Positions 1-48,225 of a stretch of 48,225 nt of DNA are shown in pieces; position 1 is the stretch's first letter, and each line of letters begins with the position of its first letter. The stretch spans positions 1 through 48,225 of the forward strand of contig CAMBRL010000008.1 in the NCBI GenBank assembly GCA_945870105.1. The letters run 5' to 3'. A program made the translations under genes and the position numbers. Below the pieces are notes generated by a model. That model was not told the origin of the DNA. It saw only the letters and a list, made by a program, of their open reading frames with translations, and did not search any database. The stretch comes from Chitinophaga pinensis. GTDB taxonomy: Bacteria > Bacteroidota > Bacteroidia > SXHM01.

Positions 1-44
1 GAACGCTTTGTTCTCTGTCTTGTCCTTGTATAAATTGCATGGAA

Positions 45-77
45 TAAAGATAAGAATCCTCTTGATTCTTATTTTAT
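45..77. terminator. Terminator-like hairpin at the left edge
   Basis: The stem is TAAGAATC (51-58) paired with GATTCTTA (64-71) across a 5-base loop. It is flanked by A-rich sequence on the left and TTTT on the right, which is the layout of an intrinsic terminator. It would serve a plus-strand gene ending to the left of the window. The stem is AT-rich, so strength is uncertain. Confidence 0.35.
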
Positions 78-295
78 AACAACAAGAAAGTATTCAACAA
101 AATGGTGTTGAGTTTTTAGACAGTTTGACGGTTGAGGGCTTGGCGAAGGCGGGCAATTAAAAGCACTTCACTTCTCGCACCGCACCAACCCCGGAGGGCT
201 CACGAATACAATAATAAAACAAATTATGCAATGAGTAAAGTTAATTAAAAGCAGAAAAGGCTGTTTATGCGGAAATGCAATTTCCTTTATGTTCC

Positions 296-327
296 GAGCG
301 GCATTATCCGCCTGAGGCGGACCGCTC
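296..327. repeat. Nested GC-rich hairpin
   Basis: The outer arms GAGCGG (296-301) and CCGCTC (322-327) enclose the inner arms TCCGCC (307-312) and GGCGGA (316-321) with a 3-base loop; a 5-base bulge, CATTA, lies on the left side. The GC content is clearly higher than in the surrounding DNA. Its function is unknown; it may be part of a small intergenic repeat element. Confidence 0.5.
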
Positions 328-400
328 AGCCGCACGCGTTGAACATTCAGCCGAGCGGAGTAGCGCAAACCCCTTCAGCGATGCAGTGAGAAAGGAAGAA

Positions 401-481
401 TAACGAACACCGATTAACGAATGATGAATAATGAGTTGTAGTACTTCAAAAATCTAAAATCGTTAATCGATGTTCGATATT
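401..481. repeat. Inverted-repeat element, family A
   Basis: The arms CGAACACCGATTAACGA (404-420) and TCGTTAATCGATGTTCG (460-476) are inverted copies with one mismatch, separated by about 40 bases. The element lies 37 bases past the stop codon of the fibrinogen-like gene that ends at 518 on the minus strand. It resembles the short palindromic elements common between genes in Bacteroidota. Only one copy is in this window. Confidence 0.6.
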
Positions 482-517
482 AAAACACATGTATAGAGAT
501 ACTGTTATTTTTCAAGT

Positions 518-1510
518 TTACCGCTGTATAATCAGCTTTTGTTTTTCAACTCCTTTTGCTGAAGTTACCTCTACCACATACATTCCACTGCTTAAATCAC
601 TCACATTAATTTGCTGCTGATTGCTGCGCAGTGTTTCTGCAAAAACTAATTGTCCGGTGGCAGCGTAAATGTTCAGCTCACCTTTTCCGTTTTCCGGTAA
701 CTGATAACTGATAACCAATAACTGATTTGCAGGGTTGGGCGACAGTTTCAACTGTTTTTCAAAAGCCCCGGCATCATTAAGCCCTGTTGAATTGCTTTGC
801 CTTACCCAAATCTGATGAAAGGTAGAAGGCATGGTACTGCATGGATAATCATCAACCTCCCAACGGGTATAGGTGCAAAACGAATCGTAACCACCCAAAT
901 ACCAGTGATAGGTTGAGCCTGTCCATAAGGGATAATCCGTCATGGCAAAATTACCTTTATCATAAGTGGTCATATTAACAGCAGCAGGCAAAAAGGCAGT
1001 ATGCCCTGCAAGCGCAGTAAAATCAGTGCTTATACCAAATGTAGATCCGAAACCTGTTTTAAAATACTCAACCGTGCCTGCATGCACTGTTTTAAAATCA
1101 ATAAGGCGGCTGTGCCCCGATGTTGCTCCATAGAAACGAACCTCGTCATAGGCAAGTGCATTCATCAAAGCAGTGTCGGCATGTCCCCAGAATTCTGTAT
1201 TGCTTTCATCAAAACCAAGTGTTGTTCTGTCCTGCAGCGGAAGACTGTCAGTAAATACATGCAAGGCAGGATTAGTACCCGTAAGGTGATTGTAATTGAG
1301 CACCAATGTCCAGCCGCCACCATCGGTAGTCATATCGCATTGGCAACTCATGGAAGGCAATGCCCCGGCACCATCAGGATCAATAGTGTAAACCCCACTG
1401 GCAGCAGCAGGCGTAAGCGCAAGTATTTCACTGCAATTGTGTGGCGTTTGTGCAAGTGAACTGTAGGTTATTGCAAGCAAAACCGAAAAAATAAGTGTAG
1501 CGTTTTTCAT
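518..1510 (-). CDS. Secreted fibrinogen-like domain protein with T9SS type A sorting domain
   Basis: The 330-residue protein starts with a signal peptide (about residues 1-20, cleavage after SLA). A bacterial fibrinogen-related domain follows: Cys26, the CQC pair Cys56/Cys58 and the diagnostic DGGGWTLV stretch (63-70), then a Trp/Tyr-rich globular region to about 245. The last 77 residues, from LKLSPNPANQ, form the T9SS type A sorting domain, which directs crossing of the outer membrane and is usually removed or anchored to lipopolysaccharide at the cell surface. Fibrinogen-like domains bind sugars or proteins in animals, so a role in adhesion or glycan binding is plausible but inferred. The gene stands alone; its neighbour at 2778 is on the same strand but 188 bases away. 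Confidence 0.85.
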   Translation of the reverse strand: MKNATLIFSVLLAITYSSLAQTPHNCSEILALTPAAASGVYTIDPDGAGALPSMSCQCDMTTDGGGWTLVLNYNHLTGTNPALHVFTDSLPLQDRTTLGFDESNTEFWGHADTALMNALAYDEVRFYGATSGHSRLIDFKTVHAGTVEYFKTGFGSTFGISTDFTALAGHTAFLPAAVNMTTYDKGNFAMTDYPLWTGSTYHWYLGGYDSFCTYTRWEVDDYPCSTMPSTFHQIWVRQSNSTGLNDAGAFEKQLKLSPNPANQLLVISYQLPENGKGELNIYAATGQLVFAETLRSNQQQINVSDLSSGMYVVEVTSAKGVEKQKLIIQR

Positions 1511-1698
1511 AGTTAAGGTGTTATTAAATTTAATGTTGTGGTTATGTTTTTCACGGGTTTAAATTCCCCATTTGCCTTATCAACAGACAAAATTATTTGC
1601 TTACCAACTATTTAAACATGATACCCCGCAGCAAATAATATGACTATAATCAGTTACAAATAATAGCAGGCAGGATAAGTTTGCTGAGTGTTGCAGGC

Positions 1699-2778
1699 TT
1701 ACTTAGAAGTTGCCCCCGTTACCGGAACATGCAACTCCTTTTCAATCCATGTTACAATGGCTGAAAAGTCTTTTTGGGTAACTTCTTTTTTTGTTTTGGT
1801 GTTAAAAATTTTCTTCACCGGAATTTTAGAAATGGGCTTGATCCGTATGGTAAATAAATCGTTCAGCGGCACTCCGCTTTCAGTAAGCTCCGGCACCTGC
1901 AAGGGATAAATATGCGTTGGGGTATTAAAATACTTAGCGTGCGTGGGTATTAACCACGGCAGTATTTCACCATAGGTTTTGGTGTTCCATGCCAGCAAAA
2001 ACTTTTTGCTGGGCAACGAAACCCTGTTCCACCAGACCCCCAACACATCATCCATAGCCGTTTTGGTTTCTTGCTCGGTGTTTACCTTGCCCAGCTTTAC
2101 AAGCAATTGCTGTATAACGGTATCCACAGCCGTTTCATAGTGGCTTTCCTTTTCTATAGCCCAGCGCCCGACATACGTGCCCAGCAAATTAGAATACAAA
2201 TCTTCAGGCGAAAAAGCCGATTGAATTTCGTGAATAGGGTAATGCGTGGGCACACCAAAATACGTGCGTATCTCGTGCCACACCGCCAGCTCGTAAGTAA
2301 TGCGTTGCCCCAGCAGAAGTATGTCTGTTGATGATAACTCCCGTCCTTTCAGCGAAATTTCAATCACCCGTTTACCCGCCTCGTGTTTGGTCTTCAGCAC
2401 AATATCTTTATCAAGGTTATGTGAAATTTGTGACGAGAAATAAGCCATCATATCGGCATTGTCGCGCACATGCCCTATGTCAATAAATCCGCCATCGCGG
2501 GTATAAATAATGCCGTTATATTCGCCTTCACCACCATAAAATTTATGATGCCCCAAGCGCTCGCTGCTGGTAGTATAACCCATCTTTGCAGGAAAACCAA
2601 ACACGGGGAGGTCATACCCAAACACACAACAAGGCCTTATCATGCGCCCGAAAGGCTTTACCTCAATACCATCAAGCGACTTATCAACCTGCTGTGCAAC
2701 TACAGGAATGCTGAACAATGCGGCAATAAAAATCACCACCGCTTTTGTGGTTCTGAAATTTTCTAAACGTACCTGCAC
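1699..2778 (-). CDS. Exported DUF4056-like protein
   Basis: The product has 359 residues. Residues about 12-29 form a hydrophobic signal sequence ending VVAQ. The mature part carries a paired cysteine in IRPCCVFG (Cys50, Cys51) and a conserved-looking GGFIDIGHVRDNAD segment (96-109). The IRPCC and FIDIGHVRD features recall the DUF4056 family, whose function is unknown; I assign this from memory of the family, not from a search. His103 and Asp106 in the second segment could be catalytic or metal-binding, but this is speculation. There is no sorting domain, so a periplasmic location or a membrane anchor by an uncut signal is likely. The start fits directly before the signal sequence. Confidence 0.6.
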   Translation of the reverse strand: MQVRLENFRTTKAVVIFIAALFSIPVVAQQVDKSLDGIEVKPFGRMIRPCCVFGYDLPVFGFPAKMGYTTSSERLGHHKFYGGEGEYNGIIYTRDGGFIDIGHVRDNADMMAYFSSQISHNLDKDIVLKTKHEAGKRVIEISLKGRELSSTDILLLGQRITYELAVWHEIRTYFGVPTHYPIHEIQSAFSPEDLYSNLLGTYVGRWAIEKESHYETAVDTVIQQLLVKLGKVNTEQETKTAMDDVLGVWWNRVSLPSKKFLLAWNTKTYGEILPWLIPTHAKYFNTPTHIYPLQVPELTESGVPLNDLFTIRIKPISKIPVKKIFNTKTKKEVTQKDFSAIVTWIEKELHVPVTGATSK

Positions 2779-2840
2779 TGCTTGTTTTGCCTCATTTTTT
2801 TAAGGGCTGCAAAGCTACCATTTTTTAAAGGCACTCTGTT

Positions 2841-2876
2841 CCCCCTCCTTGAAAAAAGGAGGGGGTCAGGGGGTGG
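2841..2876. repeat. 36-bp hairpin element, family B, copy 1
   Basis: A perfect 10-bp stem, CCCCCTCCTT (2841-2850) and AAGGAGGGGG (2856-2865), has a 5-base loop and is followed by TCAGGGGGTGG. The last base touches the stop codon of rlmF (2877-2879). A second copy of the same length, differing only in the loop and one base, abuts the stop codon of the gene ending at 5296. It may act as a 3'-end hairpin for transcript stability or termination. Confidence 0.8.
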
Positions 2877-3782
2877 TCAAAACCTCCACGCTACAATGCG
2901 GCTGCTCTTATTACCCTGCGCCATGTTGATGGTTTTCACCTCAACAGCATTCGCAATTTTAAGCGCAGCATAAATACTGTTAAGGTTTTCGCTTTTGGCA
3001 ACCAGCGTTGTAAACCATTTGCACGAAGCTGCAAACTGCCGGCTTTCTTCAATCATGGTGCGTACAAATTTTGCTTCGCCCCCTTCGCACCACAACTCGT
3101 TGTTAGTTCCTCCGAAGTTTAACGCAGGCTTGCTTATTTTTCTTCCTTTCAGATTACTCAGTTTGCGCAGCGTACCGGCTTTGGCTTCTGCTGCCGAAGC
3201 ATGAAAAGGCGGGTTGCAGATACTCACATCAAACTGCTCGCCTTCATGAATAATACCTCGAAAAACAGCGTTGGCATTCAACTGCAAACGCAGTTCCACC
3301 TTGCCTTTCAGCGAAGGGTTAAGCTTAACCAGTGTATTGGCTGCATCAATGGCAAGGGAGTCAATATCGCTGCCTGTAAAACTCCAGCCGTATTCGTAAT
3401 TCCCGATAATCGGGTAAATACAATTAGCGCCTGTGCCTATGTCAAGACACTTTACCTTGCTGCCTGTTGGAATTTTTCCGTTGTTAGTTTCAGCTAATAA
3501 ATCAGCAACATGGTGAATGTAATCAGCCCGTCCCGGTATAGGCGGACATAAATAGTTGTCAGGAATATCCCAATGGCTGATGTTGTAATAGTTTTTGAGC
3601 AAGGCCTTGTTCAACATCTTAACCGCATCCGCATTGAAGAAATCAATTGAAGTATCGTTGTAAGCGTTGGTAATAACAAACGGTATCAATTCAGGGCAAC
3701 TGCGCGTGAGCAAGTCAAAGTCATACCTGCCGCGGTGGCGGTTGCGCGGATGAAGTTCTGTTTTTTCGGGAGGGTGTTTCAT
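2877..3782 (-). CDS. rlmF: 23S rRNA (adenine(1618)-N(6))-methyltransferase RlmF
   Basis: The 301-residue protein matches RlmF over its full length. It has the basic N-terminus (HPRNRHRGRYDF), the SAM-binding motif LDIGTGAN (113-120) and the adenine-N6 methyltransferase motif NPPF (190-193) followed by HAS. RlmF methylates A1618 of 23S rRNA with S-adenosylmethionine in the cytoplasm. The length agrees with the family. The stop codon abuts a family B hairpin, which may be the 3' end of the transcript. The DEAD-box helicase gene upstream on the same strand is separated by a palindromic element at 3802-3899. Confidence 0.93.
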   Translation of the reverse strand: MKHPPEKTELHPRNRHRGRYDFDLLTRSCPELIPFVITNAYNDTSIDFFNADAVKMLNKALLKNYYNISHWDIPDNYLCPPIPGRADYIHHVADLLAETNNGKIPTGSKVKCLDIGTGANCIYPIIGNYEYGWSFTGSDIDSLAIDAANTLVKLNPSLKGKVELRLQLNANAVFRGIIHEGEQFDVSICNPPFHASAAEAKAGTLRKLSNLKGRKISKPALNFGGTNNELWCEGGEAKFVRTMIEESRQFAASCKWFTTLVAKSENLNSIYAALKIANAVEVKTINMAQGNKSSRIVAWRF

Positions 3783-3801
3783 TTTTGTCAGGCATCTCTT
3801 T

Positions 3802-3899
3802 CGTCATTGCGAACCCTTTTTCAGGGTGAAGCAATCTCACAATAATAAGCAGTAATTTAATTATGAGATTGCTTCGGGTGAAAAACCCTCGCAATGACG
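3802..3899. repeat. Palindromic REP-like element, family C, complete copy
   Basis: Two arms, 3802-3838 and 3865-3899, begin and end with CGTCATTGCG / CGCAATGACG-type ends and inner GAAGCAATCTC / GAGATTGCTTC sequences. Each arm has its own small hairpin (ACCCT..AGGGT on the left, GGGTGAAAAACCC on the right), so it folds in a nested way. A half copy lies at 32247-32280. No RAYT-type transposase is in the window. Confidence 0.8.
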
Positions 3900-3904
3900 T
3901 AGAG

Positions 3905-5215
3905 TTACTCCGAAATCGCAATCTTTATTTTTTTATTCTTAATCTTTTCATCGCGTATCAGCGCAACAACTTGCTCCACCTTATGATTACTTACAGCAGC
4001 ATAGGAAGAATGGTCTAATACTTCAATCAAACCTAGTTCATCTTTTGCCAGTTTGCCTTTTTGTAACAACATGCCCACAATATCCATCTTATTAATCTTT
4101 TCCTTTTTGCCGGCAGCAATGTATAAGGTGCGCCAGCGTGCTTTCGGTGGCATCACATTTTTGTCGGGCAGTGTTTCTAACTCCGGTGTTTCTTCAATAA
4201 AGGGAGGAATATGATCATTTGCCGAGAGCAGTAAATACGCACTTCCTTCGGCATTCATACGCGCTGTTCTTCCGTTGCGGTGGGTAAATACATCGTGTGT
4301 GGTCGGCAGCTGATAATGAATCACCGCTTCAATCTCGGGTATATCTAAACCGCGCGAAGCAAGGTCTGTAGTAATCAGCAAGCGGTGACTTCCGTTGCGG
4401 AATTTTATCAGAGCACGTTCACGGTCTTCCTGTTCCAGTCCTCCATGAAAAACACCATGCGCCAGACCTTTTCCATCCAGCAAAATACTGATGCGCTCCA
4501 CTGCATCGCGGTGATTGCAAAACACCAGCGTTGATTTATTCTGCAACTTGCAGATAAGCGCAAACAAAATATTCAGCTTATCGGTATCCTCTGCTTTCAG
4601 ATATTTCAGCTTCAATGTAACCGTTGTTGGCGAGCCTGTGTTCAGGAAATTCAGTTCAACAGGATTGCGCACTCCGGTAAAAGAAGGCAGCTCTTTCATG
4701 GCAGTTGCCGAAGTAAGAATACGCCTTTTCAGATTTTTTAAGTTGCTGATAATAGCCGACATCTCTTCCTTAAAACCAAGGTCTAATGCTTTGTCAAACT
4801 CATCCAAAATAAGCGTGTGAATGCTTGAAGTATCTATGTTGTTATGTTGTATGTGGTAAGCAATGCGCCCCGGTGTGCCCACCAGCAAAGCAGGCGGATG
4901 CGAAAGATTATTTTTCTCAGTACGCGTTGAGTGTCCGCCATAGCAGCAGTTTACTTTAAAGCCCGTATTCATTTGCTTAAACACTTGCTCTATCTGCAAA
5001 CCCAGTTCACGCGAAGGAACAATCACAAGCGCCTGCACTCCTTTTTCTTCCGCTTTCAAACTGCTTAAAACAGGCAAAAGAAAGCCAACTGTTTTGCCTG
5101 AACCCGTAGGCGAAAGCAACAGAATATCGGTTGCTGTTTTTGCAGCTTCGAGCGAAGCAAGCTGCATGCTGTTTAAAGAGGTTATCTTTAAATTCTCAAG
5201 TATTTTTTCAAACAT
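3905..5215 (-). CDS. DEAD-box RNA helicase, DbpA-like
   Basis: The 436-residue protein has the two RecA-like domains of DEAD-box helicases: the Q motif around Gln18, Walker A SPTGSGKT (35-42), the Walker B motif as DEFD (138-141) instead of DEAD, SAT (169-171), and later the RGLDIPE and HRNGRTARM motifs. The last 75 or so residues, from KARWRTLYIAAG, match the RNA-binding domain of DbpA, which directs that helicase to 23S rRNA. A role in ribosome assembly or RNA remodelling follows from the family. The neighbouring rlmF also acts on 23S rRNA, which fits this role. The Ala-to-Phe change in motif II is tolerated in some family members. Confidence 0.88.
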   Translation of the reverse strand: MFEKILENLKITSLNSMQLASLEAAKTATDILLLSPTGSGKTVGFLLPVLSSLKAEEKGVQALVIVPSRELGLQIEQVFKQMNTGFKVNCCYGGHSTRTEKNNLSHPPALLVGTPGRIAYHIQHNNIDTSSIHTLILDEFDKALDLGFKEEMSAIISNLKNLKRRILTSATAMKELPSFTGVRNPVELNFLNTGSPTTVTLKLKYLKAEDTDKLNILFALICKLQNKSTLVFCNHRDAVERISILLDGKGLAHGVFHGGLEQEDRERALIKFRNGSHRLLITTDLASRGLDIPEIEAVIHYQLPTTHDVFTHRNGRTARMNAEGSAYLLLSANDHIPPFIEETPELETLPDKNVMPPKARWRTLYIAAGKKEKINKMDIVGMLLQKGKLAKDELGLIEVLDHSSYAAVSNHKVEQVVALIRDEKIKNKKIKIAISE

Positions 5216-5259
5216 AGTTTTTGTATTTCCCCTTTCTTAATTCCCCATCTCTTTTAGTT

Positions 5260-5295
5260 CCCCCTCCTTATTTCAAGGAGGGGGTTAGGGGGTGG
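5260..5295. repeat. 36-bp hairpin element, family B, copy 2
   Basis: The same layout as copy 1 at 2841: stem CCCCCTCCTT (5260-5269) and AAGGAGGGGG (5275-5284), loop ATTTC, then TTAGGGGGTGG. It ends one base before the stop codon (5296-5298) of the T9SS protein gene. The match of position relative to a stop codon in both copies is striking. Confidence 0.8.
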
Positions 5296-6303
5296 TTATA
5301 ACACACTAATCTTCTTCATCCCCGCCTTATCGCCCACCGCCACTTTCAGTGTATATAAACCCGCAGCATAATTGGCAGTGTTAATAGTATAACGGTGATT
5401 ACCTGCACCCAATTGATTTTGCTCAATCACCTCAACCAGTTCACCAACGCTATTATAAATTGACAAAATTATTTTCTCAGGTTGCACCAGATCAAACGAA
5501 ACAGTTGAGACATTGCTCGAAGGATTTGGGAAAATATTCAGATTAATAGCATTGGCAATATTTTCTTCCACCGCACTGATGTTTGCCTGGTCAAGATAAC
5601 TAGCACCCTGATACAGCGTTCCATCCTGATCTAATGACGAAATGCTGAGAACAGGATAATGCGTATCAGCTTTGTACCAGTGGTAATTGGTTGCAGCATA
5701 CGTAAGCGTAACGGGCACTGTAACGGTATAGCTGTCCGTATAACTTTCAATTACCTTAACACGGATAACATTGTTGATAGTGCCGTAAGGCAACATCAAT
5801 GTTCCGTAAGCATCAGCCGTTACATTCACTGTACCGCTTCGCGTAATAGTAACTCCGGCTGTAAACGTAGCGCCAAAATTATCACTGTAAGTGTCGGTAT
5901 AGGTAAAAGGAAAATCCATTAATTTTTCAGCATCTGAATAGGGAATAAGATTGCCGCTTGCAACTACTCCGTCATAATACCAACCACCGGCATTACCTTC
6001 AAAATAACTGTATGCACCACCTTGCGAAATGCTAACTGTTGCATCAGGAAAACTGGCTGCACTTGGCGTTGAAGCAGGGTCAACATGATTCATATTAGCA
6101 GTTCCTGATGCGGCAACACCTGAAAAATCCCAGGTAAGACCCGCACCGCCAATGCCTGCTGCCTGATAAGGGAACAAGTGAACAAGAAAATTTTCGCCCG
6201 GCTGAGCAGTAAAGCTGGCTGCTGTTATCGTAGGCTGCGCCTGTAAAGGGTTTATAAACGCTGAAGCAATAACAGTGAAGAGAAAGAGTAAATTTTTATT
6301 CAT
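5296..6303 (-). CDS. Secreted protein with T9SS type A sorting domain
   Basis: The 335-residue product has a clear signal peptide (1-22, cleavage after LQA) and ends with an approximately 81-residue type A sorting domain starting NLNIFPNPSSN and containing the SIYNSVGELV and GLYTLKV segments. The middle part (about 25-250) is rich in Thr, Ser, Tyr and Gly and looks beta-sheet-forming; I recognise no enzyme motif. It is therefore a cell-surface or released protein of unknown role. The gene is transcribed away from sucC, and the 125 bases between them should hold both promoters. Confidence 0.8.
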   Translation of the reverse strand: MNKNLLFLFTVIASAFINPLQAQPTITAASFTAQPGENFLVHLFPYQAAGIGGAGLTWDFSGVAASGTANMNHVDPASTPSAASFPDATVSISQGGAYSYFEGNAGGWYYDGVVASGNLIPYSDAEKLMDFPFTYTDTYSDNFGATFTAGVTITRSGTVNVTADAYGTLMLPYGTINNVIRVKVIESYTDSYTVTVPVTLTYAATNYHWYKADTHYPVLSISSLDQDGTLYQGASYLDQANISAVEENIANAINLNIFPNPSSNVSTVSFDLVQPEKIILSIYNSVGELVEVIEQNQLGAGNHRYTINTANYAAGLYTLKVAVGDKAGMKKISVL

Positions 6304-6357
6304 GGTGTTAAGGTTTTAGTTTGGAAACAAAGCTATGGAATTTAGTGAAGATAATTT

Positions 6358-6389
6358 TTTAGTGTATTCAATCAAAAAATCTACTTTTG
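6358..6389 (+). promoter_or_regulatory. Probable sucC promoter (Bacteroidota type)
   Basis: TACTTTTG (6382-6389) matches the Bacteroidota -7 box TAnnTTTG exactly. A TTTA at 6358-6361 lies about 20 bases upstream, one mismatch from the -33 TTTG box. Transcription would start near 6396, giving a leader of roughly 33 bases before the sucC start at 6429. Confidence 0.45.
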
Positions 6390-6428
6390 CCGACCAATCA
6401 ATTCAATCTTTAATCTTTCCAATATACT

Positions 6429-7619
6429 ATGAACATCCACGAATATCAGGGCAAATCAATCTTAGCAAGTTTTGGCGTGCAGGTGCAACGCGGCATTGTT
6501 GCCGAAACACCAGAAGAGGCTGTTAAAGCGGCAAAACAATTACACATCGAAACCGGAACATCGTGGTGGGTGGTAAAAGCGCAGATACATGCCGGAGGAA
6601 GAGGAAAAGGCGGTGGTGTTAAACTTGCAAAAAGCATTGAGGAAGTTCAGGAAAGAGCAAACGCCATCATAGGCATGCAACTGATAACACCGCAAACCGG
6701 ACCGCAAGGAAAAAAAGTAAACAAAGTGTTGATTGCCGAAGATGTTTACTATCCGGGCGAAAGCAAAACAGCTGAGTTTTATATGAGCGTATTATTAAAC
6801 CGCCAAACAGGTCGCAACATCATCATGTATTCAACCGAAGGCGGAATGGATATTGAAGAAGTTGCACACTCTACTCCTGATAAAATCTACAAAGAAGAGA
6901 TTGACCCGAAAGTTGGTTTACAAGGATTTCAATCACGCAAAATTGCCTTCAACCTTGGCTTGTCAGGTAAGGCGTTTAAAGAAATGGTGAAATTTACTGA
7001 AGCACTTTACAAAGCGTATGTTGCTTCTGATTCTGCCATGTTTGAAATCAACCCAGTTCTTAAAACATCGGATGATAAAATTATTGCCGTTGATGCTAAA
7101 GTAAATATTGATGATAACGCCTTGTTCCGTCATCCTGATTACGCAGCTATGCGCGACAAAAGCGAAGAAGATCCAACCGAAGTTGAAGCTTCTGAAAACG
7201 ATTTGAACTACGTGAAGCTGGATGGAAACGTAGGCTGTATGGTAAACGGTGCCGGGCTTGCCATGGCAACCATGGATATTATTAAATTATCAGGTGGTGA
7301 GCCTGCTAACTTTCTGGACGTAGGCGGAACAGCCAACGCAGCACGTGTTGAAAAAGCTTTCCGTATTATTCTCAAAGACGAAACAGTAAAAGCAATTCTT
7401 GTAAATATTTTTGGTGGCATTGTTCGTTGCGACCGTGTGGCGCAGGGAATTGTTGATGCTTACAAAAATATTGGTGAAATTAAAGTGCCCATCATTGTGC
7501 GCCTACAAGGAACCAATGCTGTTGAAGCAAAAAAGATCATTGACGAATCAGGACTGAAAGTAAAATCAGCTATCCAATTGCAGGAAGCTGCGGATGCAGT
7601 GAAAGAAGTATTGGCGTAA
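6429..7619 (+). CDS. sucC: Succinyl-CoA synthetase beta subunit (ADP-forming)
   Basis: The 396-residue protein is full length for SucC. It has an N-terminal ATP-grasp fold starting MNIHEYQGK, the nucleotide-binding glycine-rich stretch HAGGRGKGGG (54-63), EINPV-type metal ligands (in FEINPVL), and a C-terminal CoA-ligase flavodoxin-like domain with GGIVRCD. With SucD it makes succinate and ATP or GTP from succinyl-CoA in the TCA cycle. sucD is not adjacent, which is common in Bacteroidota. The ATG at 6429 fits the conserved N-terminus, and a promoter box lies 40 bases upstream. An inverted repeat of family D begins 9 bases past the stop. Confidence 0.96.
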   Translation: MNIHEYQGKSILASFGVQVQRGIVAETPEEAVKAAKQLHIETGTSWWVVKAQIHAGGRGKGGGVKLAKSIEEVQERANAIIGMQLITPQTGPQGKKVNKVLIAEDVYYPGESKTAEFYMSVLLNRQTGRNIIMYSTEGGMDIEEVAHSTPDKIYKEEIDPKVGLQGFQSRKIAFNLGLSGKAFKEMVKFTEALYKAYVASDSAMFEINPVLKTSDDKIIAVDAKVNIDDNALFRHPDYAAMRDKSEEDPTEVEASENDLNYVKLDGNVGCMVNGAGLAMATMDIIKLSGGEPANFLDVGGTANAARVEKAFRIILKDETVKAILVNIFGGIVRCDRVAQGIVDAYKNIGEIKVPIIVRLQGTNAVEAKKIIDESGLKVKSAIQLQEAADAVKEVLA

Positions 7620-7627
7620 TTTTAATG

Positions 7628-7715
7628 GAACGCGGATGACACGGATTTAACGGATGTACACGGATTAAATCTGCGAAAATCAGCCTAATCACCCTAATCC
7701 GCGTCATCCGCGTTC
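7628..7715. repeat. Inverted-repeat element, family D
   Basis: The arms GAACGCGGATGACACGGAT (7628-7646) and ATCCGCGTCATCCGCGTTC (7697-7715) are inverted copies with one mismatch. Between them are further CGGAT and TAATC motifs. The element fills the gap between the convergent sucC and rhomboid genes and could form a long hairpin that stops transcription from both sides. It resembles dispersed repeats seen in many Bacteroidota genomes. Confidence 0.75.
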
Positions 7716-7717
7716 TA

Positions 7718-8902
7718 TCACTCCAAATCAATATCCGTAGCCTTAACTCCCGGAGCAACTTTAATTGAATCCAATTCAGGAGCATAACCGTTATCAATAA
7801 TAAAGGTGATGCGGTCAATTTCTTTTATCACCACATTCATAGAATCATAAAGCGGGATTAATTCAGCATCCGGGTAGCCCGTATTCTCTTCAAGACTCTT
7901 AATAATAACCTCACAACTCTCTTTTCTAAGAAGAGAATATTTCATGAGTAACTCAACGCGCGTTCCGTAATTTTCGGGTAGGTTATTGAGTTCAGATAAA
8001 GAGAGAACGGTTTTATCCCATCTCTCCACTCCATCCTGCCTGAAACGTTCGAGATAGTAATCCCGTTTTTCATAAGCCAGAGTGTCTCTGTCGTATTGTG
8101 TAAGCACTGCCAGCGCCATTTCCTGATTGACATCAAAGGCTTCCATTTTGTCATCGTAATATGCTATACCTTTTGGAATTTGTTGATAAGCAAAATAAAA
8201 AATTCCGATAGAAATAACAATCAGCACAACATCATTTAACAGCGTAACTGAAAACGATTCCGTTTTGCGATACGAAGGATAAAACACCAGAGCGGCAAAC
8301 ACTCCGTAAAAAATTCCGCCAAGGTGAGCTGAATTATCAATGCCGTCTTTCAGACCGTAAAGCAGATTAAAACCGATTACAAAAGCAGCCCAGATAAAAA
8401 ACGCGCCCAACTCACCTGGCGCAAACATTTTTCTTCCTACTACTGAGAACATGAGCATCATTCCATACATACCCAATATAGCGCCCGATGCACCTGCACC
8501 AATTGCATTGCCATCCCACCAAACGCTTAGCAATGCAGCAGCAACAGTAGCAAGCAGATAAACAGTAACAAAACGCACTGTACCAATGAGTGGTTCAAGA
8601 ATAATTCCAACATACAGGAGCGAAACCATGTTGGCAAACAAATGCCCGAAACCAATGTGCACAAACTCGCAGGTGAACAAACGCCACCATTCATCTTTCA
8701 ACGTATAGGGTCCGTAGTTTGCACCCCAGCGCACTAACTGCTCACTGGTAGGATCAAAAAAAGAAACGCCATCAATAAGCATGGCAACATAAACCACAAT
8801 ATTAATAACCATGATGCTGAAAAAACCATAATATGGAAATGTTCTCCAGTTAAAAACAGGAGGGCCGTTTAGAATTTTGTATATGTCTCTTTCTTCTGAC
8901 AT
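7718..8902 (-). CDS. Rhomboid family intramembrane serine protease
   Basis: The 394-residue protein has about six membrane segments in its first 235 residues with the rhomboid catalytic elements: HIGFGHLFAN (82-91), the nucleophile Ser139 in GAGASG, and His193 in SAHLGG. Rhomboids cut membrane proteins within or near their membrane segments. After the last helix (about 215-235) comes a soluble tail of some 150 charged residues with no motif I recognise; it may bind substrates or regulate access. The start codon overlaps the stop codon of the upstream hydrolase gene (TAATG), so the two are probably co-translated. Confidence 0.9.
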   Translation of the reverse strand: MSEERDIYKILNGPPVFNWRTFPYYGFFSIMVINIVVYVAMLIDGVSFFDPTSEQLVRWGANYGPYTLKDEWWRLFTCEFVHIGFGHLFANMVSLLYVGIILEPLIGTVRFVTVYLLATVAAALLSVWWDGNAIGAGASGAILGMYGMMLMFSVVGRKMFAPGELGAFFIWAAFVIGFNLLYGLKDGIDNSAHLGGIFYGVFAALVFYPSYRKTESFSVTLLNDVVLIVISIGIFYFAYQQIPKGIAYYDDKMEAFDVNQEMALAVLTQYDRDTLAYEKRDYYLERFRQDGVERWDKTVLSLSELNNLPENYGTRVELLMKYSLLRKESCEVIIKSLEENTGYPDAELIPLYDSMNVVIKEIDRITFIIDNGYAPELDSIKVAPGVKATDIDLE

Positions 8903-9927
8903 TACTGAATCGGTTTCAGTCCTATCACCTCTTCACAAAACTTAAACGTTTCACTTTCAACACCGACAATATCTTTTGAATCCAGATAATAACATAACAC
9001 ATGGTTCCCGGCTTCAGGAAAAGGAATTTCGCGTTTTTGATTTGCAGGAGTTGATAACTGCGCATACATTTCTTTTATAGCTTCGATAGAAATAACCTTA
9101 TCCTGCTCTTCTTCATTTTTATAATAATAACCTATAAAAACAGGACAGGTAATTTTTTCAAACGTTTCTTTTTTCATGGTATGCGAAATCAGAGACTGAA
9201 CGCCAATCAACGCTTCAAGACGATAATAATTGGTAAAATATTTTTTCTTTTCTTCAGGTGCCGGCCAATCCCGATACTTACTGCCTAAAACGGCTCTTGA
9301 AATTTGCAAGCCCCAGGGTTTATCAAGCAATTTAGCAGTAGGGTCGTAAATTTTTACATTAGGTGAATACAAAACCATGGCATCAATATTATCTTTTCCC
9401 GAAGCGAGGTAGAGTGACAATGTCCCCCCTGTGGAACTGGAAACAACAAGCACCTTCTCACCTATCACTTTGCCAATTGCAACAGCTTCTTTAGCACTTT
9501 GCAGGAGTTTTTCAGCAGTTAAATTTACCATGCACTCCGCTGTATCTAAACCATGTCCGTTAAGGCGCGGAAGAAAAACATTACAACCGTAGCGCTTTGC
9601 CAAATCCAAAACTACAGGGTCGCCTTCCCGCCATGAAGCAGAAAAACCATGCAGAAAAACAATGCTCCATGCGGTTTTTTCTTTAGTGCTTTCTGCCCAG
9701 ATAATCCTCGCTTCATTATCGGGACGCAGGGTTTTAAAAGCACTTTCTTTTTCTGCAATCTGCTTTTCAAGCGCAGTTGCGTCAGCAGTTATTAAAGGAA
9801 GAGATGTCTCAGGAATAAATTTTTCAGGTGTTGGCCCTGCAAGGTAAACTGCAACAAGCAGCAACAAAATAATTCCAATCCATTTAAGTATTTTCATTGG
9901 GCTAATATCGGAATAAAAGTTTTTCAC
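8902..9927 (-). CDS. Membrane-anchored alpha/beta hydrolase
   Basis: The 341-residue protein has one N-terminal membrane segment (about 13-30) followed by an alpha/beta-hydrolase domain. Visible features are FLHGFSASWREGD (91-103, oxyanion region), the nucleophile elbow SSSTGG with Ser165 (first Gly of GxSxG replaced by Ser), and EAGNHVL near 312 carrying the catalytic His. It probably cleaves an ester or lipid substrate at the outer face of the inner membrane; the substrate is unknown. A second ATG at 9897 (MKILKW) would also give an intact membrane anchor and could be the true start. It is co-transcribed with the rhomboid gene by a one-base overlap. Confidence 0.82.
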   Translation of the reverse strand: MKNFYSDISPMKILKWIGIILLLLVAVYLAGPTPEKFIPETSLPLITADATALEKQIAEKESAFKTLRPDNEARIIWAESTKEKTAWSIVFLHGFSASWREGDPVVLDLAKRYGCNVFLPRLNGHGLDTAECMVNLTAEKLLQSAKEAVAIGKVIGEKVLVVSSSTGGTLSLYLASGKDNIDAMVLYSPNVKIYDPTAKLLDKPWGLQISRAVLGSKYRDWPAPEEKKKYFTNYYRLEALIGVQSLISHTMKKETFEKITCPVFIGYYYKNEEEQDKVISIEAIKEMYAQLSTPANQKREIPFPEAGNHVLCYYLDSKDIVGVESETFKFCEEVIGLKPIQ

Positions 9928-10007
9928 GGGCTTTGTTGAAAATTAGTGATGCTAATCATAGTTGACTATCCGCAGGGCATCTATCTTTATGCTAAATAAT
10001 ACAACCT

Positions 10008-10619
10008 ATGGAAACTAGCTGGCTCAACATTATTCTTATTCCAGTTATTTCAGCATTGATTGGATGGTTCACCAACTGGATTGCCATTATTATGTTGTTC
10101 CGCCCGAAGAAGGAAGTGAAGTTTCTATTCATTAAAATTCAAGGTGTTTTTCCAAAAAATCAGAAGAGGGTTGCTGAGCGAATCGGCAGTATGGTTTCTA
10201 ACGAATTATTTTCAGCTAAGGATATTCGCGCACACATAGAACACCCTGACAACCTTGATACCATCCGCAATGAAGTGGAACTGAAAATTGATGAATACCT
10301 CAACGTTACCTTCCCGAAAAATTATCCGATCACTTCCATTTTTGTTGGCAAAAACAGGAAGAACAAAATAAAAGACGACCTTATTCTGGAGGTAGAAAAA
10401 GTAGCTCCTGAAATAATTGAACGGTATGTTCAGAATATTGAGGCTTCGCTTAACATTGAAGAGATTGTGAGAACAAAAGTAGCTGCACTTCCGCCCGACA
10501 GATTAGAAGAAATGCTAAACAGTATTCTGAAAAAAGAGTTTAAGTTTATAGAATATATCGGTGGCCTAATCGGGCTTATTATCGGGATTTTGCAGGTGGT
10601 GTTGGTGTATTTACTTTAG
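10008..10619 (+). CDS. DUF445 family membrane protein
   Basis: The 203-residue protein has a membrane segment at each end (about 6-27 and 183-202) and a charged, helical middle. The opening WLNIILIPVISALIGWFTNW and the segment MLFRPKK...QGVFPKNQKRVAERIG are typical of DUF445 (YheB/YjiN-like) proteins, whose function is not known. It is about half the length of YheB-type proteins, apparently with a single copy of the middle repeat. It is a single gene, transcribed away from the hydrolase operon. Confidence 0.85.
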   Translation: METSWLNIILIPVISALIGWFTNWIAIIMLFRPKKEVKFLFIKIQGVFPKNQKRVAERIGSMVSNELFSAKDIRAHIEHPDNLDTIRNEVELKIDEYLNVTFPKNYPITSIFVGKNRKNKIKDDLILEVEKVAPEIIERYVQNIEASLNIEEIVRTKVAALPPDRLEEMLNSILKKEFKFIEYIGGLIGLIIGILQVVLVYLL

Positions 10620-10696
10620 TCCAATGTCGGGTATCAGAAATAAAGCATCGGATTTCAAACATCCAACTTTCTACTTATATTCTACCTGTTAATGAA

Positions 10697-10980
10697 TTAT
10701 TCCTTCTTAGGATCTTGATGCGTATCAAAAAAGGATAGCAACTCAATGGTTTTAGCTTGCTGATTTACCTGATACAGAAGCAAATTATGTTTTGTAATAA
10801 TTGCTTCAAAAATATTTTCCTTTTCTGAGGCTCTGAACAAGTGCGGATTTATTGAAACAAGGTGAATAACGTGTTCTGTTTCGCGCACAAATTTTTTGAT
10901 TTCTTTTTCTGTCCAGTTTTTATCAAGGTAGTCAATAACCTATCAAAGGTTTCAACAGCCTTTGGCGACCAGATTACTTT
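10697..10980 (-). pseudogene. Decayed RelE/ParE-type toxin gene
   Basis: Read in two frames the segment encodes a RelE/ParE-like toxin of about 95 residues: KVIWSPKAVETFDR (10980-10939 region) then, after a one-base frame shift near 10940-10942, VIDYLDKNWTEKEIKKF and the family tail SFFDTHQDPKK. The second frame is open from a GTG at 10888 to the stop at 10697. There is no ATG, GTG or TTG at the expected start: the DNA reads TTTCAAAGTAATC where CATGAAAGTAATC would be expected. Missing start plus frame shift indicate that the toxin is inactive, unless one base is a sequencing error. It lies immediately after, and overlaps, the antitoxin gene. Confidence 0.7.
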
Positions 10981-11207
10981 GAAAGCCCTTTTTTATAATT
11001 CTTCATTACCTCTTTGTGCGGAATACCCTGCCCTTTTTTAAGTTGGGCTTTTGCCTGCGAAACGCATAGCTTCTGGTAATCGCTTAGCTCGTCCCACAAA
11101 TCGGTTTTGTATGAATCTACAATAGCTTTTATGTGAGTGATTAATGCAGGACTTTCTGAATTAAGTATGGCTTTTGTGAGTTGAAGTTTTTGTTCTGAAA
11201 TGTTCAT
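10974..11207 (-). CDS. Probable antitoxin of a broken RelE-type module
   Basis: The 77-residue acidic-to-neutral helical protein starts MNISEQKLQL and ends KNYKKGLSK. The region GIPHKEVMKNYKKGLSK resembles the C-terminal toxin-binding part of small Bacteroidota antitoxins paired with RelE-like toxins. The call rests mainly on size and on the toxin remnant directly downstream. If the ancestral genes overlapped as CATGA, the antitoxin would have ended two codons earlier, so the loss of three bases that removed the toxin start also extended this protein. Confidence 0.6.
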   Translation of the reverse strand: MNISEQKLQLTKAILNSESPALITHIKAIVDSYKTDLWDELSDYQKLCVSQAKAQLKKGQGIPHKEVMKNYKKGLSK

Positions 11208-11296
11208 GGTAATTAATTTGAAAACAAATTTATGAAAACTTCGGGGGAATTATTAAAATCTTATTCCTTGTGAATTATGAATTTACAACTTGAAAT

Positions 11297-12982
11297 TTAC
11301 TTATACACCCTTCTTCTCAGCACCGAGTAAAACAGCATCAGGCCCAGGACAGCTGCACAAATTAAACCGTAAAGACTTATTACAGGAATGCCATATTCAC
11401 GGGGCATATCGGGTCCCCAGTTTGCTGTCATGGATATGGCGGAACCTATGATGAACGCAAAAATAAGCAGCGTAATTACAATGCGGTTGGTAAGACTGTC
11501 CCACTTTTTAAGCAGGTAACCGTAGCCCTGATGCTCAATCTCAAAATGTATTTTTCCTTTTTTGAGTTTGGTGATGAGCTCCTTCATGTCGCGCGGAAGT
11601 CCGCTTGCAAAATCGGTCATTTGCTCGGCACGGTAGGCTACTTCATTCAGAATATTTTTGGGCGAGAACTGTTCTTCAATTATCTTTTTTCCATAAGGAC
11701 GAATAAACTCGTAGGTATTGAAATGCGGATGAATCTGTTTTCCAATTCCTTCCAGAATGGCAAAGGCACGGAAGACAAGAAATACACTTCCTGGCACCAC
11801 AATTTTGTAATCAAACATTACCTTTTGCAGGCGTGTTACCATGTCGGTTATGCTGCTTTCACTCACATCAAGGCCTATAAAATCTTCAATGATTTCGTTC
11901 AGGTCGTACTGAAAGGCACGCATGTCGTCAATATTATCGGAGATGGAAAGCTTTTTCAGCGCATTAGCCATTCGCTTGGCATCTTGCTGCGACATGCTGA
12001 CGAAAATCCCCGCAAAGGCCTGTTTGTCTTTCGGCATCAGTTGCCCCGTCATTCCAAAATCAATGAGACAGATAACTCCATCTCTGCGCACCATCACGTT
12101 TCCCGGATGCGGATCGGCATGAAAAAGTCCGAACTCAAATATCTGAGTAAGGTATATGTCCATTCCGTTTTCGGCTACTTTGCGTGGGTCTAATCCCCAC
12201 GCCTTTAGCTGCGCCATGTCGTTTATCTTGCAGCCATCAGCATACTCAATTATCAGAATTTTGCCGGTTGAAAATTCGCGGTAAGCGCGGGGGATGTAGA
12301 AGTTTTTGTAGCTTTTATAGAAATTGCGGAAGCGTTCAATGTTTCGTGCTTCGTTGTTATAATCCAGTTCTTTGGTTATGCTGCGGTCGAAGGCGCGGAC
12401 AACATCGGGGGCATTGAGCACTCCTTGTTTTTTAAGGTAGCGGTCGGCACGCTGCACCACATCTTTTATGATGGCAAGATCGCGCTCTACTATTTCAGCT
12501 ACTTCGGGGCGCTGCACTTTTACTACTACTTCCTGCCCGGTTTTTAATCGCGCTTTGTGTACCTGACCTATGGAGGCAGATGCCAGCGGCTTTTCATTAA
12601 ACTCTGAAAACACTTCGCTGATGGGGCAGCCCAACTCTTTTTCAATAATTTTTTTGGCTTGTTCAAAAGGGAAAGGCGGAACACGATCCTGCAGTTTTTC
12701 AAATTCCTTGATAAGCGGCTCGGGCATTATATCGGGACGGATGCTGAGTACCTGCGCCAGCTTAATAAACGTTGGCCCCAGTTCTTCGGCTGCCATGCGG
12801 ATACGTTCCCAACGGGTGTATTCAAACACGGGTTTTTCCTGCCTCAGCCACGAGTGTCTGCGGGTTTCTGAAACAAAATTGCGTAGCGTTGAATTGGTTA
12901 CAATGTCTTCAAACCCATACTTTACCAGGATGGCAAGTATCTCGCGCATGCGGCCTAAGTTGCGGAAGGTTTGGTTAAACAT
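11297..12982 (-). CDS. ABC1/AarF/UbiB-family atypical kinase
   Basis: The 561-residue protein has the UbiB-family core: the N-terminal signature LGPTFIKLAQVLSIRPD (69-85; the usual KxGQ reads KLAQ, 74-77), the A-rich loop LASASIGQVHKA (133-144), invariant lysine in VVVKVQRP, ADPHPGN and the metal-binding DFG in LIDFGMTG. Two hydrophobic helices near the C-terminus (about 500-555) anchor it in the membrane. Family members support quinone synthesis or lipid homeostasis and act as ATPases. Bacteroidota normally make menaquinone, so a strictly ubiquinone role is unlikely and I do not use the ubiB symbol. The gene lies alone, 64 bases from the next gene. Confidence 0.9.
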   Translation of the reverse strand: MFNQTFRNLGRMREILAILVKYGFEDIVTNSTLRNFVSETRRHSWLRQEKPVFEYTRWERIRMAAEELGPTFIKLAQVLSIRPDIMPEPLIKEFEKLQDRVPPFPFEQAKKIIEKELGCPISEVFSEFNEKPLASASIGQVHKARLKTGQEVVVKVQRPEVAEIVERDLAIIKDVVQRADRYLKKQGVLNAPDVVRAFDRSITKELDYNNEARNIERFRNFYKSYKNFYIPRAYREFSTGKILIIEYADGCKINDMAQLKAWGLDPRKVAENGMDIYLTQIFEFGLFHADPHPGNVMVRRDGVICLIDFGMTGQLMPKDKQAFAGIFVSMSQQDAKRMANALKKLSISDNIDDMRAFQYDLNEIIEDFIGLDVSESSITDMVTRLQKVMFDYKIVVPGSVFLVFRAFAILEGIGKQIHPHFNTYEFIRPYGKKIIEEQFSPKNILNEVAYRAEQMTDFASGLPRDMKELITKLKKGKIHFEIEHQGYGYLLKKWDSLTNRIVITLLIFAFIIGSAISMTANWGPDMPREYGIPVISLYGLICAAVLGLMLFYSVLRRRVYK

Positions 12983-13046
12983 TGTTGGTTTTTTTGGAGT
13001 GGCGAATGTAGTAAAAAAGCTAGTGCATCAGGACTAAAATCAGGAT

Positions 13047-14747
13047 TTAGCGCTCCAACAGCGTAACCGAGCCTATGTACTCATGCACTTCGCCATTCAA
13101 ATCAAACAGGCTGATGTTGTAAACATACACACCCTGTGGCAGCATTTTTCCGGTGGCAGCATCGGTGCCATCCCATTGCAGCAAGGGATTGTAGGAATAG
13201 AATAACTGTCGTCCCCAGCGGTCGAAAATGCGCATGTTAAAATTATTTTCAGCTATGCCCTCGCCCATTGGTCCAAAGGTGTCATTGAGTAAACCTCTGC
13301 CGGGCGTAAACGCATTGGGAATATAAATGGTGGAAAGAAACGTAACGGTTACAATAATGGTGGTGTCATCGGTACAGCCGTCAGCATTAGTAATGGTAAG
13401 GGTTACAGGAAAATCGCCTGTTCCCGGAAAAGTATGCACCGGGTTTTGAATAGTCTCGGTTGAGCTGCCATCACCAAAATCCCAAAGCCAGGTTATAGAG
13501 CCGACTGAATTCTCGGTAAATTCACAATACGGGTCAAGGTACGACATCTTCAGCGGGTTTGCCCTGAACGATGCCACAGGCGAAGGTGTTGCGGGAACAA
13601 TAATCTCAATATTTTGCGGACAACCGCCACCAATATCACTCACCGTTACCGTGTAAGTTCCTGCCGAAAGATTGGTTGCCACATCTGTATTGGAAACATC
13701 AGGGCTCCACGAATAGCTGAATGGTCCGCCACCTATAGGAGTAATAACAGTTGCAGTTCCAGCACCTTCACCACAAATGTCAGGCGTAACCAGTGAATCA
13801 AGAGGTATGGCTGTTATTTCAAAATCAAGTCCTGAACCTATGGGCGCTTCATTTCCGCAAAGGTCTGTAACGCTGCCTGCAATCTCCAAAGTATAGGTTC
13901 CGCCCGAGGATATTGCCGGACTGAACGTAAGCGAAAAATCACGTTCAAAGTTGGCACCCAAATCACAGGCACCACCTGTAAAACCGGTTATAGTATAAGG
14001 TCCGCCCGGTCCAACTAAAGCAAAATCTGTCTGACTTACTGTAGAACACAACATATTTTCAGAAAACTCAAATGACACTGAATTATCGGTGCAGAAAACA
14101 GGTGCTGTAACTGATTTCAATGTTGGAGTAACATTATCAAAAATAGTGGCTGTGCTGGCAGTCATATCCAGCGTATAGCCCGATTGCGAGGAATTAAAAT
14201 TCCCTACATAAACATAATAAGTCTCTCCTGCTAAAACCGGAATAGGATCTTCATTTTGCGATGAACCTATGCCCGTAGTTTGTCCGTTGGGCCCGGTAAT
14301 TCCATTATTTCCCGTGTTACCTGAAAAATTACAACTTGCTTGCAGACTAGCATCTAAAGCAATATCAGCACAAGAAGCATTAGTAAGATTAAATACTGCC
14401 CAATCATAATCATCATTAGAACTATTTGGAGTGATAGTAAAGTTTAATAAACCATCTTGCTGAATAGTCATAGTGTACCAAACGCAATTCCTCTCTCCCA
14501 CTCCAAGACAAGAACTATCCGGATCAATTTCTCCGAGAATATTTCCTTCACCGCTGTAAGAATTTGCCTGATTATAGACTTCCTGACAAACAGGAATAGC
14601 TCCTCCGCAGTCCTGATCAGTGGGAGTTTGTGCTGTTATATAAGATGAAATGTGTAAAAAGTAAAAAGCGCAAAGCAATCTCCGTAGAGGGAATAAAGAG
14701 GTGAAGAGCTTGAATTGTTGCATGATAGAAGCGGAACTTATACACAA
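13047..14747 (-). CDS. Secreted PKD-domain protein with gliding-motility-type C-terminal domain (T9SS type B)
   Basis: The protein has 566 residues, or 558 if the second Met (14723, MQQFKLF) is used. A signal peptide ends at ITAQ (residue 40). The region 41-200 resembles the cell-surface repeats of gliding proteins (DQDCGGAIPVCQ...). A Big/Ig-like part follows, then a PKD domain with WDFGDGSST (about 400-475). The last 89 residues (478-566: NAFTPGRGLLNDTF...FDRWGRQLF...GVYVYNISL) form the type B sorting domain. It should be exported by the T9SS and attached to the surface or released; adhesin or glycan-binding roles are plausible. Confidence 0.88.
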   Translation of the reverse strand: MCISSASIMQQFKLFTSLFPLRRLLCAFYFLHISSYITAQTPTDQDCGGAIPVCQEVYNQANSYSGEGNILGEIDPDSSCLGVGERNCVWYTMTIQQDGLLNFTITPNSSNDDYDWAVFNLTNASCADIALDASLQASCNFSGNTGNNGITGPNGQTTGIGSSQNEDPIPVLAGETYYVYVGNFNSSQSGYTLDMTASTATIFDNVTPTLKSVTAPVFCTDNSVSFEFSENMLCSTVSQTDFALVGPGGPYTITGFTGGACDLGANFERDFSLTFSPAISSGGTYTLEIAGSVTDLCGNEAPIGSGLDFEITAIPLDSLVTPDICGEGAGTATVITPIGGGPFSYSWSPDVSNTDVATNLSAGTYTVTVSDIGGGCPQNIEIIVPATPSPVASFRANPLKMSYLDPYCEFTENSVGSITWLWDFGDGSSTETIQNPVHTFPGTGDFPVTLTITNADGCTDDTTIIVTVTFLSTIYIPNAFTPGRGLLNDTFGPMGEGIAENNFNMRIFDRWGRQLFYSYNPLLQWDGTDAATGKMLPQGVYVYNISLFDLNGEVHEYIGSVTLLER

Positions 14748-14820
14748 ATGTAACGGAAAAGTTGCGGGAATAGTGTGTATAAGGTAGTTTCAAAAACTTT
14801 CAACTTTCCAACATTCAAAC

Positions 14821-14852
14821 TTTCCAACTAATGAATATAGTTTCTAATTTAG
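14821..14852 (+). promoter_or_regulatory. Possible mdh promoter
   Basis: TAATTTAG (14845-14852) is one base from the TAnnTTTG -7 box, with TTTC (14821-14824) 20 bases upstream as a near -33 box. Transcription would start near 14859, downstream of the in-frame ATG at 14831, which supports 14885 as the mdh start. Confidence 0.3.
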
Positions 14853-14884
14853 CGCCCCGAAAAACAATTAATCCCCAAAATAAA

Positions 14885-15823
14885 ATGAAAGTTACCGTAG
14901 TAGGAGCAGGCAATGTGGGCGCCACCTGTGCCGATGTATTAGCCCAAAAAGATATTGTCAACGAAGTTGTGCTGGTTGATATCAAACCAAATTTTGCTGA
15001 AGGCAAAGCGTTGGATATCTGGCAAACATCTCCTATCAATCTGTATGATACACGTACCATTGGTGTTACAAATGATTATGAAAAAACAGCCGGTTCAGAA
15101 GTTGTTGTCATTACATCAGGTCTTCCACGCAAGCCGGGAATGACACGCGATGATTTAATTGCAACTAACGCGGGCATTGTAAAATCGGTAACCGAAAACG
15201 TAATTAAATATTCGCCAAACGCCAAAATTATTGTGGTTTCAAACCCGCTTGATGTAATGACTTATTGCGCTTACCTTACCGCAAAGGTTGACTCCTCGAA
15301 AGTATTTGGTATGGCTGGAATATTAGATACTGCTCGTTACCGCGCTTTCCTTGCAACTGAAATTGGTTGCTCACCAAAAGATATTCAGGCAGTATTGATG
15401 GGCGGCCATGGTGATACCATGGTTCCGCTGCCACGTTACACAACTGTTGCCGGAATTCCGGTTACCGAACTGGTTGCAAAAGATAAATTAGATGCTATTA
15501 TTCAACGCGCAAAAGTTGGTGGCGGTGAAATCGTAAACCTGCTTGGAACTTCTGCATGGTACGCTCCCGGTGCTGCAGCTGCGCAAATGGTTGAAGCAAT
15601 TGTTCGCGACCAGAAACGTATTTACCCTGTATGCGCTTTATTAAATGGCGAATATGGCTTGAAAGATATTTATCTGGGTGTGCCTGTAATTCTTGGCAAA
15701 AACGGAATTGAAAAAATTATTGAATTGCAACTGAATGCTGAAGAGAAAGCATTACTTGATGCCTCTGCAAAAGCAGTGAAAGAAGTAATGGAAGTGCTGG
15801 ACAACATGAAAGTTGTTGCTTAA
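14885..15823 (+). CDS. mdh: Malate dehydrogenase
   Basis: The 312-residue protein is a complete LDH-like malate dehydrogenase. The Rossmann motif GAGNVG is at 7-12, Asp32 fixes the use of NAD, substrate arginines are Arg82 and Arg88 (Arg82 rather than Gln favours malate/oxaloacetate over lactate), Asn120 in SNPLDVMTY, Arg151, Asp148 and catalytic His175 in GGHGDTMVPL. It interconverts malate and oxaloacetate in the TCA cycle. I chose the ATG at 14885 because the conserved MKVTVVGAGN begins there; the in-frame ATG at 14831 would add 18 residues outside the family. A strong terminator follows at 15844. Confidence 0.96.
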   Translation: MKVTVVGAGNVGATCADVLAQKDIVNEVVLVDIKPNFAEGKALDIWQTSPINLYDTRTIGVTNDYEKTAGSEVVVITSGLPRKPGMTRDDLIATNAGIVKSVTENVIKYSPNAKIIVVSNPLDVMTYCAYLTAKVDSSKVFGMAGILDTARYRAFLATEIGCSPKDIQAVLMGGHGDTMVPLPRYTTVAGIPVTELVAKDKLDAIIQRAKVGGGEIVNLLGTSAWYAPGAAAAQMVEAIVRDQKRIYPVCALLNGEYGLKDIYLGVPVILGKNGIEKIIELQLNAEEKALLDASAKAVKEVMEVLDNMKVVA

Positions 15824-15843
15824 TTTAAATAACTGAATTTATT

Positions 15844-15880
15844 AAAAGGATGGCGTAGATTTACGCCATCCTTTTTAGTT
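15844..15880 (+). terminator. Intrinsic terminator after mdh
   Basis: A perfect 14-bp stem, AAAAGGATGGCGTA (15844-15857) and TACGCCATCCTTTT (15862-15875), with a GATT loop and a T-rich 3' side. It lies 21 bases past the mdh stop and separates mdh from the polysaccharide locus. Confidence 0.85.
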
Positions 15881-15892
15881 TATAGAAGAAAA

Positions 15893-16318
15893 ATGACTGA
15901 GCTAATTCCACTTAAATTTTTAGCCATTGAAGGTGACGGGACTCATCTTTTAATAGCCATAATAATAAACGGAAAGAAAGCGAACATGCTGGTGGATACA
16001 GGCGCTTCACGAACGGTGTTTGACATTAACAGCATTTCAAAATTTACAAGTAAAAAGAAGTTTGGCAAGAACCAACAACTCAGCACCGGACTTGGTACCA
16101 ACACCATGCAAAGCCATAATACTATTTTAAAAAAAGTAAAAATCGGCAAGCTGAAAATCGAAAACTTTGAAGCCATTTTGCTTGACCTGAAACATGTGAA
16201 TGAAAGCTACGAAAAAATAGGGCTTGGCACTATTGACGGGGTTCTTGGTGGAGAAATATTAGTCAACTTTAAAGCTGTGATTGATTACGGCAAAAAACAA
16301 ATGAAGTTGAAATGGTAG
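15893..16318 (+). CDS. Retropepsin-like aspartic protease domain protein
   Basis: The 141-residue protein is a single retropepsin-like domain: the active-site triad Asp35-Thr36-Gly37 in MLVDTGASRTVFD, and the hydrophobic-hydrophobic-Gly flap support IDGVLGGEIL near 115-125. Such proteins work as dimers. No signal peptide or membrane segment is seen, so it is probably cytoplasmic. Its last 7 bases overlap the start of the HisH-like gene, which suggests co-translation, although no functional link between a retropepsin and sugar amidination is known to me. It might equally be an unrelated gene that happens to sit at the head of the operon. Confidence 0.8.
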   Translation: MTELIPLKFLAIEGDGTHLLIAIIINGKKANMLVDTGASRTVFDINSISKFTSKKKFGKNQQLSTGLGTNTMQSHNTILKKVKIGKLKIENFEAILLDLKHVNESYEKIGLGTIDGVLGGEILVNFKAVIDYGKKQMKLKW

Positions 16319-16926
16319 TTGTTATTGATTACGGAATGGGAAACCTTGGCTCAGTTGCCAACATCATTAAAAAGGTGGGGCATTCATGCACCGTTACATC
16401 CGATTTATCACTTATTGAGAAAGCTGAGAAACTAATCCTACCCGGTGTCGGCTCATTTGATAACGGAATGGAAAACCTTAACAGGCTTGGTATTTCTGAA
16501 GTTATTACCAAAAAAGTTATGCAGGACAAAACGCCCATTCTTGGAATTTGTCTGGGTGCACAACTGATGTTAGAATCAAGCGAGGAAGGAAAGTTAGCGG
16601 GATTAAATTGGGTAAAAGGGAAAGTGATAAAATTCAGGTTTGCAGAAAAACAAATTGATCAACGCATACCACACATGGGTTGGAATCAGATAGTGATTAA
16701 TAAGCAGAATCCTATTTTCAACAACATGTATGAAAACCCGAAATTCTATTTTGTACACTCCTATCATTTTCAATTAGAGAATGAAGCCGACACGCTCACT
16801 ACAACAGATTACGGTTATGAATTTGCATCAGGATTTTCAAAAGAGAATATTACTGGATTGCAATTTCATCCTGAGAAAAGTCATAAGTATGGCATGTTGG
16901 TTTACAAGAATTTCTTAGAAAGCTGA
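16312..16926 (+). CDS. HisH-like glutamine amidotransferase (WbuY type)
   Basis: The 204-residue class I glutamine amidotransferase has the nucleophile Cys80 in ILGICLGAQ and the His186/Glu188 pair in LQFHPEKS, so it should release ammonia from glutamine. It is adjacent to a HisF-like partner but to no other histidine gene, and the motif GKVIKF...RIPHMGWN resembles the HisH homologues of O-antigen loci (WbuY, HisH2 of the WbpG system). There the ammonia is passed via the HisF-like protein to an N-acetyl-sugar amidotransferase that forms an acetamidino group. It overlaps the gene before by 7 bases and the gene after by one base (TGATG). Confidence 0.85.
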   Translation: MVVVIDYGMGNLGSVANIIKKVGHSCTVTSDLSLIEKAEKLILPGVGSFDNGMENLNRLGISEVITKKVMQDKTPILGICLGAQLMLESSEEGKLAGLNWVKGKVIKFRFAEKQIDQRIPHMGWNQIVINKQNPIFNNMYENPKFYFVHSYHFQLENEADTLTTTDYGYEFASGFSKENITGLQFHPEKSHKYGMLVYKNFLES

Positions 16927-17687
16927 TGCGAAAAAATATTCGTGTAATACCTGTTTTATTAAGCGACAGCGAGGGAAGCCTTGTCAAAACAAGGAAATTC
17001 AAAGACCCTGTTTACATTGGCGACCCGTTTAATGCTGTTAAAATCTTCAATGAAAAAGAAGTTGATGAGCTCATTTATCTTGACATCACCGCAAGCGCGC
17101 AAAAACGCAAACCAAATCTTTCCTACATCTCCGAACTGGCCTCTGAATGTTTTATGCCTTTGTGTTACGGTGGCGGAATAACAACCTTTGAAGAAATAAA
17201 AGCCATCCTAAAAGCAGGAGTGGAAAAAATTTCTCTCAATGCTTCAAATTTCAGCAACATCAATTTATTGCGTGAAGGCGCAGAAAAATTCGGTAGTTCT
17301 GCAATGGTTGCCGGAATTGATGTAAAGACAAATTTGTTTGGCAAACATTACGTTTACAATCATGCTGAGAAAAAACTGACCAACCACACTCCTGCCGAAT
17401 TTGCTGCTTACCTAGCAAAAAACGGTGCAGGCGAAATTTTACTCAACTCTGTTGACCGCGATAGTGCTATGGAAGGTTATGACACTGCATTAATTAAGTC
17501 CGTTGCACAAGCAGTAAATGTTCCGCTTATTGTTTGTGGTGGCGCAGGTAAAATTGCAGACTTCAAAACTGCATTGGATGCAGGAGCATCTGCATTAGCT
17601 GCGGGTAGTATGTTTGTTTTTCAGGGGAAGCACAGAGCGGTGTTGATTAATTATCCGGGGCAGAAGGATTTACTTAGTCTGGCTTAA
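16926..17687 (+). CDS. HisF-like ammonia-channel subunit (WbuZ type)
   Basis: The 253-residue TIM-barrel protein matches HisF over its length (IYLDITAS, CYGGGI, LNSVDRDS, VCGGAG). The first catalytic aspartate of true HisF (Asp11 in CLDVKDG of the Thermotoga enzyme) is replaced by Leu in IPVLLSDSEGSLVKT, while the second (IDVKT, Asp132 here) is kept. Loss of the first Asp argues against histidine synthesis. The opening VIPVLL...LVKTRKFK...YIGDPFNAVKIFNEKEVDELI is the form found in WbuZ-like proteins of O-antigen loci. Its 3' end overlaps the convergent glycosyltransferase gene by 14 bases. Confidence 0.85.
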   Translation: MRKNIRVIPVLLSDSEGSLVKTRKFKDPVYIGDPFNAVKIFNEKEVDELIYLDITASAQKRKPNLSYISELASECFMPLCYGGGITTFEEIKAILKAGVEKISLNASNFSNINLLREGAEKFGSSAMVAGIDVKTNLFGKHYVYNHAEKKLTNHTPAEFAAYLAKNGAGEILLNSVDRDSAMEGYDTALIKSVAQAVNVPLIVCGGAGKIADFKTALDAGASALAAGSMFVFQGKHRAVLINYPGQKDLLSLA

Positions 17688-18651
17688 TCAGGTTGTAGAT
17701 TATTCCTTTTAACCTGTTATAAATACTAGTTATAGTTGCAGTATAATTTTTTGAGTTAATCGGCTCTGCTTTAAAAGCAGCCCAACTTAGTTTCAAAAAA
17801 TTCCCATATTGCTTCAAAGCAATTGCTCCGTTTGCCTTAATCCTGAAAACTTTTGAAGGCTCATCACGAAATTCTTTTTCAAATTTTTCTTCCAGCGCTA
17901 TTAATTCAGCATCGTGTTTTCCATCGAGTAAATATTCCTTACTCAGAATAAAACGTTTGCGTATTTCGTGAATAACATCGTGAATATATACAGTACGAGG
18001 TGATGTATTATTCACTTTCACAGCACTGTTGTGAATGCGATAAGAATAGAGTTCATCATTTATATGAACCCCCTTTCCCTTGGAGACCGCGCGAAAAAAC
18101 CATTCATAGTCCTCCCCTCCCAGCCTGTTAAAATATTCGTGATACAGACCGATTTCATTCAGCAAATGATTTTTCAGCATAATGGTTGCACCACACAATA
18201 GTGCTTCATAATCCGCATCCGTTCTGAATTTCTCATAATCAATAGCCCATTTGCGAGACATAATTTTCTTTCCATCAGAATCAATCATAACTGAATTACT
18301 GGTGCAAATTCCAAGTTCCTGGTTTTTTAAAAATTCATTCACCTGTTTCTCTATTCTTTCAGACACTGAAACATCATCTGCATCCTGAAATGTGACTAAA
18401 TCCCCTTTGCATAGAGAAAAAAGCTTGTTACAGGTTTTTAAATATCCCAGGTTGCTTTCGTTGTGATAAAGCAAAATTCTTGAATCGTTGAAAGTGGAAA
18501 GCAGTTCTTTTGTCCGGTCAGTTGAACAATCATCTGCAATAAGTAATTCGAAATTGGTGTAGGTCTGGCTTAAAATACTTTTTACAGATTCGGCAAGGTA
18601 CTTTTCAGCATTATAAGCCGGCATCACAATACTTACTAAAGGTTGTTCCAT
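17674..18651 (-). CDS. GT2 family glycosyltransferase
   Basis: The 325-residue protein is a GT-A fold inverting glycosyltransferase: VSIVMPAYNAEKYL at the start, ADDCSTDRT (40-48), and the metal-binding QDADD (89-93), with the acceptor-side segment GGEDYEWFFRAV. It has no membrane segment and should act at the inner face of the inner membrane. Sugar and linkage cannot be told. Its start follows the stop of the upstream GT2 gene with no gap, so the pair forms a two-gene operon reading towards the HisH/HisF genes. Confidence 0.88.
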   Translation of the reverse strand: MEQPLVSIVMPAYNAEKYLAESVKSILSQTYTNFELLIADDCSTDRTKELLSTFNDSRILLYHNESNLGYLKTCNKLFSLCKGDLVTFQDADDVSVSERIEKQVNEFLKNQELGICTSNSVMIDSDGKKIMSRKWAIDYEKFRTDADYEALLCGATIMLKNHLLNEIGLYHEYFNRLGGEDYEWFFRAVSKGKGVHINDELYSYRIHNSAVKVNNTSPRTVYIHDVIHEIRKRFILSKEYLLDGKHDAELIALEEKFEKEFRDEPSKVFRIKANGAIALKQYGNFLKLSWAAFKAEPINSKNYTATITSIYNRLKGIIYNLIKPD

Positions 18652-19647
18652 CTAACCGTTCTTTACTTTGCGCATAAAATTAATAACCGGAGTTGGAATA
18701 AACATCACTTTCGCCAACTGTGGAATGAAATTCTTATCCACCGGATAGCCATTTTTCCGAGCATACAACAGGCATTTCCTGCAGTTATCATATTCACCCA
18801 ACGTATAATATTCAGTAGCAAAACGCACCGCAAAATAGGCAAACAATAATTCAGGATTAATCACTCCTTCGGGCCAGGTGTTTTTATAATTCTTATTCAA
18901 TTCAAACTTCAGCACAAAATTCTTCAAAAAATCAGGAGCATTAAACTGCTCGAATATTGAGTTATAAATAGCATAGTCGTCTTTCCGGAACAACTCATAA
19001 AGACTTACTGTTTTTGATTCACCATGTAAGCGAAATGAAGAAAAAACGGAATTCGTGAACTTAACTTTTTCAGTTCCGAAACGAAACAGAAAACGACACC
19101 ATAATTCTTTATCCATTGAATGACTCAGTGAGGTATTCACGCAATTACCAAGTTCACGAATGGATTTTAGGCTGTAAAACTGCGAAGGCTGTCCCATGCT
19201 AACTTTCGCAATAGTTTTTTCAGCACTCGTTGAAAAACTCGTATAGGTTGTATTTACAGTTTTTTCAAAATTATCGTCATTAAAAGTTCTGCAAACACCA
19301 TTAAATGAAAGAATATCATTTTCTGCAAATGCTTTTCCCACTTCATGCAAAGCGCCTTTTTCCAACACATCATCTGAGTTCAGCCAGTTAAAAACATCAC
19401 CTGTTGAACGCTGAAGACCCTTATTTATTGCATCACTCTGCCCATTGTCGGGTTCACTTATCCAGTATGCTAAATGCTTTTCGTATTTTTTAATAATCTC
19501 AACGGTTTCATCGCTGCTTCCTCCGTCAATAATGATGTATTCAAGATTGGGATAATCCTGTTCCAGCACCGATAAAATGGTTTGCTCAATATACTTCCCC
19601 TGATTAAATGATGGGGTAATAATGCTTATTCGCGGGAAATTAGACAC
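18652..19647 (-). CDS. GT2 family glycosyltransferase
   Basis: The 331-residue protein starts with the GT2 motif ISIITPSFNQGKYIEQTI, has IIDGGSSDETVEI (38-50), DNGQSDAINKGL and the nucleotide-sugar motif NSDD (90-93). The DNGQSDAINKG form is typical of a GT2 branch frequent in polysaccharide loci. It is the first gene of the minus-strand pair. Its upstream region (19648-19714) is shared with the divergent exporter operon, so the two are probably driven from one promoter region. Confidence 0.88.
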   Translation of the reverse strand: MSNFPRISIITPSFNQGKYIEQTILSVLEQDYPNLEYIIIDGGSSDETVEIIKKYEKHLAYWISEPDNGQSDAINKGLQRSTGDVFNWLNSDDVLEKGALHEVGKAFAENDILSFNGVCRTFNDDNFEKTVNTTYTSFSTSAEKTIAKVSMGQPSQFYSLKSIRELGNCVNTSLSHSMDKELWCRFLFRFGTEKVKFTNSVFSSFRLHGESKTVSLYELFRKDDYAIYNSIFEQFNAPDFLKNFVLKFELNKNYKNTWPEGVINPELLFAYFAVRFATEYYTLGEYDNCRKCLLYARKNGYPVDKNFIPQLAKVMFIPTPVINFMRKVKNG

Positions 19648-19662
19648 AGATTAAATAAATAT

Positions 19663-19694
19663 TTTCAGCGCGTTAAATTATGTTATTATTTTTG
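19663..19694 (+). promoter_or_regulatory. Probable promoter of the polysaccharide exporter operon
   Basis: TATTTTTG (19687-19694) matches the -7 box TAnnTTTG exactly. TTTC (19663-19666) stands 20 bases upstream, one base from TTTG. Transcription would start about 7 bases downstream, leaving a leader of about 14 bases before the ATG at 19715. Confidence 0.5.
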
Positions 19695-19714
19695 AACCTT
19701 TCTAAAAAGCCGCT

Positions 19715-20569
19715 ATGCCCGATACGAATGAATGGACAGAAGTCATTAGTCCCAAGACTTCTCTGCTTGATTTAAAGCTGGCTGAACTTTGGAAATACCG
19801 CGACCTGATTGTGATTTTTGCAAGGCGCGACATCATAGCCTCCTACAAGCAAACTATTCTTGGTCCGCTCTGGTTTTTTATTCAGCCAATCATTACAAGC
19901 CTACTGTTTACAGTAGTTTTCGGAAAAATAGCTGGGATTTCTACAGAAGGAATAAACTCTTTCCTATTCTTTTTAGCTAGTCAGATTTGCTGGTCGTATT
20001 TCAGCAGTTCGCTCAATGGCAACGCTAATATTTTTGTCAGCAATGCCGGCATTTTCGGCAAGGTTTATTTTCCACGATTAGCCGCACCTATTGCAACTAC
20101 CCTTTCCAACTTTTTCAGACTTATTATTCAGTTGGCTTTGTTCCTTGCTATTTATCTCTACTTCTATTTCATTAAAAAAGATGTTTCCATCCAACCCAAC
20201 TGGCATTTGATTTTAGTACCATACCTGCTTTTACTGATGACCTTTCTCGGACTTGGATTGGGAATTATTGTTTCGTCACTCACTACTAAATACCGCGATT
20301 TTTCAAACCTGATGGTGTTTGGCGTTACCCTGCTCATGTATGCTTCGGCAGTTATTTATCCTGTTTCATTCCTGCCTGAAAAATATCAATATTATATCCG
20401 TTTCAATCCTATTGCAGCAGTGATGGAATCATTTCGTTATGCCTTTTTCGGGCAGGGAGGCTATAATATTTCCGATTTAATTTACTCAACCATTTTTGCA
20501 GTAGTAGTATTTTTTGCGGGCTTGATTGTATTCAACCGCATTGAGAAGAACTTTATGGACACAGTGTAA
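19715..20569 (+). CDS. O-antigen/polysaccharide ABC exporter permease (Wzm-like)
   Basis: The 284-residue protein has an N-terminal cytoplasmic part (WTEVISPKTSLLDLKLAELWKYRDLI) and six hydrophobic segments between about 45 and 275. The sequence RRDIIASYKQTILGPLWFFIQP is the characteristic coupling region of ABC-2 polysaccharide permeases. Together with the ATPase encoded next, it moves an undecaprenyl-linked glycan across the inner membrane. The next gene begins one base after its stop codon. The length is normal for Wzm/RfbA-type permeases. Confidence 0.93.
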   Translation: MPDTNEWTEVISPKTSLLDLKLAELWKYRDLIVIFARRDIIASYKQTILGPLWFFIQPIITSLLFTVVFGKIAGISTEGINSFLFFLASQICWSYFSSSLNGNANIFVSNAGIFGKVYFPRLAAPIATTLSNFFRLIIQLALFLAIYLYFYFIKKDVSIQPNWHLILVPYLLLLMTFLGLGLGIIVSSLTTKYRDFSNLMVFGVTLLMYASAVIYPVSFLPEKYQYYIRFNPIAAVMESFRYAFFGQGGYNISDLIYSTIFAVVVFFAGLIVFNRIEKNFMDTV

Positions 20570-20570
20570 G

Positions 20571-21866
20571 ATGGCAGAGACAGCAATAAAAGTAGAAAAC
20601 GTAAGCAAGCTGTATAAGCTTGGCTATGTGGGTTCGGGAACTTTCCGTGATGATGTAAAATACTACTTTGACAAACTGCGAGGCAAAAGAAGTGAAGCCG
20701 AACTGATTGCTGAAACCAACGATCGGGAACACAAGGGCAAAAGCGAATACGTGTGGGCTTTAAAAGACATCAACTTTGAAGTTAAACGCGGTGAAATATG
20801 GGGGGTGATCGGAAAAAACGGAGCAGGGAAATCAACCCTGTTGAAAATACTTTCAAAAATCACTTCGCCTACAGAAGGCTCGGTAAAATACAAAGGCAGA
20901 ATTGCCAGTTTACTGGAAGTAGGAACAGGCTTTCACGGTGAACTGACAGGACGCGAAAATATTTACCTGAATGGTGCTGTATTGGGAATGACAAAGTCTG
21001 AAATAAAATCAAAGTTTGATGAGATTGTAGATTTTGCAGGTGTAGAAAGATATGTTGACACACCTGTAAAACGCTACTCTTCGGGAATGACCGTTCGGTT
21101 AGGCTTTGCGGTAGCAGCTCACCTTGAACCCGAAATATTAATTGTAGATGAAGTGCTATCTGTTGGCGATGCTGAGTTTCAGAAAAAAGCAATCGGGAAA
21201 ATGCAGGATATCAGCGCAGGGGGTGGAAGAACGGTTTTATTTGTAAGTCATAACATGGCCTCCGTGCGAAAACTCTGTAGTAAGGGGCTGCTGATGCGCA
21301 ATGGCAAAATTGCTATGATTGATGATATAGAGCGCGTGGTTGATAATTATTTATCAAGCGAAGCAAAACAGATTTTCAAACAGGAATGGGAAATGAGAAA
21401 TGCACCCGGAAATGATTTTGTGAAAGTAAAAAAAGTTGAAGTACAAGCTGCAAACAATCATTCCCTTGAAAACTTTGATGTAAAAACTCCATTGGAAATA
21501 AGCATTGAGTTTTTTAACAACTATGCAATTTCTGACAAAGTATATGCCAGCCTGCACTTCTATTCACAGGAAGGTTTATGCCTGTTTGATATTGGCTCAG
21601 AAATAAAATCCATGAAGAACGGAATAGTGAAAAGCACGCTTCACATTCCAGCAAATTTTCTGAACGATGGCAGCTATTTCATAAACTTCAATATTCTGGA
21701 TGCCAGCGGACCAAAACTTTTATTTTCGCTGAACGAATGCCTTGCCTTTGATATTACCGATGCCCGCCATGATGATTTAAGTTATTTTGCAAAATGGGGA
21801 GGTGTGATTCGTCCCACATTTTTATCATTTACAACAGAACAAGTTTCAGCAGATGCCGCCCATTAA
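20571..21866 (+). CDS. Polysaccharide ABC exporter ATPase with C-terminal domain (Wzt-like)
   Basis: The 431-residue protein has Walker A GKNGAGKS (81-88), the signature YSSGMTVRLGFA (169-180), Walker B EILIVDE (188-194) and the switch His227. An extra segment rich in charged residues (about 35-60) lies before the core, as in polysaccharide ATPases. Residues 270-431 form a C-terminal beta-rich domain; in Wzt of E. coli O8/O9a this domain reads the modified end of the finished chain. The ATG at 20571 was chosen over an upstream in-frame ATG at 20526 that overlaps wzm and lies outside the family. It overlaps the next gene by 14 bases. Confidence 0.93.
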   Translation: MAETAIKVENVSKLYKLGYVGSGTFRDDVKYYFDKLRGKRSEAELIAETNDREHKGKSEYVWALKDINFEVKRGEIWGVIGKNGAGKSTLLKILSKITSPTEGSVKYKGRIASLLEVGTGFHGELTGRENIYLNGAVLGMTKSEIKSKFDEIVDFAGVERYVDTPVKRYSSGMTVRLGFAVAAHLEPEILIVDEVLSVGDAEFQKKAIGKMQDISAGGGRTVLFVSHNMASVRKLCSKGLLMRNGKIAMIDDIERVVDNYLSSEAKQIFKQEWEMRNAPGNDFVKVKKVEVQAANNHSLENFDVKTPLEISIEFFNNYAISDKVYASLHFYSQEGLCLFDIGSEIKSMKNGIVKSTLHIPANFLNDGSYFINFNILDASGPKLLFSLNECLAFDITDARHDDLSYFAKWGGVIRPTFLSFTTEQVSADAAH

Positions 21867-22932
21867 TGTTACCAAAACATACCTTCCACCTCTGGAAGAG
21901 TATCATGCGTATCTAAAACAAATTTGGGAGAACGGGCAGGTAACCAATCAGGGACCCTTTGTTTCAGAGTTGGAAGGAAAGCTAAAAGCTTTTTTAGGAG
22001 TTAAGCATTTGTTTTTGGTAAACAATGGCACCATTGCACTCCAAATTGCCATAAAAGCACTTGATCTGAAAGGTGAAATTATTACCACACCATTCTCCTA
22101 TGTAGCTACAACAAGTTCTATTGCTTGGGAAAATTGCATACCCGTATTTGCAGACATTGAAAATAATACGTTGTCTATAAATCCGGAAGAGGTACGAAAG
22201 AAAATTACGGACAAAACATCAGCTATACTTGCCACTCATGTATATGGAAATCCATGCAATGTTGATGCATTACAAAAAATAGCTGATGAAAATAATTTGA
22301 AAATAATATACGATGCAGCTCATGCTTTTGGGGTAAATCATAAAGGGCAGTCTTTATTAAAATTCGGAGACATTTCAACCCTGAGTTTTCATGCCACCAA
22401 GCTTTTTCACACCATTGAAGGCGGAGCAATTGTAACAAATGACGATGAACTTGCACATAAAATATCCTACATGCGAAACTTCGGGCATAATGGTCCAGAG
22501 GCATTCCATGGAGTAGGAATAAATGGTAAGATTTCCGAATTCAATGCGGCTATGGGTTTATGTGTATTACCAAAAGTTCCGGAATTAATTAAAGCCCGAA
22601 AAAACATATCGGAGCTTTACAATGTCCTTCTGAAAAATACAGTTCTTATTAAACCTGAAATCGCAGATGAAACAGAATACAATTATTCATACTACCCGGT
22701 TATTTTTCCAAGCGAAGAGAGATTACTGGAAGTTAGAGATAAATTGAATACCCAGAATATTTTCCCGCGAAGGTATTTTTATCCCTCACTGAATATGCTT
22801 AACTATGTAGGAAAACAAAGCGTGCCTGTTTCCGAAGATATTTCAAGAAGAGTTTTATGTTTACCGCTTTATTTTGACCTTTCCATTCAGGAAACAGAAA
22901 AGATAAGTGCCATTATTTCACCAATGCTTTAA
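21853..22932 (+). CDS. DegT/DnrJ/EryC1/StrS-type sugar aminotransferase
   Basis: The 359-residue PLP enzyme has Asp154 in IIYDAAHAFG, the Schiff-base lysine Lys183 in STLSFHATKLFHTIEGG, and PPLEEYHAYLKQIWENGQVTNQGP at the start. Family members transfer an amino group to a keto-sugar bound to a nucleotide, giving an amino-deoxy sugar. The matching dehydratase is not in the window. It overlaps the ATPase gene by 14 bases and is followed after 35 bases by the ATP-grasp/HAD gene, so the product sugar may be modified further on its new amino group. Confidence 0.9.
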   Translation: MPPINVTKTYLPPLEEYHAYLKQIWENGQVTNQGPFVSELEGKLKAFLGVKHLFLVNNGTIALQIAIKALDLKGEIITTPFSYVATTSSIAWENCIPVFADIENNTLSINPEEVRKKITDKTSAILATHVYGNPCNVDALQKIADENNLKIIYDAAHAFGVNHKGQSLLKFGDISTLSFHATKLFHTIEGGAIVTNDDELAHKISYMRNFGHNGPEAFHGVGINGKISEFNAAMGLCVLPKVPELIKARKNISELYNVLLKNTVLIKPEIADETEYNYSYYPVIFPSEERLLEVRDKLNTQNIFPRRYFYPSLNMLNYVGKQSVPVSEDISRRVLCLPLYFDLSIQETEKISAIISPML

Positions 22933-22967
22933 TAATAGGTTCGTTTCAATCAACTGCAATTAATGAG

Positions 22968-24254
22968 ATGAAAGAACAATTACGAGTTTTGGTCTTCCCT
23001 TGCGGCTCAGAAATAGGGCTTGAATTATTCCGTTGCTTAAGTACTATAAAAAACATTGAACTCATTGGCGCAAACAGTGTTGATGATCACGGAAAATTTT
23101 TCTATAAAAACTACATTGGCAACCTGCCCTTTGTAGATGATAAAACTTTTATAAATAAACTAAACAGTATTATTAAAAAAGAAAAGATTGATTTAGTTTT
23201 TCCGGCAACAGACAGTGCCCTTCTGGTACTTTCGATCAACGCCAAAAGTTTAAACTGTAAATTAGCTTCCTCTCCGGCAGAAACGGTTAACATCTGCAAT
23301 TCAAAAAAAAGGACTTACAATTATTTTAAAAAAGACTTGAGTGTTCCGGAGATTTACAGGCCAAATACTATAAAAAAATTCCCTGTTTTCCTCAAGCCTG
23401 ATGTAGGTTACGGCTCAAGAGGCGTAAAAAGTGCATACAACAAATCACAGGTGCTGAACTATCTGAAAGAAACTAAAAACGGACTTATTCTGGAATACCT
23501 CAGCGGAAAGGAATATACGATAGATTGCCTCACTGACAAGAACGGAAAACTGATTTACTTCCTGCCCAGAGAAAGGGTAAGAGTTTTAAACGGTATCAGT
23601 TCCAATACCCAACCTGTAAAGAAAAACTTAAGCGAATTCAAAAAAATTGCAGACACCATTAATTCCAAACTTGCTTTCAAAGGTGCATGGTTTTTTCAGG
23701 TAAAACGCAACTCAAAAGGAAAACTTGTTTTAATGGAAATTGCCAGCCGTATTGGCGGTTCATCAGGATTAAGCCGGGGGATGGGAGTTAACCTGCCGTT
23801 GCTCACTATTTACAGTCATTTCAATTATGATATTTCCATTCAAAAAAACGAACATACCATTGAAATGGACAGAGCATTATCTAATGTGTACCGCCTGAAA
23901 CTAGATTTCACACATGCCTACATTGATCTGGATGATACACTGATTATTAAAGATAAACTGAATACAAGCCTTTTAAAACTTATATTTCAGTTTATAAACG
24001 AAAAGAAAAAAATAATTCTGATAACCAAACACCGGTTTGATGTAACTAAAACCCTTAAAAAATTCAGAATATCAGGCATTTTTGATGAAATAATTCATTT
24101 AAAAGAGAACCAAAACAAATCAGATTTTATTAAAAATCAGGACTCTGTTTTTATTGATGATTCGTTCAGCGAAAGAATGAACGTTCAGAAAAAAAATAAA
24201 ATAGCGGTCTTTGGCACAGAAAACATGGATGTATTATTTAATGACTTCAGTTAA
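22968..24254 (+). CDS. ATP-grasp ligase fused to a HAD-like domain
   Basis: The 428-residue protein has two parts. Residues 1-310 are an ATP-grasp enzyme of the carbamoyl-phosphate-synthase-like type: phosphate-binding Lys143, GYGSRG (147-152), and metal ligands in EIASRIGG (257-264, with Ala at the usual Asn). Residues 315-428 are HAD-like: YIDLDDTL with Asp320 and Asp322, Thr353 in LITK, and FIDDSFSER (Asp397, Asp398). ATP-grasp enzymes join a carboxylate to an amine via an acyl phosphate, and HAD domains remove phosphates. Its place after a sugar aminotransferase suggests that it adds an amino acid or acid to an amino sugar, but this is inferred. Confidence 0.82.
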   Translation: MKEQLRVLVFPCGSEIGLELFRCLSTIKNIELIGANSVDDHGKFFYKNYIGNLPFVDDKTFINKLNSIIKKEKIDLVFPATDSALLVLSINAKSLNCKLASSPAETVNICNSKKRTYNYFKKDLSVPEIYRPNTIKKFPVFLKPDVGYGSRGVKSAYNKSQVLNYLKETKNGLILEYLSGKEYTIDCLTDKNGKLIYFLPRERVRVLNGISSNTQPVKKNLSEFKKIADTINSKLAFKGAWFFQVKRNSKGKLVLMEIASRIGGSSGLSRGMGVNLPLLTIYSHFNYDISIQKNEHTIEMDRALSNVYRLKLDFTHAYIDLDDTLIIKDKLNTSLLKLIFQFINEKKKIILITKHRFDVTKTLKKFRISGIFDEIIHLKENQNKSDFIKNQDSVFIDDSFSERMNVQKKNKIAVFGTENMDVLFNDFS

Positions 24255-25238
24255 TTGGTGAGCAACGCAAGTACTATACAAACTGAAGAAATAAATCTGG
24301 TCAATATTTGGATTGTTACTTATAACCATGAAAAATTTATAGCTCAGGCGATTGAAAGTGTGTTGATGCAAAAAACCACTTTCCCGTACAAAATAATTAT
24401 AGGCGAAGATTGCTCAACCGACAATACCCGCGCAATTTGTATTGAATATCAGAAAAAACACCCTGATAAAATAGAATTATTGCTGCATAAAAAAAATCTC
24501 GGCTCTCAAAAAAACTCCTATGTGGTGCATCAAGCCTGTAAGGCTAAATATGTTGCGATGCTGGAAGCAGATGATTACTGGACTGACCCATTAAAATTAC
24601 AGACACAGGTTGATTTCATGGAAAATAATCCTACCAGTGCCGCCTGCTTTCACCAGGTAAATTATTTTACATTAGATAAAAACTCGCATGTTTTTCCTCA
24701 GGAACTTGCAAAAAAAACATTTAACATACACGATGCTATTGCATTTCCAAGAACAGGATGGAATATAATGACATCAACCATCCTGTATAGAAAGCAGGCA
24801 GTTCAGGAAATACCTGATTGGTTTTTAAAATTAAAAATCGGAGATTGTACCCTTATTATGCTGGCAGCACTTAACGGCAGTATTGACTTTACAGAACGCG
24901 TTATGGGCGCCTACCGCATAAATGCAGGCAGCCTTATGCAATCAAAGGAATATACGAATGAAAAAGTTGCTCAGAAAATGGTTGATCTGTATATTGAATT
25001 TAACAAACACACAAAAGATAAATATAAAAACGAAATTTACGAGTTGATTTTATATTACTTATATCAATTGGTCATCTATTATAAGAAAGAGAAAAAGAGT
25101 GCTTTACATTTTACAACAACAATAAAGTTTAATTTTTTTACTCTTCAATTAAAACACAGTAAATTAGAGGACAATAAAATAACAAGAATTTTTTCAGATT
25201 ATTGCTCCTACATTTTCAAAGAAGTTAAAATAAGATAA
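24255..25238 (+). CDS. GT2 family glycosyltransferase
   Basis: The 327-residue GT2 enzyme has VNIWIVTYNHEKFIAQAIESVL, GEDCSTDNTRA (50-60) and EADDYWT (104-110). No ATG lies before the conserved start, so it begins at TTG (24255) or GTG (24258), directly after the stop codon of the ATP-grasp gene, which suggests coupled translation. The C-terminal 90 residues are rich in Lys and aromatic residues and may rest against the membrane. Donor and acceptor are unknown. Confidence 0.86.
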   Translation: MVSNASTIQTEEINLVNIWIVTYNHEKFIAQAIESVLMQKTTFPYKIIIGEDCSTDNTRAICIEYQKKHPDKIELLLHKKNLGSQKNSYVVHQACKAKYVAMLEADDYWTDPLKLQTQVDFMENNPTSAACFHQVNYFTLDKNSHVFPQELAKKTFNIHDAIAFPRTGWNIMTSTILYRKQAVQEIPDWFLKLKIGDCTLIMLAALNGSIDFTERVMGAYRINAGSLMQSKEYTNEKVAQKMVDLYIEFNKHTKDKYKNEIYELILYYLYQLVIYYKKEKKSALHFTTTIKFNFFTLQLKHSKLEDNKITRIFSDYCSYIFKEVKIR

Positions 25239-25251
25239 CAAAATAAAAAAA

Positions 25252-26187
25252 ATGAACACATCTTTTTTATCTCTTCAATTGAAATTATCTGAAACGGAGC
25301 GCAATATATACCAGCCTGCCGAACTTTTTAATCAGATGCGGTATTCACCGGATGAATATATAGGTGAATTGATTTCGCCATACGGAGATAAGGGCCTTTC
25401 CATTGAAAACGGAAAAATAATCTGCAACGAGAGCAAAAAGACTATTCCTCAATCGGAACATGTTATTAACATGAAATCATCCGCTACTGAAAATGATCAG
25501 GAATGGATGAAACTAAATGAACAGTTTCTGAATTACCATAAGTCATTAACTGCTTATACCTTGATAAACAGCATGCCCGGTATAAATTACATTGCTGAAT
25601 ATTCAGGGCTTGCCGACCTTAAAAACGTAAAAGTAGTAGATGTTGGAGGAGGTACTGGCCATTGTCTTTGCACAATGTTCAACTCGCCCGAAACTATTGA
25701 TTATTATCTCTTAGACCCCAATCTGCGAAAACTACACGACCAGTTTATTCGCCTTTTTCCAAAATTATCGAAATTAAAAATGAAGCATCTGTTAGCCCAT
25801 GCTGAATTTTTACCGCTTAAGAACGATCTGGCCGATGTTGTTTTATCCATGTCGGCCATTGACCATTATGCCGATTATAAAAAATTTATAAGCGAAGCTT
25901 ATCGCATATTAAAACCGGGCGGCTTCTTAGTAATATGCAGCCATCTGGACAGGCCTAAAGCAAATCGATCACAATATACACCCTTGCATAAAAAGCTTTT
26001 TTCAGATACTCTTTTCGAACGCCTTGCACGCTATTTTTACTACAGAAAATATGCAGTAGGAACTGATGACCATACCAACCATTTTGAAGACACTTCAGAA
26101 ATTATAAGATCGCTAAAAAATGCTGGATTTAAAATTATAATAGACCATACATATTCTGATAATTTCATCATTAAAGTTGTAAAATAA
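25252..26187 (+). CDS. Class I SAM-dependent methyltransferase
   Basis: The 311-residue protein has a roughly 120-residue N-terminal part followed by the SAM-binding motif VVDVGGGTGH (128-137), the LDPN acidic end of strand 2, DVVLSMSAIDH and a RILKPGGFLVICSH motif typical of methyltransferase family 11. The N-terminal part (QPAELFNQMRYSPDEYIGEL..) resembles the small zinc-less domain found before some sugar methyltransferases, which is uncertain. It begins 13 bases after the preceding GT2 gene. It may methylate a sugar of the chain or its end. Confidence 0.84.
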   Translation: MNTSFLSLQLKLSETERNIYQPAELFNQMRYSPDEYIGELISPYGDKGLSIENGKIICNESKKTIPQSEHVINMKSSATENDQEWMKLNEQFLNYHKSLTAYTLINSMPGINYIAEYSGLADLKNVKVVDVGGGTGHCLCTMFNSPETIDYYLLDPNLRKLHDQFIRLFPKLSKLKMKHLLAHAEFLPLKNDLADVVLSMSAIDHYADYKKFISEAYRILKPGGFLVICSHLDRPKANRSQYTPLHKKLFSDTLFERLARYFYYRKYAVGTDDHTNHFEDTSEIIRSLKNAGFKIIIDHTYSDNFIIKVVK

Positions 26188-26218
26188 TTTCAATCATTTT
26201 TCGTTATTTATAACAAAT

Positions 26219-26956
26219 ATGTTTTTCCCTGAAAAAATAAAATCAATAAAGAATTCAGACCGGGTATTGGAAATTGGCCCGGGTGGTATGCCACACCCAA
26301 GGGCAGATATCCTTTTGGAAAAAAGATTTAATGATGCTGAATGGTTTGCCCAATCAGGGAATATTAAACCTGATTTTAAAGGCAAACCTGTTATTTATTA
26401 CGAAGGGGGGAAATTCCCTTTCAAAGACAAAGAATTTGATTATGTAATATGCAGCCATGTTTTAGAACATGTAAGCAATATTGATGAGTTTACTTCAGAA
26501 TTAAAAAGAGTAGCACAATCCGGCTATATAGAGTTCCCGACAATCTATTACGATTACATCTATAATTTTGATGTCCATGTAACTTTTCTTCTGGAGAAAA
26601 ACGGAAAAGTATTATGGATGCCAAAAGCTGAATCTGACATTCAAAAATATAAAAACATTCAACTTTTTTTCAAACAAGCTCTTGATACAGGCAAGTATGA
26701 TAAAATGATTTATCAATTACGAGAATTTTTCTTTCAGGGATTTGAATGGGAGAAAGATTTTGAAACTATAAGAGTCTATGATATTAATGACGTGTGCTAT
26801 GATACATCAGCATTGAATATTACAGAAATAATTGATTTAGATAAACAAAGGATTAAACTATTAGAAGAGCGACTTGACGCAATTGAAAAATCAAAATCTT
26901 ATCGCTTATCAAATAAATTGTCTAGAATATCTTCTATGCTAAAGTTCATTAAATAG
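26219..26956 (+). CDS. Class I SAM-dependent methyltransferase
   Basis: The 245-residue protein carries VLEIGPGG (16-23) and FDYVICSHVLEHV, the marks of a family 11 methyltransferase. The C-terminal 40 residues (LEERLDAIEKSKSYRLSNKLSR) look like a short coiled coil of the type seen at the ends of glycosyltransferases and methyltransferases in O-antigen loci. It ends within a perfect 22-bp palindrome (26949-26970) and is the last gene of this plus-strand run. Substrate unknown. Confidence 0.84.
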   Translation: MFFPEKIKSIKNSDRVLEIGPGGMPHPRADILLEKRFNDAEWFAQSGNIKPDFKGKPVIYYEGGKFPFKDKEFDYVICSHVLEHVSNIDEFTSELKRVAQSGYIEFPTIYYDYIYNFDVHVTFLLEKNGKVLWMPKAESDIQKYKNIQLFFKQALDTGKYDKMIYQLREFFFQGFEWEKDFETIRVYDINDVCYDTSALNITEIIDLDKQRIKLLEERLDAIEKSKSYRLSNKLSRISSMLKFIK

Positions 26957-26970
26957 TTTAAACTATTTAA
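26949..26970. terminator. AT-rich palindrome between convergent genes
   Basis: A perfect palindrome of two 11-base halves, TTAAATAGTTT / AAACTATTTAA, overlaps the methyltransferase stop codon (26954-26956). It lies between convergent genes and may work as a weak terminator for both strands. Without GC pairs it would be a poor stem, so the call is tentative. Confidence 0.3.
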
Positions 26971-27010
26971 ATTAAAAAGGAACGAAAAGTGAGGCATTAA
27001 ACCTAAATTT

Positions 27011-28129
27011 TTATATAACTTCCTTCTTTGATTTCAATTTCAGGAAATAGCTTTCCATATATTTATAAGAAAGCGCTGCGGTAGCTATTGTCAGTAATGC
27101 AGCGGCCAGCAGCAAGGCAACATTTTCAAAAACGCTTAATGTCTTATGAGCCTGAAACTGAGAAACTAAAATATAAACACATATGGGGTGAAACATATAA
27201 ATACCATAAGAAATTTCGCCCAGATAATTGAGGTATTTATTTTCAAGTTTAAACAGTGTTGAAGTATTGCAGGCCGCATTCAGTATAATTATACCGAAAA
27301 CTAAACTGTAAACCTCATGGTATAAAAAGGGAACCTTAAAACCGGTTACGAGCATACCTAGTGTAAAAACAACAGCCAGCACCTGAGTAACCGGGGTATA
27401 CAGCAGTTTTAACACGTCTGATTTAGTATAGTGAAGCAGAGCAAAAATTCCACCGATTGCCATGCAATCAATACGCGTAAAATGCCAGAAATCCTTTGCG
27501 ATACTTATGAATTCATTTTGAGACGCAAAAACTGTTAACAGAACTTTAATAAAAACATAGATAATGATGACCAGAAAAAGCGGCAACCAGAGGTTTTTAG
27601 ACTTCTTAATCAGCACCGGCCAAAAGGCATAGAATTGTTCTTCAACACCAATACTCCAGGTAGCTGAAACGAAGGTGAGCATCGGATGAATAGTAACGAA
27701 AGCAAGATTAGGCAGGAAGAATAAATACATCCCCCATATTTCAAGGGTTCTGGAAGTGGGCACTGCAATAGTGCTTACAGAATGAAAAACACTTATCTGC
27801 GGCAATACAAGCAAGCCCAGCAGAATAATAAAATAATACAAAGGCCATATCCTCAGAATTCTTCGCCAATAGAATTTTTTAACTGAAATGGTTTTATTCT
27901 TTTCCTTTTCAATCAGCAATAAATAGGTAATCAGAAAACCACTCAGAACAAAAAAGAACGTAACAGCATATTGTCCCACATCTCTGAAAAATGGCAGGTT
28001 AAAGTAATTAGACATTAAAAATTCTGTCTTATACATCTCATAATGATGAACAAGAACCAGTATTGCAGCCAGGAATCTAAAACCGTTTAAATTGGGGAAA
28101 TAAATTTTCTGGTGAAGCTGTGATTTCAT
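27011..28129 (-). CDS. Acyltransferase 3 family membrane protein
   Basis: The 372-residue protein has about ten membrane helices. It starts with the acyltransferase 3 mark FPNLNGFRFLAAILVLVHHYEMYK, with the paired His thought to be catalytic, and has RILRIWPLYYF and SWSIGVEEQFYAFWPV-type motifs (here ATWSIGVEEQFYAFWP). Members such as OafA and WecH add acetyl or other acyl groups to cell-surface sugars across the inner membrane. Here it is likely to O-acylate the polysaccharide. It stands alone on the minus strand between two plus-strand runs. Confidence 0.92.
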   Translation of the reverse strand: MKSQLHQKIYFPNLNGFRFLAAILVLVHHYEMYKTEFLMSNYFNLPFFRDVGQYAVTFFFVLSGFLITYLLLIEKEKNKTISVKKFYWRRILRIWPLYYFIILLGLLVLPQISVFHSVSTIAVPTSRTLEIWGMYLFFLPNLAFVTIHPMLTFVSATWSIGVEEQFYAFWPVLIKKSKNLWLPLFLVIIIYVFIKVLLTVFASQNEFISIAKDFWHFTRIDCMAIGGIFALLHYTKSDVLKLLYTPVTQVLAVVFTLGMLVTGFKVPFLYHEVYSLVFGIIILNAACNTSTLFKLENKYLNYLGEISYGIYMFHPICVYILVSQFQAHKTLSVFENVALLLAAALLTIATAALSYKYMESYFLKLKSKKEVI

Positions 28130-28274
28130 AAAGCAGGTGTTACAGAATCAATAAACATTAAAAAGGAAAGCAAATACCCTATACTCATCAGATAATTATG
28201 CGATGCAAAGTAAATAATTCACCATACATTTATTACTATTGCATAAAATAAATTGGAGGGCATTTATTTACATT

Positions 28275-29177
28275 ATGATTATTGTAAGACTGGAAGGGGG
28301 GCTTGGAAATCAGATGTTTCAATATGCGATTGGGAAACAACTTTCACTATTGAACAATACAACACTAAAGTTTGACTTGTCGTCCTACGAAAAAAGTTTA
28401 TTCGAAAATAAAGCATTCTGGAGAGGATATGCACTTGACATCTTTGAAGCTGCTATTACTATGGCTTCTGCCGATGAGATAAAAAAAGTAAAAGAAAGTC
28501 CAACTCCCCTATTCGAAAAAATCAGTTACAGACTACAACGCTTAAAGGAAATTCCGTACTTCAGAAAAACAGAATTGTTTGAAAAGAGAATATTTAGTTT
28601 TGATAAAAATATACTTAAAGCGGCTAAAAATTCTTACCTCACAGGTTACTGGCAAAGCCCAAAATATTTCAGTGATATAAGAACTATTCTCTTATCAGAT
28701 TTTGAATTAAAAGAAACGCCCTCCGCTATAAATTATAATTTTATTGACAAAATTTCTGAGCAGGAGTCAGTGAGTATTCATGTAAGAAGAGGCGATTATG
28801 TAACTAATCAGGAAACGTTTAAACTTCATGGGGTATGCTCATTAGATTATTATAATCATGCAATTGAGTATATAAAAAGCAATGTTGCGAATCCTTTTTT
28901 TTATGTTTTTTCTGATGATATTGAATGGGCACAGAATAATATTAAACTGTCCGGCTCTGTAGTTTTTGTAAAAGATACACCACCCGGAAAAGATTATTTT
29001 GAAATGCATCTGATGTCGCTCTGCAAGCACAATATCATAGCGAACAGTTCATTCAGCTGGTGGGGAGCCTGGTTAAATAAAAATTCAGATAAAATAGTAG
29101 TTGCTCCCAAAAAATGGATGAATGATGGTTCAATTGACACAACTGACCTTATACCCGAAAACTGGATACGTTTATGA
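28275..29177 (+). CDS. Alpha-1,2-fucosyltransferase-like GT11 enzyme
   Basis: The 300-residue protein has all the GT11 marks: VRLEGGLGNQMFQYAIG at the N-terminus, the GDP-fucose-binding HVRRGDYV, SLDYYNHAI, FYVFSDDIEWAQ and NSSFSWWGAWL. GT11 members transfer L-fucose in alpha-1,2 linkage. I use the ATG at 28275, since the conserved motif starts there; an in-frame TTG at 28239 would add 12 residues outside the family. It overlaps the next GT2 gene by four bases (ATGA). The genes for GDP-fucose synthesis are not in the window. Confidence 0.93.
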   Translation: MIIVRLEGGLGNQMFQYAIGKQLSLLNNTTLKFDLSSYEKSLFENKAFWRGYALDIFEAAITMASADEIKKVKESPTPLFEKISYRLQRLKEIPYFRKTELFEKRIFSFDKNILKAAKNSYLTGYWQSPKYFSDIRTILLSDFELKETPSAINYNFIDKISEQESVSIHVRRGDYVTNQETFKLHGVCSLDYYNHAIEYIKSNVANPFFYVFSDDIEWAQNNIKLSGSVVFVKDTPPGKDYFEMHLMSLCKHNIIANSSFSWWGAWLNKNSDKIVVAPKKWMNDGSIDTTDLIPENWIRL

Positions 29178-30211
29178 GTAACTCACCTCTGGTTTCGGTA
29201 AATATGGCGGCATACAATGCCGGCAACTATATTGCAGAAGCAATTGAAAGTGTATTGTCTCAAACCTATCAGAACTGGGAACTGATTATTATTAATGATT
29301 GCTCTACCGATACTACTGCAGATGAGATTGCAAAATTTAATGACCCACGTATAAAGGTTTATAAAAATGAGCAGAACGAAGGCATTGTTTATACCCGTAA
29401 TCGCGCTTTGCATTATTCAACAGGCAAATACATCTCTGTATTAGACGCAGATGATTTACACCTTCCTGAAAAATTATCTGTTCAGGTTGAGTTTCTTGAA
29501 GGTCACGCAGATTATGGAATGGTTGGCTCTGCCTACAGATTAATAAATGATAAAAGCCAACAAATTGGCGAAGTAACCTGTTGGTATTCAAAAGCCGAGT
29601 ACTCGCCTGCAATCCTTTTGTTTAATAATTTTTTTGTACACTCTTCGGTGATGTTTCATACATCTCTTGCGAAAGAGATTTTATACAAGCCCCTGGTAAA
29701 AGGGTATTCACCGTCTGAAGAATATCAGCTCTATGTAGAAATTGCACGTACACGGAAAATTTATAATATTAACAAAGAACTTACCCGGTATCGTGAACAC
29801 GCAAGCGGAATTAGTAAAACACGCACTGATAAAATAGACGAGCACATTGATATTATTATTCTCAGCCAATTGAAAAGGCTGCAGATTTCCCCAAACCCTG
29901 AGGAATTAAAACTGCACAAAAGCATTTCATTTGCTTTTGACAGACTTGAAAAAGAACATATACTGGCTGTTAAATCGTGGATTCAAAAACTCATTCAACA
30001 AAACAGGGAACTGAAAATCTATGACAGCTATTTTGAAGAATATTTTGCTTTCAGATGGTTTGAGATTGCACGCCTGAATGCTAACTACGGTTTAAGGATG
30101 TTTATTATTTTTCAAAGTTCTTTCTTATCATTTCACCCGCTCATCAGTTTTGAGAAACGAAAATTCCTATTTCTTCGCTGCCTTTATGAATTTAAAAGAA
30201 AACTATTCTGA
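29174..30211 (+). CDS. GT2 family glycosyltransferase
   Basis: The 345-residue enzyme has VSVNMAAYNAGNYIAEAIESVL, INDCSTDTT (40-48) and VLDADDLHLPEK (89-100), the full GT2 core. The C-terminal half is helical and charged with no membrane segment. It is translationally coupled with the fucosyltransferase before it (ATGA overlap) and lies two bases ahead of the next GT2 gene. The three consecutive transferases probably act in order on the repeat unit. Confidence 0.9.
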   Translation: MSNSPLVSVNMAAYNAGNYIAEAIESVLSQTYQNWELIIINDCSTDTTADEIAKFNDPRIKVYKNEQNEGIVYTRNRALHYSTGKYISVLDADDLHLPEKLSVQVEFLEGHADYGMVGSAYRLINDKSQQIGEVTCWYSKAEYSPAILLFNNFFVHSSVMFHTSLAKEILYKPLVKGYSPSEEYQLYVEIARTRKIYNINKELTRYREHASGISKTRTDKIDEHIDIIILSQLKRLQISPNPEELKLHKSISFAFDRLEKEHILAVKSWIQKLIQQNRELKIYDSYFEEYFAFRWFEIARLNANYGLRMFIIFQSSFLSFHPLISFEKRKFLFLRCLYEFKRKLF

Positions 30212-30213
30212 CT

Positions 30214-31056
30214 ATGCCTAAAGTTTCTGTTATTATTCCATGCTACAACATGGGTGCTTTTATTAATGAAACAGTTGATTCTGTTCTTACTTCCACCTAT
30301 AAGGATTATGAAATAGTAATTGCCAATGATGGTTCAACCGATGATCATACCAATCAGTTACTGGCTGACTATAATAAACCTAATACCAAAGTAATCCAAT
30401 CCGTTAATTTAGGTCTTCCGGGAGCCAGAAACACTGCCACAAACAACTCTTCGGGCAAATATATTTTACCACTTGATGCAGATGACAAAATAAGTCCGGG
30501 TTATATTGCAGATGCTGTTGAATACTTAGATACACATCCCAATGCAGGTATAGTATATTGCGATGCCGAATATTTTGGCGAACAAACAGGCCCTTACGTT
30601 TTGCCCGAATATTCCATTGAGGAAATGTTAAAACGCTCCCTTATTTTCTGCAGTGCTTTTTGCAGACGCGAAGACTATGATGCCATAGGTGGGTGGAACA
30701 CAAAGATGGAATACTTTTACGAAGACTGGGATTTCTGGCTTTCCATCATTGAGAGAGGAAGAGATGTTTACAAAATCCCTGAAACGCATTTTTACTACCG
30801 GATAAGAGGTGGCTCCATTACACGCACACGGGACTTTAACGAACGCATAAAAAAAGAACTTCGCAAATTATATCTTAACCACCTGAACCTTTATGCACAG
30901 CACTTTCAGGACCCATTAAGTCTGTGGCAGGAAAGAGAACGAATGAAGGCAAGCTATGAAGACCAGATGAAATGGATTTACAACACGGCTGACTATAAAT
31001 TAGGAAGCAAAGTTCTAACTCCTCTGAGAAAAATAAAATCGCTGTTTACTAAGTGA
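30214..31056 (+). CDS. GT2 family glycosyltransferase
   Basis: The 280-residue enzyme shows VSVIIPCYNMGAFINETVDSVL, ANDGSTDDH (37-45), the DADD metal site (88-91) and the later FYEDWDFWLSIIERG acceptor loop. It has no membrane segment. Its stop codon (31054-31056) touches the left end of a 211-bp MITE-like element, which separates it from the next glycosyltransferase of the same run. Confidence 0.9.
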   Translation: MPKVSVIIPCYNMGAFINETVDSVLTSTYKDYEIVIANDGSTDDHTNQLLADYNKPNTKVIQSVNLGLPGARNTATNNSSGKYILPLDADDKISPGYIADAVEYLDTHPNAGIVYCDAEYFGEQTGPYVLPEYSIEEMLKRSLIFCSAFCRREDYDAIGGWNTKMEYFYEDWDFWLSIIERGRDVYKIPETHFYYRIRGGSITRTRDFNERIKKELRKLYLNHLNLYAQHFQDPLSLWQERERMKASYEDQMKWIYNTADYKLGSKVLTPLRKIKSLFTK

Positions 31057-31265
31057 AGTTGTTTAAAATTGAATTACTAAAATGATGTGTTTTCAAATAA
31101 AAAGATTCCTCCCTTCGGTCGGAATTACAGTAGCTAGGGAGTGGGAAAGAGAGGGGAAGAAGAAGTGCGCAAAGCGCACTTCTTCTTCCCCTCTCCCAAA
31201 CAACCCACAACTCTGTCACCCCGAACAGAGTGAGGGGTCTCATAGTCTCAACTTTAAACAACTTC
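31055..31265. mobile_element. MITE-like element with terminal inverted repeats, family E
   Basis: The ends GAAGTTGTTTAAAATTGA (31055-31072) and TCAACTTTAAACAACTTC (31248-31265) are inverted copies with one mismatch. In the centre is a perfect 22-bp stem (31149-31170 with 31174-31195) around an AAA loop. A small hairpin, CTCTGT/ACAGAG (31211-31216, 31225-31230), lies near the right end, and diverged inverted arms (about 31109-31132 and 31211-31239) flank the centre. No transposase is encoded. The element fills exactly the gap between two GT2 genes. No clear target duplication could be fixed because of the TGAA-like sequence at both borders. Confidence 0.75.
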
Positions 31266-31266
31266 A

Positions 31267-32229
31267 GTGAAAAACCTTCCTAATGTCCTGATTTCAGTAT
31301 TGAACTGGAATAATGCATCTGACACCATCAGGTGCATTCATTCGCTGAAAAAACTTACGTACAGCAATTACAGCATTGTAGTGGTTGACAATGGTTCAAA
31401 AGACCACTCTGCCGAAAAAATTCAAAAAGAATTTCCGGAAATACATCTTATTAAATCTGCACAAAATCTGGGCTATGCCGGTGGCAATAAACTGGCCTGC
31501 GATTTTGGCAATGATAAAGGATATGAACTGTTCTGGATAGTAAATAATGACAGTGTTATTCAACAGGATTGTCTTGAAAACCTTGTAAGTGCTTATCAGC
31601 AAAAAGGAGAGGGTTTATATGGCGGAATTTCATTGAAAGAGGATAACGAAACCATATCTTTTTCAGGAGGATTTGAGCTGGATACAAATGGCAAGGTTAT
31701 ATTCGGCAACTACAGTATTCATTCAGGAAAACCCAAAAGCGCAGTTTTCCAAAACGAAACAGTGAGGGAAATGGCAGATGTAAACGGGGCTTGCATGATG
31801 ATACCTTACAGCATCATAAAAAAATACGGATTTATTGACGATTCGTTTTTTTTATATGGTGAAGAACTGGACTACTGTTTTAAACTGCGAAAACAAGCAG
31901 GAATAAAATCTTTTCTTATTTCAACGGCAGTTGTTAAGCATGAGGGAAGCACCTCGTTAAATAAAAATGAGAACCTAAAAAAAGTAAAGACCTATTACCT
32001 TACCCGCAATTATTCTTACTTCCGGCATAAGTATGAGTTGAAAACAAAGGCTGAAGTTATGCGCTCTTATAATTACTCGCTGGTTCAGATTTTAGCTATC
32101 TTTTTGTTGAAAAAAATCAACAGTAAGAATTATTTTCTTGCCACTGAATCAAATGCTGAACGCTTAGGTCTGTATGATTTTTTTATTGGCAAAACAGGAA
32201 AAGTGTTTGAGCCAAATGACTATATCTGA
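31267..32229 (+). CDS. GT2 family glycosyltransferase, rhamnosyltransferase-like
   Basis: The 320-residue enzyme begins at a GTG (31267), one base past the MITE-like element. It has NVLISVLNWNNASDTIRCIHSL, VVDNGSKDHSAE (39-50), LGYAGGNKLA and VNNDSV (92-97), the form typical of GT2 enzymes that use dTDP-rhamnose-like donors, though the donor is not proved. The absence of an ATG and the place of the element suggest that the insertion replaced the original leader and ribosome-binding site. A family C half element follows the stop. Confidence 0.88.
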   Translation: MKNLPNVLISVLNWNNASDTIRCIHSLKKLTYSNYSIVVVDNGSKDHSAEKIQKEFPEIHLIKSAQNLGYAGGNKLACDFGNDKGYELFWIVNNDSVIQQDCLENLVSAYQQKGEGLYGGISLKEDNETISFSGGFELDTNGKVIFGNYSIHSGKPKSAVFQNETVREMADVNGACMMIPYSIIKKYGFIDDSFFLYGEELDYCFKLRKQAGIKSFLISTAVVKHEGSTSLNKNENLKKVKTYYLTRNYSYFRHKYELKTKAEVMRSYNYSLVQILAIFLLKKINSKNYFLATESNAERLGLYDFFIGKTGKVFEPNDYI

Positions 32230-32246
32230 AACCCATTGCTAAACAC

Positions 32247-32280
32247 GAGATTGCTTCGGGTGAAAACCCTCGCAATGACG
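32247..32280. repeat. REP-like element, family C, half copy
   Basis: GAGATTGCTTCGGGTGAAAA followed by CCCTCGCAATGACG is the same as the right arm of the element at 3802-3899, apart from one missing A in the loop. It has its own hairpin (GGGTGAAAACCC). It lies between convergent genes, ending 5 bases from the methyltransferase stop at 32285, and may serve as a bidirectional 3' end. Confidence 0.8.
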
Positions 32281-32284
32281 AAAT

Positions 32285-32932
32285 TCACTTTACCCCCTCT
32301 GCATAAAGCGACTCGTGGTCCCTTTCTTTCAGATCAATCTCGGGATCAAAACTTCTGGTTTTTGCATTTCTGAAACCATTCTTTGTCAACACCGCTAAAA
32401 GATTTTCTTCGTCAAACATATACTTATGGTGCCCATCCATGTAGGCTATGTAATTGAGGTAATCCATTTTTGTAGTGCCGTTATAGGCCGGCATAAACCG
32501 TGAATTTGAAGCCCAGAAGGCTTTATCATCTTTCACATAAGCATCAACATACAACTTTGCATTGGGTACGCAAACTGAAAAAACACCTCCGGGTTTTAAA
32601 ACCCGCAAACACTCTTTCATTAATCCGCTGGCTTCAGCAAACGTTAAATGCTCAAATAAATGAGACGAATAAATTTTACTGATACTATTATCCGAAAAAG
32701 GAATACCATTTCTAAGATCCCAGTCTATATCACAGCCTTCATGCATATCCAACGTTACCCATCCGTTCTTACCTTTCTTAGCCCCTGCTCCTATTTCCAG
32801 TTTAATTTCTTTACCGGATTTAGTGATTGAATCTATCTTCCCGAGCGTAGCTTTTTCTTTTTTCGCTGTCGCTAACTGGTTTTGTATGTGGTTTTTATTA
32901 AGTCTTACTAGTTCTTTAAGCAGCTTTATCAT
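32285..32932 (-). CDS. Class I SAM-dependent methyltransferase
   Basis: The 215-residue protein has LEIGAGAK (45-52), LDMHEGCDIDWDLRNGIPF with the acidic residue ending strand 2, IYSSHLFEHL and RVLKPGGVFSVCVPN. This is the pattern of small family 11 methyltransferases common in surface-sugar loci. The N-terminal 40 residues are basic and helical. It is read in one operon with the aminotransferase gene upstream (11-base gap). Confidence 0.85.
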   Translation of the reverse strand: MIKLLKELVRLNKNHIQNQLATAKKEKATLGKIDSITKSGKEIKLEIGAGAKKGKNGWVTLDMHEGCDIDWDLRNGIPFSDNSISKIYSSHLFEHLTFAEASGLMKECLRVLKPGGVFSVCVPNAKLYVDAYVKDDKAFWASNSRFMPAYNGTTKMDYLNYIAYMDGHHKYMFDEENLLAVLTKNGFRNAKTRSFDPEIDLKERDHESLYAEGVK

Positions 32933-32943
32933 ACGTGAAGATT

Positions 32944-34089
32944 TTAGTTTTCAGTTTTCAAAATTTCTCTGATACAGTCAATTACATAATTTACATCACC
33001 TACCGTAAGGTTGGCATGCAAAGGTAGCCTGAGCAGACAACTACCATACTTTTCAGCATGGGTTAAAACTACTGATTTATTTTGTGAAGCTATATAAAAC
33101 GGACTAAGGTGCAAAGGCTGGTAATGAAAAGCAGTACTTATACCCTTTCCGGCAAGACTTTTTATCAAGTGTATGCGTTGATGTTCATTTTTACAGAGCA
33201 TATAAAAAACACTGCTGTTGTGTTGGGCATATTCCGGAATTACGGGAAGTTTAATAATTCCATCCTTTTCTAATTCTGTTAATCTAGCATAATAGGTGTT
33301 CCAGTATTTTTTTCTTCTTTCCTGAATTTCATCCAGTGCTTCAAGCTGAGCAAAAAGAAATGCTGCCGACAGATCAGGAAGCCTGTACGATGAGCCTAAG
33401 CCCACCCATTCATACTTTGTTGCCTTACCAGCATTAAAATCCTTGCGGTTGGTACCTTTTTCAATGAGCACCTCTGCCCTGTCAGCAAATTTTTTATCGT
33501 TAATCACCAGCATGCCACCTTCGCCACAAGTGATGTTCTTTGTTTCGTGAAACGAAAAGGCAGCAAGGTTACCGAAGGAACCAAGGGGCTTTCCTTTATA
33601 ATACCCGTCTATGGCATGGGCAGCATCTTCAATCACCACCAGGTTATGTTTTGCGGCAAGTTCCATTATCTTATCCATGTCGCAGGCAATGCCTGCATAA
33701 TGTACCGGAACAATTGCTTTGGTTCTTGGTGTTATTAGTTTTTCAAGTTGGGTAACATCCATATCAGGATTTAAAGCACCCGAATCGGCAAACACAATTT
33801 TTGCTCCGCGCAGGGCAAAAGCATTAGCGGTAGATACAAACGTAAAAGAAGGAATAATCACTTCATCACCTTCTTTGACGTCAATAAGCAGGGCAGCCAT
33901 TTCAAGTGCAGCCGTACACGAGGTGGTAAGCAAAACATCGGAAAACCCGTATTTATCAGAAAGAAAATTACCGCACTTATCGGCAAACTTTCCTTTGCCG
34001 GTAAGGTGTCCCGAATCCATCACTTCTTTCATATAAGCCATATCGGCCTCACGGGATGAAAATGAATTGAACGGAATTGATTTACTCAT
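32944..34089 (-). CDS. rffA: dTDP-4-amino-4,6-dideoxygalactose transaminase-like (WecE/RffA type)
   Basis: The 381-residue PLP enzyme has Asp155 in VVIEDAAHAI, Lys184 in FSFHETKNITCGEGG and the start IPFNSFSSREADMAYMKEVMDSGHLTGKG that marks the WecE/RffA branch. WecE converts dTDP-4-keto-6-deoxyglucose to dTDP-4-amino-4,6-dideoxygalactose (dTDP-Fuc4N). The symbol reflects this resemblance and has not been checked by alignment. rmlA and rmlB, which would make the substrate, are not in the window. Its promoter should be in the long gap to the right, near an inverted repeat at 34102-34130. Confidence 0.85.
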   Translation of the reverse strand: MSKSIPFNSFSSREADMAYMKEVMDSGHLTGKGKFADKCGNFLSDKYGFSDVLLTTSCTAALEMAALLIDVKEGDEVIIPSFTFVSTANAFALRGAKIVFADSGALNPDMDVTQLEKLITPRTKAIVPVHYAGIACDMDKIMELAAKHNLVVIEDAAHAIDGYYKGKPLGSFGNLAAFSFHETKNITCGEGGMLVINDKKFADRAEVLIEKGTNRKDFNAGKATKYEWVGLGSSYRLPDLSAAFLFAQLEALDEIQERRKKYWNTYYARLTELEKDGIIKLPVIPEYAQHNSSVFYMLCKNEHQRIHLIKSLAGKGISTAFHYQPLHLSPFYIASQNKSVVLTHAEKYGSCLLRLPLHANLTVGDVNYVIDCIREILKTEN

Positions 34090-34101
34090 AAAAATAGCCT
34101 G

Positions 34102-34130
34102 AACAACTTCAACCTTTTACTGAAGTTGTT
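34102..34130. repeat. Inverted repeat related to family E ends
   Basis: AACAACTTCA (34102-34111) and TGAAGTTGTT (34121-34130) pair perfectly around a 9-base loop. The right arm continues with TA, so the 12 bases TGAAGTTGTTTA match the terminal repeat of the MITE-like element at 31055-31265. It may be a remnant made of the two ends of such an element, and lies just upstream of the rffA-like gene. Confidence 0.6.
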
Positions 34131-34207
34131 TACTGAAAATTATCTTTTGCAATATTATTAAAATATAAAGCTCTTACTTAATAATAGAAACACTTAACTT
34201 AATTTTA

Positions 34208-34417
34208 AAAGGTAAATTCATAATTAAAACAGCGCTTTTCATACTTATGAGAAGCAAAAACATACTTATTGAAATACTTTTAATAATTGAAAAAAGAAAA
34301 ACCATAATTAATCAAACACTTTTTATACTTATCAAAAGCAAAAACCTACTTGAGAAAACACTTTTCATAATTAAGAAAAGCAAAAACATAATTAACAAAA
34401 TGCGTTTTCTGTTTATT
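34208..34417. repeat. Five imperfect 42-bp tandem repeats
   Basis: Five units of exactly 42 bases run from 34208, 34250, 34292, 34334 and 34376. A typical unit reads AAAAGCAAAAACATAATTAA, then ACAAAACACTTTTCATAATTAA-like sequence. AAAAGC at the start and GCTTTT-like sequence near the end of units make each unit partly self-complementary. Since 42 is a multiple of three, a frame stays open across the array (34247-34465), but it encodes only Lys/Ile/Leu/Asn-rich repeats and is probably not a gene. Confidence 0.85.
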
Positions 34418-34774
34418 CAACGAAAGCCGCTGCAGCCTTCAATTTTCTGCAATTTTCACTCCTGACTTTTCGAAAAAAAGACCAGCGTATTAACATTTGT
34501 TAACACTTTTATTTATTCCATTTTAGCAGCCACTGCATTATATACATGAAACCCGCACAAAGCGGGAAAGGCGACACCGGGCGCATCCCGGCAACCGAGG
34601 TTTTTTATAATTAAGGTTTCAGAATTTTCAGGAGTCTGTTTTTCGATAGACGAGGCGGTGTTTGCAGCTGATAGCAGAGCTCCTCTCAGCAAAAACATCA
34701 ACGAAGTATAGCGGAAAACAGGCCCTGACAAAAATTAAAGTTTAATTGTAAACAACCTCAATACATCCAGTATT
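34418..34774. other. Long non-coding gap with GC-rich structured segment
   Basis: No gene is convincing in this gap. Between 34552 and 34605 the DNA folds into two hairpins, CCCGC/GCGGG (34552-34556 with 34562-34566) and CCGGG/CCCGG (34577-34581 with 34587-34591), followed by CGAGGTTTTTTAT. On the plus strand the T run could end a short structured transcript. The local GC content is much higher than in the AT-rich repeats to the left. It could be a small RNA, a leader of the next gene or a repeat remnant. Confidence 0.4.
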
Positions 34775-35452
34775 ATGGCAACTGTTAAAGTTGGAAATTC
34801 CGGGCTAAACCCTGTTCAGTTGGTGGCAAAAGCCACCCTGATTCAAGGGAAAATGACCGGAAATGCAAATTTTCTCACTCCCATTCCTGATCTTGCGACC
34901 TTTCTTGCGGCCATTACCGCACTGACCAGCGCTATAAGCGCAGCCAGTGGCTTTGACCGCAATCTGATAATCGCCAGAAATCTGAGGGATAAAGAGTTGA
35001 GATTGCTGATTAAACAACTTGCTGCCTATGTTCAGAGCGCAAGCAATGGAGATGCTGATAAGATCATCAGTTCGGGTTTTGAACTGAGGAAGCAACGCGG
35101 ACCAAAAGTCCAAATGACACAGGTGCAAAACCTTGTGGCAGAAAGTACGCTTACCGAAGGCGAAATCGATTTGAGCTGGGATCCTGTTTCAGCAGCCAAA
35201 GCTTTTGAGCTTGAATATAAAGATCTGGGCTTCACCGGTGATGGTGGAAATGCGAGCATACCTCCGGGTATGCCCGGCACGCCTACCCCCGGTGCGGGAA
35301 ACGGAGAATGGAAACATCTTCAATCCGTTACTGCATCAAGGTACCTGGCAACAGGCCTCATCAGTGGTCACATCTATCAGTTCCGTGTAAGGGCGCTTGG
35401 CGCCACTGGTCACGGAGCTATGAGTGACATAGCTCAGGTAAGAGCAAGATAG
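34775..35452 (+). CDS. Fibronectin type III domain protein
   Basis: The 225-residue protein has no signal peptide. Residues 1-110 form an Ala/Leu-rich helical part (DLATFLAAITALTSAISAASG, then KELRLLIKQLAAYVQSASNGDADKIISSGFELRKQ). Residues about 115-225 match a fibronectin type III fold: GEIDLSWDPVSAAKAFELEYKD and GLISGHIYQFRVRALGATGHGAMSD. A Pro/Gly-rich loop (SIPPGMPGTPTPGAGNGE) lies inside the FN3 domain. Proteins of this design occur in Bacteroidota but I know no function. A good terminator follows at 35471, so it is a single gene separate from the sugar operons. Confidence 0.82.
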   Translation: MATVKVGNSGLNPVQLVAKATLIQGKMTGNANFLTPIPDLATFLAAITALTSAISAASGFDRNLIIARNLRDKELRLLIKQLAAYVQSASNGDADKIISSGFELRKQRGPKVQMTQVQNLVAESTLTEGEIDLSWDPVSAAKAFELEYKDLGFTGDGGNASIPPGMPGTPTPGAGNGEWKHLQSVTASRYLATGLISGHIYQFRVRALGATGHGAMSDIAQVRAR

Positions 35453-35470
35453 GTTTGAAGGTGCAGAAAG

Positions 35471-35510
35471 AAAAAGCAGTCCCGCAGAATTGGGGACTGC
35501 TTTTTTATTT
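35471..35510 (+). terminator. Intrinsic terminator after the FN3 gene
   Basis: The stem AAAAAGCAGTCCC (35471-35483) pairs with GGGACTGCTTTTT (35493-35505) and is followed by further T residues. It lies 18 bases after the FN3 stop codon. The next gene starts 30 bases further on and must have its own promoter or rely on read-through. Confidence 0.85.
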
Positions 35511-35540
35511 TTGCTATTTTCGCCACTTCATTATAAATTA

Positions 35541-36641
35541 ATGCTCAACAACAAAACAGTAGCTGTAGTAGTACCCGCTTACAACGAGGAAAAACAAATA
35601 GGCATGGTTATAGAAACCATGCCGGCATTTGTTGACCGCATTATTATTGTAAACGATTGCAGCAAAGACAAAACGGCTGATGTTGTACAATCTTATATTG
35701 AAAAGGACACCTCCCAAAAAACGACACTAAAAAACAAGCTGAAACAGGCTTTTGCAGCTAACCGCTATAACCGCGCTGACGAGGTTATCTATGAACAGGG
35801 TAAAGACGAAATCCGACTCTTTAATCCTTCTGAAGTTGTAAATAAAAACCCTGAAACCGATCGCATAATTTTAATTAACCACAAAGTAAATGGTGGTGTT
35901 GGGGGTGCTGTAGCAACTGGTTATAAATGGTGCAAAGACCATGATATTTACTGCACAGCAAAAATTGACGGTGATGGACAGATGGATCCTAATGAACTGG
36001 AAAGCATATGCCTCCCGGTTATAAACGATGAGGTGGATTATGTTAAAGGTAACAGATTAATACACAGAAGTGCCTGGCTTGTAATACCAAAAATTCGGTA
36101 TTTGGGCAATTCCATTTTATCAATTCTCACGAAAATTGCTTCCGGTTACTGGCATGTTTCTGATACCCAAACAGCATTTTCTGCTATTTCACTAAAAGCA
36201 TTACAAGGTATTCGACTTCATGAAATCTATCGTAGTTACGGCTATCCGAATGATATGCTTGTTAAGTTAAATATATCAATGTGCTCTATAAGGGAAGTTG
36301 CCATTAAACCGGTTTATGATGTTGGGGAAAACAGTAAAATGAAAATAGTTAAAGTCATTCCATTAATTTCTTGGCTTTTATTCAAATCCTTTTTTAAACG
36401 ACTTTGGATAAAATACCTGTTTCGTGATTTCCACCCATTATTTCTGCTTTATAATTTTGCATTTTTCTTGGGCATCATTTGGCTACCTTATCTATTTAAA
36501 GTTGCTCATTTAATTCATAATGGGGCACATGTATCATTCGAAACATTATTTGCATTTTCTTTTCTTGCATTTACATCTTTTCAATCGCTTCTATTTGCAA
36601 TGTGGATGGATATTCAGGATAATGAACGACTAAATAAATAA
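35541..36641 (+). CDS. Polyprenyl-phosphate-type GT2 glycosyltransferase
   Basis: The 366-residue protein has a GT2 core of the dolichol-phosphate-mannose-synthase type: VAVVVPAYNEEKQIGMVIETM, VNDCSKDKT (37-45), NGGVGGAVATGYKW and the metal site KIDGDGQMDP (131-140). Two or more hydrophobic segments follow (about 300-355). Between strands 2 and 3 it has an extra, basic stretch of about 45 residues (55-105) not usual for the family. Such enzymes load a sugar on a lipid carrier or act on it at the membrane. I chose the ATG at 35541; an upstream in-frame ATG at 35490 lies inside the terminator. Confidence 0.85.
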   Translation: MLNNKTVAVVVPAYNEEKQIGMVIETMPAFVDRIIIVNDCSKDKTADVVQSYIEKDTSQKTTLKNKLKQAFAANRYNRADEVIYEQGKDEIRLFNPSEVVNKNPETDRIILINHKVNGGVGGAVATGYKWCKDHDIYCTAKIDGDGQMDPNELESICLPVINDEVDYVKGNRLIHRSAWLVIPKIRYLGNSILSILTKIASGYWHVSDTQTAFSAISLKALQGIRLHEIYRSYGYPNDMLVKLNISMCSIREVAIKPVYDVGENSKMKIVKVIPLISWLLFKSFFKRLWIKYLFRDFHPLFLLYNFAFFLGIIWLPYLFKVAHLIHNGAHVSFETLFAFSFLAFTSFQSLLFAMWMDIQDNERLNK

Positions 36642-36642
36642 A

Positions 36643-37167
36643 ATGGGTATTCAACAAAAATCTTGGGGAACTATCCCTGTTGGACCTAAATCAAAAGGAA
36701 TAAAAATTTTTGGAGCATATTTCAGAAGGGTACTCCATAATATTGCAAGAAACTATGTTTTACTCCCATCCTGGAGATCTTGGTTGAACAGGAAGAGAGG
36801 CGTTGATATTGGAAGAAATGTCTTTTGGGGAAGCGATGTTTTTATAGATGATGCAGATCCTTCTCTTGTAAAAATAGAAGATAATGTAACCATTCTTGGT
36901 AGATCAACAATATTGGGCCACGCCTATTATCCCAAACATTTTAGTAAAGTGCTATCCTCTACATCAAAAAAAGAAGGCACCATAATAAAAAAAGGTTCTT
37001 ATGTTGGCATGGGCTGTATAATATTACCTGGAATTACAATTGGAGAGTACACAATTATTGGTGCCGGTTCGGTAGTTACAAAAGATATTCCACCATACTC
37101 ATTGGCTGTTGGTGTACCTGCAAAGGTTATAAAAAATATTTCAAAAGAAGACCTAATTCTCAATTGA
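36643..37167 (+). CDS. Hexapeptide-repeat O-acyltransferase
   Basis: The 174-residue protein has a left-handed beta-helix of hexapeptide repeats (GVDIGRNVFWGSDVFIDD ... VKIEDNVTILGRSTILGHAYYP ... GSYVGMGCIILPGITIGEYTIIGAGSVVTKDI) and the end VAVGVPAKVIKNI-like sequence (LAVGVPAKVI). This is the WbbJ/LacA-like acetyltransferase group, which acetylates a sugar from acetyl-CoA in the cytoplasm. It starts one base after the GT2 stop, so the two are co-expressed. Confidence 0.9.
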   Translation: MGIQQKSWGTIPVGPKSKGIKIFGAYFRRVLHNIARNYVLLPSWRSWLNRKRGVDIGRNVFWGSDVFIDDADPSLVKIEDNVTILGRSTILGHAYYPKHFSKVLSSTSKKEGTIIKKGSYVGMGCIILPGITIGEYTIIGAGSVVTKDIPPYSLAVGVPAKVIKNISKEDLILN

Positions 37168-37211
37168 CCAATTTCCAAACAGAAAAAATATTATTTAAAA
37201 GAGCTTAAAAA

Positions 37212-39233
37212 ATGTGCGGTATTTTCGGAATTATAATAACAAAAGAATCTACGTTAATTAGTTACTATGAACGGATTTTAAAAGAATTGTTTTCACTATC
37301 CGAATCCAGAGGCAAAGAAGCTTCAGGACTTGCTATAAATAACGGAAAAGAACTGCGTTACCTGAAAAGCCCTTTCCCTGCATCGGATCTGGTTAAATCA
37401 GCTGTATTTAAAAATGAAGTTGATACACTGCTTGGTTCCGACAATTCATTTTTTACCACTATAGGTCACTCGCGCCTGGTAACCAATGGCTATGAGCAAT
37501 ACAATGAAAATAACCAGCCGGTAATCAAAAACAATCTTGCAGTAATACACAATGGCATTATTGTCAATGATACAGAGCTCTGGAAAAAATACAGTGATGA
37601 AGAAAGGTTATCGGGCTTAGATTCTGAAATAATCCCTACACTTCTTCGCAGATTTTTAAATCAGGGGTCTACACTGCAAACAGCTCTTTCCAATTTATAT
37701 AAAGAGATTTATGGAATGACTTCCATAGCAGTATTACCCTTTGAAAGCAAGAACCTGATTTTAGCCACCAACAATGGTTCGCTGTATTATGTAAGTTCTG
37801 AAGACAACAGCGCATTTGTCTTTGCCTCTGAACGTTTTATTCTTAATTCGCTTATTGAAAAACTTAAACTTGCTTCTGTTTTTTCAAAGCAAAACATCAA
37901 ACAACTGCCGGCTAATTATGCCTGCTCTGTAAATATCGAATCCAATACCGTTAATGTTTTAAGTCTGAGTACCACTTCAACGGACTTTAACAACCTGACT
38001 TCGGCTTCAAAAATATTATTACCTATTGAAATTACTGAAAAAGTAAGCAACAAGCATGTGCATATCAATACCAGCATGGAACACAGAGAGACAACTGTTC
38101 CAAAGGCATTTACGGACGAAGTTAATAGCAGAAACCTAAGAATAGCGAGCCTTAATCGTTGCACCAAGTGTATTCTGCCTGAAACATTTCCTTTTATTGA
38201 ATATGATAGTACAGGAGTGTGCAACTACTGCAACAATTATCAACCCTTAAAATTCAAAGGCGCTGAAAACTTTAAACTTCTTCTTGACAGCTACCGTTCC
38301 AAAGATGGCTCACCCGATTGCCTGATGCCTTTCAGTGGCGGACGCGACAGCAGCTATGCCCTACACTATGTAAAAAAAGAGTTAGGCATGAACCCTATAG
38401 CCTTTTCATACGACTGGGGTATGCTTACCGACCTTGCACGAAGAAATCAGGCACGGATGTGCGGGAAACTTGGGGTGGAACATATTCTGATCTCGGCCGA
38501 TATCCGTAAAAAAAGGGATAACATCCGTAAAAATGTATCTGCCTGGCTGAAACGTCCTAACCTTGGAACCATTCCTCTGTTTATGGCAGGCGATAAGCAG
38601 TATTTTTATTATACCGATTTACTGAAAAAGCAAAACAATATCTCCATTGCCATTATGGGAGAGAATCCATTAGAAAAAACCGGATTTAAAACCGGATTTA
38701 GTGGTGTGAGGCAAAACAAAAATAACGGTTTTATGGCCTATGATATTTCCACATTAGGAAAACTTCAAATGGGGCTCTTTTATCTGAAGCAATACATCCT
38801 GAATCCTGCTCTTATTAATTCCTCCATAACAGATACCTTTTCAGCCTTTATCTCCTACTATGGGCTGACCCGTAATTATGTAAACATTTTTGATTACCTT
38901 CCTTGGGAAGAAGAAAAACTTGAAAAAACTCTGATCAATGAATACGATTGGGAGACGGACCCGGGAACAAAAACAACCTGGCGTATTGGTGACGGAACCG
39001 CTGCTTTCTACAATTATATTTATTACATGGTGGCAGGATTTACTGAAAACGACACCTTCCGCAGTAATCAGATACGGGAGGGTTCACTAACCCGCGAAAA
39101 AGCGCTTGCAAAAACAATTATTGAAAATCAGCAAAGATGGGATTCTATTCAATGGTACTGTAATACAATCGGAGTTGATTTTGAGAAAACAATAAAAATA
39201 ATTAATAGAATACCTGTTTTATATGAAAAGTAA
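37212..39233 (+). CDS. Class II glutamine amidotransferase fused to WbuX-type N-acetyl-sugar amidotransferase
   Basis: The 673-residue protein starts MCGIFGII, with Cys2 as the Ntn nucleophile, and has SRGKEASGLA (32-41), GHSRLVTNG (85-93) and VIHNGIIVND (111-120): a complete class II glutaminase (1 to about 230). After a linker, residues 315-640 match the N-acetyl-sugar amidotransferases WbuX/WbpG: paired cysteines Cys317/Cys320 and Cys337/Cys340, then the ATP PP-loop SGGRDSS (375-381), DWGMLTDLARRNQARM and MGENPLEKTGF. It should use glutamine and ATP to turn an N-acetyl into an acetamidino group without a partner. It overlaps the next gene by 11 bases. Confidence 0.87.
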   Translation: MCGIFGIIITKESTLISYYERILKELFSLSESRGKEASGLAINNGKELRYLKSPFPASDLVKSAVFKNEVDTLLGSDNSFFTTIGHSRLVTNGYEQYNENNQPVIKNNLAVIHNGIIVNDTELWKKYSDEERLSGLDSEIIPTLLRRFLNQGSTLQTALSNLYKEIYGMTSIAVLPFESKNLILATNNGSLYYVSSEDNSAFVFASERFILNSLIEKLKLASVFSKQNIKQLPANYACSVNIESNTVNVLSLSTTSTDFNNLTSASKILLPIEITEKVSNKHVHINTSMEHRETTVPKAFTDEVNSRNLRIASLNRCTKCILPETFPFIEYDSTGVCNYCNNYQPLKFKGAENFKLLLDSYRSKDGSPDCLMPFSGGRDSSYALHYVKKELGMNPIAFSYDWGMLTDLARRNQARMCGKLGVEHILISADIRKKRDNIRKNVSAWLKRPNLGTIPLFMAGDKQYFYYTDLLKKQNNISIAIMGENPLEKTGFKTGFSGVRQNKNNGFMAYDISTLGKLQMGLFYLKQYILNPALINSSITDTFSAFISYYGLTRNYVNIFDYLPWEEEKLEKTLINEYDWETDPGTKTTWRIGDGTAAFYNYIYYMVAGFTENDTFRSNQIREGSLTREKALAKTIIENQQRWDSIQWYCNTIGVDFEKTIKIINRIPVLYEK

Positions 39234-39864
39234 AGAATTTGTGGGTTTTGAAGAACTAACAAAACAAGAATTATGGACTCTGTGCATGGCAGAGTATGAC
39301 AATGCAAATCCATTGGTGAAGTATCTGATAAATAATTTTTATACTAATCTTGAGCAGATTATTGAAAAAACTGGTGACTGCAAAAGTTATTTTGAAATTG
39401 GCTGCGGTGCCGGGGAATCGTCCAGAAGAATTCACAAAATGTTGTCTAAAAATAAAAGTTTTGAGGCAAGTGATTTTGATAAACGATATGTAGAACTATT
39501 AAATGAGAAGGAAATGCCTTTTCCTGTTAGTCAGCAATCGATTTATGAAATCCAGAAAGCCGACAATGCCTATGATTGTGTAATTTGTCTGGAGGTGATG
39601 GAACATTTGGAATACCCGGAGAAAGCGGTAAAAGAACTATTCAGGGTTGCTTCAAAAAGCGTCATTATTTCTGTACCCAATGAACCAATCTGGCGCATAT
39701 TAAATATGACACGGTTAAAATACCTTAAAGATTTTGGCAATACTCCCGGTCACATCAACCACTTCAGCTCAAACTCATTAAAGAAATTGACCGAACCATA
39801 TAGTAAAACTGTGCTAACGGTCAAACCAACTCCCTGGGTAATATTGCATGCTACAAAAAAATAA
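39223..39864 (+). CDS. Class I SAM-dependent methyltransferase
   Basis: The 213-residue protein carries FEIGCGAGESS (57-67), the SDFD acidic end of strand 2, YDCVICLEVMEHLEYPEKAVKELFRV and VIISVPNEPIW, typical of UbiE-like family 11 methyltransferases. It overlaps the amidotransferase fusion by 11 bases and is followed by a membrane protein after 18 bases, so it belongs to the same operon. The substrate could be the chain end or a lipid carrier; nothing in the sequence decides this. Confidence 0.86.
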   Translation: MKSKEFVGFEELTKQELWTLCMAEYDNANPLVKYLINNFYTNLEQIIEKTGDCKSYFEIGCGAGESSRRIHKMLSKNKSFEASDFDKRYVELLNEKEMPFPVSQQSIYEIQKADNAYDCVICLEVMEHLEYPEKAVKELFRVASKSVIISVPNEPIWRILNMTRLKYLKDFGNTPGHINHFSSNSLKKLTEPYSKTVLTVKPTPWVILHATKK

Positions 39865-39882
39865 ATATTTACTGTAATTTTT

Positions 39883-40866
39883 TTGGCGAAAAAACTCTTT
39901 ACAATTTTTATTTCTTTCATAGCTGCCGGAGTATTATTATTTATCGGTTTTAAATTCTTTGTATCAGAAGCCCAACTAAAATTACTGTTCTCGATTTCAG
40001 TTTTTGAACATGTTACAGCTATAGCTTTTTGTTTAGTCAGTTTTATCATTTCTGGGTTTGAACTCAGGTACATTTATAGTCGTAATTCTCAATTAAAACT
40101 AAGCAATTACGAAATCATTTCCCTGCCCGTAAGCATGAATTTATGGGGCTATCTGATACCATTCCAGGGTGCTTTTCTTTATTTAATAGCCTACCTGAAA
40201 CTAAAGCATAAAATTTCCGTCATTAACACTACCTACATTTACATTTATGTTTTCCTGCTTTCATTAAGCATTAGCGGGTTGCTTGGAATTATATTTTATT
40301 TTAATTCCCCTTCAGTTTCCATTCTCTTTTTATATTTATCTATTCTCTTATTAATCAATCCGGTTATTATTTTTTATAGTAATAAAGCATTGGGGAAGAT
40401 TAAATTTTCTAACGTTCCATTTCTAAGGAAAATAAAAGACACAATTGATCAAACGATTAACCAAATGAGTACTTTATTTCAGGATAAACATGTAACTATT
40501 ACTATGATAGGCTTTAATCTGCTATCAACCTTGATTTATGTAGCCTGGTCATATTGGGTGGTAGTACGTTTTGACCTACCTATATCTTTTTTTGCAATTT
40601 TAATAATGTCATTTTTACTAAAAATCACATTATTATTGAAATTCACGCCAGGGAATCTGGGATTAATTCAACTTGCTTCCGGAGGAATAATTGCCCTGCT
40701 AGGGGGTAACGCATCTGACGGTTTTCTAATTTCTTTATTTCAATCATTAACCTATATGCTAATTGCATTTTCGTTAGGCACCATCTTTTCGCTTATTAAC
40801 ATGAAATATTTTAGCTGGAAATCGATGGAATCAATGCTACTTAATAAGAAAAGCATACAAAATTAA
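39883..40866 (+). CDS. Flippase-like membrane protein (LPG synthase membrane-region family)
   Basis: The 327-residue protein has about eight hydrophobic segments and starts at TTG (39883), since no ATG precedes the first membrane helix. The region LLLKFTPGNLGLIQLASGGIIALLGG resembles the conserved TPGGLG..E segment of the AglD/lysylphosphatidylglycerol-synthase membrane family, many of whose members sit in glycosylation loci and are thought to move or hold lipid-linked sugars. No synthase domain is attached. With the DPM-like GT2 enzymes in this locus it could help deliver polyprenyl-phosphate sugars to the periplasm (inferred). Confidence 0.75.
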   Translation: MAKKLFTIFISFIAAGVLLFIGFKFFVSEAQLKLLFSISVFEHVTAIAFCLVSFIISGFELRYIYSRNSQLKLSNYEIISLPVSMNLWGYLIPFQGAFLYLIAYLKLKHKISVINTTYIYIYVFLLSLSISGLLGIIFYFNSPSVSILFLYLSILLLINPVIIFYSNKALGKIKFSNVPFLRKIKDTIDQTINQMSTLFQDKHVTITMIGFNLLSTLIYVAWSYWVVVRFDLPISFFAILIMSFLLKITLLLKFTPGNLGLIQLASGGIIALLGGNASDGFLISLFQSLTYMLIAFSLGTIFSLINMKYFSWKSMESMLLNKKSIQN

Positions 40867-41201
40867 ACTCAGTAAATAATAAACAAACAAAGCCGGTATA
40901 AAATATATAGTATAATTACCCCCATTTTTAGGACAGAAGTTATTTAAAGTTAAGTTTGTTATTGTTGTTGTCAATTTTATTTTATTGCTTTTTTTCATTT
41001 TTACGCCTTATTTTTAATAAAAGATTCGATTTGCACTCTAACAGTATAGATAACCTAGACTGCGTCAAAAAAAATCATCAATTCTTTAAAGCGCAAAAGA
41101 TGTAACACTAGGTGAAACAGAAGAAATAATCTAATAAAGATGTCTGTAAAAAATATCGACAATTACGTATTATTGCAAATATATATTTCATAGCTGCGAG
41201 G
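40867..41201. other. 335-bp gap without genes
   Basis: The gap is very AT-rich with no open frame of note. Near 40918-40935 is ACCCCCATTTTTAGGACAG, a sequence that looks like the end of some insertion sequences, but no inverted partner was found. The right end carries a likely promoter for the next gene (41143-41175). I see no structured RNA. Confidence 0.5.
41143..41175 (+). promoter_or_regulatory. Possible promoter of the GT-C-like gene
   Basis: TATTATTG (41168-41175) is one base from TAnnTTTG, and TCTG (41143-41146) 21 bases upstream is one base from TTTG. This would give a leader of about 20 bases before the ATG at 41202. Confidence 0.3.
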
Positions 41202-42863
41202 ATGCGCAAATCATTTCTGAATAAAAACGCTTTAGCACTTTCAATCCTCATCCTGCTGAGTGCCTTTTTGGTTGCCCGTCTTCCGTTCTTCCTTTCCTGC
41301 CCTGTTCCCGAACCTCAAACCGAAGATACTCCTGAGTATTTTGAAGTGGTAATGAAAATGCTGGCGGGTAACAGTAAGGTAGATTTCTCTTTTATCCCGA
41401 TTGGGTATCCCCTGTTTCTGCTTTTAATTGGTTTAATCAAAAACACCTTACTTGCTGTTGCAATAACTCAAAATATTCTTGCCTTAATATCCTGCCTGTT
41501 TTTTATTTATGCTATTCACCAATGTTATCCAAAACTTACCATCTGGGCAGCCCTTGTTTTTGCAGGCTATCTCTCATCTGAAAACAATATTCATTGGGAT
41601 ACACACTTTACACCCGATTCGCTTTACACCAGTTTACTAATCTTTTTTTCAGGTTTTCTTATGCTGGCATTAAAAAAGGAAAACCTCATTTTCGGAGCAT
41701 TGGCATCAGCAACGGCAGCATACCTGTTGCTTATAAGAGCTTCGGCAGTTTTTATAATTCCGGTTATGATTTGCGTTGTTGCCTTTCTAATTTACAACAA
41801 CTACAACAGAAAAAAAATAATTGGCTTTGTACTTCCATTTTTATCCATTCTGCTCATCTATTCTGCCTATAATTATTACAGCACCGGAATTTTTAATTTC
41901 ATTACCACTGCACGATTTCAATTGGGAAAAACAACCAGTCCATACGCATTGCGAACAGATGAAGAGCAAAACTTTATAAACGAAGCAATCCGCTTTCTGC
42001 CTCCGGAAAATGAATTTGATCTGATTAAAAACTCATGGAATGTAAAAAAAGTAACGAATGCCAAACTGGAAACACGTTTTGGAAATGAATTGTATATTGA
42101 CTCAACGGGCAACTTATTCTTCAAAACTGTTTTTTTTAAAAAAATGGTGCTTGATACCATTGTCACTCCCAAAAACAAAGATGCGTTTACAAACTATAAA
42201 AATGAATTTATCAAACGCTTTGGAAGCAGCATTTGCGTGATAAAACCCGAAGAGAATAAAGCTAAAATCAAGGTATTAAACTTTGCATTTTACTTTACCA
42301 ACTTCACTGAAAAATTCAACTATTACGAACACTGGTGGGGATATAACTACTGGTTTTTTCACGTTGGACGCACACAAACAAAAGCATACACCTGGCATAC
42401 GTTCTTTACCGGATTAGCAGGCAAACCGATACCCGATGATCTTCGGAAATTTACTTTTAAGGAAATGGCAGATTATCGTCAAAAAACAGGTGCTGACTAT
42501 GAGGTTGAAAAAGATAAAAGAGATAACAGTATTGTTTATCGCATTTATATAAAAGTGAAAAAATATTTAATTGCCCCGTTGTTTAGGAATTATGCTTGGG
42601 TGCTTATTTTCATCATTGCCTTTTTTATAAGCGGGTATAAAACACTAACATCAAAATTCATCAACACTGAGGCTTTTATTATTTTCATGCTGTGCGCTAT
42701 AAATATAGGCTCCGCTTTGGTGTTTACACTTTGGGGAGCTGCAATGCCGCGCTACAGCTTTACTACTGAGTTTACCTACTATGCCGTAGTTGCACTTTTA
42801 CCTGCACTAATTAATTTCAGTATCCTGAAGGACAAACTGAAAAAACAATCAGATAAACCTTAG
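41202..42863 (+). CDS. Multi-membrane GT-C-like glycosyltransferase (GT39/ArnT-like)
   Basis: The 553-residue protein has about eleven hydrophobic segments and a periplasmic-size soluble part (about 245-430). Near the start, after the first helix, is PEPQTEDTPEYFEVVMKML; the acidic pair ED there is where GT-C enzymes (GT39, GT83) keep their catalytic Asp/Glu. Such enzymes use polyprenyl-phosphate sugars outside the inner membrane. The family is loosely conserved, so the call is on architecture. Its 3' end overlaps the convergent SGNH hydrolase by four bases. Confidence 0.75.
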   Translation: MRKSFLNKNALALSILILLSAFLVARLPFFLSCPVPEPQTEDTPEYFEVVMKMLAGNSKVDFSFIPIGYPLFLLLIGLIKNTLLAVAITQNILALISCLFFIYAIHQCYPKLTIWAALVFAGYLSSENNIHWDTHFTPDSLYTSLLIFFSGFLMLALKKENLIFGALASATAAYLLLIRASAVFIIPVMICVVAFLIYNNYNRKKIIGFVLPFLSILLIYSAYNYYSTGIFNFITTARFQLGKTTSPYALRTDEEQNFINEAIRFLPPENEFDLIKNSWNVKKVTNAKLETRFGNELYIDSTGNLFFKTVFFKKMVLDTIVTPKNKDAFTNYKNEFIKRFGSSICVIKPEENKAKIKVLNFAFYFTNFTEKFNYYEHWWGYNYWFFHVGRTQTKAYTWHTFFTGLAGKPIPDDLRKFTFKEMADYRQKTGADYEVEKDKRDNSIVYRIYIKVKKYLIAPLFRNYAWVLIFIIAFFISGYKTLTSKFINTEAFIIFMLCAINIGSALVFTLWGAAMPRYSFTTEFTYYAVVALLPALINFSILKDKLKKQSDKP

Positions 42864-43558
42864 TCTGGCTCTGAGATATAAGGAGCTAATATCTTAGCCC
42901 AAAGTTTATAACCTGCCCCATTAAGATGGATCCCGTCAACCGAATAGATTGGGTTCAATTGCCCGTCTGATACAAAACTTGAATAGGTGTCAATGAAAGC
43001 AACTTTATACAATGATGTAATCTTTCTCAGTTCATTATTTAAGAATACAATATCATCATTTACTTTTTTATTGCAATAGGTCGTGTATCTCCCCCCTTCC
43101 ACTTGAGTTGGAAACAAACTTTGGATATAAATTTTTGTATCCGGTGAGCTATTCTGTATACGTCTTATAAGTTCTTTGTAATTTTCAGCTACAACTTCCC
43201 TTTGAACTCCCGTACCAAGGTCATTAATTCCTATTTCAATAAATAGTTTAGCTGGTTTGGTAACCAGTATAGCATCAAGTCTGGCCAATACTCCTTCAGT
43301 AACATCTCCATTAATTCCCCTGTTTCTCAGATTAAGATTTTGAAAAAATTCTGCCAGCTCAAAATTCTGTGTAAGGCTGGTACCTATAAAAACAATTGAA
43401 TTACTATCTGTAGGCAAAGCTTCAAAAAGTTCATTCCTGTCTAAATAGTATGACAATCCTGAGTTCCTGTTGTCAAATATTTTCTTTGCAATATAAGTTA
43501 GCAGTATAAGATTAAGTGATACAGATAAAATAAAAACTACTTTCTTAAGATGTTGCAT
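42860..43558 (-). CDS. Membrane-anchored SGNH/GDSL hydrolase
   Basis: The 232-residue protein has one N-terminal membrane helix (about 7-24) and an SGNH domain: Ser61 in FIGTSLTQNF, Gly81/Asn83 in GINGDV, Asn112 in GINDLG, and Asp208/His211 in VDGIHLNGAGY. All four blocks are intact, so it should be an active esterase or acetyltransfer-related enzyme facing the periplasm. In polysaccharide loci such proteins remove or move acetyl groups on the chain, matching the acyltransferases elsewhere in this locus. Confidence 0.9.
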   Translation of the reverse strand: MQHLKKVVFILSVSLNLILLTYIAKKIFDNRNSGLSYYLDRNELFEALPTDSNSIVFIGTSLTQNFELAEFFQNLNLRNRGINGDVTEGVLARLDAILVTKPAKLFIEIGINDLGTGVQREVVAENYKELIRRIQNSSPDTKIYIQSLFPTQVEGGRYTTYCNKKVNDDIVFLNNELRKITSLYKVAFIDTYSSFVSDGQLNPIYSVDGIHLNGAGYKLWAKILAPYISEPD

Positions 43559-43686
43559 AAATGATTATTGAAACCAAACAAAATTAGTATTCTGAATAAT
43601 ACGAATTGCTTATCATTGTATCGCAATCTCGGCTATGGGATTTTTGCAACAATATTTGCGCAAGTTATCAGGCTGTAAAATAAAAA

Positions 43687-44628
43687 ATGAAAACACCGGT
43701 TCTCTTCCTCATTTTTAACCGCCCCGAACTTACTTTTCGGGTTTTTGAAGAAATACGCAAAGCCCAACCAAAACAATTATTTATTGCTGCTGACGGCCCA
43801 CGTGAAGATAAAGAAGGCGAAGCAGAAAAATGTGAACTTACAAGAAGTATTGTAAATAAAATTGACTGGAGCTGTGAAGTAAAAACATTGTTTCGCGATA
43901 AAAATCTAGGCTGTAAAAATGCAGTAAGTTCAGCAATTACCTGGTTTTTTGATAATGTGGAAGAAGGAATTATACTGGAAGACGATTGTTTACCCAATCA
44001 GAGTTTTTTTACTTTTTGCGAAGAATTGTTAGAAAGGTACCGTGACAATAAAACGATAATGCACATTGGTGGCACTAACTTTCAGGATGGAATAGCAAGG
44101 TCAGAGTTCTCCTATTATTTTTCTAATTTATCACATATCTGGGGCTGGGCAACCTGGAGACGGGCCTGGAAAAAGTATACAACAGACATGGATGGCTTTG
44201 AAGAATTCCTGAGTAAAGACAAATTAAAAAAGACATTAGGCAATAAAATATTTGCTGACTTTTTTAATAAAAAACTGCGACAAACATTTGATGGCACTAT
44301 CAATACATGGGATTATCAGTGGTCATTTACAATTTGGAAAAACAACGGGATATGCATTATTCCAAATAAAAATCTAGTTTCAAATATAGGATTTGGGAAT
44401 AATGCTACCCATACAGTTGAAACAAATTCAGAGTTGTCAGTAATTAAAACCGAAGAAATTTATTCTGTTTATCATCCTGATAAGATTACAATAAACTTTA
44501 AAGCTGATAACTATTTTATTGGAAAGCATATAGGATATAATGGGATCGCTGATTATTATTATAAATTATCAAAGAAAAGATTAGTTAATTTTTTTTATCC
44601 TTATTACTGTAGATATTTTAAAAATTAG
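43687..44628 (+). CDS. HlpA-like nucleotide-diphospho-sugar transferase
   Basis: The 313-residue protein begins MKTPVLFLIFNRPELTFRVFEEIRKAQPKQLFIAADGPR and has ILEDDCLPNQSFFTFCEELLERY and SHIWGWATWRRAWKKY. These are constant features of a GT-A fold group often labelled hemolytic protein HlpA-like, found in polysaccharide loci; the EDDC site takes the place of DxD. It is probably a glycosyltransferase rather than a hemolysin. The gene begins a very AT-rich run of plus-strand genes with small gaps. Confidence 0.87.
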   Translation: MKTPVLFLIFNRPELTFRVFEEIRKAQPKQLFIAADGPREDKEGEAEKCELTRSIVNKIDWSCEVKTLFRDKNLGCKNAVSSAITWFFDNVEEGIILEDDCLPNQSFFTFCEELLERYRDNKTIMHIGGTNFQDGIARSEFSYYFSNLSHIWGWATWRRAWKKYTTDMDGFEEFLSKDKLKKTLGNKIFADFFNKKLRQTFDGTINTWDYQWSFTIWKNNGICIIPNKNLVSNIGFGNNATHTVETNSELSVIKTEEIYSVYHPDKITINFKADNYFIGKHIGYNGIADYYYKLSKKRLVNFFYPYYCRYFKN

Positions 44629-44633
44629 TTCGA

Positions 44634-46115
44634 ATGAACATCACTAACGAAAAAATTAAAATCTTTGATTTGGACTACTTTTTAATTTCATTAAACAGCT
44701 TTAAGTATCGTTTAGCATTTTGCTTATTATTAACATGTTTAGGCTTTATAGTATTTTCAATAATCGCCAGTAATCAATTGACAGATACAGCCTATTTTGG
44801 AGGTGACACATTTGAATACCAGTCAATGGGGGTAAACTTTGCCTTGGGGCATGGTATGCACAGAATGGGAGATGCTGAAAAATTCGAAACCTATAAATTC
44901 GATTCTAAAGATTCTTTTTTTTATGAGGAAAATTTTCAGAACAGATTATTTGTAAACACTTTCAGAACCCCTATTTATCCTTTATTTTTAGGCTTTACAT
45001 ACAAAATCTTTGGGATTAGTCCTTTGCTTGTAAAATATATTCAGCTTTTTTTGCTGGCTATTGTAGCAGGCTTTCTGCCATTTATAGGTTATTATTATTG
45101 GGGTAAGCTGGGTTTCATAAGCGGCATTATTGCAGCACCAATTTATTTAGCAACCAGTTACACTATTGCTCTAACCTTAATGACAGAAGCTCTGATTTCA
45201 TTTGTTTTATTTCTTATAATAATTTGCTACATGTTTTACCAATCAAAACAAACTAAATTATCTGCTGCACTACTTGGGGTAATTTTAGGATTGGGTTTAT
45301 TAACAAAAGGAAGTTTAATTTTTATACCTTTTATATTACTTGTATACTTATTTATTAGATTTTATAAAGACAGAAACAAAATTGATTTGAAAAACTTACC
45401 AATTATTTTTACATCTTTAATATTAACCATTTTGCCATGGTCAATATTTGCAAGTTATCATTCTAACTCGCTAGTTATATTATCTATACAGGCAAATACA
45501 ATATTATTAGAAACTAATAATGAGGATTGTATCGATGGAGATTGGCATCCGTATTTCAGAGTGCAGGGGAAAGATGATAGAAAATATTTATATAACCGAG
45601 ATAATATGGATAATTATCCTGCCTCCTATCGCGTAGTTAATTTTTACTTAACTAATTATAATTTATTCCCTAAGATAATGCTCAATAAGATTATGTTAGG
45701 TTTTTCGACTTTCATTTTTCTTAAGATTTCTATTTTCATTTTCATTTTAGGATATTATAGCTCTTTGTTAAAAACAAGGACTTCAACCCGATTTTATTAT
45801 TTACTCTCCAGTGTGTTAATAATAATTTGTTTTGCAATCTTAAATCGTTTTGAAATAAATCCCATAACAGAGGAGCATATTTTCCCCCTTCTTTTTATAT
45901 TAATTATACCTCCTATACTATTTTTAAAAAATATCCAAATTAGGATTCCTGAAATAATGATTACTTTTTTCGTTAATTTCATTTTACTAACAATTATTTT
46001 TTTTGGAGATCCAAGATATGTAGGCGTAATGAATTTTGTCTTTATTTTAAGTGGAGTTTACTATTTAATTGATTACATATTTAATTTTCAAAAAGAAATT
46101 ACATACTTAGAATAA
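44634..46115 (+). CDS. Multi-membrane GT-C-like glycosyltransferase
   Basis: The 493-residue protein has about ten hydrophobic segments. After the first helix comes AYFGGDTFEYQSMGVNFALGHGM, with an acidic GGDTFEY motif in the place used for catalysis by GT39/ArnT-like enzymes, and NTFRTPIYPLFLGFTYKIFG, which is typical of the family. It should add a sugar from a polyprenyl-phosphate donor on the outer side of the inner membrane. It starts 5 bases after the previous gene and lies 24 bases from the methyltransferase/GT2 fusion, which may make its donor. Confidence 0.82.
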   Translation: MNITNEKIKIFDLDYFLISLNSFKYRLAFCLLLTCLGFIVFSIIASNQLTDTAYFGGDTFEYQSMGVNFALGHGMHRMGDAEKFETYKFDSKDSFFYEENFQNRLFVNTFRTPIYPLFLGFTYKIFGISPLLVKYIQLFLLAIVAGFLPFIGYYYWGKLGFISGIIAAPIYLATSYTIALTLMTEALISFVLFLIIICYMFYQSKQTKLSAALLGVILGLGLLTKGSLIFIPFILLVYLFIRFYKDRNKIDLKNLPIIFTSLILTILPWSIFASYHSNSLVILSIQANTILLETNNEDCIDGDWHPYFRVQGKDDRKYLYNRDNMDNYPASYRVVNFYLTNYNLFPKIMLNKIMLGFSTFIFLKISIFIFILGYYSSLLKTRTSTRFYYLLSSVLIIICFAILNRFEINPITEEHIFPLLFILIIPPILFLKNIQIRIPEIMITFFVNFILLTIIFFGDPRYVGVMNFVFILSGVYYLIDYIFNFQKEITYLE

Positions 46116-46139
46116 ACTGATATTAAAAAGAACCTGCTT

Positions 46140-47552
46140 ATGAAAAAATTAGATTTTTTCGAATCTATTGCTTTGTTAAACAAAAAAAGGAATTTGCTTA
46201 CCAGCTACTATTGGAACGATATTGCCTTTTACACAGACTACTTTGTTCATGAGCAAAATTCTGTTTTAGAGATTGGCTGCGGAGCAGGTGAATTGTTAGG
46301 CAAAATAAAAGCCAAAAGAAAAGTTGGAATAGATTTCAGTTCCAACATGATAAAAATTGCAACACAACAATTCCCGGAAATTGAATTTCATGTTATGGAA
46401 GCTGAGAAAATTGAATTGACGGAAAAGTTTGATTTAATAATACTCTCCAATCTTGTCAATCATCTTGATGACATTCAATTGGTACTGAAAGAGCTAAGAA
46501 AAGTATGTCATGAAAATTCTAAAATTATAATAACCCATTACAATTCACTCTGGCAACCTATAATCAACTTTGCCCAATTTATTGGTATCAAAACTAAAAT
46601 GCTCGAGCCTAATTGGCTTACAATAAAAGACATGAATAATTTATTGTCCTTATCTGGTTTTGAAGTATTCAGGAATAGTAAACGTTTGATTTTCCCGATT
46701 TATATTCCATTGATTTCATCTTTACTGAATAAGTATATTGGAAAACTCCCGATTATAAAGTCATTGGCAATTAACAATTTCACATTTGCTAAAATCCAAA
46801 CCGAAGTTAAATATTCTGAATATGAAAAAAAATATTCTGTAAGTATTGTAATTCCGGCAAGAAATGAAAGCGTAAATATTGAAAATGCACTTTTGAGACT
46901 TCCTGATTTTGGAAAGAATATTGAGATTATTTTTATTGAGGGGAACTCAACAGATGATACATGGGAGAAAATTAAAGAAACTCAAAACAAATACTCTTCA
47001 AGGTTCAATATTAAGACAGGTCAGCAACATGGAAAAGGCAAAGCAGATGCAGTGCGATTGGGATTTGATATGGCAACAGAAGATATTTTAATGATTTTAG
47101 ATGCCGATTTAACGGTAGTCCCTGAAGACTTACCAAAGTTTTATGAAGCAATTGCTTCCGGAAAAGCAGATTTTGTAAACGGATCAAGATTGGTTTATCC
47201 GATGGAAAGACAAGCTATGCGTTTTTTAAATTTATTGGGGAACCAGTTTTTTAGTTTAGCTTTTACATGGCTTCTCGACCAACAGTTTAAAGATACTCTT
47301 TGCGGCACAAAAGTAATTTTCAGAGAGGATTATAAAAAACTGGTTACTAATCGCTCTTTCTTTGGCGACTTTGACCCGTTTGGTGATTTTGACCTGATAT
47401 TCGGGGCTCATAAATTAAATCTTAAAATTATGGAAGTTCCGATTCGCTATCGTGACAGAACCTATGGAAGCACTAATATTTCCAGATTTAAACATGGGCT
47501 TATTCTTTTGCACATGTGTATTTTTGCTGCACGAAAAATAAAATTCATTTGA
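46140..47552 (+). CDS. Methyltransferase fused to a polyprenyl-phosphate-type GT2 glycosyltransferase
   Basis: The 470-residue protein joins two enzymes. Residues 1-215 are a class I methyltransferase with VLEIGCGAGELLG (42-54), VGIDFSSNMI and FDLIILSNLVNHL. Residues 232-470 are a GT2 domain of the DPM type: VSIVIPARNESVNIENAL, IEGNSTDDT (266-274), QHGKGKADAVRLGF and the DAD site (321-323), with CGTKVIFR and EVPIRYRDRTYGSTNIS near the end. Only a weak hydrophobic tail is seen, so it probably works at the inner face of the membrane. Making a methylated or lipid-linked sugar in one protein is plausible but not shown. Confidence 0.87.
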   Translation: MKKLDFFESIALLNKKRNLLTSYYWNDIAFYTDYFVHEQNSVLEIGCGAGELLGKIKAKRKVGIDFSSNMIKIATQQFPEIEFHVMEAEKIELTEKFDLIILSNLVNHLDDIQLVLKELRKVCHENSKIIITHYNSLWQPIINFAQFIGIKTKMLEPNWLTIKDMNNLLSLSGFEVFRNSKRLIFPIYIPLISSLLNKYIGKLPIIKSLAINNFTFAKIQTEVKYSEYEKKYSVSIVIPARNESVNIENALLRLPDFGKNIEIIFIEGNSTDDTWEKIKETQNKYSSRFNIKTGQQHGKGKADAVRLGFDMATEDILMILDADLTVVPEDLPKFYEAIASGKADFVNGSRLVYPMERQAMRFLNLLGNQFFSLAFTWLLDQQFKDTLCGTKVIFREDYKKLVTNRSFFGDFDPFGDFDLIFGAHKLNLKIMEVPIRYRDRTYGSTNISRFKHGLILLHMCIFAARKIKFI

Positions 47553-47592
47553 TTTATTTTTTAAAAAATTTACTTCTATTCCTAATTTATAT

Positions 47593-48225
47593 ATGCTCGA
47601 CAATCTGTTTCTAACAACTCGAATAAAAATTTTTTTAGCTAAAATTTTATATAAAACTATTACTTTATTTGTAGGTAAAGGAAAGCGCGTGATACAAAAA
47701 CGAGGTATTAAGTATGAAGTTGATCTGTCTGAAGGGATTGAGTTGTCTTTATATTTATTTAGTGATTATCAAAGTCATGTTACTAAAAATTCATTTGGGG
47801 CAATAAAAAAAGATTTTATTATCCTCGATATTGGAGCAAATGTTGGTTTAATGACTCTTCAGTTTGCGAAATTAGTACCTAATGGAAAAGTATATGCATT
47901 TGAACCCACATTTTATGCTTTAGAAAGACTAAAAAAAAATTTAGACCTAAATGAAGACCTTAATGACAGGATTACGGTTATTAATTCTTTTGTTTCTGAA
48001 AAATCTGATATCTCACCTGATATTATTGCATTTTCAAGTTGGAAAGTAAACGGGGAAAAGAGTATTAGTAATCATCCCGTCCATTTAGGCACTCCAAAAT
48101 CTACTGAGGGTGTTCCATCCATATCTTTAGATGATTTTGCAGCAATAAATAAATTAGACAAAATTGATTTAATAAAAATTGATACCGATGAGCATGAATA
48201 CGAAGTATTAAGGGGGGGAAAGAAT
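47593..48225 (+). CDS. FkbM family methyltransferase, cut by the window edge
   Basis: The open frame starts at ATG 47593 and runs through the right edge, giving at least 211 residues. It has ILDIGANVGLMTLQ (77-90), VYAFEPTFYALERLKKNL and, at the very end, IDLIKIDTDEHEYEVLRGG, which is the FkbM signature (the usual D.EG.E reads DTDEHEYE). FkbM enzymes O-methylate sugars or related compounds. The C-terminal part is outside the window. It follows the fusion gene after 40 bases. Confidence 0.88.
   Translation, partial: MLDNLFLTTRIKIFLAKILYKTITLFVGKGKRVIQKRGIKYEVDLSEGIELSLYLFSDYQSHVTKNSFGAIKKDFIILDIGANVGLMTLQFAKLVPNGKVYAFEPTFYALERLKKNLDLNEDLNDRITVINSFVSEKSDISPDIIAFSSWKVNGEKSISNHPVHLGTPKSTEGVPSISLDDFAAINKLDKIDLIKIDTDEHEYEVLRGGKN

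Follow-up and report, generated by a model that had tools for sequence, protein, structure and literature searches.

The window, a stretch of 48,225 nucleotides, contains on its + strand an ORF (37212..39233; 673 amino acids, ATG start) in which a class II (Ntn) glutaminase at the N terminus is followed in the same chain by a PP-loop domain of the N-acetyl sugar amidotransferase (NASAT)/WbuX superfamily at the C terminus. The assignment is based on the ORF, on domain searches, and on 21 further full-length homologues. We consider it probable, at roughly 60%, that the product is a self-contained, glutamine-dependent and ATP-using amidotransferase that acts on an N-acetyl sugar destined for a surface glycan. 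Confidence differs among the parts of this proposal: glutamine-dependent amido transfer inside one chain is very likely, and the odds that the product is specifically an acetamidino sugar are about even. The known acetamidino systems seem to need three proteins. The interpretation given in a preliminary description of this gene, namely a sugar amidotransferase of the WbuX type that produces its own ammonia, is partly supported by the data presented below.

A class II glutaminase and a NASAT-superfamily synthase in one chain

The glutaminase domain spans residues 1-245 (37212..37946, + strand) and is also seen in the AlphaFold model. In Pfam, it was matched by GATase_7 (E 6.7e-13) and GATase_6 (E 1.3e-9), both above their gathering scores, and the NCBIfam models matched were the GlmS-type model with 74 bits (E 7.2e-21), PurF with 52 bits, and AsnB with 32 bits. 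Aligned with the GlmS encoded in the same genome, the domain showed a one-to-one match of Cys2, Arg33-Gly34, His86, Arg88, Thr91, His113-Asn114-Gly115, Asp137, and Glu139. The features that define class II are among them, namely, the N-terminal cysteine nucleophile (C2), R88, the oxyanion hole formed by N114-G115, and D137 for glutamine. The claim of a complete Ntn glutaminase was thus borne out, and the catalytic set is complete in 21 of the 22 full-length fusions. The layout had also been said to copy that of asparagine synthetase B (AsnB); this is correct for the domain order but not for the glutaminase sequence, which is nearer to that of GlmS, with 74 bits compared with 32 bits for AsnB.

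The only fusion with an incomplete catalytic set is that of locus L028 (7950-9944), which has lost Cys2 and its neighbors (Cys2 to Ser, SRGKE to SGDEG, and GHSR to GQSR); its synthase is intact, and its genome lacks HisF2. A further locus, L032 (7953-9399), contains a 96-amino-acid glutaminase fragment adjoining an intact 401-amino-acid synthase, in a genome where the fusion is additionally present as a full-length copy. Since L028 and L032 retain a synthase in the absence of a sound glutaminase, the latter is not always essential.

The synthase domain comprises residues 313-673 (38148..39230, + strand), and its assignment is based on the WbuX model TIGR03573, on similarity in sequence and fold to the Legionella N-acetyl sugar amidotransferase (PDB 8wex), and on the clade tree. 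In NCBIfam, TIGR03573 matched residues 316-656 with 138.1 bits (E 4.6e-40), a score that does not reach the curated cut-off of 203.2 bits. All other PP-loop families scored below 16 bits against the window protein, with LarE (15.7 bits) as the runner-up, and WbuX is therefore by a wide margin the nearest named family, in agreement with the initial assignment. The WbuX model matched all 22 members, and the scores of the other full-length fusions searched, 95 to 154 bits, were also below the cut-off. Several alternative identities were discarded. QueC (PF06508) obtained 14.4 bits against a gathering score of 22, and neither QueC nor LarE nor ArgG reached 16 bits with the window protein. Membership in the AsnB family was likewise rejected, as Pfam returned no Asn_synthase match and the AsnB model covered the glutaminase half alone (residues 2-214).

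Three sequence elements of the synthase are invariant in the 22 full-length members: the cysteine pairs Cys317-x2-Cys320 (38160..38171, + strand), a predicted zinc site, and Cys337-x2-Cys340 (38220..38231, + strand), and the PP-loop SGGRDS at residues 375-380 (38334..38351, + strand), which is the ATP pyrophosphatase signature. They correspond to the SGGxDS and tetracysteine CxxC...[GN]xCxxC motifs of the NASAT/WbuX proteins, and zinc has been reported in LpNASAT (PMC10607449). Consequently, all motifs on which the proposal of a one-chain fusion had been based (Cys2, GHSR, HNG, two CxxC pairs, and SGGRDS) are present, and the fusion itself is confirmed; these motifs are kept through the 22 full-length members, with a degenerate glutaminase in one. 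The domain search of the full chain that had been suggested as a check accordingly returned GATase_7/GATase_6 and TIGR03573.

The motif SGG.DS is common to all three NASAT clades (two stand-alone and one fused), and the shared core consists of C320, G335, C337, C340, S375-G377, D379, S380, P395, N412, G483, Y562, and R628. However, positions 607-608 are Lys-Phe in both stand-alone clades and Val-Ala in the fused clade, and an insert at 445-452 is peculiar to the latter. Judged from these residues, the acceptor, or the way in which it is bound, may differ. The initial designation as a complete WbuX-like domain is consequently accurate for the motifs but not for completeness, given a score of 138 instead of 203 bits and the absence of several residues conserved in both clades of stand-alone NASATs. 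Similarly, the relationship to the NASAT superfamily holds, and a WbuX-type reaction would be an extrapolation from a relative, as the fused proteins form a sister clade that scores below the cut-off and lacks the Lys-Phe pair.

Predicted structures were obtained with AlphaFold for the 673-amino-acid window protein (pLDDT 87.0, pTM 0.88; confident over both domains, with the glutaminase mostly above a pLDDT of 85) and for the 604-amino-acid Marinobacter form (pLDDT 86.6, pTM 0.88; both domains confident). The pTM of 0.88 in both models suggests that the two domains are packed confidently against each other. A sequence search of the PDB with the 673-amino-acid protein retrieved 8wex at the top (E 2.9e-13), followed by GlmS and PurF, which matched the N terminus. 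A Foldseek search against the PDB also placed 8wex first, followed by GlmS/GFAT, AsnB, and beta-lactam synthetase; the query-normalized TM scores were 0.22 to 0.36 and were thus so low that, among the listed matches, no solved structure corresponds to the whole arrangement.

These comparisons bear on the possibility that the self-contained enzyme amidates a carboxyl group, converting a uronic acid into a uronamide or modifying an acyl substituent, and is more AsnB-like than WbuX-like. The domain order of AsnB, its significant Foldseek match (at a low TM score), and conserved C-terminal residues that differ from those of both stand-alone NASAT clades are consistent with this idea, as is the presence of AsnB-type amidotransferases in the same clusters. 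Furthermore, acceptor types are loosely assigned in this field; in Tannerella forsythia, a predicted AsnB-type protein of 605 amino acids was linked to the acetamidino step purely by prediction (PMC6120980). Nevertheless, the synthase belongs to the NASAT superfamily and carries a cysteine site that is absent from AsnB, and the separate AsnB genes found in some clusters with a fused gene could cover the carboxamide role. Carboxyl amidation thus appears unlikely, if still a serious competitor of action on an N-acetyl sugar.

Distribution and phylogeny of the fused family

In total, we gathered 22 full-length members, including that of the window, from several phyla and from plasmids, so that the search for the same fusion in other genomes, proposed as a further check, was successful. 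Among 60 genomes searched for relatives, full-length fusions were found in other families of the class and within the genus, where the identities were 83, 65, and 46%. At the level of the phylum, 7 of 396 genomes matched, including that of the window, and one of these (G102) harbors only a C-terminal remnant. A scan of GTDB contigs identified 11 loci labeled as Bacteroidia, Flavobacteriales, Flavobacterium, Bacteroidales, Atribacteria, Neomarinimicrobiota, Raymondbacteria, Melioribacteraceae, Falkowbacteria, Ignavibacteriaceae, and Marinobacter; these are metagenome-assembled genomes (MAGs), and single labels may be wrong. Complete plasmids that encode the fusion were found in Solidesulfovibrio carbinolicus (44%) and in two Agrobacterium strains (38%). 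At locus L055 (9017-9901), residues 435-672 of the fusion are all that is left, apparently as a broken copy.

A chance event or an assembly artifact was discarded as the origin of the fusion, which is present in 22 full-length proteins, including those of single-contig genomes and complete plasmids. The recurrence of this architecture in the genus (83 and 65% identity), as well as in complete plasmids of cultured bacteria, argues against an artifact. The plasmid copies are annotated as "7-cyano-7-deazaguanine synthase," "hypothetical protein," and "glucosamine 6-phosphate synthetase." The fused family is therefore widespread, sparse, and without a name in plasmid records. In a search confined to open-access papers, no description of a glutaminase-NASAT fusion was found. 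The passages retrieved from the closest paper, which deals with the QueC family, mention N-sugar amidotransferases of 300 to 400 amino acids and a subcluster of multi-domain proteins of 900 to 2603 amino acids, and the glutaminase-NASAT fusion is not described in these passages (PMC13329287).

A phylogenetic tree of the synthase domain was built from 58 proteins, 23 of which belong to the fused clade, and was rooted at the midpoint; the program warned that long branches meet. These 23 synthase domains form one clade with a support of 100/99, recovered in 100% of the bootstrap trees, on a stem of 2.61 changes per site. This clade is placed outside both stand-alone clades, one of which is found mostly with AglZ/HisF2, while the other holds the LpNASAT-like members. 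The fused clade has one origin, and its unity is settled despite the long branches. Taken together, the scores below the cut-off, the separate clade on a long branch, and the lack of a lysine that is invariant in both stand-alone clades indicate that the fused proteins are a sister family and not WbuX proper.

Ammonia supply and the HisH/HisF2 genes

Approximately 20 kb upstream of the fused gene, the window also encodes a HisH/HisF2 pair, which was absent from the preliminary description. It consists of a HisH-type class I glutaminase of an acetamidino-modification system (16312..16926, + strand; TIGR01855, 231 bits) and an AglZ/HisF2-family acetamidino modification protein (16926..17687, + strand; NF038364, 340 bits with a cut-off of 310). 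The location of this pair (16312-17687) in the same window raises the question of whether it also feeds the fused enzyme, in which case the fused glutaminase would be accessory or regulatory. Such a role would agree with the clusters of Marinobacter (L033), G438, and Agrobacterium, which hold HisH/HisF2 alongside the fusion, and with the synthases of L028 and L032 that lack an intact glutaminase.

However, the distribution of HisF2 argues for the opposite. HisF2 was absent from all nine genomes in which fused-clade enzymes are the only NASAT type (G057, G059, G063, G065, G067 = G116, G068, G069, G197, and G307), whereas 8 of the 9 genera that possess a stand-alone NASAT also have HisF2 or a HisF-type gene adjoining this NASAT (Fisher P = 4e-4). 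A strict count, limited to HisF2 above the cut-off, resulted in 6/9 versus 0/9 (P = 0.009); both comparisons come from a small sample in which relatedness was partly controlled and some MAGs are incomplete. HisH/HisF2 as an obligate partner of the fusion was discarded on this co-occurrence. The difference between the two groups is also in line with the contrast drawn initially with stand-alone NASATs that use HisH/HisF. Furthermore, the clusters of Agrobacterium, Marinobacter, and G438 each contain a separate stand-alone NASAT, the genome with the degenerate L028 copy also lacks HisF2, and the glutaminase residues are kept in 21 of 22 members.

In the genome of the window (G000), a NASAT of a stand-alone clade, fused to a GT4 glycosyltransferase, is encoded on contig C22. 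Two genomes of the same genus (G003 and G006) retain HisF2 and the GT4-NASAT and have no fusion with a glutaminase, so that the HisH/HisF2 pair of the window is independent of this fusion. Most likely, this pair serves a different NASAT of the genome and not the fused enzyme, and we regard its feeding the fused enzyme as very improbable. In the simplest reading, HisH/HisF2 supply the stand-alone NASAT and the fusion provides its own ammonia; the in-chain supply is thus supported indirectly.

The GT4-NASAT fusion, of about 800 amino acids and belonging to a stand-alone clade, occurs genus-wide (L001:1402-3792 on contig C22; L018, L019, L069, L070, and L073), and it could couple sugar transfer to amidation. 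A different combination was observed at L058 (5686-8895), where HisF and a stand-alone NASAT are encoded next to a protein of 1068 amino acids. In this protein, a class I glutaminase resembling HisH (residues 475-628) is combined with glycosyltransferase group 1 domains.

Gene neighborhood, proposed function, and comparison with known systems

The fused gene is located in a series of + strand genes. It is preceded by a GT2 glycosyltransferase with a hydrophobic C terminus that resembles polyprenyl-phosphate-sugar synthases (35490..36641; Pfam Glycos_transf_2, 7e-18; AglJ 45 and PpgS 44 bits, both below the cut-off) and by a NeuD/PglB-like hexapeptide-repeat acetyltransferase (36643..37167; Pfam Hexapep, 1.7e-12; TIGR03570, 69 bits against a cut-off of 160.8). 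It is followed by a SAM-dependent methyltransferase that overlaps its end by 11 bases (39223..39864; Pfam Methyltransf_23, 9.5e-12) and by a flippase-like membrane protein with an LPG_synthase_TM region (39883..40866; PF03706, 27.5 bits against a gathering score of 33.4). A GT2 homologue is the commonest neighbor of the fused gene, found in 12 of 21 distinct loci and directly upstream in 7, with gaps of -1 to 12 bases; in the Solidesulfovibrio copy, the GT2 gene lies 27 bases ahead of the fusion. A methyltransferase homologue is directly downstream also in L039. The polysaccharide cluster of the window additionally encodes a small fibronectin type III protein (34775-35452), which is conserved in the nearest relative (L023).

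The neighbors of the short-form group include a GT4 glycosyltransferase, a sugar-phosphate transferase, a NeuD/PglB acetyltransferase, a DegT aminotransferase, a PseB-like dehydratase, and WecB. The short form of L033 is adjoined by a UDP-GlcNAc 2-epimerase, a PseB-like dehydratase, an aminotransferase, and a NeuD/PglB acetyltransferase, and similar genes are annotated in Agrobacterium. These neighbors represent machinery for N-acetylated amino sugars, which fits an N-acetyl sugar as the acceptor. All loci annotated in detail are located among glycosyltransferase or polysaccharide genes, which is difficult to reconcile with action on a non-glycan precursor or with the transfer of sulfur or another nucleophile, as in other PP-loop enzymes. 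The diversity of PP-loop chemistry and a weak similarity to LarE, TilS, and QueC speak for the latter; nevertheless, the in-chain class II glutaminase points to ammonia as the nucleophile, and WbuX is the nearest family by more than 100 bits. We consider this alternative highly improbable.

For the proposed sugar amidotransferase, the following sequence of events is proposed. After removal of Met1, Cys2 of the Ntn glutaminase would free ammonia from glutamine, and the ammonia would move, probably by channeling, within the same chain to the zinc-binding PP-loop domain. The latter would adenylate a carbonyl oxygen, converting ATP into AMP and PPi; this oxygen most likely belongs to the N-acetyl group of an amino sugar linked to a nucleotide or a lipid. 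The nitrogen of the ammonia would then replace the oxygen to generate an acetamidino (N-acetimidoyl) sugar, which the neighboring polyprenyl-phosphate-type GT2 and other glycosyltransferases may introduce into a glycan, presumably at the cell surface. A broader scenario is put forward tentatively and is, in our view, somewhat more doubtful than the specific acetamidino product: the fused proteins would be a third, previously undescribed lineage of the NASAT superfamily that arose by an ancient single gain of an Ntn glutaminase in replacement of HisH/HisF, with an acceptor unlike those of WbuX and WbpG and, as the product, a sugar amidine or amide to which no enzyme has been assigned so far.

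The properties of NASATs were described as little known in a 2023 structure paper (PMC10607449). WbuX of Escherichia coli O145, WbpG of Pseudomonas aeruginosa, and LpNASAT (8WEX) share with the fusion the SGGxDS and CxxC...GxCxxC motifs, the fold, and the location in polysaccharide clusters. However, they are stand-alone or GT4-fused chains that are associated with separate HisH and HisF-like proteins, whereas the fusion has an in-chain glutaminase of class II, a class different from that of HisH. The WbuX/WbuY/WbuZ and WbpG/HisH2/HisF2 systems have the same presumed purpose, the placement of glutamine nitrogen onto an N-acetyl sugar, but rely on three chains, among them a TIM-barrel partner and a triad-type glutaminase of class I, in contrast to the Ntn glutaminase and the absence of a barrel in the fusion. 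AsnB, beta-lactam synthetase, and TsnB9 also have a class II glutaminase-type domain ahead of a PP-loop ATP-pyrophosphatase domain; the fusion departs from AsnB in its synthase, which is of a different PP-loop family and has a four-cysteine site. Among named families, GlmS is the one nearest to the glutaminase domain, with which it has the catalytic residues in common, but it carries a sugar isomerase domain instead of a PP-loop domain and does not use ATP. This comparison suggests that ammonia supply was solved twice by evolution, once through a triad glutaminase of class I together with a barrel and once through an Ntn glutaminase of class II. It also provides an identity for proteins that are currently annotated as queuosine or glucosamine enzymes, and a single chain equipped with its own glutaminase offers a practical entry to the reconstitution of sugar amidine formation and to the study of ammonia delivery.
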